DNA of 64,000 bases, from positions 64,732,951 through 64,796,950 of the forward strand of contig NC_133402.1 in NCBI RefSeq assembly GCF_047511655.1. The letters are read 5' to 3'. The notes under the pieces were generated by a model. The model did no database searches and was not told where the DNA came from. It was given only the letters and a program-made list of their open reading frames with translations. The DNA is from Castor canadensis. Lineage: Eukaryota > Chordata > Mammalia > Rodentia > Castoridae. Position 1 is the stretch's first letter. Each line of letters starts with the position of its first letter. The position numbers and the translations under genes were made by a program. Positions 1 through 64,000 of this stretch are shown piece after piece.

Positions 1-2200
1 TCTATGAACCCCTGTACAAGATATTTTGAAGTACAGTATTTTATTTACAGATGCATCAAATACAGTAAAGTAGGAAAATTTTCTCTTTCTTACACAGTAT
101 CTTCCCAATAACTTTCTTTCTATTTTTCTGTCATGACTTATAAGAATCCAATGCTGTAGACATAGATTTTCTGTCTTACAAAAGAGTTTATAAACTGATC
201 CATTTCTATATAGATTGTAGACATCTGGAGTACCTACATTATACTACACTTCCAGTTTTCTAAAATGCATTCTCTCTGTAGAAATGCGTATATGGTGCAA
301 TGAGATAAGTTAAGGTTTTGGTCTTTCAAATTATTCATGCACCAAATTCATACCTGTGTGTTGTCTTTGTAAATAGAGTTCACATGTGTTCACCCTAGGC
401 TGGGTTTGGAGAAGTAGGCATAAAAAAATGTGAGATTTTCTTTTAAATCAAGACACTGATTTTTATAGCAATTGGAAAAAAGGACTTCTTATATAAGTGT
501 CATATGATATTCCAAGTCACCACAAAAATCTACTGGGGTTTAAGTTGAAAGATGGATAGCAGAAATGAGCTTTAGATAGAAAAAGAATTCACTTTAACTT
601 TAAGAGCATACCTAGGAAAACAACAACCACATTCCTCTCCCAAAGTAAATAATAGTAACATCCAATCAACTCAGCTTATAGAGTCCCTGAAAATTCTTGA
701 TGAAGGTGTTTATTTTGATATAATGATTTTAATTGAATGCATTTTTGTATATACATGTATATATATGATTTATATGACCTTAAAATGAAAAAAAATTTTT
801 AATATTCTTGAGAAATTTACAACTAACTCTCTTTGTTTTCATTTTTTTGCCAAATTCTAAAGAAGGTATTCTTTTGGAGATAGCCATTTCTACTGTAGTG
901 ACTTGGGAATGGACATCAGGGAACTGGTTATCAGGTAAAGCTGCTCATGAGAGACCAGATGAAAGAGAACAGGTCCACATTTTAACTCTATTCCTAGCAG
1001 TGAAATCCCTACCCTCAGAGTTCACTGGTCCACAAACTAATCCTTTCACCATTCTTTCATCTTCTCACAGTCAGGAAAGATAGCCTGCTAATTCTATGTA
1101 GTATCCCCTGGTGCTTTTATTAAAGTAGAATCACAAACAATTCATGATTTCTTTAATTTCTGTCTTCTAATCTAGTCTAGTCATTTTTAAAGCACAGATC
1201 ATCACTAGGTTATATTTGCCTGAAAATATTGGTGATACAAAATGGTTTCCAACTAATAAAGTCACAAACCCATTTAAATTTCATTCTTCTTGTTCTAAAT
1301 TTTTTTCCTGACCTAGGTTTTGATACTTATCTTGATTTACACTTTGGTGTGCCATGTTGCATTCACATTCAGATTGTATGTTTCCTAGATGTGTCATATA
1401 TTTCAAACTCCCATGACTTCTTCCATTTCTACCTTTCAAAACCATACTGTACTTATACTCTTTTTTATTATTTAGTGCCACATGAATAGGGACATCTCAC
1501 CAACACATGCACACACACACACACTCTGCCAATGAAAAAGTCCATTTTACATGGGAGATGGAGAAAATTAATAATTCAACATAAAAGTCTAACAAAGGGA
1601 ATTTCTCAAAAAATGCATATGTGTGCGATTACTTTGTGTGAAAATTAAGGTTATAATTTTTATGTCCAATGAATTTATTTTAATGCAGTATACCTGAAAT
1701 AAGGTTGAACTTTATGAGGTACAAAATTAGTCCTAAAATATTCCAAAAATGTGTAATTGGCCATAAAATTGTATTTCCCATTATTTTCATTTTCATTGGA
1801 TAATTTACATTTTGCAGTGTGTGTATATGGTCTCAGAGGCTCAGTGACTTAAATAAAAATAGTACAATATTGGACTGCATTTTCCATTCTAGCCTGTTAT
1901 AATCTCAGAGAATACCTTTTGCCACCATTACTATTCTTAAGAGATTAATTTAGATATAATTTGCTTCCCAGTGGTATAATTTCAATGGATGTTCTTTTTT
2001 AAAAATTGTCTTTACATTAGAAAACAAGTCTGTTTAAATAGTTGCTAAGCATTAAATAAAGTCTGATAAATAGTGGAATTTATAAAAATAGGAAGCTTCA
2101 AAGTGGCACCCTGTATTTTATTAAAATTTCTGGATTTTTTTCTTTTTTAAAACAAAATATTTAGATATCATCATGCTTTTGAAATGGAGTTGTAACTTAA
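1..2200. other. AT-rich sequence, no gene seen
   Basis: No open frame here has coding character, and the short open frames look like chance. A short CA tract lies near 1508-1524. I recognise no repeat family with confidence, although old, decayed repeats may be present. Confidence 0.5.
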
Positions 2201-2202
2201 TT

Positions 2203-2303
2203 GAACAAGGTTTCACTATGTAGCACAGGCTGGCCTTGAACTTATGATCCTCCTGCCTCAACCTCCTGAGTGCTGGGATTATGGACATGTGCCACTGAAC
2301 CTA
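2203..2303 (-). repeat. B1/Alu-like SINE (7SL-derived), antisense
   Basis: The plus strand reads as the reverse complement of a 7SL-derived monomer. It contains the antisense A/B-box region (tgtagcacaggctggccttgaac) and the 'cctcctgagtgctgggatta' stretch typical of B1/Alu. It is about 100 bp and is a monomer, unlike the longer composite SINEs elsewhere in the window. Confidence 0.8.
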
Positions 2304-3889
2304 AAAGAATTTACTCGTTAAAGCTCAAAAAGGTGTAGCTTTTCATTCTGAGAAAAAGATTGAATGGAAATGGTAGGAATATTCATAAAGCATTCATTAC
2401 TTCACATTTATGGAGACAGAAGTCCTTCTGATATAATGGCCATCTGTGAAAGCAGGTTGAACTCAAAATACCCGTTTGATGGAATCTGTAATTAGTACCT
2501 TTGTTGATGATTAAGTTTTTGTGGCTATTAAGTTTTTTTTTCAGAAAACACTCTATTTACAGATTGCAAATTAATTAGTTTCAAAAAGCTCTGGAATGGT
2601 CCAGCCAATTCATCTCTGACAATTTAAATGTCTGATGCCATTATGCATGACAGATTTTAGACAGCATTAAAGTGGGGATAAAATTAAATTTTTATCCCCA
2701 CAATTAAAGCCAAAAGGGAGAGTAGAATGGAGCGAGGAGGCATTCTCAGGCCTCATTCAATGCAGCATTTTTCTATTTCTATCTTCTTTGTGATGTGGAT
2801 GGAAACATTTCCCTTCAGAGACTCTGAAGGAAATGAAGTTGACCCAATGATGTTGGCCACATCAGAAGTCCAACATAAGGAAGGAACCATCTTTCGATAG
2901 GAGCAATGACCTACAAAACACTTTAAAGATGAAGAATGAAGAAAAAATTTTAAAATGTTCAAATACCATACTGAAGGAATGAATGAAAACTGTCTTGTTT
3001 TTATCTGACAAAACAAACTGTGTCTTAATTATTAACTTTTGGCAAACCAATTCAAACTCAATTAACCTACTTTTCCATGTTGTGTCATAAATTTTCCTAA
3101 TTTTAATGTTTTTAAAATAAATATAAACATTTGATAAAATAATTATAACAGCACCCATTACTTTGGCAATAACTAGGATTAAATTTGGTTTAGAAACTCT
3201 AGTCATTTACTATATTATTTAAATAGCTATTTCTGGAAATGGAGTACAAAATGGTTGCAAAAGAGATTTTGTAGATTAAGTCAACAGGACATATTTTAAT
3301 CTTCATAACTCATCCTAAATCATGAACTGACATGGGTGCAATCCACCAGACATCTCTACAAATAAAAGGGTCTCGGTACTTGGCACAGTAAACCAAATAG
3401 CAAGAAATACAGCAACCACTCTTTCTGTGCTCCTTCCCCTAGACACAATGCAAGGCAGTCTTCTGTGATGGTGGCCTAAGCCTGCTCAGTACTTGACTGG
3501 GAGTGCAAATTTAGAGACATTTCTTTGACTATAATAGCAAGTGAAGCCAGCAGAAGGAATACAGTCACAGCTGACAGGAAATTATTCTTTAATCATCCAA
3601 AAATACTAACTGATATGCTAGTGTATACATTTATGAAAAGTAAATTTAATAACTACAATTTGTTTATCATTCTCCACACCAAATACTGTTAGTTCATCCT
3701 TCAAAAAAAAATGGCTAAATGAACGGACCGTAGTAAGAAATAGCTTCTCAATGTCAGGAAAGGAGGGCTTCAATTATGAAGCCTGCAAAGTGTGATGGAG
3801 CTCATTAATTCTCTTTCAACTGCATGTTTTCAAATAGCCTGCCTTTGAGCTAATTATTACTTCTGCCTACTTTATTCTGCTATTAATGC
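2304..3889. other. Unique AT-rich sequence with a hairpin
   Basis: No gene is seen. The stretch is low in recognisable repeats. It holds a strong 30-bp inverted repeat at 2672-2701, listed separately. The minus-strand open frames at 2753-3206 have no recognisable domain and I do not call them genes. Confidence 0.45.
2672..2701. repeat. Perfect 12-bp inverted repeat with 6-nt loop
   Basis: The arms gtggggataaaa and ttttatccccac are exact reverse complements around the loop ttaaat. The hairpin is flanked by copies of attaaag. It could be the end of an old DNA-transposon-like repeat, a conserved regulatory palindrome or chance; the sequence alone does not decide. Confidence 0.6.
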
Positions 3890-5935
3890 CCTTCTACCAC
3901 AGTTTTAACTTTGATCTCTACTTCTTTTGGCTCAAAGATTTCTATTTGAGTTTCATGAACTATCTCCATCTCTCTGTTAGAATAATTAAATCATTTCTTT
4001 GTGTTCTGTTCAAGATCATTGAGTTTCCTTCATACAGATACTATAAATTCTCCATCTGAGCATTGGACATACTTGTTACTAACTGGACAGTTCCCTGCAC
4101 CTTCTTTTGACAACGAGAAGAGTTCATTGTTCTCTGAAGCTTTTTAATGCTTACCCACATGCAACATCATTGTCACATTGAAGGATTAGGTGTTCTATTC
4201 CATTCTTCTAAGTTTGCCTTGTTTTGTGTCTGTCTTTCCAGAAACTCAAACAGGCTCTGATCTTGGAGTTACTGATATTATTTTATCCTTGTATGGTTCC
4301 CTAAATCCAAGTATATTGAAGCCAACTTTTGCATTGTTGTCCCTGTTTCAGTGTTAGAGGATGATCCAAGCCCATGTTTGTCCCAACTCCAGTTGTTGTG
4401 CTGATCAGGATGAATTGGAGTATCGTCTAAAAATGATAGTCCATACCCCAGTAATCTCTCCCTGGAAGGCAGGCAGGCATAAGCATCTCATCCACAGTCA
4501 CCAAACTATGGTTAGGAACTGTGGAATTCTGCCCAGAGCAAGAAGGACTAGTTCCAGGATCCTATGCTACATTTTGACCACAAAAGCCACAAATCCTCAA
4601 GACCAACCCAGCACCACAGCACCAACACCCACACTACTTTGTACTCTACTGCTGAAGTGGACTCAAGGTTAATGACCACTGTAATAAGGAAAAGGTGATA
4701 ATGACTAGAATAGAAGTTCAACAGACTGGGGCTGTGTGTCTCTCCCTGGCACCAAGGCTGTTTCAGAGACTCCATACACAGGAGTACCTGTGGGTCTTAC
4801 TGGGTTCTCTTAAGATCTGCCCAGTGTTCTGTTTCTCTAGTTTAGTGCTTCGTTCCAGGTCAAAATCTCATGTTTATTGTCCTTTGTTCACCCACAGCAA
4901 ATGGGGTCGTGCTCCATGCTATGCTGCCCAAGTTGGGAGAGTGTTGGTGAAAGCCATCCCTTACCACCAAGATTGACACTAAGCTGACATGCTCTTGAGT
5001 CCCACAGTCACAAGGCCCTACACAGTCACTGGAGTTCTCAAGGCCACACCACAGGTGATGGTGATACAGGCTGAAACATGAGTCCATCTCAGTGGGGCAT
5101 GGCAGCATCTGACTGGTGCAGATGGAACTCAAGAACTGAGTCAAGCACTGTTCTAACAGCTATGCAGCCTAAAGTTGGGGGACAGAGCCAGTCCCGTAGC
5201 TACCAAGGTTGTTGCTAAATTGGGTATCACTTAGGTTGCAGAACCTTAGGACCTGTGCTGTCTCTTGGGTTGGGTGCCCCAACCTAACAGGCCTACTCCA
5301 ACGCTGGCAATGAGCACAAAGCTCAAGTCTGTAACACCAGTGCCCAGATCTTTGCTTAATACTGGGTTAGTCTGGCTTGAATAAAGTGGCCTTTAACTTC
5401 TGCCTGGAGCTGGGTCTCACTACAGTAGGCCTGGAACTGGATTCCAAAGCAAAGTCATGTGCTAGCTTTTATGCACTGTTCCCTAGATAGTACTATTTTG
5501 CTTCTCTCTCTCTGACACCCAAAGTTGAGGGAGAGATGGTGACAGCAGTTCCCTGGCTGCCTGGCTACTGACTTTTCAGCTTCTCAGTCCATGGATACAT
5601 GCCTGGGGAAAGAGTTTTGGGGCTCTGTCCAGCATTTGATTTCACAGGGCAAGATTTGGCACTGGATATTCAATATGAGACCAGGACTGAATCCCATCTC
5701 TTGTGCCTATGAGAGGTTTTCGTTTGGAGTGCAGGGAGAGAGGACACTGGCCACGACTCCTGCCTTTTTCAATGCAACTTTTCTTTCTATTATTCTGAAA
5801 TCAGGCATGATTTTCTCTAACCTGGCTTCCCTAACTTTTGTGAAGGTAGTTTGGGATAATTGTGTGTCTGTGGGAAGAAGATGACTGAGGGATCTTAGCC
5901 ATTATCTTTTTCTGACCCCGAAATTTTCCCTTATA
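3890..5935 (-). repeat. Probable L1 5'-region fragment (antisense)
   Basis: This block is less AT-rich than its surroundings. Its left part (3960-4100) resembles antisense L1 sequence upstream of ORF2. Its right end (about 5890-5925, 'gccattatctttttctgacccc') resembles the antisense 5' terminus of an L1. A similar ending occurs near 34465-34500 in the long L1. Several open frames of 75-100 codons cross it but show no domain. The assignment is by resemblance and is tentative. Confidence 0.4.
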
Positions 5936-6929
5936 ATCAGTGGTTAATTTTGGCAAATTATCTTCCCATGTAAATTCTTATCTTTGATAGTTTCCCCAAT
6001 TTTTAAATTTTAGCACATCATTCCTCATCTGTTCCAGATGGTTTTTATACTTGAGAGATATTTCAAATTTTAGTTTATTTATGAAATTTTAAATTGTTTC
6101 ACAATATGAAGAATATCAATATAAATATTTATAATTTTCTGTTTTTGAACAAAACCTTTCAAAAACATTCAGATTTTATTTAGAGATCTATATTCTCCAG
6201 GGAATTAGGAAACTAATGCAAATTTTGCCTGAGTCCAACTCAGGCTTCAACTCATAAATATCCAGTATCTCTTAACCTATGACAAAATCTATTTCAATAT
6301 TGGAATGCTATGTATATTTAAGTTGTAAATGTGGGTGATGTCAGCATTAGTTAGCACTGGTCTCTTGAACTTTCAAGACTGAACTTTATTTGTATGTAAA
6401 ATAAGAACAATTTAATTTACCTTATTAAAATCAATTTTAATACATTGCAAATGAAACAAGATAATAATTCTTTTTTAAAGCTAAGGCTAAGCAATAATAG
6501 AATCATTTGACTTGTCACAAATATAATTAATTCAGAACATGCAAATTGATGGCAAAAAAGCCTTTCTTGAGTCCTATAGATCTTCAGTTACAGTATAAAA
6601 ATATTATTAACTGTCATTTACAGTAAACAATGCAGCATTTGTTTACTCTTTTAATATAAAATTAAGTTTTTGAAAATCACAAAATATCGTTGATTTCTTT
6701 CAGCTTATATACGTTAAATTAAAAAATTAGTTATTTGCTTGAATACAATATAAAAATATTTGTGTATATATACACAGTCTATAGTAAATACAGAATTTCT
6801 GGTTTCAAAACAGCATACTATGAGGATAAAATGATCAATATGGTATATTGCTATGGTATGCATAGATATATAGATAGATAGAATAAAATTGAGACCCCAG
6901 AAATAAGCCTTTCCACCTATTACCAATTC
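5936..6929. other. AT-rich sequence, no gene seen
   Basis: Strongly AT-rich with many stops in every frame. I recognise no gene or repeat apart from short runs such as the (ATAG)n near 6862-6880. Confidence 0.5.
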
Positions 6930-7090
6930 GTGACAGGGATTCTTGAGACGGTGATTTTATTGCCTTTGAATATATACCTTGAAGTGGTATTGCTAGTGGG
7001 TATGTTTCTAATTTTCACAGGTACTTCCATACTGTTTTTCACGATAACTCTAACAATTCATATACATTCCTACCAACAATGTGTAAAAGT
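6930..7090 (-). repeat. Old L1 3'-part fragment (antisense)
   Basis: The plus strand carries the antisense ORF2 C-terminal pattern ('gtattgctagtgggtatgt' followed by 'cattcctaccaacaatgtg'). It is followed directly by L1 3' sequence in the opposite orientation, so the junction near 7090 is an inversion. Confidence 0.6.
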
Positions 7091-7555
7091 TCCCCAGTGT
7101 CTAGTTGTGGATGAATGGATAAAGAAAACATAGCAATGTAAAACACATGTGTGCATACGTAATGCAATATTATTTGACAATTTGAAGAAGGACATTCTTC
7201 CATGTGCTCCAATAAAAGACCTTATGCTAAGTGAAATAAACCAGATATTAAAAAACAAACACTGTATGATCTCCCACGTATGAAGAATGCAAAAATGTGA
7301 CATTCAGTGAAGCAGAGAGCAGAACAGTGGTTAGTGGGAGCTGAGGAGAGGAGGCAGTAGGGAAATGCTGGTGGAAGGACATAAGCTTTACAAGATAAAC
7401 CAGTTTGGAGGATGCAATGTACAGCAGGTTTGGTGACTGATGTGTTAATTTGAGATAATGATCACACAAATGCATACATATATCAAGTCATCATACCATA
7501 TACCTTTAATATATATAGACTTTGTGAACTAAACACTTTCAAGGAAAGTATAAAA
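7091..7555 (+). repeat. Old L1 3' end
   Basis: Sense-strand remnants of the ORF2 C-terminus are present ('gtggatgaatggataaagaaa', 'atgctaagtgaaataaacca', 'actgtatgatctccc'), followed by 3' UTR-like sequence. It is heavily diverged and no frame stays open. Confidence 0.65.
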
Positions 7556-7963
7556 GTTAAGTTATACCAAAATTAAAATATGGTATCCTTCAAAGATCCA
7601 ATTGAAAATGTGAAAAATCAAACCCTCAGAATAGCAAAAAATATTTGGAAATATTATTTCTGTTAAGAAACATTCATCTAGATGCAAAAGATAATACAAT
7701 TTGACAATAAAAAGACTAACTAAGCTAAAAATAGCAAATGATTTGAATAGACATTTTTCATTGAAGTTATACAAATTGCCAATAAGCAGAAATATGTCCA
7801 ACATAATTAATTATTGTAGAAATACAAGTCAAAATCACAGTAAGGTACACACAGTTGGCTTGTTATAATAAGCAACCACTTAGTGTTGGTAATAATAGGG
7901 GGAAATTTGAGCCATGATTGTTCTATAAAAAGCCAATCTTCAAAATGTTAATAGTTGGGCTGG

Positions 7964-8071
7964 GGAGAGGTTTTTTTTCTTTTTTAGTCTTTTCTTTTTT
8001 GGTGCTGGGATCGAACCCAGGGCCTCACGCATGCTAGGCAAGAGCTGTACCAACGAGCTACATCCCAGCCC
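7964..8071 (-). repeat. ID-like (tRNA-derived) SINE, antisense, nested in another SINE
   Basis: A T-rich tail (the antisense A-tail) is followed by 'ggtgctgggatcgaaccca' and ends in the reverse complement of the SINE head. Exact 14-bp direct repeats, aatagttgggctgg, flank it at 7950-7963 and 8072-8085. It therefore inserted into the head of the SINE that continues at 8078. Confidence 0.8.
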
Positions 8072-8077
8072 AATAGT

Positions 8078-8158
8078 TGGGCTGGAAACATGGCTCAAGT
8101 TGTAGAGCACCTGCCTAACAAGCGACCCTAAGTTCAAACACCAGTACTACTAAATAAA
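8078..8158 (+). repeat. ID-like SINE (target of nested insertion)
   Basis: The tRNA-derived unit reads 'ggctcaagttgtagagcac ... gttcaaacaccagtactac', with a B-box-like gttcaaacacc. Its first bases are duplicated at 7957-7963 by the antisense insertion. Confidence 0.8.
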
Positions 8159-9007
8159 TGTTAATTGTTAACTTATTTCTCAATAATTTCTCCCTTTAGG
8201 TATAAACTAAGAGGAAGGGAAATGTGCATGTATATGAAAACTTGTACACAAATGTTCATATTGGCACTCTTCATAACCTCCAACAAATATCCATCAGCAA
8301 CAAATATCCATCACCAAGAAATGTGTGATTAAATGTGGTCTACTTCTTCAATGTGTACTAGGCAATAATTAAAATTATTAATGCGTACTACAATACTGAT
8401 GAACTTTGGAAACCTCGTACTAATTAAAAGAAGCCAGTAACAAAAGACTACATATTGTATAACTCCATATATATTTTAAATCCAGACTAGGCACATTTTT
8501 AATGACGAAAAGCAGATGATGGTCCCTTGGATCTTTGGAGAGGGAGTAATGTAGAATGATGGCTAATGAGTACAGTGTTCATATGAAACATGAAATAATA
8601 ACCTAAAATTATGTTATGGTGATTTTGTGATACACAAAATAATTGAATTGTATACTTTGGAAGGAGAATTGTATAATATGTGTTATAGAGCAATAAAACT
8701 TAAGAATGAACTGCAAAACTTAGAACTAGAAAGAGGCAGTGGATGGGAAAAATAATAATTTTTTTAATTCTAAATTTGTGTATTTTTTTCTTTCTTCAAA
8801 ATGAAGGAAATGTCATCTGAAATAGATATTTTAGTATTGAAATTTCGTGTGCTAACTACTTAATGCTTAGGGTAAGGTAGATAATATTAAAATGATTAAA
8901 ATATTAAGATAATTATTAAACTATTTATGGGGCTTTTCTAATATTTATGGGCTTAGTAATAAAAATCAGCAATTTTATTCTTTTGAGTTAAAATACTTCT
9001 TCCCCAA

Positions 9008-9115
9008 ATTCAGTTTTCTTTTCATTTTTTTTGTTGTTTATTTATTCACATGTATATAGATTGTTTGGGTCATTTCTCCAACTTGCCCCTCTCCCCCACT
9101 CCTCCCATGTAGCAT
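9008..9115 (-). repeat. Short L1 3' end (antisense)
   Basis: A T-rich run is followed by 'attcacatgtatatagattgtttgggtcatttctcc' and a C-rich tract. This matches in order the 3' end of the young L1 at 50070. It is a severely 5'-truncated copy of about 100 bp. Confidence 0.65.
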
Positions 9116-10855
9116 TTGTCCAAGAAAAACACTGAAGTAAATCACATTATTTTAATTTGATTTTGACAACTTCTTGCCTATAACCCAGTAACTACTGTAA
9201 GCCATTTTCATAAGAAGAAATAAAGAATTATTTTGAGATAAATATTTAGGAAAATATTATTAAGTCATGATGATTATAAGCAATCAGTATAAATAAGTCA
9301 TGGAAATATTACTGAATTCATTCTTATGCTTAGGAGTTTACTAATTTTAATATCATAAACATGAAAAGTAAGATCAAGTGTCAGTACATGATGTATAGAA
9401 TCTAGAGTTCAAGACCAGCCTGTGCTCTGTGCTACACTGAGACCCTGTCTCATCCTCTCGCCAGCCCCCTGGTGAGAGAGAGAAAGAGACAAAGAATTAA
9501 CCTGAGGTGACAAATGTTACCAAATCTAGCAAATCTAACAATTTTAACTCGGTTAATTCATTGGATTCTTTTAAATTGCAGTGTAAATCTATAAATAATA
9601 TGATTTGTTATTTCCAAGTCTTGCCATCAGTCACTATTTTCAATTAATCCTGAAATAGTTCTCATGTTTTCTTCCTTTCCCATGACAACACTGCAACATA
9701 ACTTTTCTGATCAGGAACTCTCCACCAACTGTACCATGAATATCTTGAATAATGCTAACACAGGAGACAGCACCATTCTGGTGTATTTCGCCTTTAAGTC
9801 AATTTTAAACCATTGGTTTTAATTTTTTTTTACTCTATACTATTTAAAAGGAAGTCACACATTTGAAAAAATTTCATTCACTTTATAATCGCTGATCACT
9901 TTTTTTCTTTCTATTATAACCTAAGTATAGTCTTGATTGTACCTATTATACTTTCCTTGTAGGGGAAATATAGCAAACTCCTGAAAAGAGTGCTTCCATT
10001 AAAAAATATAGAAGCATTCCATTAAAAACCTGTAGTTACAAAGAGACATAGAAAGCAGATAAAGTCGAGAGCAGCTATACTCTCATTGTCATTCTAATGC
10101 ATTCTTCCTTTATTCACTCTGAGTGAGTGTTGGGCATGGATGTTGTTTCTATGTGAATTTTAGAATTCCTCCTACCTCATTCCTACTCCAGAATTAAGGT
10201 AACCAGAGACAGAATCCTTTAGGAAGGATGGTGTAATTTAAGTGGCTCATGCATTTCTAAGGTTTCTATAATGCTAAGGATATCATGGTTTTTAAAATGA
10301 CCACAATTAAGCAATTATTATAATTTCAAGATACATTAGAGATGGATAGGTGAGGAATAATTGGTGAAAAACACAAGAATTTGTAAGAAACTTACAAAGC
10401 AATGGCTTCTAAAAGAAAAACATGGATAATTATTATACACCCTTAAACTCAGAATGTGATCTAATTCAGGTAAGTATTTATCAGAAATCCTTGGATGATA
10501 GCATGAGGTACTAATACTGAAAGGTACTCTATGACTTTGAAACTAGAAGGGGAAATTTTTTTGTAAAGAATCCAAAGTATGAATAGAATTCACACTAGAA
10601 AAATAAAGTACTAATTTCATTTATTATAAATGATTAAACTAACATCTTTAATCTTCAAAAAATGACCCCAGTTCCTGTAAAAGGCAATGTTGTTTATATA
10701 GCATTATTTACGTGTTTATGAACTTTTTCCAAAATTAATTATAGTAAAAGACCATTTCAGGACATGAGAATATCATCTTTAGTTGTGTTCTTAATAGTTA
10801 ATGAATTTAAATAAGCAATCAATCAAAATAGAGGTCTTCTTTTTTCTTGTTCTTC
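9116..10855. other. Mostly unique AT-rich sequence with one small SINE piece
   Basis: No gene is seen. The segment at about 9398-9495 ('gttcaagaccagcctgtg ... gagaccctgtctc') is a plus-strand B1-like fragment ending in a GA-rich tail. The rest shows no recognisable feature. Confidence 0.5.
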
Positions 10856-10859
10856 TTTA

Positions 10860-11262
10860 AAAATAAACTTAAATTTATTTTTAACTGACATATAAAAGCA
10901 AAACAATTGTGCATACTTCCAGGTGCCAAGTGATATTTTGTAACTGTATACATTCATGTCTACAGTCTGGTTACACATGTCCATATCCTTAAATATTAAT
11001 CATTTTCACTTAGCATATGATCTCCAGTTTCATTCATACTGTCTCAGGAGACAGGATTCCACTCTTTTTGTGATCAAGTAGTGTTCCGTTGTAAATAAAT
11101 GCCACATGTTCTTTATCCTTTCATCAGTTGATGGACACATCAGTTGCTTCCATTTCTTGGCTGTTGTGAACAGAAATGCTAGTGCAGATGTCTCTTTCAT
11201 ACACCAATTTCATTTCCCTTAGATTTATGCCAAGTGGTAGGATTGCTGGCTTATATGGGAAA
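10860..11262 (-). repeat. Old L1 3'-part fragment (antisense)
   Basis: Antisense ORF2 C-terminus and 3' UTR are visible: 'catcagttgatggacacat', 'cttggctgttgtgaacag', and 'ccaagtggtaggattgctgg' at the right end. It switches at about 11262 to sense-strand L1, giving an inverted junction. Confidence 0.7.
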
Positions 11263-11820
11263 TCTTTGCAACAGATTCAATAGACATTTTTCAAAAGAAG
11301 ACATAAAAATCGCCAAAAGTATTTGAAAAAATATTCAACATAACTAATCATAATGGAAGAGCAAATCAAAACCACAAAGAGATATCACCTTACACCTGTA
11401 AGGAAGGCTAATAAGACTAGTAATCCTACCTACTATGGAGGCAGAGATCATGTTTCATGACCAGCCTGGGCAAAAAGTTTGCAAGACCACATCTCAACCA
11501 ATAAAAAGCTATGCCTGATCTATCTGCCATCCCAGCTATTTGGGAAGCATTAATAGAAGTATCGCTGTCCAGGTCTTCTGGGTATTAAAGCAATACCCTA
11601 TTCAAAAAATAGCCATACCAAAAATGACCGAAGGGAATGACTCAAGGGGTAGAGAGCCTGCCTAGCAAGTGCAAGGCCCTGAGTTCAAACGCCAGTACTG
11701 CCAAAATAAAATGAAAACTAAAGATAGCAAGTGCCAGTGAGTATGTGAACCAAATCAAATCTTTCCACGTTGTGGATGAAATTTAAAGTAGCATAGCCAT
11801 TATGGAAAATACTACAGAAC
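11263..11820 (+). repeat. Old L1 ORF2 fragment, interrupted by a SINE
   Basis: Sense-strand ORF2 sequence ('tcaaaagaagacataaaaat', 'gcaaatcaaaaccacaaaga') breaks off at about 11410 and resumes at about 11715 ('gatagcaagtgccagtgag'). The SINE at 11410-11712 lies between. With the preceding antisense part this fits an inverted, twin-primed L1 insertion. Confidence 0.65.
11410..11712 (+). repeat. Composite B1-like / ID-like SINE
   Basis: The order is a 7SL-like left unit ('gaccagcctgggcaaaaag'), a second 7SL-like unit ('gccatcccagctatttggg') and a tRNA-derived right unit ('gagcctgcctagcaagtgc', 'gagttcaaacgccagtactg'). The same three-part order recurs at 41535, 53270 (antisense), 59195 and 60300. 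Confidence 0.8.
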
Positions 11821-11824
11821 TTTG

Positions 11825-12215
11825 TCAATAATATTTTTCTTCAGGTTGTAATACATATATACATGGAAATGTCACAATTACACCTTGTAGAGCTATCTTA
11901 AACAAACAAAAATGCTATTTGCTTTATAAAAACAAAGAAGAGGAAGGCAAAACAGGTCCTGTCTAGGGGGTGGGTACCAGTGGGAAGGATATAAGAAAAG
12001 GGGGTCAGAGGGTGAATATGCGGAAAATATTCTGTACCCATGTATGAAAATGGGAAAATGATACCTGCTAAAACTATTCCAGGAATGGGGCAGGGTGTAA
12101 AAGGGAATGATGGAGGGGGTGAATTCAACTATGATATATTATAAGAACTTTTATAAATGTCACAATGTACCCCCAGTACAACAATAGTAAAAATAAAATA
12201 TTTAAAAAACTATGT
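11825..12215 (+). repeat. L1 3' UTR and A-rich tail
   Basis: This is the lineage-specific L1 3' UTR: 'ggttgtaatacatatatacatgg', 'gctatcttaaacaaac', a G-rich tract, then 'cacaatgtacccccagtac' and an A-rich tail. It is a close relative of 37485-37865. It is 5'-truncated and contains no ORF2. Confidence 0.8.
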
Positions 12216-15120
12216 TCATTTAATTGGCATCTTCTAATCCCAAAAGTCATCAACTACTTGATATTAGATAACTTCACAGAATTTGTTGCAGTGAAACTTA
12301 TTTCTGTAGAATTTAAAATTAGGAAAACAGGACCTACAGTGAAAAGCTTCAGATTTCAGTTGGCAAATCACAGCCCTTCCACAAACCACTCATATTTACC
12401 CAGGCTACCCATGGTTGTCATTGTTGAATTTCACCCAAATATGAGCTGCTTTACTCCAAAAGCACATTGCATCACTACTCATTGTGATTCACTTGTTGAG
12501 TGAAGCCTTTATACAAGTATGTTTAAATTGCTGATGTCAGGAATATGTCAGTCCTCTTTTTCTCTCCTCTTGTACTAAACATATTCAGGCTATCTCAGCC
12601 TGAGTCTTGTAGTGAAGACAAGTGGACCACGGAACTTATCCAATCAACCATGCCTGTGTAGAAGGAATGAGACATAAATATTTAAATTTGATTTAGACTA
12701 TTAAGGTTTTGAGATTGTAATTTCAGCCTATCTATCTAATACGCATTTATTAAGATTATGTTTTGGATTTAGTGTTTCAAGAATTTTCCAGTTAAAGTTA
12801 CTCAAGAACTAATGTGAAATTTTTGTCCAGTTCATGAGTTTTGATCTAGCAGACAGAATGAAATCTCAAAACTTTGCAAGTTTGGAAGAAACTAAGAGCC
12901 ATTCTGGCCAAAATTTGCCTTAAGTTTATGAATGGTCTTTCAACATATACAGGTATTATCTAGACTAATTTACTGACGAAATAGATGGCATTATTTTCAC
13001 TGATAACTATTTCAAGGTAAACAAATGTGATTGATTGATTGATTAAAGAAAATTCATTTGAGTAAGTTCAAATCTTCCTGGAAGCTTCCATTCACTGTTC
13101 CTGGTTTTACATCTTTTGGCTGCACAGAGCAAGTGTAACACACCTGTTTATGTAAAATCAAAGACAATCTAATAGCTTTACTGATCTTTTCTTATAATTT
13201 GGTTGAATTTACACCATTTGACTCTCTTTATTTTCAAATATGTGTAGAATGGTACAGAGAAGTCTTACTATTGCTTCATAAATTCTTGAAAGGTCACTTC
13301 TAATAACACATCTGAATATGCATACGGTTTTTGGTAATCACAAAAAATATAAGGCATTTAAAAGTTTTAACTTTGATTCTATATTGTGTTCAAATAGTCT
13401 AATTCGATTTTTAAAAAGTCCTCTGTCAAACCTTAGCTCCCTCATCCCTTGACCTTAGGAGTTTAATTTTGGGTTCTTAGCAACATATCTGAATTAAATA
13501 TTATTTTTTTAGATTTGATCTGTAATTCCACTTTCTATTTGAAGTTCTCGATCATGATTGTGTAAGAGATTATTGGCAATATATTACCATTTAGCATATT
13601 GTCTTTCCTTCAAATATATTAATAATATAATCTGAATAAATGCAGAGCAGAACAGATGAAGACCTCTGATACCTGCCCTCCAGGTGACACCAGTTGGTTT
13701 TTGAAATTTATTAATTTTGAGCCTTCTGAGCATTCTGAACTTCAACCTACTTTTGTGACACTCGGTTCCTTAAATTTAAGGAAACTTATCACAAAAGATG
13801 TCAGAGGATTCGTAATAGAGTCAGCAAACTTAGTTGGACAGATTAAGGGTTAAAATATAAACTTCCTGAATATCATACATGGTGATTCTATTTTAAAATA
13901 TATTGCATTATTGTAAAAAGTTAACAGTATGAATGCAATGTAGCAATCGCAAGAAAATAATCTTGAGAGGTAATGTACATGTTAATTATCTAAATTTAGT
14001 CATTCCAATATATATTATATATGTATCAGACTAAGATATTGTGCACAGTAAAGATAAACTATTTGATCTGTCACTTTAAACAAATAAAAGTGTATTTCCT
14101 GTATGGAGGCTTGTTTAAGGGGATCAGATACAGGACTGGCAGTGTTTAAGCCAAAAGGAATTTAATTTGAAACAAAGGAAGATCATGTAAACTATAAACT
14201 TTGCAAGTGACTCCAAGTCAATATTCACATTTAAGAATGTTTAATTGTGCAGCATAATAGTTTCAAATATTTGTGATACAGCCATTAGCTACTGCAGAGC
14301 ACCAAGATGGACACAAAGAGGAGATGGGAACTTACGAGAAAATTGCCTGTCTTGCAGAGTATGCTCCTCTCATAAATAACGATGTCAAATCAGGACAGCG
14401 AAAGTGTTCATTATTTCCATGGGCATTTCTTACATTTAAAACCAATAAGGGAGGAATACTTGCCATAAAATCCTTTTAATCTTAGGGACTAAACAGAATA
14501 TTGAACAAAAAGCCTTGTGAAAAAAAACAGGGAAAAGTCATTAAGATCTGTAATTTCTTTGTGATCCAAGGTTATGCAATGTTCTGTAGAAAGAAGTAGA
14601 GGAAATTTAATAGATTTTACATAGCTAATAGATACTCTCTACATGAGCCTGTGATATATGGTTAAGGATACTTAATTTTTAAAAATGACTGGGTTAGATG
14701 AATAGCCAAAACTTCATTCTGTTCTTGTTTTACCAAATTGTTTTATTTAATAATGGCATTCAGAAAAATTAGATATTTAATTTTAAATTTAACTCAGCTT
14801 ATTGGGAAGATAGGTCGAAAGTTAGAGGGACAATGAGATTTAATGCAAGGAGGATTCATTATTATAAGATAAAAGAGCTACAAACAATATTAATTTAAAA
14901 AATTTTGAGTTAATAAGAAATTGAATGTTGTCTAGAGTGCATATTCTAATATGTAGAACAGTAAAAACAGCTGCTTTCATTTAAATTCTATTTAAAGGAT
15001 CGTTCTCCCTGTGTAAACAATCACTTAATTTTAAAAGTAATTTCCATGCTTGCACAGGGAAGATAAGCAGTTCAATATAGCTCTTTGCTTCTGTATTTCA
15101 ATTCTTCTGAAAGATTGTTA
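12216..15120. other. Unique AT-rich sequence, no gene seen
   Basis: Several open frames of 60-112 codons occur (for example 12165-12503 and 13656-13853). They have no recognisable domain and no exon-like context with flanking splice signals that I could confirm. I see no repeat with confidence. Confidence 0.45.
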
Positions 15121-15126
15121 TCATTG

Positions 15127-15345
15127 ACATGGTGTCTTTCTTCCTCCCTCCCTCCTTTCCTTCTTTCCTTCTGTCTTTTCTTTTCCAGAACTGGGGATTG
15201 AACTCAGGGAGTTCTCTACCACTTGAGCTGTGCCCCCAGTCCTTGTGCTTTAGTTTGTTTCCATGCATAGTCTCACCCTAACTTTACCTGTGCAGACCTG
15301 AGACCTCCTATGTACACCACCACATCTGTCCAAGACATCTTTCTT
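15127..15345 (-). repeat. Composite SINE (antisense) with CT-rich tail
   Basis: A CT-rich tract at 15143-15186 (antisense of a purine-rich A-tail) is followed by 'ggggattgaactcaggga' and 'ccacttgagctgtgccccc' (antisense ID-like unit). Weaker 7SL-like sequence continues to about 15345. Confidence 0.75.
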
Positions 15346-18300
15346 CTCTGATTCTGTACAGGGTAATAGAAAGAATTCAGAAGTGATTCTAATGACAATG
15401 AGAATTTATATTTATTACAATTTCTATATTCTCCAAAACATATTGGAAGCCTTTGTTCCCAGTAAAAATAAGGGAAAAGAAACCATTGCTTGAAATCATC
15501 AACAATTACACAGTAAAACTCATCATAGAGAGAGTAATGGAATGCCATTGATAAAAGTATCAACTCTTAATATGCCAACTTTTAAACTGGCCTTACCTGA
15601 AAAAAAAAATTTGCTTTCAGATATTTCTTTCTGAATATGGGACATGCAATTTGCTTCCCTTTGCCTTATGCTTGTATATAAAACCTGTCTTTCTGATTAA
15701 CGCTGGATTGCCCTCAGAACTGTTAAGAAAGCTGTCAAGACCAGAAGATTAAGGAGCTCCCGCTGAGTCACAATCGCTGCACAGCCTGTGGTACAGGAAT
15801 GGATGTGGCTGAGCAAATTGGAAGCAAAGCCCACAGCAAGTCTTCAGTCTACTGGAAGGCTTGTGTCCCTAGAATTCAAAGCAAAGAAGACTGAATTAAT
15901 TCCAGAGGTTTGTACAGAGATAACTGTTATAAGAAGCAGAATTAGCTGACAAATATTTTGTGGTTTTTCAACCATTTTTATTTTTGGTATCTCATACAAA
16001 GCTCATTTTGTGGATAAATCTCTCCAACATTCAGTGGTTTAGACTGTTGACACAGAGTTCATTTTCATCTACCCAGAAACCTCCTGTGCACTGAGTCAGA
16101 GCACAGAGCCTTGTTTGAACTTACTTCTCAGTCACTTTCCCTGTGAAGCTTCTTGGGATAAAAGGGGTGGCATTTTTCATTCTAATGGAAGTCTCCTCCC
16201 CATAAAGGATCAGTTGGTGACAGAGTAGACCAGATCTTCTTGCAGATTGCAATTCTGAAGGGTTCTTTAAACTTAACAAAAACTCACAAAACCCCACACC
16301 TTTTCCCATGAAAGCATAGTTCTATTTAATCTCCCATGAGTCTTTAGTTTACTTATTTTCTAGTTTCTTTGATGGACAGGTATTACTTATATTTCTTTAT
16401 CTGCATCTCACGTTAATAGAGACAGACAGATTGCTAGCCCAGGTTGTGGTTATAAATTAGAAAATTTCTGAAGTGCACCATTGAAGTTCTCAGAATGGCC
16501 ACAATCTCCTTTTCATAATGCCCTACCTAAACAAATAGAGAGATCTCACACAAAACGCCAAGAGTATGGTGTGTGTCTATCAGCAGCGGCAGGAGACATC
16601 AGGATATTTTCAAAAAGATTAATGCCTGAGTGTTAACCATATTATATTTATTCTGAGAATCACGAAAAGAGTAGATCAGGAAATGTTGAGTTCTGCTCAG
16701 ACTACAAGCTAAGATGAAGATGCTTATTGAAAAAGATTTTTTTTAAAGATGTTAAAAGAAGAACATTCTGCATTGACCGACTAGAGTTGTAAATGACAGT
16801 AGTATTAAATGTATAGGATAGAATGAGTGAAGATGTCAGTATGAACTGTTGTCAGGAACTTTTTCTTGAAACCAAAAATCAATTTGCAACACTATCATAG
16901 TGTGATACTATAACGCTATTTTTATACATTTTAAAACATCCCAATAATAAATATTACTTGTGCTTGGATATATTTATTGTGGATAACTGTGTGGATACAA
17001 AATAATATAATGTGATATACATCACTACATCATTTGTAACTTCCTTTATGTAATAATCCAGGTATAAATGGTGTAGAGTTAAGTTACCTACCTCGCTCTG
17101 CCTTTTAAATGGTTAATGAGTATTCATTGGTACTTGCTTTGGGTATCCATCTCGAGCATCTGCATGGCTCTGGAGGAGGCAGAGTTCTAGTGAGGACCCT
17201 TAACATGGAGTAAAAAAAATAATGCTTTTATTTCCACTTTGTCCACTACTGTCAGACTTTTATTAAGTGCTAAGTCTATTATTTTAGTAATTTGCATAAA
17301 AAATACAATGATGTATATTTTTGCATGTGAAATTCCTTTAGAATAAAAGATACAAGTGAAAGAGTGGTTTCAGGTATAAGGTTGTACACTGAAATGAAAA
17401 CAAATGGATTCTTTCCTTTGCTCTCCTTTTTTCAGGTGTCCAAGAGGTTTGGGGAGAAATTGAAGGCTAGAATGATCTTGTCCTATTGAATGGACAAATT
17501 GAGAAGTACACCATTTCACCTTACAGTCTGAAAATAACTCAAAATTTGTTATAAATCATAGTTAATGAAAGGAAAAGTGAAAGGATAAATCTGAGATCAA
17601 TAACTCTGCTAGAAATAAATCACAAATATGATAAATGGGACTCCAAAGACCAAAGAAATTGTCAGAAAGTTATTTCTTTTGTGTGTCTGTGTGATTAGTG
17701 GGAACCTTACATAAACTCACTGGTTCAGTCCTAAGGAAATGAAAGTCATTTGAAAGACCTGTTACCTTACCTTCCAATACAAGGAACTACTCAGGTCTTC
17801 CCATACAGAATGATAACATTTTCATTCAACTTTTTTGTCCTTCCATTACTTTGATAGTAATTGAGAAAAAAGTTAAGTTAAATTACAAATCCTTTGTGTA
17901 TGCGTGTCAGATACAATTTTCTTGAAAAAGACAGGTACTTACATTTCTATTAAAAATGTCAAATGCCAGCAAAGTTTTAAATCCTGAAACTAATGTACAA
18001 GTTCTTCATATAAGTTATGCATGTGTATAACACTATGCAGGCAGCATTTAATTTTACTTTGCTTAATTTTGCTGATAAATTAGAATATATTTAGGCAGAC
18101 TACCTGCCTATTGGTTCTCTTTCTGAAAATAGTTCTTAAATGTAGTGATGAATCAAAATTGTATAAGTAGTTGTGAGATATTTATCGTGTGTATTCTGAC
18201 AGTTAGGTTCCATAATAAAAAGCTTTAATTAAGAGGACTTTCTTAACTAGACTTTGACTGACTTTCCAAATGTACATTGTATGCATTCTTTCATGAATTA

Positions 18301-18890
18301 TGTCAATAAGATACAAAATTATGGAACTAGACATACATTTAGTAACAAGTCTAATGTATCTGGATTACTGCTTTTGAAAAAAAATCTTCAATTTCCATTA
18401 TAACTAACCCAGCACATGAAATGTGTTTTATTATGGAAATTTTGTCTAAAGCAAAAGATTGAGAGAAAAATTTTTTACTAAAGGCAATACATCTAATTCA
18501 GAGAATGTCAAAGTATTCATTTTCTGGTTGCATTCCCAGTCACCTTAACCAGTGATCCGAGAGACTTATAGGGATGCATGTTTTTGAGATGGAACTTTTT
18601 CATATTGGAATAAAAATGATGAAAATAAAGATGTTTTGATGTTTGTAATTCTTTATAACCAGTATTAAATTATTTTAAATCTCCTCCTATTATATAATAT
18701 GTCTGGAACTAACCTATTTTGTTACTGGCATTTAATAAAAATAAAAATGTGCCAAAATCACATACATATATGGCACATAAGTAAGTCATTTTATAACTCT
18801 ATATGCATTTAGAATAATTGCTCTCACAAAGCTGTATGCTATCAAACAGCAAAATCTTTCTTTAAATACATCCTGCTCTAGTTTTGGTTT
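15346..18890. other. Unique AT-rich sequence, no gene seen
   Basis: No frame with coding character is seen. The stretch at 15960-16110 resembles an old interspersed repeat, but I cannot name it. No RNA gene or tandem array is seen. Confidence 0.45.
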
Positions 18891-21002
18891 TTTTAAATAA
18901 GCACATAATAGTTGAACAGGGGGTTGCATTGTGACATGTATGTATGGGCTTGCAATATCTCTTAATTAGGTTTACTTCCTCCATCATTCTCCCTCATTCC
19001 TTTCACTCTTCTTAGAACATTTTAAACAAGTTTCATTGTTCTAGTCTTATACCTAAATACAAAATACATCCACCAAATCTGCAGTCCTTTACCCTCTCCC
19101 TGTGCTCTTTCCCTATGTGCCCACCCCAAACAAGACCTGCTTCATTTTCTACTCCTTCATTGTTTTAGATGTACATTGATAGTTCCAGGGGTTGACCTAG
19201 GTATTTCAGACATGTATATGTATTACTTTAATAAGATTATCCCCATTACTTACTCTTTATCACTCTGCTCCCCTATTATTCAACAACTTACAGTGCAATG
19301 CATTATATTATCTTCATACACAGAGCCAACATTTCAATATTTTTCATTCTCAAAGACTCCATATCTATATATATACTTTATATATATAGATATATATATA
19401 TAAAGTTCATATATGTATTTCTGTGTACATTTACTATATAATTCTAGCTTTCACATGAAGGAAAGCATGTGACCTTTGACCTTTTGAGCTTGGCTTACAT
19501 CACTTAACATGATGTTCTCCAGGTCCATCCATTTACCTGCAAATAGCATATTTCATTCTTCTTTATGGCTGGACAATACTCCACTGTGCATATGTATCTT
19601 TCTGAATCCATTCTTCATTTGTAGGCCATCTAGGCTATTTTTCAAAGCTTGGCTATGGTGAAAAGTGCTGCAATGAACATGGGGGTGCAAGTGTGGCTCT
19701 ATTGCATCCTCTCTTACAATCCTCTGGGTACGTGCCCAGCAGTGGTATCTCTGACCTTATGATAGTTCTGGTTTTTGAGGACACTCCATAGCAATTTCAC
19801 TGATTTGCATTCCCACCAACAGTGTAGAAGGGCTCTTTTTCCATGCAGACTTACCAGCATTTGTTATGTGTGTTATTGATAGTCATCCTGACTGGAGTGA
19901 GGTGGAATCACAATGTGATTTTGGTTTGCATTTCCTTTACAGCCAAGGATGTTGAGCATTTCTCCATGTATTTATTGGCCATTGTACTTTTGAGAACAGA
20001 CTATTCAGTTAATTTGCCCCTTGGATCAGTAGCTTGTTGATTCTTTGCGAGGTTAGTTTTTTTTTTTTATCTCTGTATATTCTAGTAATTGCCAGATGAG
20101 TAGCTAGCAAAGATTTTCTCCCATTCTGTAGACTGTCTCTTTAGTCAAGTGACTGTTTCCTTTTGCTGTGCAAAAGCTTTATAGTTCATATAATGCCATT
20201 TGTCAAACCTTTATCATAATTGCTAGCTCTTGGAGTTCTATTCATAAAAGTTTTAATTATCCCTGTGTGATCCAGTGTGTTCCCTATTTTTTCCTAAGTA
20301 ATTTTACCCTTTCAGATCTTACTGTAAGGTCTCTGATCTACTTTGAATTGATATTAGTACAAAGTGAGAGACTGGGTTCTAGTTTCAGTCTTTGGTAGCA
20401 TTTGTTGAAGAGGCTGTCTTTTCTCCAACACATATTTTGGGTACCTTTGTCGAAAATCAAACAGCTGCAGCTGTGTGGGTTTCTGTCAGGGCCTTCAATT
20501 CTATTCTATTTGCCTTCATGTCTGTTTCTGTGCTAATCCCATGCTGTTTGTATTGCTATTACTGTAGTACAATTTGAAGTCAGATATTGTGATACCGCCA
20601 GCATTGCTCTTATTATTCAGGATTACTTTGGCTAGTCAAGGTCTTTTTTGCTTCCATGTAAACATTAAGATTGACTTTCCTATCTTGGTGAATTGTAATT
20701 ATTGAAATTTTGATACGAATTGCATTAAACATACAGATTGCTTTGGTGGTGTATCCGTTTTTCACAATATTAATTCTGCTGGTCCATGAGCATGACTCTT
20801 CTATTGTCTTCATTGATTTCTTTCTTTATGATTTATAACTTAGATTTTATAAGTCTTTCTCTTCCTTGGTTAAATTTATTATTAGATATTTAAATTTTTT
20901 GAAGTTACTGTGAATGATATTATTTTCCTAAATTCTTTCTCAGACTACTCATTGTAGTGTACCAAAATGCAACTGAATTTTGTGTACTGACTTTGTATCC
21001 TG

Positions 21003-21855
21003 TCACTGATGAAAATGTTGATGAGATCTAAGAATTTTTTGGTAAAGGTTTAGGTTATTCAGGTATAAGATCACATCATCTGCAAATAGGGGAATTTGAC
21101 TTCTTTCTTCTCCATTAGAATAACTTTTATTTCTTTCTCCTGTCTTATTGCTTTGGCTAAGAATTGCAGTACTATGTTGAGTAAGAGTATGGAGAGTGGA
21201 CATCCTTAACTCATTCCTGATTGTAGAGGAAATGGTTTCATTTTTGTCCCTATTAATATGATATTGGCTATAGGTTTGTTGTATATTGTCTTTATAATGT
21301 TGGGAAATGTTCCTTCTATTCCTAATTTCCTCAGAGCTTTTATCATGAAAGAGTGTTGAATTTTGTCAAGACTTTTTCTGCATCTACTGATATGGTAATG
21401 TGGTTTTTGTCTGTTTTCTCTTTGTGTTGTATTACCTTTATAGATTTGGAAATGTTGTACCACCCTTGCATACATGGACTGAAACCTGTTTGATTGTGAT
21501 GTATAATCTTTTTAATGTGTTGGATTCTGTTAGCAAGATTTTATTGAGGATTTTTTGCATCTATTGTTCATCAGGGATATTGGACTACAACTTTTTTTTT
21601 TCTTGATGCATCCTTACCTGGTTTTGGTATTAGTGTAACACTGGCTTTGTAAAATGAGGATGCTAGTATTCCTTCCTTTTGTCCTTTATGGAATAGTTTA
21701 AGCAGCATTAGTGTTAGTTCTATAAAGTTCTGGTGGAATTCAACAATGAATCCATCAGGGCCTGGGCTTCTCTTTGTTGGGAGGTTCTTTATAATTGTCT
21801 CAATCTCATTGCTTGCTATAGATCTGTTTAAATTGTTAATGTTCTCTTGGTTCAA
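21003..21855 (-). pseudogene. L1 ORF2 reverse transcriptase remnant
   Basis: ORF2p is the endonuclease/reverse transcriptase that copies L1 RNA at nicked chromosomal DNA. Three minus-strand open pieces in different frames (21571-21855, 21206-21475, 21003-21203) give successive RT blocks: a thumb/finger stretch with SPGPDG, the '[14 protein letters not shown]' region, and a '[10 protein letters not shown]' catalytic box with both aspartates. The frame changes between the pieces and the many stops elsewhere mean no functional protein is made. It belongs to the long L1 that hosts the provirus. Confidence 0.8.
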
Positions 21856-22665
21856 TTTTCATGGGTAATATGTGTCAAGCAATGATCTATTTCTTCTTCA
21901 TTTTCCAGTTTGTTGAAATATAGGTTGCCAAAATATTCCCTTGTGATATTTAAATTTCATGGTACCTATTGCAATATCCCCTTTCTCATCTCTGATTTTA
22001 TAGATTCAAATCTTCTTCTTTCTTCTTTTAATTTGGCTAAAGTTTGTTGATCTTGCTTATTTTTCAATGAACCAACTTTTTGTTTCATGAGTTCATTATA
22101 TCATTCCACTAGTCTCCAATTCATTGATTGGGTCTTGGATCTTTATAATCTCTTTCCATCTATAATTTCTTAGACTGGCTGGCTCTTGTATTTCTAAGAG
22201 TTTGACATTTCATCATGGCACTATTTATTTAAGACCTGTCTAATTTTTTGTGTGAGTGCTAATGGATATAAATTTCCCTACTAAGAATGTCACTGTTCTG
22301 TTCCATAAGTGCTGGTAAATAGTGTCCAAATTTTCATTTGAATGTAGGAATTTATTCATTTCTTTGCTGCTAATTTCTCCAACGACCCATTGATTGTTCA
22401 AAAATGTGTTGTTCAATCTCCATGAGTTTGGATAATTTGGTTGGGGGGAGGATTCTTGCTATTTATTCATGGTATATTTGGATACAGGAAATTATTTTGA
22501 TTTATTATTTTTTTATTTGTTGGGGTTTGTTTTATGATTTAGGATGTGATCTATTCTGTGTTAAGCTCCATGGGCTGCTGAGGAAAATGTGTAAGCAGCA
22601 GGCATCTGTAAGTCTCTGTTAAGTCAATTTTGTTCATGGTATTCATTAGTTCTGGGATATGTTTG

Positions 22666-23103
22666 CTACTTTTGTCTGGATGTTCTGCTTATGGGTGTAA
22701 GTAGTATGTTGAGATCTCCCACTATAATTGTATCTGAGCCTATCTGTTCTTTTAAGTTCAGCAGTGTTTTGTTTTGCTTTTTGATGAACTTGGGGCACCA
22801 TTGTTCCATACACATATGTTTCGGATTGTTATACGTTCTTGCTGGATTGTTTCCTTCCAATCTCTTCCAACAGATTTTTGTATAAAATCTGCTTTGTCTT
22901 ATATAAGGATAGTTACTCCTGCTTGCTTTTTTTCCCATATGCCTTGCAAATCTTTGTCCCAGCGTTCACTTTTAACTTGTGTTTGTGTGAGGTGTGGTTC
23001 TTATAGACAACAGATTATTGGCTCTTGCTTTTTGATTCGATCAGACAATGTATGTCTTTTGATTGGAGAGTTAAGTCCATTTACATTTAAGGTTATGATT
23101 TAG
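22666..23103 (-). pseudogene. L1 ORF2 endonuclease remnant
   Basis: The minus-strand open piece at 22666-22938 carries the apurinic-type endonuclease block 'IIVGDLNILLTP', including the Gly-Asp-Leu-Asn residues typical of the family. The more N-terminal part is recognisable up to about 23100, where ORF2 should begin, but it is out of frame and contains stops. This is the same L1 as the RT remnant at 21003-21855. Confidence 0.75.
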
Positions 23104-23549
23104 AAGTATTTACTGATTACTGTGTTTCTATGGCTTTTTTTTTTTCCACAATGAGTCTCATGTTGATTGTTCTTTACATTTGGCTTTGTTCATCTTTGTT
23201 TGAACTGAGTTCATCTTGCTTGCCTTCCTAGCTCTCATGGGTTCATCAGTTCTCCTTTTCATTCTTTCCTGGTATCTCATGTTTGTGATGGTTTTTCATC
23301 CTCTTCCTTCTAAATTATTTCCTTGAGTATCCTTTGTGATGCTGGCATGGTGTGTATGGCCTGCTTCAACTTATCTTTGCCTGGGAAGGTCCTTACTTCT
23401 CCATCATGATTGAAGAGCAACGGTACTAGATGTAACATTCTTGATTAGTCATTAGTCATTCCCAAAGCTTGAGTTAAATCACTCCGTGCATTCCTGACTT
23501 TCAGGGTTTGTGCTGAAAGGTCTGAGGTCATTCTTACATGGTGACCTTT

Positions 23550-23553
23550 GTAT
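23550..23553. repeat. Target site duplication (left copy, GTAT)
   Basis: The four bases gtat directly precede the left LTR. The same four follow the right LTR at 32113-32116. A 4-bp duplication is the usual footprint of gammaretroviral integrase. Confidence 0.85.
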
Positions 23554-23627
23554 TGTTGGGGTCTGAGATTGACCACCCCTCAGAGGAACAAAAAGACACT
23601 CATGATAATGTAAGCCACAAAGCGAGG

Positions 23628-23633
23628 TTGATT
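23628..23633 (-). promoter_or_regulatory. Decayed polyadenylation signal of the 3' LTR
   Basis: The minus strand reads AATCAA here. The aligned position in the 5' LTR (31708-31713) reads AATAAA. This is the copy that would end full-length proviral transcripts. Confidence 0.8.
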
Positions 23634-23711
23634 TCCAGCCAGCTGGGGTCCGGGTGTCCGCCCAAGGCAGTGGGTTTCAACATGGACCCCGAATACAAAA
23701 TTCAGGCTGCT

Positions 23712-23717
23712 TTTATA
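23712..23717 (-). promoter_or_regulatory. LTR TATA box (3' LTR)
   Basis: TATAAA on the minus strand, identical in sequence and position to the 5' LTR copy. It lies about 84 bp upstream of the polyadenylation-signal position, leaving room for a short R region. Confidence 0.75.
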
Positions 23718-24036
23718 TTTTTTTAGACATTAGTCATGGTCACACAGCAATTTTTATGGTCCCTGGGGTCACATATTTCTGATATCACCCACATCTTGGT
23801 GGTGGGGCAAGATTACTTGAAGATTATTTATCAGGAATTTGGTAAACACCAGGTGTCTCAACTCATTGACTCACATACCATTTTAGCAAGATTAACCAGA
23901 AATAGTCCCTGTTCCCAGAAACCATCCCACCTCCCTCAGTTCCAGTAAGTGGTGGCTTGGGTCATGTTAGCCATGGCTGGTTTCAGGCTGAGTGGGCTGC
24001 AAGCCTCAAAGGTACCCTAACATTTGTACCCTAACA

Positions 24037-24047
24037 TTCCCCTCTTT
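24037..24047 (-). promoter_or_regulatory. Polypurine tract
   Basis: The minus strand reads AAAGAGGGGAA immediately before the TG of the 3' LTR, and only a few bases separate it from the env stop at 24054. It primes plus-strand DNA synthesis in retroviruses. Confidence 0.9.
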
Positions 24048-24053
24048 AGTTTT

Positions 24054-24659
24054 TCATAATGAGGAATCATGCTTATCTGGGCGATGAGCGTAAACATCCT
24101 CAGGACTAGGTAACTGTTCGTATTGCTGCCTCAGGACCATTAGTTGGACTGTACTAATTCGATCTTTCACGAAAGTCACTAGCTTATTTAGAATACAAGG
24201 ACCAAAGGTTAAGATAAGCAGTAGTATGACCAGAGGGCCCACCAGGGTAGAGACCAAGGTAGTGAACCAGGGGGACCTATTGAACCAAGCTTCGAACCAA
24301 TTTTCTTGGGCTTCCCTTTCCCGTTTCCTTTTTGCCAGTCCTTCTCTCACTTTAGACATAGACTCCCAAACTACCCCTGAATGGTCAGCATAAAAACAAC
24401 ATTCCTCCCCTAGGGCTGCACATAGTCCCCCCTGCTGAAGGAACAATAAGTCTAGGCCCCGTCAGTTCTGAAGCACTACCTCAGATAGAGAGGTAAGGGA
24501 TTTTTCCAGGTGACTAATGGAGGCTTCTATCCTCTCTATATCCTCGTCTATGACCGCATGCAGCGAGGACATCCCTTTATGTTGAGTAGCCAGGGAGGCT
24601 ATGCCAGTTCCTGCCCCAGCCACCCCTAGGCTAAGTAGGGTAGCAATGGTTAATGCAGA
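24054..24659 (-). pseudogene. env: env TM (transmembrane subunit) remnant
   Basis: TM anchors the envelope spike and drives membrane fusion. The minus strand shows, in order, a hydrophobic glycine/alanine-rich fusion-peptide-like stretch (about 24600-24655), a heptad region, the CX6CC cysteine motif (24396-24422), a long hydrophobic anchor (about 24200-24270) and a short tail with a YEQL tyrosine signal ending at 24054. An in-frame TGA at 24462-24464 breaks it just before the CX6CC motif, in the segment that in related viruses holds the conserved peptide region. The join to SU upstream (about 24655) is out of frame. CX6CC pairs with the CWLC of SU in gammaretroviruses; both are present here, but no complete product is possible. 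Confidence 0.9.
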
Positions 24660-25925
24660 AATAGGCTCTCTCTTCTTTTTCTCACCCGTTCCTGATTCCA
24701 GTATGAATATAGGCTCTCCTCAGAATGACAGATGATGCGGGGCAGCACAGCCACTAGGACACAGAATTCTTCAGAGCCATTAAACACATTAGTTGATAGG
24801 CAAGGGGTGAGCCCGGACTGTGAGCATATCCACCATCCATTGCCTTTTGGAATTACCGACTTAATACCATTGCCCCAGGTGGGGCGCATAGGTCCTGTTT
24901 TCCCACTGGCACCTTCCCTAAGCAGGTTCCTTGGCTGCTCACTTGTTGTATGGTCAGACCTCTCTTACGGTCTCCCCAGAAACATTGGGTAGGGTTTTCA
25001 CTAGTCAAGATGTCGTAGCTGACATTTAGCCCTATTGCCTCATAGAATGGGGGCCTCACATCATAGCACAGCCAGCAGGAGGTAGTCATATTGGGGTTGG
25101 TGTGATTCAATGTTAGGAATGCAGCATTTACCAGATTCCAGAGGGGGTCTGTGGACCCGGTCATGAGACTGGGCGTCACCAAGGGAGGGCCGGTGCCTAA
25201 TGGTCCTGGAGTTTTAATACTAGCCTTTGTGTGAGGCTGGGTAGGGACTGGGGTTGTGCGAGGTCGGAGAGGTGGCTCTACATAGAGCGGCTTAAGTACT
25301 TTGTTGGGGCCTACCGTTTTGGACGGTGGCCCCATGGGCTCGACTTTTAATCTGATTACTACTGTCAAGCCAGAATGTCCACCATATTTATAAAACACAA
25401 GTCCCCACACCTTACCTTGTATCCACCCTGGGGTGTCCTCTTTGCCACTGTCAGTGAAAGTGACCTTGATTCTATCTGTATCTGTGGGCTGGCATTTATG
25501 GGTGGGTGACGGAATTCTGCGCCCCCAGGATACCCCATTTACAAAGGCAAATTTGACTAGGTCCGGTTTTGCTATCCCCCACTTCCGTTCACCATCGTTG
25601 GATGTGACACATGCCCATGACTTACAGAAGGAGTATTGTAGCCGGGGCAAGCATAAAAACCATAACGTCGGGCTGACTCCAGGGCAGTAGACTTGTAGGC
25701 AGGATTGATGTCTCTGAAGCAGAATTGAAGCTCCGGCCACCAAGTTCCTATGGGGGCAGTGCGAGTAGTCTCATTAAGGGTGGTATGAGTCTCCCCATTG
25801 GTGAGTATCCAGGTTTGCTTATAGGGCTGGTGAGGGTTGGTTTCTGCGAGGCTCCTGCTCTGGGCATTGAGCAAGATCAGAGCAACCAGCCAACCCATCC
25901 GTGGCTGCTCCTGAAGACTCTGCAT
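24660..25925 (-). pseudogene. env: env SU (surface subunit) remnant
   Basis: SU binds the receptor. The ATG at 25925 is followed by a signal-peptide-like hydrophobic stretch (around residues 10-20) and overlaps the last 107 bp of pol in another frame, as in gammaretroviruses. The frame shifts near 25630, continues through a proline-rich region (about 25160-25310) and the CWLC motif (25066-25077), and shifts again near 24845-24865. It then shows a C-terminal part with GLTPCLS and a basic RVRKRR cleavage-like site (24671-24688). A third shift separates it from TM. The three pieces use three successive frames, so no SU can be made. Several N-glycosylation sequons (for example NHT, NMT, NVS) remain visible. 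Confidence 0.9.
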
Positions 25926-27183
25926 GTTCCCGGGGTTGCAAAAGCTTCAGCTTCAATGGGTTATCTGGGTGCCACCATGCGTTCCACTCTCTAGCCTCTT
26001 TCTGTTCCTGATGATTGGCTTGACGCACATGGGAGTGATGGACCCAAGGCCCGATGCTGTCAACCTTAAGAGCAGTGGGAGTAACCAGAATGACCAGGTA
26101 AGGGCCTTTCCATCTTTCTTCCAGAGTGCGGGCTCTGTACTTCTTTACCCATACCCAATCCCCTGGGACGATGCCATGTTCCAGGTTTGATGTGTCCTTT
26201 TTCTCATACAAGGCATGCACTATGGGCCAGATTTCACGTTGGACCTCCTGTAGGGCTTTTAAGCTGGCCAAGTAATTTGGGGCCGTACTGGGGTCTTGGT
26301 CTGGTAGGGTTTGGACAATAATGGGGGGCAGAGCCCCGTATAGAATTTCAAAATGTGTCAATCCATGTACCTATGGTGAATTTCGAACCCGGAAGATGGC
26401 ATAGGGTAGGAGGGCCACCCAGTCTCAGCCAGTCTTGATGGCTAATTTAGATAAGGTCTTCTTTAGGGTCCAATTCATTCTTTCTACCTGCCCTGAGCTC
26501 TGGGGGTTATATTCACAATGCAGTTTCCAATTAGTCCCCACTGCCCAGGCCAGCCCTTGTAGGACGTTACTGATGAATGCCGGACCGTTATCAGAGCCTA
26601 GAGTTTCGGGGATGCCTTATCTGGGTATGATTTCCTCCAGCAAAACCTTAGCTACGACTTGAGAAGTCTCTCGTTTTGTAGGAAAAGCCTCCACCCAGCC
26701 TGAGAAGGTGTCTATCAGAACCAACAAATACCTATACCCATATCTTCCCAGCTTCACCTCTTTGAAATCCACTTCCCAGCTCCGTCCTGGTGCCCTCCCC
26801 CGTACCCGTGTACCTGTATGTAGGAGTCCCTTTTTGCTGGGTTTCATAGCCTGGCACCTGGCACATTGGTCCACAATCTTTTGAATCTGGGCTGTTTGGT
26901 GCAGGAACCGGAGGTGGGCCGACTCGAGGAGGGTGAGCAGTTTCTTCTTGCCTAAATGGTTGGCTCAATGTAAATTGGAGAGGAGAAACAGTCCTAACTT
27001 TTCAGGAAGGATCAGCCGCCCTTTGATATCACGATACCAGCCTTGCTGATTGGGCTCTGGGCACCGGTGATCTTGGATCTACTGTTTGTCTTCCAGGGTG
27101 TACTTGGGTAGCAGTGGCAAGCGTGGAAGCTTGGGCACGGGTAAGGTCAGCGCTAGGGTCGTGGAGGCCAAAGCAGCATTTCA
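25819..27183 (-). pseudogene. pol: pol integrase remnant
   Basis: Integrase joins viral DNA to the chromosome. All of it lies in the same frame as the rest of pol. An N-terminal HHCC zinc region spans about 26850-26960, with CARC at its end. The catalytic triad is complete: Asp 26767-26769, Asp 26590-26592 and Glu 26482-26484, with 35 residues between the last two. A C-terminal domain has GDWVWVKK (around 26150). In-frame stops interrupt it at 27181-27183 (TGA), 27079-27081 (TAG), 26965-26967 (TGA), 26617-26619 (TAA), 26425-26427 (TGA) and 26371-26373 (TAG). I see no frameshift. The end of pol at 25819 overlaps the env start. Confidence 0.9.
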
Positions 27184-28977
27184 GGCCGCTATGTCCGCAC
27201 GCTGGTTCCCTGTAGCTTCTGGAGTCTGGGCAGATTGGTGACCAGGAACATGTACTACCACCACAGCTTGGGGCTTCTGCACCGCAGTCAGTAGTCTCTG
27301 GATCTCCAGGAGGTTACGTAGCTCCTTTCCTTCTGCTGTAATGAAACCCCTTTCCCGGTAGATGGTGCCATGTACATGGACGGTGCCGAAAGCATAATGG
27401 CTGTCGGTATAAACAGTCACTCGTTTTCCCTCAGCCCGCTCTAGTGCCTCTGCCAGCGCGATCAGTTCAGCCTTCTAGGCTGAGGTCCCCGGGGGCAGCG
27501 GGGCACTCCAAATTATGTTCCCACCTTGGTCCACCACCGCTGTGCCCATCTTACGCACCCCATCCGAGATGAAACTACTCCCATCTATATACCATACCAG
27601 CTCACTGTTGGGTAGGGTTGAGTCCTGGAGATCGGGGAGCACTTGGGTGATTTCAGCTATAATCTCCTGACAGTCATGTAGAGGGGCTTCCAGGTCCAGA
27701 TTTGGCAGCAAGGTGGCCGGATTTAGAGAAACCGGGTCAGAGAAGAGGATTCGGGGAGCATCCAGCAAGAGTCCTTGGTAATGAGTCAGTCGGACGTTGG
27801 TCATCCATCTACCTGGAGGGTGCTTTAGGACTCCCTCTACTGCATGGGGGGTTACCACCTTCAGATGTTGCCCAAAAGTGAGCTTATCTGCGTCCTTTAC
27901 CATTAGGGCAACTGCCACTATGATCTGCAGGCATGGGGACCAGCCCGCTGCAACTGGGTCTAACCTTTTGGATAAATAAGCAACTGGCCGCTTCCAGGGC
28001 CCTAGGTGCTGCATTAGTACCCCTTTCGCTATCCCCCTTCTTTTGTCTACAAAGAGGGTGAAGGGCTTTAGAGGGTCTGGCAGCACCAGGGCCGGGGCTC
28101 TCAGGAGGGCGGTCTTGAGCTCCTCAAAGTCCTTTTGTTCATCTGGCTCCCAGGCCCAAGGGGCCTTGTCCTTAGTTGCCTCGTATAAGGGTTTTGCCAG
28201 TTCAGCATAACCCAATATCCACAGCCGGCAGTAGCCCGCCGTCCCCAGGAACTCGCGGACTTCTCGAGCCGAGGTGGGGATGGGGAGTCTGAGAATAGTT
28301 TCTTTCATAGCATTCATTAACCATCTGGTTCCCTCTTTTAGTTCATACCCCAGGTAGGTGACTGTTTGTCTACAAATTTGAGCCTTCTTTGCACTGGCCC
28401 GATAGCCCAACTTCCCCAGCTCCTGGAGGAGGTCTCCAGTGGCTTGCCAGCACTCAGCTTCAGATGCAGCTGCCAAAAGCAAGTCATCTACATACTGCAA
28501 AAGTGTGGTGGAACTGTGGCTCTGGCGATATGAGTCCAGATCCTGATTAAGAGCCTCGTTGAACAGAGTAGGGGAGTTTTTGAAACCTTGTGGAAGTCTA
28601 GTCCATGTTAACTGTCCAGGGGTTCCTGTATTTTCATCATGCCATTCAAAGGCAAAAATATGTTGACTATTGGGTGCCAGGCCTATGCTAAAAAAAGCAT
28701 CTTTCAAGTCCAAAGTGGTATACCAAACATGGGAGGGGGGAAAATGGCTCAGCAAGGTATAGGGGTTGGGGACTGTGGGGTGGATGTCCTCAACCCTCTT
28801 GTTTACTTCCCTTAAATCTTGGACTGGCCTATAGTCTTTTCCCCCGGGTTTCTTAACGGGGAGAAGTGGAGTGTTCCAAGCAGAATGGCAGGGCCATAAT
28901 ATTCCAGCCTCCAGGAGATGGCTTATGTGAGGGGCAATCCCCCTCTGTGCCTCGGAAGACGTGGGATACTGATGGAC
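27184..28977 (-). pseudogene. pol: pol reverse transcriptase / RNase H remnant
   Basis: RT copies the viral RNA and RNase H removes the RNA strand. After an in-frame TGA at 28978-28980 the frame is open for about 500 codons. It includes the fingers ('[17 protein letters not shown]'), motif A (TLDLKDAF, first catalytic Asp) and the YVDD box at 28483-28494. Then come the thumb and connection, and the start of RNase H with YIDGSS. A TAG at 27475-27477 interrupts RNase H; the frame then resumes with a further acidic block (YTDSHYAF) and a His/Asp end (GNQRAD). All RT catalytic aspartates are present. With only one internal stop this is the best-preserved long stretch of the provirus. Confidence 0.92.
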
Positions 28978-29532
28978 TCAGATGGGCTGAGCTGAAGCCT
29001 TGATCTCTACTATTACCAGGGCTCGATGTTCCACCAGCCCCACACCTGCTATTTCTGCCCAAGCCTGGGGGTAGGTTTGAATCCAATAAGCCATTTCAGG
29101 GGACCACTCAATAGGTTTCGGGGGAGGGTCCCGCAAGGAGAACAAGTGATGTTCATCTTTGAGAGACATGGTCAAGACTTGGAGGGGCTGTCCTTGTCCA
29201 TCTGTCACTTTGATACCATCCAGCTCAAAGTGAATGTGAGCCCTCACCTTAGTTAGCAGATCGCATCCCAGAAGGGGGGCAGGGCACTCAGGAATGACCA
29301 GAAAGGAATGGGTCACCTGATGTCGGCCCAAATCCACCTGACGTTTGATAGTCCATTGATATGCCTTGGATCCAGTGGCTCCCTGCACAAGGCTAATTCT
29401 CTGGGACAGTGGCTCAGTAGGTTTATTAAGGACTGAATATTGGGCCCCTTTGTCCACCATGCATCTCACAGGCTTCCCCTCCACATATATGGTTACCCAA
29501 GACTCGAGGAGGGGGTCGGAGTCCCGTGCCCT
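28978..29532 (-). pseudogene. pro: pro (protease) remnant with altered active site
   Basis: The aspartic protease cuts Gag and Gag-Pol. It follows the gag TAG directly and in the same frame. The active-site motif reads V-D-K-G-A (about 29448-29462), whereas retroviral aspartic proteases have Asp-Thr/Ser-Gly, so a lysine replaces the hydroxyl residue. A later LLGCDLL stretch corresponds to the region near the C-terminal Gly-Arg/Cys-Asp block. The frame then runs on to the TGA at 28978-28980, at the pro/RT boundary. The domain is otherwise open and of normal size, but I expect it to be inactive. Confidence 0.9.
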
Positions 29533-29535
29533 CTA
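29533..29535 (-). promoter_or_regulatory. gag-pol UAG readthrough codon
   Basis: The minus strand reads TAG in the frame shared by nucleocapsid and protease, followed at once by purine-rich sequence (AGGGCACGGGAC). Gammaretroviruses make Gag-Pol by suppressing such a UAG. I did not fold the downstream pseudoknot. Confidence 0.85.
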
Positions 29536-31196
29536 GTCACTGTCCATTCCAGCTAACAGGACTTGGGCATCATTATTGGGCCTGCTATTTGGTCCCGGGT
29601 GACCCTGGAGTTTGGGACATTCCTTCTTCCAGTGTCCATATTCCTTACAATAGGCACATTGTCCCTGGTCTAGCCTGGGTCGATCTCTTTGGGGACATGT
29701 GGGACCAGTCCATCCAGAACTCGGTCCAGCCAGACCCTGGACTCCTGCTATAAATATCTTAGCCATCTCTTTTTGCTGTTTCTTGTTTTCCTTCCTCTGG
29801 TGTTCCCTGTCCTCCTTCCAAATCCTTTCTTGTAGTTCCTGATTCTCCTTCCTGATTCTATCCTCTCGTTCTTCTGGGGTTTCTTGGGTGTTAAAAACCC
29901 TTTCAGCTACTTTCATCAGATCCCAGGTAGTCATCTCCCCAAGCCCTTCCTGCTTATATAGTTTCTTCCTAATATCAGGGGCAGCCTGATTTATGAAGGA
30001 CATTATCACAGCTGACTGATTCACCTCCGCTAGTGGCTCTAGGGGGGTATACTGTCTGTATGCATCGTAAAGACGCTCAAGGAATGCGGCTGGGCTTTCA
30101 TTTTCCCCCTATATTATTGCCTTTACCTTAGCCAAATTGGTAGGGCGGCGGGCTGCCACCCGGAGGCCTGCCATAAGAGGCTAGCGGTAGACCCAGAGAC
30201 ACTCCCTACCTTCTGTGGTCCCATAGTCCCAGTCAGGTCTGTTTAAAGGAAAACGATCATCAATCAGGTTTGGCAGGGTGGTCGGTCGCCCATTGTCACC
30301 GGGGACATTCTTTCTGGCTTCAATGAGAATCTGCTCCTGTTCTTCGGTGGTGAATAGGGTCTTAAGGAGCTGCTGACAGTCATCCCATGTGGAACTGTGA
30401 GTATGCAAAATGGACTCGAACAGATCAGTCAGGCCTCTAGGGTCCTCAGAAAAAGGAGGATTCTGGGCTTTCCATTTGTACAGGTCACTATTGAAAAAGG
30501 CCAATACTGATAGGTGAGTCCCCCATTGGGACCAGCACCACCCAGGGCCCACACCAGGAGGATGGGGGGCCCAGTGGAAGTGGAGGAGGGCTCTTTCTCT
30601 GGGGTTTCTTCTCACTGCCTATGGGGCCTGAGTCCCCTCGCCAGTCCGGAGACCAGGGCAGGGGGTGCAGACGGGGAGGCTGACAAGTGGGGAAGCTCAG
30701 AGGAGCCATCTGCCTCTGGCTGGAGTGGCACGGCAGCGGCATATGGCGGGGGAAGTACTTCACAATCTAAGTCTATCAAGGATGGATGGAGAGTTGGGTC
30801 TTCCTGAAGAATAGGCTTCTTAAGGGAATTAACGGGAGTGGGGGTGTTCCCCGACACGGCCAGTATTGCGGGCCCGTCTGTAGGTGCTCCATGGATAAAT
30901 GGCCGCAGCCAGGAAGGGGGGTCTTCTACTAAAGTCTGCCACATAAGGACATAGGGATATTGATCAGGGTGGCCATGAAGACCGGGTCTATTAATGACAT
31001 CTTGGACCTTCTTAATCGTGTCCAAGGAGAAGGTACCTTGAGGAGGCCAGCCTACATTAAAGGTTGGCCATTCCACTGAGCAAAGGGTGTCAAACTTACC
31101 TTTCTTAATTTTCATGCCATAATTGTGTCCCTTAGTGCGGATTTCTGAAAAATGACTCAGAAGAAGGGTCTTAGGAGTTACCTGAGCCTGTCCCAT
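29533..31196 (-). pseudogene. gag: gag remnant (MA-p12-CA-NC)
   Basis: Gag builds the virus core. The ATG at 31194-31196 starts MGQ, a myristoylation signal. MA and the p12 region are open for 194 codons and contain a PPPY late-domain motif (residues 149-152). A TGA at 30612-30614 ends that frame. The same frame can be followed into the start of capsid (QYWPF near 30500), where a one-base indel in the A5 run at 30494-30498 moves the rest to the pol frame. Capsid continues ([16 protein letters not shown]) with TAG codons at 30181-30183 and 30109-30111. It is followed by a charged coiled region (about 29770-29890) and one CCHC knuckle at 29617-29658. The last codon before the readthrough TAG is at 29536. 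Confidence 0.93.
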
Positions 31197-31454
31197 GATG
31201 ATCAGGAGAGATGGACAGAGGAGACAGCAAAAAACAAAAGAGACAATTCCAGCAGACAAACAAATTCGCACAGGACTCTCCAACATACACAAGTTCCGGC
31301 CGGTCAACCAGACTACTCTCACAGGTGTAATTCCATTCACACCAGCCTCTGGATCCTTACCCAAAGACCGCCCAAAAGGCGTCCACTGAGGACACCAGCG
31401 CGGCTCCTGACTGTCGGGGGTGTCTCCCACGACTTCCAATAGTGAAGCCTCCAG
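31197..31454 (-). CDS. glycoGag-type leader in frame with gag (near-cognate start, putative)
   Basis: The gag reading frame stays open upstream of the MGQ methionine to a TGA at 31500-31502, with no stop for 101 codons. A CTG at 31452-31454 has a strong start context (GCC before it, G after it) and would add 86 residues. An in-frame ATG at 31284-31286 would add 30. The last roughly 23 residues before MGQ are hydrophobic (residues such as AGIVSFVFCC), as expected of a membrane segment. Murine leukaemia viruses make glycosylated Gag from an upstream CUG with an 88-residue leader and a membrane segment near the Gag start, so size, start type and layout all fit. No sequence comparison was possible, and any product would stop at 30612. 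An ordinary untranslated leader open by chance remains possible. Confidence 0.6.
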
Positions 31455-31613
31455 GGCTGTGACCCCTTCCTTCCACTCAATGAGAATTCCCAACCAAATT
31501 CAGACGGGGACACTAAGTCCCTCCAAACGGAGGTGGCCAATCCTCCTTCCGTGGTCTTTCTCAACTAAACCTCAGTATCAGAGGCCGTTTGTTCCTCTCA
31601 GGGAGGGGCTGAG

Positions 31614-31631
31614 ATCTCGGTGGGACTTCCA
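31614..31631 (-). promoter_or_regulatory. Primer-binding site, tRNA-Gln type
   Basis: Two bases inside the 5' LTR the minus strand reads TGGAAGTCCCACCGAGAT. It is complementary, apart from one or two positions, to the 3' end of tRNA-Gln as I know it. This differs from the tRNA-Pro site of most murine leukaemia viruses. The TGG start and the spacing fit a genuine site. Confidence 0.8.
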
Positions 31632-31707
31632 GATGTTGGGGTCCGAAGTTGACCACCCCTCAGAGGAATACAAAGACACTCACTATAATGTAAGCCTCAA
31701 AGCGAGG

Positions 31708-31713
31708 TTTATT
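31708..31713 (-). promoter_or_regulatory. Polyadenylation signal AATAAA (5' LTR)
   Basis: AATAAA on the minus strand, 84 bp downstream of the TATA box. The 3' LTR has lost this hexamer. Confidence 0.8.
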
Positions 31714-31791
31714 TCCAGCCAGCTGGGGTCCGGGTATCTGCCCGACGCAGTGGGTTTCAACATGGACCCCGAATACAAAATTCAGGCTGCT

Positions 31792-31797
31792 TTTATA
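31792..31797 (-). promoter_or_regulatory. LTR TATA box (5' LTR)
   Basis: TATAAA on the minus strand in an A-rich setting. Transcription would be expected to start about 25-30 bp downstream, near 31765. Confidence 0.75.
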
Positions 31798-32112
31798 TTT
31801 TTTTGACATTAGTCACGGTCACACAGCAATTTTTATGGTCCCTGGGGTCACATATTTCTGATATCACCCACATCTTGGTGGGGCAAGATTACTTGAAGAT
31901 TATTTATCAGGAATTTGGTAATCACCAGGTGTCTCAACTCATTGACTCACATACCGTTTTAGCAAGATTAACCAGAAACAGTCCCTGTTCCCAGAAACCG
32001 TCCCACCTCCCTTAGTTCCAGTAAGTGGTGGCTTGGGTCATGTTAGCCATGGCCAGTTTCAGGCTGAGTGGGCTGCAAGCCTCAAAGGTACCCTAACATT
32101 TGTACCCTAACA

Positions 32113-32116
32113 GTAT
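32113..32116. repeat. Target site duplication (right copy, GTAT)
   Basis: gtat follows the final CA of the right LTR and matches 23550-23553. Beyond it the interrupted L1 sequence resumes. Confidence 0.85.
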
Positions 32117-34515
32117 ATAAACTGACATTTTCTTACAGATTTCAGTCTCCTTTCTTTGTTCTCAAGTTTTCACATTTTAATTATGATATGACACAGGATT
32201 GTACTTTTCAGGTACAGTTGGGGTTTAAAATGCCTCCTAAACATGGGCAAATATATCATTATATAGATTTGGAAAATTGTCTGTTTATTTCATTGAATAG
32301 TTTTCCTATGCCTTTAATTTGTATTCCAGCTCCTTCTTCAACCCTGTAAATTCTGTTTGGTCTTTAGATTATGTCCTAGAGAGTTGAATATTGTATTCAT
32401 TGGTATTCATATTTCTTTGTGATTATTTGTGTGCAACTCTTTGATCTTGTCTTCCATTTCTGGTATTCTTTCTTTTGTATGCTCTTATCTGCCACTAATA
32501 CTACCCACTGTGAATTGTATCTGATTTATTGAGATTTTCATTTCTAACTATCTTGTCAACTTGGCTTATTTTTCATAGTTTCTACTTATTTACTCAATTT
32601 GTCTCCATGTTTCTGACTTTCTTGTCTAGGTCTTGGATTGATTTTCTAACTTCATTTATCTGTTTACTTGAATCACCTCTGAGATCTCTGATCATTTTTT
32701 AACAGTAGGCTTCTGAATTTTCTCTCCAACATTTTGACCAGTTCATTATCTTTGGATTCAGTTGTTGAGTTTTTGTGGTGGGAGTTTAGAGGTGAGATAT
32801 TGTCCTGGATTTTCCTGTTAAATATCAACTTAAAATTTAAGTTTCCTTCTATTTCCTTGGGTGAATGGGGAAACTATGGCACTAGCAAGGCTAACAATCT
32901 AGCAATTAATCAAGTATCTTAATGAGTGGGGAAAAATTAGATCCTTTATCTGTTTCCCTACTAAGGTTGTATGAGAACAAAACTCTGGTTTCTATGGAGA
33001 TGATCTGGTAGCTTAAGACTGGTTAAAAGGTATAGGGATTGGAAATTGAGTGTTGACAGGATGGGGAAGTGAGACTATTGGAAAAAGGGGGGGTTGAGTG
33101 AAGAAGATATAGTATGAGTGAGCTCTGTATACTTACAAAAGGCAAATAGAGAATGGTTTGGGGAATACAGAGAAAACAAAAAAGAGATTATAGCAATTAG
33201 AAACCAAATTTTAAAAGGAGGAGAAAACAAATAAATAAAAGGACAAAAAAAAGAAAAGAAAAAGATGTAGCCAAATGAAAATAACTTAGATTAAGGGAAA
33301 AAAAAAGACAAGGAAACAAAGATAATGAAATAGCACTAATATTTCTTGTTAGAGAGATGTTGACATCCCCAACATTTGCACAGGTTAGTCCTGGCTGTTA
33401 AGGAAAGAGCTTCAGGAGGGAGGACTTGCAATTCTAGCTTAAAGTACAGCAAGAGCCTAGACACTGTGATTCCCAGACCTGGAATTCCCCAGCTGCAACC
33501 TTTGAATCCCCAGACATAGTTAGAAGCTGCCATTTGTTGTCCTTTACAGTCAAACAACTTCTCTAAGCTGAATTCCCAGTCAGTGGGAGCTCAATGCTTT
33601 GTTTTTTAAATTGACCTTATTCAATGGCGCTGTTGTGGCAGGTTTGGGCAGGGTCTATTTTTGATGTTTTCCTGCCAGGAACCCTTAATTGCCTGAACTG
33701 ACCCTCTCCCTCCTAAATTTGTCTCTAGTGGCAGATTTCCAGGTGGAACTGTGACTGGGCATCCCAGAAGTCTTTGGGCTGTTATTTTTTTATGTCCCCT
33801 TAATCACTCAATCTTAAAGCTTGCCTATCTGCAAGGAACTCTCTGTCAGTGAGAACTACATGCTTTCTTTTGGAAATATTTTGCAGGCAGTTAGGCAGAG
33901 TCACAGTTCCCTAACCCAGATCCCTTTAAGGTCTCAGTTTTCTGCAAGGCAAAGACTCTGTGCACAGATGTCTCAAGACACCCTGAGGATTGATTGCTTC
34001 CTGTTTTCAGTATCCCCTGAGTACCTCAGACTCCATCAGGAGGCCATCTCTGGAGATGGTGCCTTGCCACAGCTCTCTGAAGTATGAAGATTGAAGGGTT
34101 GTCTTGTCAGTACCTGGCCTTTTGTGCAGGGAAATTACAGTACTATCATATCCCTACCCTGGAGTTAGAGTTTCTGTGTGGTGTAATTGTTGTCCCAGAG
34201 CCAGGTTTGACAGTTTCTTGTGGCAGCTGTCTATCTTATCTTGAGGTGGAAACTTCAGCTTCCCCTCTCCTCAGAGGGAGCTGGGGCTAGTACCTCAAAC
34301 TCTTTCTCTCTTGTGTTTTGATTCAGTTCCCTGTATTTTTCAGATATCCTGTCACTCTGTTGTGTTTCTCTGTGATCTTGTTCTCCGCACTTCTGTATGT
34401 AGTCTCTTCTTTGTTATCCAAACTCTCATTCATGGAATGTGATGAAGAAAGCTTTTACTCCTTTACCATTTTGCCCTCTGGCCACCCATCCTGTTCCAGT
34501 TTAATCAAAAATTCA
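32117..34515 (-). mobile_element. Long old L1 (antisense), 5' portion beyond the provirus
   Basis: This continues the L1 at 18893-23549. Antisense sequence upstream of ORF2 is visible ('tttcattgaatagttttcctatgcc', 'cattatctttggattcagttg'), and a G+C-richer 5' region follows (33340-34510). It ends near 'accattttgccctctggcc', which resembles an antisense L1 5' terminus. ORF1 is not recognisable as an open frame. Without the provirus the two parts make roughly 7 kb, close to a full-length L1. Confidence 0.65.
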
Positions 34516-35120
34516 TGAATAGATGTTGTCATACTTTGAGAAAGTATGTTTTCTCCTTACTTTGAAAAAAATTACTATCCTCTCAGAGGAGAGCTTAATG
34601 ATGTTGACCTGCTCACATCCACATGAAGAATGTGATATAGGTGAGACATTACACTCTTGAAGCATGACTGCCTGATAACTCTGTCTCAGAAGATCTACAT
34701 TCTTCTGCATTTCCTGATTCAAATAGATATAGTCAATGCTCATCAACACAAAGAATTGCTATGATTTATAAGACTAATTTCAATGATTTTCTTTTGATAG
34801 AAGTTCCTTCAAAGTTCCTGCTTGACTCGTTCCCTGAAAGTGCCCTTTAATAAACAGTGTGACATTTCTTAGGAGTCTATAATAAGTGGCTTCTTGTTTC
34901 AATCTCCTAGAGAATGTAAATTCAATAAGTTAAAAATGGAAAGTGTAAATTCAATTAGCCAAAAAATTCAACTGACTACTTATCTCCCTAGTTTAAATTC
35001 ATCACAGGAGCCCTGAAACTGTCTGGTGAATATATTGCCACACATCTTTGCTTAGAAATCACTTAAGCATTTCAAAATTATCCAAAATGGACTTAGACAC
35101 TAAAACCAGAAAACATTGAT
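34516..35120. other. AT-rich sequence, no gene seen
   Basis: No repeat or coding frame is recognised. A minus-strand open frame at 34513-34749 has no domain. Confidence 0.45.
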
Positions 35121-35124
35121 CAAA

Positions 35125-36880
35125 TAAATTGAAGCAGACAAAAATAAACGGTTATACCTTGTGTTAATAGATTAGAAGAATTAATATTGTTAAAATAGCA
35201 GTGGGCTCAAATTAATCTACAGATTCAACACAGTCCTTATCAGATTCCAATATTTCTGCAGGTACAGAAAAAACAAAGAATTCTAAAATTTATGTGAAAT
35301 CAAAAGAACCCAAAAAGCTGGAGTAATCCTGAGTATAAACAAAGTTGAGGATATAGTATGCCTAATTTCAAAATATACTAAAAAGTCATAGTAATCAAAA
35401 TAGTATGATATTGATATAAAAACAGACACATAGATTGAGGAAACAGAATTTTAAATCCCATAGATAAATCAATATACTTATAGTCAATTAATTTTCAATA
35501 AAAATGTCAAGAACACACAATGTGGAAAGGACATTATCTTCAATAAATATTGTTAAGTAATTGTCCATATCCAAAAGAATAAAATTATACCTTTATCTCT
35601 TACACCATATAGAAACACCAATTAGACCAAACACTGCCTCATAAAACTTGAAGCTGGAAACTAGTAGAGAAAGACACAGGGGAAAGTTCCATAATGATGA
35701 TTTATCTTGGCAATGATTTTTTTTAGTTCTGACCCCAAAAGCATGACAACAAAGCAAAAATAGATAAATGGGATTACATTAAACTAACAGCACAACAAAA
35801 GAAGCAATCAAGGAAGAGAAGAGACACCCTATGGTATGGTTAAAAAAAATTTGCAAAACATACATCTGAAGAGGAGTTAATACCCTTTGCATAAGGAAAT
35901 CAAACAACCCAATACCAAGAAAACAAGTAATGTTACCCAAAAATTAACAAAGCATATGAGTAGAAATTTCTCATAAAGAGATGTTCCAATGACCAACAGG
36001 TACATGAGAAAGCTGGGAATACCACTAATCACAAGGGACATACAAACTCAAAACATCAAGAGATATCACCTCCCTCCTGGTAGAGTAAAAGACAGAAGGA
36101 AACAGGTGTTGGTGAGGGTGTGGAAAAGTGGAAAGCCTCATAATTGTAGGATGATACACTAGTAGAACCATGATGAAGATCAGGAGGAGCATTCCTCAGA
36201 AAATTAAAACTAAAACTCACGTATGATCCAGTAATGCCACTACTGAGAACATATCCAAAGACAATTAAATCAGTATCTCAAATAGAGAGCTACACTGCCA
36301 TATTCATTATAGCATTATCCTCAATAGCCAAGACATGGAAGCAACCTGTGTCCATTGAAGGATGAATTGATAAAGAAAATTTTGTTCAGTGTATATACAC
36401 ATAATTGAATACTATTTAGTCTTACAAAAGGTGGGGATTCTTTTGTTTGCAGCAACATAGATGAACCCAGAGAGTGTTATGTTAAATGAAATAGGCCAGA
36501 CATCAGAAGACAAACACCACAATCTCCCTTATATAAGGAAAATAAAATCACTGGCTATAGAAAGAGAGCAAAAGGGTAATCACCAGAACCTGGAGTTTAG
36601 GATGGGAGATGGAGAGGGGTAATCAGTTAATGGAAACTAAATTTATTTGGACAAGGGGATAAGTTTATGAGCTTTATTGTACAAAATGTGACTCTAATTA
36701 ATAACCATGTCTTATATATCCAAAAATAGCTGAGACAGCAGAGTGTAAGTTGGTAAGGTAATGCAGCAAGTTTACCAGGTTGACCTAACCAACCCACAGT
36801 GCATTTAGATATGCAAATCATATACTATAAATATGTCTAATATTCATCAATTCAAATAAATTTTAAAAATTTAAAAAACA
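35125..36880 (+). repeat. Old L1 ORF2 3' half and 3' UTR
   Basis: Sense-strand ORF2 remnants run in the normal order: 'agattcaacacagtccttatc', 'ggagtaatcctgagtataaac', 'gggattacattaaactaaca', 'agatatcacctccctcctgg' and 'gatgaattgataaagaaaa'. 3' UTR-like sequence and an A/T-rich end near 36870 follow. It is heavily mutated, with no long open frame. Confidence 0.8.
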
Positions 36881-37480
36881 GTTTGGTTGATTTAATCCAT
36901 CACAGTACTTAACTCACTTGAGATATTTTTCATTGTTCTCATGCCCCACTAATTTGTGAGCTCCAAAGTTGGCAAAATTAGAATGTAAGCATCTGACATA
37001 CAAGGAACATTGCATAGTGCTTTGCACATAGTGATATTTGATAAATGTTTTGTGAATGAACGAATAACAAATGGTAGAGGTGCATAACAGAGATGGAAAG
37101 AGAGAGGTTGAGTCATAAAGAAGAAGTACAAAAGACAGCTTCAGTAATACTAAGGGAGGATGATTACTTGGGGAATTCTGAGAACATTTCACAGGGAACT
37201 CCACAAGTCAAGTAGAACCTGAAGGATGTATTTGTGGAAATCCTAAGAGGGCATCCTAAGCAAATCAAATAGTATAAACCACAAGTTGGGAGAGAGTAGG
37301 CTACAGTGAAATAAATTCAGAGAAAGCACACTAAGTGCCAAGACTATATGCTTTTTATGAATCGTCATTAGCTGGAGTATATTAAGTAAAAATGATCAAA
37401 AATATTCATAGAGTTTTTAAACTTGCTGAAACCATCATAGGAAGGGCACTAAGGCAGAAAGAAGAAAAACAGAGGAGATG
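36881..37480. other. Unique sequence, no gene seen
   Basis: The minus-strand open frame at 36914-37204 has no recognisable domain. I see no repeat. Confidence 0.45.
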
Positions 37481-37484
37481 AATC

Positions 37485-37868
37485 AATTTGGGTTATAATA
37501 CATATATACATGGAGATGTCACAGTGAAACACCCTGTATAGCTATCTTAAACAAACAGAAATGATATTTTTCTTCTTCACTTACAAATATCAGAAAACAG
37601 GAGAGCAAAACAGGTCCTGGTTGGTACCAGTGGGAGGGAGAGGAGGTGGGGAAAGGGAGTGTGAGGGTGAGTATGGTGCAAATACTGTGTGCTCATGTGT
37701 GTGAGTGGAAAACTGAGACCTGTTGAAACTATTTCAGGAAGGGGAATGAAGGAGAATGGTGGAGAAGATGAATTAAAGAATGGAATATTTGATATTTTGT
37801 AAGAACTTCTGTAAATCCCACAATGTAACCTCACCAGGCACAGCAATAAAAACAACAGTAGATAAAAG
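37485..37868 (+). repeat. L1 3' UTR and A-rich tail
   Basis: The order of motifs is the same as at 11825-12215: 'gggttataatacatatataca', 'gctatcttaaacaaacag', a G-rich tract, 'cccacaatgtaacctcacc', then an A-rich tail. It is 5'-truncated, with no ORF2. Confidence 0.8.
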
Positions 37869-40800
37869 CCCATATGAAAGAGTAACTAATGGAATGAACA
37901 TTTCCAGCCATTTGGCAGAAGACCTTGATGTCTAATCCTGAAGCGTATTTGATAGAGATTCTGTCCATCGTCATAGTGGAAAAGGAAGCAGATTAATTAC
38001 ATTACAGGAAATGTACCTGGACAGCAGCACTGACAATAAATGAGAGGAAAGTGAGTGTGTAGACACTGCCTCGTTAGGAGAATATTGCAATAATCCATGA
38101 ATTATTATCCTTCCTCCTGGTGCACAACAAACTTGATCAGCATGGCACTTTTCTTATCCAAATATTTGAGAAAAAATATATAATCTATGACCATCTCCTT
38201 CATATCAAAGTAAGTAGAATCAGGTTCTATTACAACGTAAATGAGGTGATAATTTCTAATTGCATATTTGCACAGTGCTTGTTCACTTCTCTGCTTCTGA
38301 ACTTTAGGGTATGAAAGTAAACTATTGTTTAAACACAATTCTGTCCTAGGTTTAGTGAACACATAGGTAACAGGATAGTAACTTGACATGCAGATTGGAG
38401 TTCTAAGGCAATCTAAAACTGTTTTTAAGTGTTGGATGAGCCAAGTATAATTGATTCTTGTATGTGAGCAGTGTATTGAAGAGGAATCCACCAGCAATCA
38501 AACACTGTTCTTTTTCTAAATAAATCTTAATGAGAACGAGAAATCATAGTTTTCCAAGTAGAAAAACCACTGGAATAGAAATGAGTCCACGTGAGAGGAA
38601 AGTGCTTCGTGTCTTTGGTTAGTTCTGAGGGAAGTTTATGAGTGCAAAATCAGCTTTTTTCAGTGATTCTCACTCCACCATTTAAAGTGATTCTCTTTAT
38701 AGAAAATTTTACATGGCTTCACTTTTTCTGTATTTCTTCTCTCCATATTCTATCATCTTTCTTGATCAAACATACTTGAAGAGTATGGAAAAACCTCTAC
38801 ACATTAGGTTTGTAGATTTAAAATGAAAATGACAAGCAGCATTATCGGGAAAAGCATGTACAGAGTACATATTAAGTATTGCAGAAAAATTTCAAGGGCC
38901 AGAAAATTTGAGTCAAGAATTTGGAGGACAGAATTTCACATTTAGTTTTTCACAAATGAGACTAGAATAATCTCTGGCGAACAGGACATAAGTTTTATAC
39001 AGTGCTATGCCAAACCTGCTTGTACCGACTCACTGGAGTGGACTGTTTGTGTCAGTTCCCAAGACTGCATGAGTGAGGTGCTGTTAGGATCTGAAAGCAG
39101 CCCTTTCACTGCGGAAATCTGCAAGCCACAGGCAGAGCCTCCTCACACCCAGTGCTGGTTACTAACAAATCACTTATTTTTTAGGAGACTAATGAGTTTA
39201 GGGTTGCATATTTTTGCTATCAAAATGGGTTTCTTCATCAATGTAATAAGCTATGTTATTGAAATTGAAATTGTTTGGACAGTCTTCTGCCAACTGAACA
39301 GTTGCATGTTCTCTAATATATGTATTTTTATTTAATTACAATTTGGAGGTACACACCATATATATGTATATATATATATAAAATGTAGTATATATTATAT
39401 AATATATATGACAGTATAGATATATATTAATAATATATAAATTAGTATATACACTAATAGCATATATACTTATTTAATAAATAACATTAATAAAGTTTTT
39501 TAATTACTCACAAAAAGTTAAAAGCCAAGAAATATAAGATTATGGCAAAATAAACATTATAGACTGACAATTTTATGTATTTAGAAAACCTTTTGCTATT
39601 CAGTAAGACAACACACATAATAGTGTAATTTTTTTGTATCAGTGAACTTGTATTTTCACCATTATTCCTGAAAATGCAGGAATATCACACTAGAGAGGCA
39701 ATTTGTTTTTAAAGAAATTGGTGGTCTTGTTTTTAAATTCCATTTATTTTGTTAGTTGGTTGTATTTGCACTGAAGTAAGATATGTACATCCAAATGGAA
39801 GAAGAAAACTGACTGAACTTAAAAGTATCGCTTTCTTCAATCTGTGTGTACACGCTTTTAAAGACTTTTCTCAAAATTAGGAAGATAAAATTCTAGCCTC
39901 ATTGATGTGGTTCTATAAACTAATCTAAAAATATGCATGTTTCATAAAATAACAAATTCTTTCAAAGCCCATTGTAAAGTTTCATTTCAAAATGCCATAA
40001 ACAGATTAGAATAAGTTTTCAACTTTTTGAAAAGTAGAGATTTAAGAGTGCTATTTTAAGTCATACCAATTATATTAGGTGACAAAATTATAAAATGTTT
40101 GTATCTTGAAGGTATTTTTTGTTCATGGAAAATTTCTTTCAAAAATATTATATTCATAGTTATGTTCAAATCGTGACCTTTACATTGCTGTGGGTTTCAG
40201 AGTTAATTGCCAATAGTATACTACCAACAGACATTTACCATTAGAAAAGATTGAACAAATATGAGATACTTATATTTGTAAGAAAAAACTATGAAGCACA
40301 GTATTTATTTCAACTATTTTACTTATTTTGCCACATGATTGTCAGCATAACTTCTTTCTGTGATGAAAAATGTCCACTACTATTCTCTACGTCCTTATTG
40401 TTAAAGCCTGTACTTGTTTGGAGATAGTGTTTTGTGAAATTAATGACATAATGCTATTTGTATAATATGTGCATATCTAGTTTCTACTTCTGTGATAGAA
40501 ACATGACCTTTCTCAAAATAATGCTGTGGATTAAAATGTGTGGTTACCATGTTTGTACCCTTAACTCAGAACATTTAGCTTTTAACAAGAACATTTCAAA
40601 GGTACCAATTTATAAGACACAATTTCCAGTGTACCTTGTCTTTAGTAGTACTGGCTTATGAAACAAAATCTGGAAAATAAAGTGAGATGCATTCAGAATC
40701 TCTGGACTGTCATGCAATTCCACAGTAAACCTCCCAAGTAATTTTCCTGGACCTGGTTTCTTCAAATCATCAATAGTACACTAGAGCACCTGTTAATAGT

Positions 40801-41530
40801 ATCTACTGACCAGTTCGTTGGCCCTTCTTCCTGTTTTGTTTTCTGTGAACTATAATTTTACTGATTCAGTCAGAGTGATTGTGTCAACAACAGTATGTGG
40901 TCTTTGCCTTCCATGATTAACTAAGAAATATCAAAAGACACTTTGTCATTTCCTAGAATGTCACCATTGGGTTTTTCTTTCCTCATTCTTATTATCTAAT
41001 GAAAAACACTGGCCTTCTCATTTCTTCTCAGTGCTAATGTATTCTGAGATATTTACTATTATTTATTATTATTAGTTTCTTTGCAACAATACTGTAAAAT
41101 TTACATTTGTTAAATACTGGTTCTGTTAAGATTAGAGAATACAAATTGTGAATCCAATTCAACTGGACACGTATGGCTTTTCTTGTATTCTCTCATAGAA
41201 AATGAAGGAAGATGGCATTCCTAACTGTCCAGCCTTAAGGATACCCGACACAGTCAGGGACCATTTGACTGTCTTAGGAACTAGTTCTAGTGCACACTTC
41301 AAGTAATACTGAAGTTTAAGTTCTGCTTATTTTTAAGTTAAAAGAATTCAAGCAAACAAAAACTCAAACCTAATAGCCTAATGCTTAATTCTACCACACC
41401 TCTATGTGCTTTGGAAACAATGATTTTATGTATTGAAGTGAAATGACTATTAACTCAGTAGCTCCCAGATGTCAATGCACTGAGATTTCTTGAAATGTGA
41501 CATACTCTGATATTCTTTAAAATGAAATTC
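37869..41530. other. Unique AT-rich sequence with a TA-rich low-complexity tract
   Basis: No gene is seen. The (TA)-rich tract at about 39357-39480 is low complexity. The minus-strand open frame at 38105-38497 (130 codons) has no domain I recognise and unremarkable composition, so I do not call it a gene. Confidence 0.45.
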
Positions 41531-41534
41531 TCAT

Positions 41535-41745
41535 CCAGGTGCTAGTGGCTCATTCCTGGAAACCTAGGTACTTAGGAATCAGAGATAAGGAGGAGGAATC
41601 ATAGATAAGGCTAGCCCAGGCAAAGAGTTAGACTCCATCTCAAAGATACCCAACACAAAACAGGGCTGGCAGAGTGGCTGAAGCAGTTGAGCATCTGCCT
41701 AGCAAGTGTGAGGCCCTGAGTTCAAATTTCAGTACCAAAAAAACC
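41535..41745 (+). repeat. Composite B1-like / ID-like SINE
   Basis: The 7SL-like left unit ('ggtgctagtggctcattcc', 'ggctagcccaggcaaagag') joins the tRNA-derived unit ('ggctggcagagtggctgaag', 'gtgaggccctgagttcaaat') and ends in an A-rich tail. Confidence 0.85.
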
Positions 41746-43200
41746 CTTCAAGCCCTACTCTAGATCTATTGAATGAAAATGGTTGGAAGGTGGCTGAGGC
41801 ATTAAAACCAGAAAAGTAAATCTGGACAGCCTCCCCAGGTGTTTTTTTGTAAATCACAGATTGTTAGATATTGACCTGAGTATAGATGTGAAGTCAATGA
41901 TATTGAACATATTAGTACACATACCTACCAAAATGCATAGGGCCAAATAGGTATTTCCAATAAAAATTTGTACATCCTATTCTGAGGTGATATAGATAGA
42001 TTGTATTATGCCTCTAAGAATGCTTTGTGTAAACTCAAGGTAGGTAATTTTTAGGTGAAGACTATCATAAGAAATAAAAAATTCTACTTAAGCAGATTTA
42101 TTAAATAATTATTTTTCTTCTTCAGCAGTAGCATGGTATCTGAGTTTTTATGTCGCATTTCACATTTAACCTCCTGAAATTTGCTTTTCCCTCATTTTTA
42201 ATATTTTCCCACTATTGGTAAACATTTTTTTCCTCTTTAGTTTGCTGTGCTAAGAGATAGCAAATTTAATTCAATTTAGATTATTATAAGATAATTACCT
42301 TTGGGATGCAAGAACTGGGAACACTGATGAGGAAAAACTGATACAGCAGTGATTATAGGAAAACAATTGTTAGCATCAAACCCAAGGCACAGCTTCAGAA
42401 AAGAAAACAAGTAGAGGAGCCACTAGGGCTAAGAGATAAGGTATGTTTTTGAGATGAGGTAGGGCTTACTACAATAACCTGATCACTTTGAAAAGTTTAG
42501 GCAGATGAGAAGGTAATGGGATTCCCCAATGTCCAGGGGAGAGAATGGAAAGCAAAATAAATTAGGTGTTACTAATAATAGAGAGGACTAGTGCTAAAAA
42601 CAAGAATAAAAGTCTCCTCTGCCATGATATCGCAATTTGCTTAAACTTTAAGGAGAACATTTGATCTTGTAAAATAAAAAATCAAAAGTAAGGAAAGGTG
42701 AACTCAGTATTTGAAAAAGACTAAATTTCCAGAGATTTAAATATTAGGCATTCAAATCCTTTAATTCTTTGAACTAACATTTTTATCTATATATCCATCT
42801 ATGTATCTATGTATCTATCTATCTATATCTATCTATCTTCTATAATATCTTCAACTTTCAGTTATAGTCCTGTATTTCTAGTATTAAAGGTTATAACATT
42901 TATGAAAAATATAGTGATATAAACTACTTTAAATAGCATACACATCTATGTCACCATCAACAGCTTCTTGAATATATTAATGGAAAAAATTATATAACCA
43001 ATGTAATCAGCTTAGCTTAGTAGCTATAACGTTTCTAGAATAGAAAACTTTATTTTTTTAAAGAATCTTCCTTAGAGTCTTTTCTTAGAATCTCAGCTAA
43101 ACAAAGATATAATTGGACAATTTTCTTGTCCTCCCTGAATCCAGTATCATCCAGAAAAACAGAATTCACATTGAAATTATTCAACAGGGATAAGTGCAAT
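41746..43200. other. Unique AT-rich sequence with an (ATCT)n tract
   Basis: No gene is seen. A tetranucleotide tract with ATCT/ATCTATGT units lies at about 42784-42840. Confidence 0.5.
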
Positions 43201-43207
43201 AATTTTT

Positions 43208-43278
43208 ATTGTCAATAGAAATATTCTACAATGGAAATATCTTATTGTCAATAGAAATATTCTACAATGGAAATATCT
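43208..43278. repeat. Two-copy 36-bp tandem duplication
   Basis: The 36-bp unit beginning attgtcaatagaaatattct occurs at 43208-43243 and again at 43244-43278 with no internal difference that I can see. This suggests a recent local duplication. It sits just upstream of the L1 insertion at 43318. Confidence 0.9.
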
Positions 43279-43317
43279 ATTCATAAATTTTAAACGTGCC
43301 TTCTTAAACATATTCCA

Positions 43318-44299
43318 TAAAGCAATAAAGGAAATGCAAATCAAAACCACACTAAGATTCCACCTCACCCCTGTTAGAATAGCCATCATCAGCAACACCA
43401 CCAACAACAGGTGTTGGTGAGGATGTGGGGAAAAAGGAACCCTCATACACTGCTGGTGGGAATACAAGCTAGTGCGACCACTCTGGAAAAAAATTTGGAG
43501 GCTTCTTAAAAATCTAAACATAGATCTTCCATACGATCCAGCAATACCACTCTTGGGGATATACCCAAAGGAATGCGACTCAGGTTACTCCAGAGGCACC
43601 TGCACACCCATGTTTATTGCAGTGCTATTCACAATAGCCAAGTTATGGAAACAACCAAGATGCCCCACTACTGACGAATGGATCAAGAAAATTTGGTATT
43701 TATACACAATGGAATTTTACTCAGCCATGAAGAAGAATGAAATCTTATCATTTGCAGGTAAATGGATGGAACTGGAGAACATCATCCTGAGCGAGGTTAG
43801 CCAGGCTCAGAAGACCAAAAATCGTATGTTCTCCCTCATATGTGGACTTTAGATCTAGGGCAAATGCAGCAATGTGGTTGGACTTGGGTCACATGACAAG
43901 GGGAGAGCACATATGGGAGGTATGGGGATAGGTAGGAAACCCAAAATGTGAAAGCATTTGATGTCCCCACTCCAGAGGAAATAATACAGAAACCTTAAAG
44001 CAACAGAGATCAATATGAGAAGGGGATCAGGAACTAGTGAAGAGGTCAGATAGCAATGAATCAGCTTGGGTTGTAACACATTTGTACATGGAAGCAATGC
44101 TAGGAACGTCTCTTTATAGCTATCTTTATCTCAACTAGCAAAAATGCTTTGTCTTTCTTATTATGCTTATGTCTTCTCTTCCACAAAATTAGAGATAAAG
44201 GCAGGACAGTTTCTGCCTGGAAGTGAGGGCAGGAGGCAGGAGGGAGGAATGGCTCAAATAATATATGCACATGTAAATAAAGGAATTAAAAAAATAAAA
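43318..44299 (+). mobile_element. 5'-truncated L1 with target duplication
   Basis: The ORF2 C-terminus is followed by the 3' UTR and A-rich tail. Imperfect 12-bp direct repeats flank it: aaacatattcca at 43306-43317 and aaacatactcca at about 44300-44311, with one mismatch. The reading frame at 43472-43852 matches the C-terminal ORF2 of the young L1 at 50560 nearly residue for residue (for example [23 protein letters not shown]). The more upstream part is frameshifted. It is therefore the same subfamily but an older copy than 50070-52634. Confidence 0.9.
43472..43852 (+). pseudogene. L1 ORF2 C-terminal fragment
   Basis: An open C-terminal piece of ORF2p, the L1 reverse transcriptase protein, covers only the region after the cysteine motif. 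The catalytic domains were never copied because the element is 5'-truncated. Compared with the open frame at 50560-52644 it shows scattered substitutions. Confidence 0.85.
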
Positions 44300-44430
44300 A
44301 AACATACTCCAAATATTACTGTTGTACACCCTTTCTACAATGAGAGTCAAAAATGCAAGGGAAATATTGCTGATGAAATCTGAGCTTCAACTTTCTGTTC
44401 AATCCTAAATATCAGAACTTTAGGTATAGT

Positions 44431-44905
44431 ATTTTTTTTTTTTGGTTCAAAATTTTATTCAAACACTCATAGAAAATACTCGAGATAAGCGAATTTTAAT
44501 TCTCATCTTCCTCCTCCTCTTCTTTCCGGTTAATCTGGAACTATCACAACTCATAACTCTCTTTTCTGTTATCAACTACTCACAACCAATCACATAGATT
44601 ATTCTTCTTCAGATATTTTTTGGTGAGATATTTCAAATACCTTTTTGAAAAAGGCACCTCAGAAGGTACAGTGATCTTGCTCTTGCTCCTTTCAAAGGTT
44701 ACAACACCTCCACCAAGATTCCCAGCTTTCCCATTTGCTTTGATTCTCTCTTGGGGAAACTGCTCAAAATTGGTAGCATCCATGATTGCATCTCCCACAG
44801 GGTGAGTGCAGTGAAGGGTGAACTTCAGAAACTGCTTCTTTTGTTTTGTTCCCCTTGCCACAAGCCTTTTCACACAGGCACCATGGCCGCAGAGAGGAAG
44901 AAAGG
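44431..44905 (-). pseudogene. RPL22: RPL22 processed pseudogene
   Basis: RPL22 encodes ribosomal protein eL22 of the large subunit. The minus strand has an ATG at 44882-44884 in the context GCCATGG. An apparent 2-nt insertion a few codons later puts the rest in another frame. That frame then reads the ribosomal protein sequence without introns ([39 protein letters not shown]). A TGA at 44580-44582 truncates it where the family continues with a basic stretch and acidic tail, which is still recognisable (GAAGAGGAGGAGGAAGAT region at about 44505-44522). A short 3' UTR, an AATAAA at about 44454-44459 and an A-tail (44431-44442) complete the retrocopy. Intronless structure, A-tail and disabling changes mark it as an L1-mobilised pseudogene. 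Confidence 0.92.
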
Positions 44906-44949
44906 GAAGTGGGCACAGTATGCCAATGCAAAGGCTGGGTATGGTACTT

Positions 44950-47060
44950 GAGGTGGTTTTTTTAATCATGGGTAATTACAAGATTAATTTTATCTTTCTA
45001 GTCTTCACAGATTTCAATTAATGAGCATTCGCAGAAGTGATGTCACCTTCTACAATTTTAACCTCTGGTGTCTCAACAAAGACACTGGGCACTTAGTTTT
45101 TAGACATAATACAAACTTCCCCTCTCTCAACTTAGAGCGGTATTGAGCATCAAATTAAAGATTAGTTTTACGTTTAAAATTAGTAATAGAGGTAAGGTTG
45201 AGAATTTTTTATATAAGTATTGATCAAGTATAATCCTTCAGTAGCATGTCCACTCATTTACAAAAGTTGTCATCTTTCTCATCTACTATTGTTTCCTTTG
45301 CTTTTATTTCTTTTCCTCTTTTGAGCATGTTGACTTATTGCAGATAAAAATTTTTAAATGCAGCACATGTTATAAACATTTTCTCTAAGTCTATGATTGG
45401 TTGCTTTTATGAGAACTTTTATTATACAGATGTTTTCAAAGAAATCAGATTCTTATGTACCAAGTGGTAAAGATGTTTTAATCTCTTGAGTAGAACACAC
45501 AAAGCATAGTAACTTCATATTACTCTTTATCTGATTCCGTTTTTCCTTAGATGTTTCTTAATCACATTATCAAGCTGAAGAATTGATGCTAATATTCCTA
45601 TTGCTTGGTTGTTTGCAAAAGCCTCACTCTCCTTTTCTGCTGGAGTAGCTAGCGACTGGCTTCTATACAGTTTAGCCCAGGAAATAGCTATCCATTTTCT
45701 TCTTCAACACATACCTATTGAGATTAAGTACTAGTTTGCCTATCTTAGTATGCTTCATTTCCTAGTAATATCCTTTGCACTAGTTTTCTACTTAGTATAT
45801 TCATTATGTTCTATTAGTGCAGTTAGTGCTAAACATATACACTTGCTAAAGTAGTCATAGAAATAGCAAAAGTTAGAAAAGTAATGGCTTAGCAACTCCT
45901 CACGTCAGTGACATACAAGAACTAATAAATATAATTTACTGACAGTTTAGAAAGTTATAAATGTGAAATAGGCTTTACTGAGTTAATAATGATATGTCAG
46001 CAGGACTGTAATGCTTCTGGGTTTAAGGTAACCTATTCACAGGCCCTGGAATTAGGACAGGGGAATGTCTTGGAGTCCGTCTGTTGTCACCTACAGTATT
46101 TAAGTCCTTGAGTTTAAGAACGCTCTTCTTGTACTGTATACTCATAGCATATGGAACAGTATATATAACAGAACTACTTTTTTTAAACTTTTGGATATTT
46201 TAAACCAAAAAGAAAGCCATAAGGAGAAACATTTTCATAGAAGTACATTATATAACCAGTCAGGACTATCTGTTTTTCCCACAAAATAACTTTCTGTCCA
46301 ATAACATGAACTACAAATATGAAAACCAAAATTACAGAGTAGGAAATCTTTACAACACCTACAATATACAAAGGCTAAAAAGCCAGTATATAAAAATAAA
46401 AAAATGATCTCTGGAAATAAGAGAGGCATATGCTCTAAGTAGTTGTCAGAGAGATACACACAAAAAAGATCTGCCTAAAATATAAAATGTAGCTTTGGAG
46501 AAGTCTGTGTTACAATTCCCTCACTCATTCTTGGTGGAAGTGAAATATGTTCAGCATTTGGAAAGAAAATGACAACATCTGCAAGAGGTTAAAATACCTC
46601 TACAATTAAGAATTCTAGAGACAGACAAGCACAAAGAGTCATGCATAAGCACAATTCTGAATCATGATTTTAAATAGGCATGTAAAGCAATAAATATAGT
46701 TACATTATCAGAAAATGGTGACATCAATCTCAGTACAGCTCCCCCAAAATAAAAAGTAACATATGCTCTCCACATACCAGCATGGAAATACCAGCATAGA
46801 AATACCTCACACAGTCCCTCCTTGTGTCATCGAGTACACAGCTCCACCTCCATAGTCCACTGTGGATGGTTCCTTGCCACTTTGAGACTCTGTGGCTGCT
46901 CACAAGTCAGGATAATGTGGAAAAATCAGTGTTTGGGGTGAGAAATCCAGAAGAAAGCTGTTGCTATGGATTTAAACTTGGAGGAAACTTCTACTTAAAA
47001 CACTGATTAAATCTGCCAATGGGAAGGTTTATGATTCTTAGTCAAGGAAAAAAAATTATT
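44950..47060. other. Unique AT-rich sequence, no gene seen
   Basis: Short open frames only. The segment around 46490-46680 weakly resembles an old sense-strand L1 ORF2 end, but I do not call it. Confidence 0.4.
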
Positions 47061-47064
47061 TGGT

Positions 47065-47268
47065 GGTACTGGGGTTTGAATTCAGGGCCTTAAGCATGCC
47101 AGCCAATGCTCTACCATTTGTGCCGTGGGCCCAATATTTTTCTGCTTTATTTATTTTTTAATAGGGTCTCACACATTTTGCCTGAGGCTGGCCTCAGACT
47201 TCTGTCCTCCTCCTTAGGACCTCTAAGCATCTGCAATTATAAGTGTGTGCCTCCATGCCTAGACCAAA
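47065..47268 (-). repeat. Composite SINE (antisense)
   Basis: The antisense tRNA-derived unit ('ggtactggggtttgaattcag', 'ctctaccatttgtgccgtgg') is followed by the antisense 7SL-like unit ('gcctgaggctggcctcagac', 'caattataagtgtgtgcctc'). Confidence 0.85.
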
Positions 47269-48150
47269 TAAACTTTTACAATTATAGATTTAGTATAATA
47301 TTTGTCAACAAACATATTGCATTCTGAAAAATGCAATTTGGAAAACCATTGGCAAAAATGGTTTTGTCATATGTTAATATTAAAACCCTTTGACTTCATG
47401 GTGTATAAAAGGTATGATTTAATTATTAAAAATATAATTTATTTAGGTAAGTTGCACTTTTTAAAAAAATCTGTTTTCTTCTCCCCATATTTTCAGCATA
47501 TGCCCAAAAATTTGTTGTTCATAACTGTGTTCTAGTAATTTTTGGTTTTGCAGAATACATGAGAGTAGACGATTGGATGAATCTTGAGGTTCAAATAAGT
47601 TGTGAACATTCAAGCAACTGCTCAGGTCCTCCTGCCGTGAACCTCTGCCTACATGGTGCAGCAGCCTTCATGCAGTGAGGCCCAAAAGAGGAAGGGGAGC
47701 AGCCAGTGCAGCAGCCAGGCGAGGGTCCAGCCATTGGGTCTGTGTTTGTTGATTAGCCATATGTAACTTTATTTTAAAAAATAGAATTCATGTTTCTTTA
47801 CAAAAAGCTTTTCTCAGTGAGTTGATTTTCTAGTCTTTCATGGGCTCCCTCGATCTCCTTCCTCCTGATATGTCCTTTCGTGTCACTCTCAGTCACCCAA
47901 GCTTGGTGACATTGTCCCCTTTTTCTTCTGAAGAACTTCAGAAGAATCTCATTTTACTTTGTAGCAATTGTTGTAGAACATGGGGCATTTGAATCCTGTC
48001 TGGTTAGTCCTGCATTTCTAAATCTTTGCTCCCATTCGTCCTCATGGAACTCTCTCTTCCCCTCTTTTTTTCTCTCTTGGTCACTCTCTTTCTCTCCCTC
48101 AGTCTGCCTCCAACAGAGGGATGAGTTCTGTGAGAAGTACTCTAAGGCAA
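47269..48150. other. Unique sequence, no gene seen
   Basis: No coding frame or repeat is recognised. Its right part (47850-48115) becomes CT-rich before the simple repeat. Confidence 0.45.
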
Positions 48151-48156
48151 GGAAAA

Positions 48157-48292
48157 CTCTTTTCTTTTCTTTCCTTTCTTTCTTTCTTTCCTTATTTCCT
48201 TCCTTCCTTCCTTCTTTCCTTTCTTTCTTCCTTCCCTCCCTCCTTTCCTTCCTCCCTCTCTCCTTCTTCCTTCCTTTCTTTCCCTTTCTGTT
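48157..48292. repeat. (TTCC/TTTC)n simple repeat
   Basis: A pyrimidine tract of interrupted tttc and ttcc units. It accounts for the Ser/Phe/Pro-rich open frame that crosses it on the plus strand. Confidence 0.95.
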
Positions 48293-49420
48293 CTTGCAAT
48301 TCTGCTTTTTTCAACAATCTTTCCATGTCATTGCTTTTCTTACTTTGCTGGGGTTTTTTTTGCATTTGTTCATATTTTTTTCTTAAATTCTCATCTCACT
48401 TCCAATCTTCCACATTTTCATTTGTTTTATGATTGCTCTACCTCTTATCTGTGTACATCTAGGGTCATACTAAAGCACATTAATGGCACAAAAATAATTG
48501 CTCATCTTATCTTCATTGAAATAAATTGTTTGCTTTTATATTTTCCCTTCTTCCAAACATTCCCTCTTCATTCTGTGCCATGAAAAAATTGTAACATCAA
48601 CAAACGTAATTCCTCATTGAATTTGAGTAAATATTTTAACATACATAACAACTAGGGTTTTGTCAAATATAGCCTATGATTTCTGGTTAATAGTATTATT
48701 CTATGGTTTAGGAAATATTATAAATTATATCACTTTCTTTCATTTTCTTAGTAAAACCTAAACACTTTAATATTAATTAGCATTGTATTTATCTTTTTCG
48801 TTATATTCTATAACATATTTTGGATTAAAGATCTCCAGTCATTATGCCACAAGATGCATAGATTTAATTTAATCAATACAGGAAATGGATAGTATAGTCT
48901 TAGACCCTCATATTTTTATTTTTATGTTTTTATTTAATTTGTGAAAACTGAATGAATCAAAGAGAAGTTAATTATTGTTGTGAAGATCCACATTCAGTGA
49001 ATGTGAGAATCGGACAGCCCAAAAAGTTTCCTTCATGATTTTTTTATTGTTAATTCAGCTCAATGACTTCCAATTTTTTCCTTCTGGAGACCTGGTATTA
49101 CCAGTGAGTGAACAGTTCTCTGGTCACTATGTGTTCCAGTTTCAGCAGTGTTCTTTTCATGTCCTTCTTATTTCTATCTTTATTCTTGGAGGAAAACTGA
49201 AAAGAAAGCCGTGCAAAAATAATTCCATTTCTCCTGTGTTTAAACTTCCAGCTGTCTTGAGTGTGGACTTCTGCTTCTGCTCTGCTGAGACTTTGCTCAG
49301 GTCCCATCGTTACCAACCATCTTTCAAACTTACTAGAAACTGCACTAGTCCATAAAAAAATTCCATTTGTCTGATGTATTTTAAATCAGTCTTAATGAGG
49401 ACTAATTTTCTGATCTGAAT
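48293..49420. other. Unique AT-rich sequence, no gene seen
   Basis: The open frame at 49035-49355 (plus) has no domain. No repeat is recognised. Confidence 0.4.
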
Positions 49421-49424
49421 GAAA

Positions 49425-49870
49425 TAAAATACATCCATTTTAAACGTGCCGTTTAATGCATTTGACAGAAGTCTACTGTGGTACAACCATTACCACAACC
49501 ATGAAAATTTTGAACACTTTGTTCTTTTGTGCAGCTTCCTGTATGGTTCACATGGACAATTCCTCCTTTACCCTGGCTCTCAGAAAACAATGATTCACTC
49601 TCTTATGAAAAATATTTTATTTCTAGTAAATTAAAAATACAGAACCTGCACTATTTCCTTCTGGATTCTAGTACTCAGCTGTAGTTTTAGCAATTCATCC
49701 ATGTCCTCATAAATATTGATAGCTTGCCCCTTTTTCTTGCTCAGTAGATTCCATGGTGAGAGTGTGCCATATTTGCTTAGCCTTTCTCCACGTGATGACA
49801 TATGGATGGTTGGCAGGTCTAAATTAAAAAGAACAAAGCTGTTATGACGACTCACAAGTCTTCAAGGAAT
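49425..49870 (-). repeat. Old L1 3' end (antisense)
   Basis: The plus strand shows the antisense pattern of old L1 3' ends: 'cattttaaacgtgccgttta', 'gtacaaccattaccacaacc' and 'caattcatccatgtcctcat'. These match by recall and order. It is strongly diverged. Confidence 0.5.
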
Positions 49871-50055
49871 GATTTCATCTTTCCTCAGAAAGATAATCAT
49901 TGTTGCATGCAGAGATTACCCCGTGAGACGCTACCACATCACTTTCTGAAGTTTCTACATCCCACAGTCACTTGGTTTTGTCAACCTTTTCCATTTAAGC
50001 TTTTCTAGAATCTACGGAGTACTATCTCATTTTGGCTGAATTCTGGTTTTCTTAA

Positions 50056-50069
50056 TAACCAACAATCTT
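50056..50069. repeat. L1 target site duplication, left copy
   Basis: taaccaacaatctt is exactly repeated at 52635-52648 and brackets the young L1. Confidence 0.9.
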
Positions 50070-50115
50070 TTTTTTTCTTTTCTTTTATTATTCATATGTG
50101 CATACAAGGCTTGGT

Positions 50116-50193
50116 TCATTTCTCCCCCCTGCCCCCACCCCCTCCCTTACCACCCACTCCACCCCCTCCCGCTCCCCCCCCTCAATACCCAGC
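50116..50193 (-). other. G-rich tract of the L1 3' UTR (possible G-quadruplex)
   Basis: On the L1 sense strand this tract has many runs of three to seven G separated by short spacers. L1 3' UTRs of mammals commonly hold such tracts, which can fold as G-quadruplexes. Smaller relatives occur at 9086-9108 (antisense) and inside the 3' UTRs at about 11960-12010 and 37630-37660. Confidence 0.7.
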
Positions 50194-50559
50194 AGAAACT
50201 ATTTTGCCCTTATCTCTAATTTTGTTGAAGAGAGAGTATAAGCAATAATAGGAAGGAACAAGGGTTTTTGCTGGTTGACATAAGGATAGCTATACAGGGC
50301 ATTGACTCACATTGATTTCCTGTGCGTGGGTGTTACCTTCTAGGTTAATTCTTTTTGATCTAACCTTTTCTCTAGTTCCTGGTCCCCTTTTCCTATTGGC
50401 CTCAGTTGCTGTAAGGTATCTGCTTTAGTTTCTCTGCATTAAGGGCAACAAATGCTAGCTAGTTTTTTAGGTGTCTTACTTATCCTCACCCCTCCCTTGT
50501 GTGCTCTCGCTTTTATCATGTACTCAAAGTCCAATCCCCTTGTTGTGTTTGCCCTTGAT

Positions 50560-52634
50560 CTAATGTCCACATATGAGGGAGAACATACGATTTTTGGTCT
50601 TTTGGGCCAGGCTAACCTCACTCAGAATGATGTTCTCCAATTCCATCCATTTACCAGCGAATGATAACATTTCGTTCTTCTTCATGGCTGCATAAAATTC
50701 CATTGTGTATAGATACCACATTTTCTTAATCCATTCGTCAGTGCTGGGGCATCTTGGCTGTTTCCATAACTTGGCTATTGTGAATAGTGCCACAATAAAC
50801 ATGGGTATGCAGGTGCCTCTGGAGTAACCTGTGTCACGGTCTTTTGGGTATATCCCCAAGAGTGGTATTGCTGGATCAAATGGTAGATCAATGTTTAGCT
50901 TTTTAAGTAGCCTCCAAATTTTTTTCCAGAGTGGTTGTACTAGTCTACATTCCCACCAACAGTGTAAGAGGGTTCCTTTTTCCCCGCATCCTCGCCAACA
51001 CCTGTTGTTGGTGGTGTTGCTGATGATGGCTATTCTAACAGGGGTGAGGTGGAATCTTAGTGTGGTTTTAATTTGCATTTCCTTTATTGCTAGAGATGGT
51101 GAGCATTTTTTCATGTGTTTTCTGGCCATTTGAATTTCTTCTTTTGAGAAAGTTCTGTTTAGTTCACATGCCCATTTCTTTATTGGTTCATTAGTTTTGG
51201 GAGAATTTAGTTTTTTAAGTTCCCTGTATATTCTGGTTATCAGTCCTTTGTCTGATGTATAATTGGCAAATATTTTCTCCCACTCTGTGGGTGTTCTCTT
51301 CAGTTTAGAGACCATTTCTTTTGATGAACAGAAGCTTTTTAGTTTTATGAGGTCCCATTTATCTATGCCATCTCTTAGTTGCTGTGCTGCTGGGTTTTCA
51401 TTGAGAAAGTTCTTACCTATACCTACTAACTCCAGAGTATTTCCTACTCTTTCTTGTATCAATTTAAGAGTTTGGGGTCTGATATTAAGATCCTTGATCC
51501 ATTTTGAGTTAATCTTGGTATAGGGTGATATACATGGATCTAGTTTCAGTTTTTTGCAGACTGCTAACCAGTTTTCCCAGCAGTTTTTGTTGAAGAGGCT
51601 GCTATTTCTCCATCGTATATTTTTAGCTCCTTTGTCAAAGATAAGTTGCTCATAGTTGTGTGGCTTCATATCTGGATCCTCTATTCTGTTCCTCTGGTCT
51701 TCATGTCTGTTTTTGTGCCAGTACCATGCTGTTTTTATTGTTATTGCTTTGTAATATAGTTTGAAGTCAGGTATTGTGATACCTCCTGCATTGTTCTTTT
51801 GACTGAGTATTGCCTTGGCTATTCGTGGCCTCTTGTGTTTCCATGTAAATTTCACAGTAGATTTGTCAATCTCTTTAATGAATGTCATTGGAATTTTGAT
51901 GGGAATTGCATTAAACATGTAGATTACTTTGGGGATTATCGACATTTTTACTATGTTGATTCTACCAATCCATGAGCATGGGAGATCTCTCCACTTTCGA
52001 TAGTCTTCCTCAATCTCTTTCTTCAGAAGTGTATAGTTTTCCTTGTAGAGGTCTTTCACATCTTTTGTTAGGTTTACACCTAGGTATTTGATTTTTTTTG
52101 AGGCTATTGTAAATGGAATTGTTTTCATACATTCTTTTTCTGTTTGCTCATTGTTAGTGTATAGAAGTGCTAATGATTTTTCTATGTTGATTTTATATCC
52201 TGCTACCTTGCTATAGCTATTGATGATGTCTAGAAGCTTCTGAGTAGAGTTTTTTGGGTCTTTAAGGTATAGGATCATGTCGTCTGCAAATAGGGATATT
52301 TTGACAGTTTCTTTACCTATTTGTATTCCTTTTATTCCTTCTTCTTGCCTAATTGCTCTGGCTAGGAATTCCAGTACTATGTTGAATAGGAGTGGAGATA
52401 GTGGGCATCCTTGTCTGGTTCCTGATTTTAGAGGGAATGGTTTTAATTTCTCTCCGTTAAGTATAATGCTGGCTGTAGGTTTGTCATATATAGCTTTTAT
52501 AATGTTGAGGTACTTTCCTTCTATTCCTAGTTTTCTTAGAGCTTTTATCATGAAATGATGTTGGATCTTATCAAAGGCTTTTTCTGCATCTATTGAGATG
52601 ATCAAGTGGTTTTTGTCTTTGCTTCTGTTAATGT
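50560..52634 (-). pseudogene. L1 ORF2 C-terminal part (RT through cysteine motif), open frame
   Basis: ORF2p normally nicks DNA and reverse transcribes L1 RNA. This copy starts inside the RT domain ('[19 protein letters not shown]', motif A with its Asp) and continues through '[13 protein letters not shown]' and the FADD catalytic box ('[11 protein letters not shown]'). It then runs through the long C-terminal domain to a cysteine motif [18 protein letters not shown], ending in a stop at 50560. The frame has no stop. The open frame extends a few codons past the truncation point into flanking DNA, so its first residues are not L1. The N-terminal endonuclease is absent, so it is a dead fragment despite the clean frame. 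Confidence 0.93.
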
Positions 52635-52648
52635 TAACCAACAATCTT
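52635..52648. repeat. L1 target site duplication, right copy
   Basis: taaccaacaatctt, identical to 50056-50069. Confidence 0.9.
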
Positions 52649-52784
52649 AAACATGATTCATGTGCTGATTCATTTTGTACCTGCTTTTATGGGTTACTGT
52701 TCAACTTTTTCCTGTTTATTGTACTGTCTTTGTTATCTGTTTTTGTAAGGCTCTTTTTCGCTCTTTCTCCCTCCTTTCTTTCGT

Positions 52785-52862
52785 CAGCACTGGGGATTGA
52801 ATCCAGGACCTCATGCTCACTAGGCAAGTGCTGTATCACTTGAGCCACACTCCCAGCCCATA
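52785..52862 (-). repeat. ID-like SINE (antisense)
   Basis: The antisense tRNA-derived unit: 'cactggggattgaatccagg', 'ctaggcaagtgctgtatcac', ending 'cactcccagccca'. Confidence 0.85.
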
Positions 52863-53265
52863 ACTAAAACTTAAAACTCCAGTTCTCAAGTGATTGGTTG
52901 GTTTTCTTAAGCAAGTAACCAACTAAAGAAGGTAGAGCAATGATGTCAACAGTAAGTGACTTTCCTTTCTGCATTGTCTCCAGTTATCTGGTGTGATTGG
53001 CGATGACATCATTTCACCCTGTTTAAATGATCTAATGTATTAAACAGCAGAGGATCCAAGAATGATGCAAAACTCATTTAAAATGGTGATGATGGTGCTT
53101 ACTGACTCTCTTCACAATTTTATTTAATTGCTCTGGAACTTAATTGCCTCATTTAAAAAAAATGAGTGCGAATTCTTAGGTTGTGTTGAAGATGAAGTGC
53201 GATTGTGGTCTGTACTAGGAGGGCTTTATTGTACATAATACATACTCACTCATTTTATAATTTTG
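52863..53265. other. Unique sequence, no gene seen
   Basis: No coding frame or repeat is recognised between the two SINEs. Confidence 0.45.
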
Positions 53266-53269
53266 TTTT

Positions 53270-53568
53270 TTTATTTGGTACTGGGGTTTAAACTCAGACT
53301 TGCCTTTGCTAGGCAAGTGCTCTAGTGCCTTAGTCCCTCACTCAGCCCTTTTTTCTTTAGTTGATTTTTGGGTAGAATATCTCACTTTTTGCCTGGGTCA
53401 GTTTTACACCGCCTATGCCTCCCTAGTAGCTAGGATTATAGACCGGCACCACTACACCTGACTTGTTTGTTGAGATGGGGATCTCGCTAACCTTTTGCCT
53501 AGGCTAGCTTCAAGCAGCAATACTCCAAGTTGCTTACATTACAGGAATGAGTCACTGCACCTGGCCTA
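53270..53568 (-). repeat. Composite SINE (antisense), full three-part form
   Basis: The antisense ID-like unit ('ggtactggggtttaaactcag', 'ctaggcaagtgctctagtgc') is followed by two antisense 7SL-like units ('ctccctagtagctaggatta', then 'gatctcgctaaccttttgcc' and 'acattacaggaatgagtcac'). Confidence 0.85.
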
Positions 53569-53804
53569 GCACTACATCATTTTAGTTGCCATTTCCTATC
53601 CCTTGTCATTGAAATTCTAAAGTAAATGTGAAAGATAAATTATATAAATCCAGATCAAGTCACAAATATGCAGTTAATTTTTAGTTTTGTAATTTCAGGC
53701 AGAAAGAGTTCTTTATAGTCATTTCTACCAGAGGTCATGATACCTATATGATCATTTTAAGTTACTAAAGTAAAATAAGAATTTGAGTCAATTACGATTT
53801 TGAT

Positions 53805-53885
53805 ATCTTTTTTTTTTTTTGAGAGTGCTAGGGCTAATGTTTACTAGGTACATTCTTTCACACTTGAGCTGCACTCCCAGATATA
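53805..53885 (-). repeat. ID-like SINE fragment (antisense)
   Basis: A T-run is followed by 'gtgctagggctaatgtttac' and 'cttgagctgcactcccag'. It is a diverged tRNA-derived unit. Confidence 0.7.
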
Positions 53886-54184
53886 TTGTTTGATTTATTT
53901 TATTTTTCACTGTATTTTCATTTCTATAGTTTCTACTCCTTGCTTATACATTTTGTGAAAAATGCTTAGAAATAATCAAAGTTCCGCAAAGTTAGTTTAT
54001 CCTTTGGGTCCAAGACATGAAACAATAACACATTTAGAAGTAAAGTGTAAGGGACAATGTTTGTGCTTTGGGATTAGAAGCAACATTCGAAGACATTCCA
54101 CAAAAGACACAATCTATGAAAGGAAAATGAAGATTTTGGACTTCATAAAAGCACTGATGTTATTTTCTGTTTCTCTACAGCTGA

Positions 54185-55000
54185 TCTGGTGAAGAGGATG
54201 AAAAACCTGTCACAGACTAGGGCAACAATTTGCAAACTTTTAAATTCAATAGCGAGGAAACAAATGTAATGAGAATTTGGGCAAGAGACATGGAAAAGCC
54301 ATTTCACCAGCCAGCATACAAACTAGTGCCTGTAAGGAGTAATTAAACCTGAAATCACAACCCATTGCACGTCGATTAGAACGGCTGAAGTAAAAAATCC
54401 TGACAATCCTAAATGCTGGGGAGGGTGGACCATGGCTAGGTTCCTCACAAGCTGCTTGTGGGATGATAACAAGGTGGTACTACGCATTGTGAAAAGAGTC
54501 TGTTTCTTCTCAAACAAATGCTTGCCACAAGACCTGGTAATTTCTATCCAAAGCACTTATTCCAGTAAATGTAAATATACACCTGCACACGAAGAGTTGT
54601 GCATGAGTGTTTACATGACTATTATTTGTAACAGTCTCACATGAGAAGCAAACCTACAACCTTCAGTGGGTGAATGGATGAACAAACTATGGCATTTGCA
54701 CCACGGAATTCTATCTTGCAATAGCAAGGAATGAGCTATTGATATAAATCTCAAAAACTATAGGTTTCCAACTTAGGTGGCATCATGCTGAATGAAATAT
54801 ATCAATCACAAAAGATCAGAAGTTGCAAGGTTAGACTGCACAATTCCTTTACTTGTAGTAATGAAGTAGAGACCATTGCTTGCTTGCCAGGTGCTATGTG
54901 CAATGGGTATGGGTTTTAAACGAGTTTGTCATGGTGATGGACAAGTATGCATTCAGACTGTGGTGATCACCACTCAAATCTGCACACATATGGTAAATGT
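54185..55000 (+). repeat. Old L1 ORF2 3' fragment
   Basis: Diverged sense-strand ORF2 pieces appear in order: 'acaagctgcttgtgggatga', 'ccttcagtgggtgaatggat', 'caccacggaattctatcttg' and 'atgctgaatgaaatatatca'. No frame is intact. Confidence 0.7.
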
Positions 55001-55034
55001 TCACAGAACCAAACATAACAGTGGTGAATGCCAT

Positions 55035-55335
55035 GGCTGAGTGCAGTGGCTCATGTCTGTAATCCCAACTACTAGGGTGGCAGAGATTTGGAAGATAATG
55101 GTTCAAGGTCAACTCTAAAATAATCTAAAAAGAGATGCAAGCATGGATCAGTGGCAGGAAACCTGCCTTGTAAGTGGGAGGCTCAGTGTTCAAACTCCAG
55201 CACCAAGAAAGAAAAGAAAGGAAAGGAAGGAAGGAAGGGAAAGAAAGAAAGAGAGGAAGAAAAGAATGAAGGAAGGAAGGAAGGAAGAAGGAAAGAAAGA
55301 AAAAGAGGAAGTAAGGAAGAAAAATTTTAAAAAGT
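55035..55335 (+). repeat. Composite SINE with (GGAA)n-rich tail
   Basis: The 7SL-like unit ('gagtgcagtggctcatgtctg', 'aatcccaactactagggtgg') joins an ID-like unit ('gcaggaaacctgccttgtaag', 'gttcaaactccagcaccaag'). A purine tract of gaaa/ggaa units at 55206-55326 follows, apparently grown from the SINE A-tail. Confidence 0.85.
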
Positions 55336-58145
55336 GAATGCCAAGACTGGTAAAATCTCAATAAGATATACAGCAGATTTAATACTAATTATCAAATAAA
55401 TACACTGGCTTTACAATGTGGTGAGGGTATATAATTAAATAATAGAAGTTATATGAATGGTCTATTATAACTATGTATTATTTTTAAACTTGATGTGATT
55501 TTAAAACTAATTTAAGATAGAAAGTTAGAGTACTTTAGCAAGTTGTACCTGGGAAAGAAAGGCATTTGATGAAAAAAATAATAGGAATTCACAAGTTTGC
55601 TCTGGGTGAAATGGCGGGCATTATTAAGCACCTCACTCACTCACTCACTCACTCTCCAGCTGTGAGAGGAGCAAGGCACCATTACTCCGGGCTCAGTGAG
55701 GACGACAGCCAGATTCCTACATTAACCTGTGCTTAGAGAAAGGGGATACAGGCGGAGTTGTTGACCTAAGCATCTTCAAAGAGGAGATGGCTGAGCAGGG
55801 TGGTGGTCATAATTGATAAGCGATGGTCCCAGAGAAATCTGGTAGCAGGAGTAAGAAACAAAGTCTCATCCTGCAGCCTCAAGTTCAAAGTCAGGAGTTC
55901 ACTATGCTACAAGACAGAATGTGTCTTGGTGGGATGTCAGGACAAACACCAAACATTAAATAATGTGCATTCTACTTTTCAGCTCATATCTTAACCACCA
56001 TATCAGGTTTACTGTCATCTGGCTGGTAAATCTGGGATAATGACTATCCTCAAAGCCCAAGTTGTAAGTCCTAGGAAGAGAACAAGTGAATGTCAGTCAC
56101 ATAGCTGGAGGGAGTCAGTTCATAATATACCACAGTATGTCACAAGTAATACATTTCCTTTATTGTAAGTTTAAAATTCATACATCTGCACAATCACAGT
56201 AAAATTTACATAAGTCAAGTAACAAAAGCATTCTACCCCATTATTCAGATGCCTACTTTTTCTGAATCTATAATATTTTCTATTGTCTGCAATATTTTTG
56301 TACATTTGATCTGCCATTAGGAGAATGGACCATGATTTATTCAATCACTTACCAAAATTAATCAAACAATAATGGACACAGTCTTCCAATGTGCAGTATC
56401 ATTTCTCTTTTAGTGTTATGTGGCCAAAGGCAATGAGAATAGAAACAAGGACCAGCCAACAAATTTTTAAAAAATAATTTGTCTACTCAAGTTGCTTAAA
56501 AGTATTTAATAAGGTTTCACATGAAAACTAAGTTTCAATTAGTCTATTGGACAATGACAGTACAAAGTATTTCCTTCCTAAGTATACGGTGGCATGATTT
56601 CCATTGTTGGGCTGACCCTGTGAAATCTTAACGCTAATAAACATTTTTCAAGGGTTATTCAGCCTTCTACAGACATGTGTAATTTAAAAACCAACATATT
56701 TTACAAGGAAAATGTGTCTGAGTGGTACTGTTTAGTCATTCAAATTACAAGTCATCAAAAAGATGAATGGAGAATGCAGCTATTAAAGACAGGGCAGGGC
56801 AGTAATTGGAAACAAGAAAGGAACATACATTTCCTCCTAGCTATCAGTGTGAAATCAGCAGAGATATAATATATAATCTCCTACATTCTGAGGAGGATAA
56901 TAAGCTTTCAGAAATACCAGAATTGTCTTTTTGTAATACTTGTAGTAGAAAAACACCTTCTTGACAGTTTTGCTTAGTGTCTCAGAGCAATCTTCTCCCA
57001 GGGTATGATAATTGAACCTGAAGTGTTGTGAGACCAAAGAACAAGGCAGACTTCCAGGACTGCCCAAAAGCAATTTTCTGGGGCTTAACAGGCAGGAGCA
57101 CGGTCCTAATGGCAGTAAGACCAGGTGGGTACCTATGATTTGGTCAGAATTAGTGTGCTTACAAAGTACTCAGAACAAAAGTGACTTATTCCAAGCTGGA
57201 AGGTTCCTGATTTCTCCAAAGTCAGTATTGAGGAAGTCAGGCACACTGCTGAGGTTCTAAAGCACCACACAGTTTTGTTTCTTTATAGTGTACCTGCAAA
57301 TTGTGCAGGAAAACCAGATCAAGGGTACTCAAAGGCAGTCGTTCTGGTTATGATTCAAGATACCTGTCTGTAGTCAAGTCAACCAATTCCTAAAATGCCA
57401 TATGACCCTTTCTGACACAATGTACCCTGAGCCTGTGCCTGTGTGGGGTTTTTGCATTGTGGAGGTTCATGCCATGAAGCTATTTATTCAGCTGATAGCA
57501 GAGTCCACAGCAACAGTAGAGGCACATGCAAGAGAAACACAGAGAACAATTATGCAAACTATAATGCCAATCAATTTTTCCCACTATGAGACCCACAAAG
57601 CAAAACAACAATATACTAACTCTCCAAAGGATGGTATGGGGTCAGGGAGTGTCATTTGGGTCTTCACATGTGACATCAGGTCTGGATATCAGGGATGCAC
57701 ACATACACTTTTGTCTTTATAAAAGCAGAGATCCTAGTTAAAAACAGCCAAAGATTAAAGTTTATTTTTATCCTTTACTGTTTGGCAAAGAGCTGATATA
57801 ACTGGTATACCATACCACGTGGGTTGAATGACTTAGCATATCAGTTCCTGTACATGGCCCAAATATGAGGTCACAGATATGAACATACCTGATTTTGGGA
57901 TGAAGTCACCATGACACCACTATGTTTTAGGGGAAATCCTGCCCCTTCATCTCTGTCCCTCCCCCACATTAGAACTTTTATGCATTCTCTCCTTGTATTC
58001 ACAGAGCCAGGTCCACTACCAAGTTTAGGAGTCCAGGCCCACACTGTAATAAAAGCACCCACTTCCATATTTGCTCATGTTAAGTTGATTTTACTTAAAA
58101 TAGTTTGTTAGTAATCAGAGTATTTTTAACCCTCTTAGTAACCAC
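55336..58145. other. Unique sequence, no gene seen
   Basis: A short (ACTC)n tract lies at about 55629-55652. Several open frames of 60-106 codons (for example 57402-57722) have no domain. The segment at 56150-56350 may be an old repeat, but I cannot name it. Confidence 0.4.
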
Positions 58146-58149
58146 AAGA

Positions 58150-59165
58150 CAAAATTATTAATAGACAAACCAACTGTAAAAAGAAAATCTTTAAAACACA
58201 CTACTAGAATAATTCACTTTACTACAAATGAAGACTATAAGAGAAGGAAAGAGAAAGGAACTGCAACAAAGAGAGGAAAGAAATTACCTAATGACTGCAG
58301 TAAGACCTTCCTTATCTATCAGTAACTACCTTGAATGTGTGTGGGTTCAATTCTCCAGTTAAAATACATTCAGTGATATAATAGTTTTAAAAATAAAACC
58401 TTAAGAACCAACAGTATGTTGTTTACAAGAAACTCACTTCACTTCTTAAGATACAGATGAGTGTACAGGAATAGAATAAGACAGTCCATGCAAATGGAAG
58501 TCAAAAGACACCCGAGCAGCTCTACTTATGCAGATAAAATAAATATTAAATCAAAATCAATAGAAAGAGAAAAGGAAGGGAATTATGAAATGATGAAGGG
58601 AATAAACACAGCGAGAGGAAATAACAAAATATACACACCCAATACCGAGAACACCTACACATACAAAGCAACTGTTAATAAGGGAAAGACAAGCTCTAAT
58701 ACAATAATAGCTGGGGACATTAGCAACCCATTCTTCAGCAATAGACAAATTATCAGACAAATATTAACCATGAAATATCAGAATTAAATGTGCCCCACAC
58801 CAAATGGATGGACCTAACAGACATCCATCCAATTCTACACTTGGTAACTGCAGAACGTATGTTCTTCTAAAGAGATCTTGGAAAAGGAGAGGTCATACAA
58901 TGCACCCTAAAACATGTCTCAAGAAATTTAAAGAAATTAACATTTTATTAAGTCTTGTTTCTGATTACAATGCAATAAGACTAGAATGAATTTGGAAGCT
59001 ATAAATTAACGAAAAAAAGCAATGGATTAAAGAACAAATAAAGAAGGAAATAAGAAAATTTGGGGAAAATAAAATGAAAATGGAGACAAAATGTACCCAA
59101 AATCTTTGTGAGAAAGCAAAAGCAGTACTACAAGTGATAGGATAACAACCAAAAATCAATCTAGC
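58150..59165 (+). repeat. Old L1-derived fragment (sense)
   Basis: A-rich sense-strand sequence has L1-like pieces: 'aacagacatccatccaattct', 'gaacgtatgttcttctaaag', 'acaatgcaccctaaaacatg' and 'tgattacaatgcaataagac'. It is old and without a long frame. Confidence 0.55.
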
Positions 59166-59194
59166 CCCCCATCTACCACCAGTTAAAAAGTCAG

Positions 59195-59512
59195 CTCAGA
59201 GTACAGGTACAGTGGTTCACCCCCGTAATCTCACTTTCCCAGGAAGTAGAGATGGGAAGAATCACAGTTTGAGAACAGCCTGGGGTAAAAAGTTAGGAAG
59301 ACCTCATCCCACTATACAATTCAGTTATGGTGAAAAATGTCTGTAATCCCAGCTACATGGGAGGCATAGGTAGGAGGACCACAACCCAAGGTTGGCCTCA
59401 GGCAAAAACAAAAACCCTATCCAAAATAATAACTAAAGCAAAAACTAGCTGGACTCAAGTGATAAAGCACTTGATTTATTGAATTCACCCACAGTAAAGC
59501 CCAAAAAAGAAA
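59195..59512 (+). repeat. Composite SINE, full three-part form
   Basis: There are two 7SL-like units ('gtacagtggttcacccccgt', then 'tctgtaatcccagctacatg') and an ID-like unit ('ctggactcaagtgataaagc'). It is diverged but complete in order. Confidence 0.8.
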
Positions 59513-60298
59513 AATCTCAAAATGGATTGAATACTTGAGTATAAACTCTTACACCATGAAACTATCTGTTGAGATGGGTCTCAACTGTTGCTAAATTTAA
59601 TAATTTTAAAACAAGGCCTTTTGGAGATGTTTCTGTGATCACTTTATTATAATTATTATAATTTTTGGAATAAAAATCAACAACGGGTGTGAAGCACATT
59701 TGAAAAGTAGAATTCATCCTCTATCTCTGACAACTTGATAAAATGGTTTAGACTAGAAGCACCATTCTTCATCCACATAAAACTTCCCACGCCAGCAGAG
59801 TTAGCCTCATGCTAATTTAAAATCCAAAATAGAAAAAAAAACAAAAACAAAAACTAGGGGGTGAACTTACAAGAAAAACTTTTAAAATAGTGACAGATGC
59901 TGGAAATCTAAATCCCCAGCATTGTAAAAGAGCACTCGCATAAATTTTTAAGTTATTACTTATTTTGCAAATGCATGGCAGAGTAACGCCAGCCCCTGTC
60001 TGGAGCACACTGAGCTCAACCATGTGGTGTTGGACTGCAACAGAGGGCTCCAGGAATCGATTGCTGCATAAACTGCAGTTGGCCTTGGAGATGCAAGCTC
60101 ATTACTGTTTTGACACTTGAGAATTCAAATGCAGGCAGAATTATGGTGGAAGAGGTCAAGCTCAGCTCTTTTGACACATAAGCCAGATAATTTTGTGTTG
60201 ATGCTGTGGGTGGATTGTATAATTTTAGCATCCAATACCTGCCAGTAGCAACTGTCCCATACATTTCAGGCATTAACCACAATTAAAAACATTGCCAG
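59513..60298. other. Unique sequence, no gene seen
   Basis: No repeat recognised and no coding frame supported. Confidence 0.45.
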
Positions 60299-60299
60299 C

Positions 60300-60592
60300 C
60301 TGGCACTGGTGGCTCAGGAGAATCGTGGCTTGAGACCAGCCTGAGCCAAAAAATGAGGGACCTCATCTCAGTCAAGAACTTGGCTTTGTGGCACACACTT
60401 GTCATCCCAGCCACTGCTGGAAGCATAAGTAGGAAGACTGCAGTGCAGGTCTGCCCAGACAAAAAAAGTGAGACCCCATCTCAGAAATAACTAGAGCACA
60501 AAGGGTTGGGGCATGGCTCAAGTGATAGAAAACCTTCCTAGCAAGGGTAAAGCCCTGAGTTCAAACTCCAGTATCACAAAAAAAATTTCCAA
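60300..60592 (+). repeat. Composite SINE, full three-part form
   Basis: The left 7SL-like unit ('cctggcactggtggctcagg', 'gagaccagcctgagccaaa'), second 7SL-like unit ('cacacttgtcatcccagcca', 'gagaccccatctcagaaat') and ID-like unit ('ggggcatggctcaagtgata', 'gagttcaaactccagtatc') are followed by an A-tail. It is the clearest copy of the family in the window. Confidence 0.9.
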
Positions 60593-63500
60593 ACATTTCC
60601 AAATGTCACAGAACTGGAAAGTAGACACGGATTGTAGCCAGTCACAATTTATATTGTGCCCAAGATTAAGCAACTTGAATTATGACATCTCTAGACCTCA
60701 TCTTTAATGTAAATACATTGAGTTTTGAAATTTGATGCTTTCTGGTTTTGTCAAGAAATGTCTTATTTAAGAACATCAGCAATATTTATAATTTAATGTA
60801 TCAAACTGTCTTTGGACAAACAACATTCTGTGAAGAAATATGTCTCTCTTAAATGGTAGAGATTCCTCCCTAATCGCTAATGAAGCTTTTGGGAAACCAG
60901 AAAAATAATCTGAATATCACTGCCTGTGTATCATGCTATAACGAATAAGAAGTGTGTATACAGTTTGTAATGAAAGGCTGTCATTTACATAGGCATTTAA
61001 TACAAGTTATAATGCACTGATTTTTTTAAAAAATGGGGACAATAATACTGACTGCATTCATTTTAGGGATAGATATGAAATGATTCTAGGATTTTATAAC
61101 CTAAAAAATGGCTCAAGAACATGTCCAGTTTATTCATTAATTTGAATTTATTCAAAGTTGAAAATGATGGTGAAGAATGGCCTTCTAATCCATTAAAATA
61201 TCTTCTAAATTTTCACAGCAAAACCAAATGATACTTATGTAATATTTGCTTTACAACTGAGAGAGAATTATATCAATTTTTGCATTTTATCTGAAAAAGT
61301 GTTATGAATATTCATAAATTATTCTTAAAAACTCCAATTCTTTAACAGAAAACTAAAGATTTCTTTATGTCAGCTGCTTATATATTTACATGTTAGGCTG
61401 CACAAGCCTAACTTTTTAATGGACCAGAGTACCTCCATCATAACTATTACATTTAGAATATGAATTTGAGAAGGAGAGGTCAAGCATGTTCACTCTTGTT
61501 CACATCACACGAACACACACGCATAGACACACACAGACGTGTGGGGGCTTTTGATATATGACTAACATTAACAAGTGTATAGGTCGTTACCATGTTGACA
61601 CACTGATTTATAGTGAAATGAATGGGGAAGGTTCCAAACAACTAACTCATCCCAGAGATTGAAAGGGATTGGATAAGTAGAACATATTCTGCTTCAAGGG
61701 CTGAAGGTCAGAAAGCAGTGATGTCTCTGTATGGCAAGGAGCTGATATTCAAAGTTCCTAGGACCTAAATAATGTGTTACTATAAAGGGCTGAGAACATA
61801 GCCATATTGATTAGATCCTAAACAGCTTTAATAAAAAACAGTAGAAGTATATGCAGATGAGGTGCATGGTTTTGTTTTTGTTTTGAGCATCTTTTGGGGT
61901 TGACGAAGAACATGACATCCTTTAAGGCCTCAGAACTGCATTCCCCAGAAACTGCATGTGCTCGTGTCATCCAAAGACTTATAAAGAGAGCTCAATGTTC
62001 TTCATGCCATAAGCAACCAGTGTCACAACACACCAGAGTGAGAAGATGAAAGTAGTGTCAGGTTCCTAGCTCTTCAACTAGACTTACAAGAGAAGGCTTT
62101 CAAAATACCAAGCCTATTAGAAATCCCAGCGTAGCAGAGAAATTGTGTGTGTTTAAAAAGTACTGTGAAAAGACTCATTCTCCCAGAATACATAAGGAGT
62201 CCTAGAAATAAAACATGTTTAAAATTTTATCATTAAATAGACAAGAATCAGTAAAATACACACACATACATATATGTGTGTATATGTATATGTATTTAAC
62301 ATATACATGGATAACATTTGTATAACCTCTATATGTGTTTTATATATATAATATATTATGTAACACATATATAGCAACTTGAATTGCACTTTGTCTTCAG
62401 ACCATCATTCCTGAAATCATTATTTTCAAATTCCTTATTTTGTGTACCTTTAGATACACACCTACACACCAACCCTCAGATCCAACACACTGAAATTAAA
62501 TCTCAAAATAAAGCAATAAGAAAGCGATTAGGAATGGACTTTTGCTGCCTTCCTGCTTACTGAGTCTGTTTATGAACGTCACTGAAGACGTGACCAGTGC
62601 ACCTCCATTTGGAAGCACGTAGTTCCCTGAATGTCTCTAGGACTCCAAAGGTAGCAGACACACTTTTGAGAAGGATGGGAATTAATAGTCAGATTGAATT
62701 AATATGAGCAAAACCAACAAACAGCCATGACTCCATAGCAATCCCACCAAGTGACTTAACAATTCATGTAGAAGTAAAAATGATTCATCAATTATCTGTA
62801 GAAGTGAAAATATATAGACATCAGAATTAAGAGCGTCTGTGACTTCCTCATTTTAAAGCATTTAAGAACATATGCAGCATTATAAAACCATGTAATTCCA
62901 TAAAGATTCCAGTTTATTCTATTCTCTTGCTAAGTAAACTTTCCTATTTGTTAGATATTCTCACTAAATTGATTATATAAATAAATTGATTATATATTAT
63001 GTATATGTGTAAATTGATTATATATTTTTCATACATGTAATCCTGTGTTGCTCTGTAGGTTACAAGATAATTCTTAGTTCAAGGACACATTTTTAAAGGA
63101 AGCTTTAAAGACCCTTTGGTTAAATCTTTCAGAATATCTCATTATTTTCTGTTCATGTCTCTGGGCTATGAAATATGTCTGCTGTTACTAGACCTTATTT
63201 TGTTATTTTTCCTGCTGACATTTAGGAGACAATTATATGACCAGTTTCTGTTCATCCTCTCAACCACAACATAAAAATCCATGTAGAAGTGTATTATGAG
63301 TGACTTGAATCTGATTTTCAGTTGTGTTTTTGGTCTACTCATAATTAACTTCCTGTAATCACCAGGAATAATATCTTGTTTCATGGTTATTGTTTATGTA
63401 TAGAAACCAAACTAGAAAATAGGAACCCAAGAGAGGGTTTTCCAACTTAGAATTTTGGGGCTAATTCCCACCATTGAAAATGACACTTCCCAGTGACTAT

Positions 63501-64000
63501 ATGTTGTTTATTGTTAAAATATGCTTTTTATCTACCCTTTTATGTTGGATTATATTCAATTGAAGAAGAAAATGTCATTAAATATTATATTGTTCAATAG
63601 CTGTCTATTTCTCTCTCATTCAAGAATATTAAGCATGTATTTAGTGCAAATTGCAAATGATTATCACTTTAAAATGAATAATTTATGTGAAACAGTTTCA
63701 CAGTTACAAAATATTGCAAAGATTGTACAGATTTCTAATATATTCAACACCAAGATTTTCCTACTTATAAGACTTTATGTTAACATGGAAGATTTGTTAC
63801 AGCAAATGTGCTGATATAAGACAGCATCACTAACAAAAGTCCTTTCTTTATATCTCCTTAGTTATTACCTAAAGTCTTTTGTATCTGCCTTGAATTGGCC
63901 CATATTGCATCTGGTAGTCATGTCTTTTAGGTTCTTCTTAGCTGAGACAGCTTCTCAGATTTTTTGGGTTTGGGATGTTTTTGAGAAGTACTGATCAGGT
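60593..64000. other. Unique AT-rich sequence with TA/TG microsatellite
   Basis: No gene is seen. There are CA-rich bits at 61500-61530 and a TA/TG-rich tract at about 62258-62368. Short duplicated phrases such as 'aaattgattatata' recur at 62966-63022. The open frames near 63166-63384 and 63521-63814 have no domain. Confidence 0.45.

What the first reader, a model, noticed from the sequence alone, without database searches (positions are those of the whole stretch)
31197..31499. In-frame glycoGag-like leader upstream of ERV gag
The sequence shows the gag frame open for 101 codons upstream of the MGQ methionine. A CTG in strong context lies 86 codons before it, and a hydrophobic segment of about 23 residues ends exactly at the Gag start. 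Murine leukaemia virus makes glycoGag from a CUG with an 88-residue leader of the same plan (established). The inference is that this ERV lineage, which uses a Gln-type primer site, descended from a virus with a glycoGag. Chance openness over about 100 codons is roughly a 1% event under equal base use, though higher in G+C-rich DNA.
Basis: partly seen in the sequence, partly recalled or inferred. Interest (0 to 1): 0.75.

Follow-up and report, generated by a model that had tools for sequence, protein, structure and literature searches.

The report
Fossil glycoGag leader in beaver-like retrovirus
An old virus insertion in what is most likely beaver DNA still carries the extra front end that lets some mouse-leukaemia-type viruses make a membrane-bound form of their core protein, and relatives in horseshoe bat and, in part, pangolin carry the same front end, so it is probably a real inherited feature of a known kind.

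Summary
The gag frame is open for 101 codons before the MGQ start, a CTG in strong context lies 86 codons before it, and a hydrophobic segment ends at the Gag methionine. Openness alone is weak (1.2% of dinucleotide shuffles); the hydrophobic end is rarer (2 of 1093 stop-free shuffles). The decisive evidence is homology: the leader, in the gag frame, occurs in nine other beaver-type proteins and two bat-type proteins, and in part in a pangolin gene model. Window to bat: leader 49-50 of 84 identical, matrix 76 of 96. Relatives keep a GDVP-type motif like the LGDVP printed for the start of MuLV, KoRV and GaLV glycoGags (PMC4528783, passages). So this is most likely a genuine glycoGag leader, a new member of a known kind. 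This copy's gag is broken further on: a fossil. dN/dS could not be measured, since no relative's DNA was reached. Expression, topology and function are inferred.

The parts
31197..31499 (-). open gag-frame leader, 101 codons, ending at the Gag ATG
31452..31454 (-).
31428..31430 (-). GTG in strong context (GAAGTC[GTG]G), 78 codons before the Gag ATG; aligns with the first residue of the LGDVP motif of known glycoGags; Met in five of eight beaver rows that reach it
31416..31427 (-). GDTP, this copy's form of the motif (GDIP in P0002, P0004, P0005, P0019, P0044; GDTP in P0012; GNVS in P0144; GDVP in bat and pangolin)
31197..31265 (-). hydrophobic segment of 23 residues ending at the Gag methionine, presumed signal anchor
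   Evidence: 23 of 24 proteins with at least 20 residues before Gag have such a stretch
31284..31286 (-). in-frame ATG in weak context, 30 codons before the Gag ATG; Met in the 10 of 10 beaver rows aligned, absent in the two bat rows
30612..31196 (-). start of gag (matrix and following region), ends in an in-frame stop
30181..30618 (-). gag capsid piece in another frame: this copy's gag is broken by a stop and frame changes
29533..30108 (-). gag capsid-nucleocapsid piece (PF02093, zinc knuckle); holds the only two N-X-S/T sites found in the three open gag pieces examined
31614..31631 (-). primer binding site, tRNA-Gln type (reference recalled)
31634..32112 (-). 5' LTR
23554..24036 (-). 3' LTR

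Best explanation
The stretch is the inherited N-terminal leader of a glycoGag from a gammaretrovirus-like lineage with a Gln-type primer site. In the infectious ancestor a minority of ribosomes on the unspliced RNA would have started at a near-cognate codon (CUG 31454 or, better aligned to known glycoGags, GUG 31430) and read on into Gag. The hydrophobic end of the leader would act as an uncleaved signal anchor, leaving about 55-63 leader residues in the cytosol and Gag in the secretory lumen, where it is glycosylated and carried to the surface. By analogy with MLV its job would be to help the virus against host restriction and to raise infectivity. Shown here: the frame, its protein-level conservation, the hydrophobic end, the motif and its spacing. 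Inferred: start codon, topology, glycosylation, function. This copy has a stop after the matrix region, so it could at most give a membrane-anchored leader-matrix fragment.
For: Leader relatives: nine beaver-type proteins (P0002, P0003, P0004, P0005, P0012, P0014, P0019, P0128, P0144), Rhinolophus ferrumequinum P0035, unnamed P0017, and pangolin P0048 in part. Window to bat leader 49/84 (P0035) and 50/84 (P0017), matrix 76/96 (P0017). LGDVP is printed as conserved at the start of MuLV, KoRV and GaLV glycoGags, with a hydrophobic stretch directly before the Gag AUG (PMC4528783, passages). Distance from the G of the motif to MGQ, taken: window 77, P0017 79, P0035 79; P0051 74, P0057 70, Mus caroli P0058 75. 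A GDVP anywhere in the shuffled bat leader occurs in 1013 of 200000 shuffles, a GD[VAIT]P in the shuffled window leader in 1167 of 200000. Of 24 proteins with at least 20 residues before MGQ, 23 have a 19-residue hydropathy above 1.6 beginning 19-26 residues before MGQ. In a neutral simulation to the window-P0035 identity, 245-282 of 2000 leaders stay stop-free and 25-33 of 2000 also reach the observed mean BLOSUM62 score at changed sites.
Against: The selection signal in the leader is modest: about 9-13% of stop-free neutral runs match the score seen with P0035 (-0.60); P0017 scores lower (-0.71) and was not simulated; for matrix 0, 0 and 1 of 2000 runs match. More than half of the stop-free runs keep a hydropathy above 1.6 (134-170), so the hydrophobic end alone is no proof of constraint. 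Relatives are seen only as predicted proteins, so copies with a closed leader would not appear; P0044 loses the leader frame half way, and P0003, P0019 and P0128 lack the Gag Met. Only 3 of 9 MLV-type rows show the GD motif; the other six records are 52-69 residues long before Gag, too short to reach it; P0038, 84 residues, lacks it. Profile comparison with the nine MLV-type leaders gives 4.4% probability, in the hydrophobic part only. No N-X-S/T site in the leader-matrix piece. KoRV has such a frame, yet no glycoGag was detected in infected human cells (PMC4528783, passages).
Confidence: 0.86

Rival explanations
1. The leader is conserved for its RNA (packaging, dimerisation or translation control) and the open frame is a by-product.
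For: A packaging signal is suggested to overlap this part of the KoRV leader (PMC4528783, passages). Likeness extends upstream of the CTG. Protein records cannot show frameshifts that cancel out, and one block (SQEPRWC against EKVAQRR) is unlike between window and bat.
Against: No Rfam family matches 31150-32120 at E up to 1; the 437-base stretch folds no better than shuffles (z -0.04; 42 of 100 shuffles at least as good); the peptide keeps the same frame at both ends of the leader in beaver and bat rows.
Confidence: 0.08
2. The open frame in this copy is chance in an ordinary 5' untranslated region.
For: 1.2-2.1% of shuffles are as open in this frame, 6.1% in any frame.
Against: The same peptide is found in bat-type and pangolin sequences.
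Confidence: 0.02
3. The functional product is a shorter membrane Gag started at the in-frame AUG 31286 (30 codons before Gag), without the long cytosolic part.
For: Met in the 10 of 10 beaver rows aligned; the segment after it is hydrophobic.
Against: Weak start context; absent in both bat rows; residues upstream of it are shared between beaver and bat types, which this reading does not explain.
Confidence: 0.04

Closest known systems
MLV glycoGag (gPr80gag), CUG-started, 88-residue leader (PMC3423011, PMC5120145, passages)
   Same: Frame open into Gag from a near-cognate codon; leader of 78 or 86 against 88 residues; hydrophobic segment before the Gag start; GDVP-type motif near the start
   Different: Outside the motif no convincing similarity to nine MLV-type leaders (4.4% profile probability); the motif-aligned codon is GTG here (Met in other beaver rows); no YXXL in this copy
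Putative glycoGags of KoRV, GaLV and HERV-H (PMC4528783, passages)
   Same: Motif and hydrophobic stretch before Gag; endogenous examples already reported
   Different: Motif begins with Val or Met here; no KoRV product was detected in human cells; HERV-H shares only the first two residues of the motif
Gag-like proteins of Rhinolophus ferrumequinum (P0035, P0126) and the unnamed P0017
   Same: Same leader in P0035 and P0017 (49/84 and 50/84); capsid-nucleocapsid of P0035 and P0126 74% and 75% identical to the window piece
   Different: The leaders lack the in-frame AUG and two residues before the SPVR block and have three extra residues; the P0126 record has no leader

Membership tests
gammaretroviral glycoGag | open frame continuous with gag upstream of the Gag AUG | tested here: met
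   101 codons
gammaretroviral glycoGag | near-cognate in-frame codon in favourable context | tested here: met
   CTG 31454 and GTG 31430, both with G at -3 and +4; use of either not shown
gammaretroviral glycoGag | hydrophobic segment directly before Gag | tested here: met
   hydropathy 2.55; relatives
gammaretroviral glycoGag | LGDVP motif at the start (printed as absent in FeLV and partial in HERV-H) | tested here: inconclusive
   VGDVP in bat and pangolin (4 of 5 letters), VGDTP in the window (3 of 5), mostly MGDIP or VGDIP in other beaver rows
gammaretroviral glycoGag | sequence similarity of the whole leader to MLV-type leaders | tested here: inconclusive
   hhalign 4.4%, hydrophobic part only
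gammaretroviral glycoGag | purifying selection on the leader protein | tested here: inconclusive
   protein-level simulation suggestive; dN/dS not computable without DNA
gammaretroviral glycoGag | translation, N-glycosylation of the Gag part, type II topology, surface display | not testable with these tools
   two N-X-S/T sites, both in the capsid-nucleocapsid piece, among three open gag pieces
gammaretroviral glycoGag | accessory, not defining: YXXL motif in the leader (MLV Y36; its mutant keeps partial activity, PMC5120145, passages) | tested here: not met
   none in the window copy or the two bat rows; YLCM in 8 of 10 beaver rows; YXXL in 3 of 9 MLV-type rows

The most novel reading that the evidence does not exclude
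In this lineage the homologous glycoGag start codon drifted among CUG, GUG and AUG, so that some beaver copies would have made glycoGag from an efficient AUG, shifting the ratio of membrane Gag to structural Gag; and the lineage moved between rodents, bats and pangolins with its leader kept.
Probability: 0.3. Interest if true: 0.5.

Novelty: new member of a known kind. Interest (0 to 1): 0.38.

Why it matters
[quoted passage not shown] The motif start position (CUG in known viruses, GUG or AUG here) is a natural series for testing how the amount of glycoGag is set.

Tried and rejected
Chance openness: set aside because of the cross-species matches. RNA element: no Rfam match, no folding excess; not excluded. 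DNA relatives: three scans of viral contigs and one of genome contigs gave no relative; five viral-contig scans and the second genome-contig scan were not used; the metagenome cap was 0 and I did not try it. Genome search for other copies: the same request was sent eight times and never answered, so there is no copy count and no dN/dS. Solved structures: no match to the 86-residue leader at E up to 10. Beaver literature: three papers, seen as titles and abstract starts, none on this subject by title. PMC4528783, PMC3423011, PMC5778647, PMC5120145, PMC3621094, PMC3265301 and PMC11237596 were seen as passages only; all other papers as search listings. The supplementary leader alignment of PMC5778647 (Fig. 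S3) was not seen. The motif pattern needs six residues before the motif and so reports none for P0002, P0004, P0005, P0058 and P0144; those were read. P0044 was left out and is counted here.

Full report
What is there. The finding lies on the minus strand at the 5' end of a full-length gammaretrovirus-like provirus. LTRs at 32112-31634 and 24036-23554 align at 458/483, flanked by the 4-base repeat ATAC. A Gln-type primer site (reference recalled) lies at 31631-31614. Gag begins at 31196 with MGQAQVTPK and its first piece matches Pfam Gag_MA at E 1.8e-34; Gag_p30, retroviral protease and TLV_coat are matched by later pieces (five provirus pieces were scanned). The gag of this copy is broken: an in-frame stop ends the piece 31499-30612, and further pieces lie in other frames.

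Host. No hit in the protein search is marked as encoded by the window. For the matrix and middle capsid pieces the closest named relatives are from Castor canadensis (P0013, 84% over 147; P0037, 88% over 104), among unnamed jgi proteins of similar closeness; for the capsid-nucleocapsid piece the closest is an unnamed-species jgi protein (P0136, 91%) and the closest named is Rhinolophus ferrumequinum P0126 (75%). I infer beaver and call the close jgi proteins beaver-type; neither is proven.

Observation. The gag frame is open for 101 codons before the Gag ATG; the two other frames have stops there. Of 5000 dinucleotide shuffles 1.2% are as open in that frame, 2.1% reach 86 codons, and 6.1% reach 86 in any frame. 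The end of the leader is hydrophobic, with a 19-residue mean of 2.55; 2 of 1093 stop-free shuffles equal it.

Relatives. The search with the 295-residue open frame gave 46 proteins at E up to 0.001 among 2178 candidates; a search with the first 130 residues of bat protein P0035 gave 6 at E up to 0.1, itself included; a search with an 11-row alignment gave 348 among the 7996 candidates scored, of which 120 were listed. Of 157 proteins then held, 70 show a recognisable Gag start and 24 of these, the window included, have at least 20 residues before it; in 23 of the 24 there is a strongly hydrophobic stretch beginning 19-26 residues before Gag (P0082 is the exception). The other 46 begin 0-12 residues before Gag; gene callers prefer an ATG, so these say little for or against a leader. 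Four jgi proteins (P0002, P0004, P0005, P0144) begin at a leucine that is TTG in the window, probably a start chosen by the gene caller.

The leader family. Nine beaver-type proteins besides the window carry the leader in whole or part. Bat protein P0035, the related unnamed P0017 (85/93 in the leader) and, without the hydrophobic end, a pangolin gene model (P0048) carry it too. Window to bat: leader 49/84 and 50/84, matrix 76/96. Among beaver rows leader and matrix differ about equally (window to P0002: 69/81 and 87/100), as expected if most of those changes came after insertion. Against this reading: proteins with closed leaders cannot appear in such a search, P0044 loses the leader frame half way, and P0003, P0019 and P0128 lack the Gag Met.

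Selection. Only proteins of the relatives are available, so dN/dS could not be computed. Instead the window's leader DNA was mutated neutrally in the script until its protein identity fell to that with P0035: 245-282 of 2000 runs (three transition rates) stayed stop-free and 25-33 of 2000 also reached the observed mean BLOSUM62 score at changed sites (-0.60; P0017, at -0.71, was not simulated). Of the stop-free runs 134-170 kept a hydropathy above 1.6, so that part is not informative alone. For matrix against P0017, 482-554 of 2000 stayed stop-free and 0, 0 and 1 reached the observed score. The leader shows moderate evidence of protein-level constraint, matrix strong evidence.

Link to known glycoGags. 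Nitta and colleagues report LGDVP at the start of M-MuLV, KoRV and GaLV glycoGags, only LG of it in HERV-H and not in FeLV, with a hydrophobic stretch directly before the Gag AUG (PMC4528783, passages). Bat and pangolin leaders have VGDVP; beaver rows have MGDIP (P0002, P0004, P0019, P0044), VGDIP (P0005), VGDTP (window, P0012) or MGNVS (P0144). From the G of the motif to Gag there are 77-79 residues here and 70-75 in P0051, P0057 and Mus caroli P0058; the other six of nine MLV-type rows are too short to show it, and P0038 lacks it. Outside the motif, profile comparison finds no convincing similarity to the nine MLV-type leaders (4.4%). The motif places the homologous start at GTG 31430-31428; of eight beaver rows that reach it three have Val and five have Met, and bat and pangolin have Val. 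Initiation at a GUG upstream of the CUG has been seen by ribosome profiling in MuLV, and FeLV has an in-frame AUG (PMC5778647, passages). Likeness upstream of the CTG leaves the exact start open.

How it works. Inferred from MLV: rare initiation at a near-cognate codon on unspliced RNA, insertion of the hydrophobic end in the ER membrane with the N-terminus in the cytosol, glycosylation of the Gag part, surface display, and help against host restriction (PMC3423011, PMC5120145, passages). None of this was tested here. The MLV YXXL motif has no counterpart in the window copy or the bat rows; YLCM occurs in 8 of 10 beaver rows.

Verdict. It is a new member of a known kind: putative glycoGag leaders in endogenous viruses have been reported before (PMC4528783, PMC3423011, passages). 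Eight literature searches in the open PMC library listed no paper that by its title describes this lineage's leader; most subscription papers are not held there.

Noticed in passing
window 50560-52686 (-): A 708-codon open frame matching reverse transcriptase (PF00078), by its look (recalled) an L1 ORF2-type retrotransposon protein.
   Followed up: partly
P0038 and P0052: A second gammaretrovirus-like Gag family, named Castor canadensis in P0052, whose look-alike P0038 (unnamed, jgi) has an 84-residue hydrophobic-ended leader with a WTPxG block also seen in the window's leader.
   Followed up: partly
window 31361 (-): A splice-donor-like site (GGGTAAGG) lies inside the leader frame; if used, env RNA would carry the leader's candidate start codons.
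   Followed up: no
P0019 and P0044: In two beaver-type rows the gag frame is open far upstream of the leader stretch, about 100 residues more than in the window.
   Followed up: no
P0052 and P0048: A Castor canadensis gene model named as a protein-L-isoaspartate methyltransferase-domain protein reads as a 566-residue retroviral Gag, and a pangolin model named lysine-specific demethylase 5B holds a leader fragment; probably naming errors or merged models.
   Followed up: no
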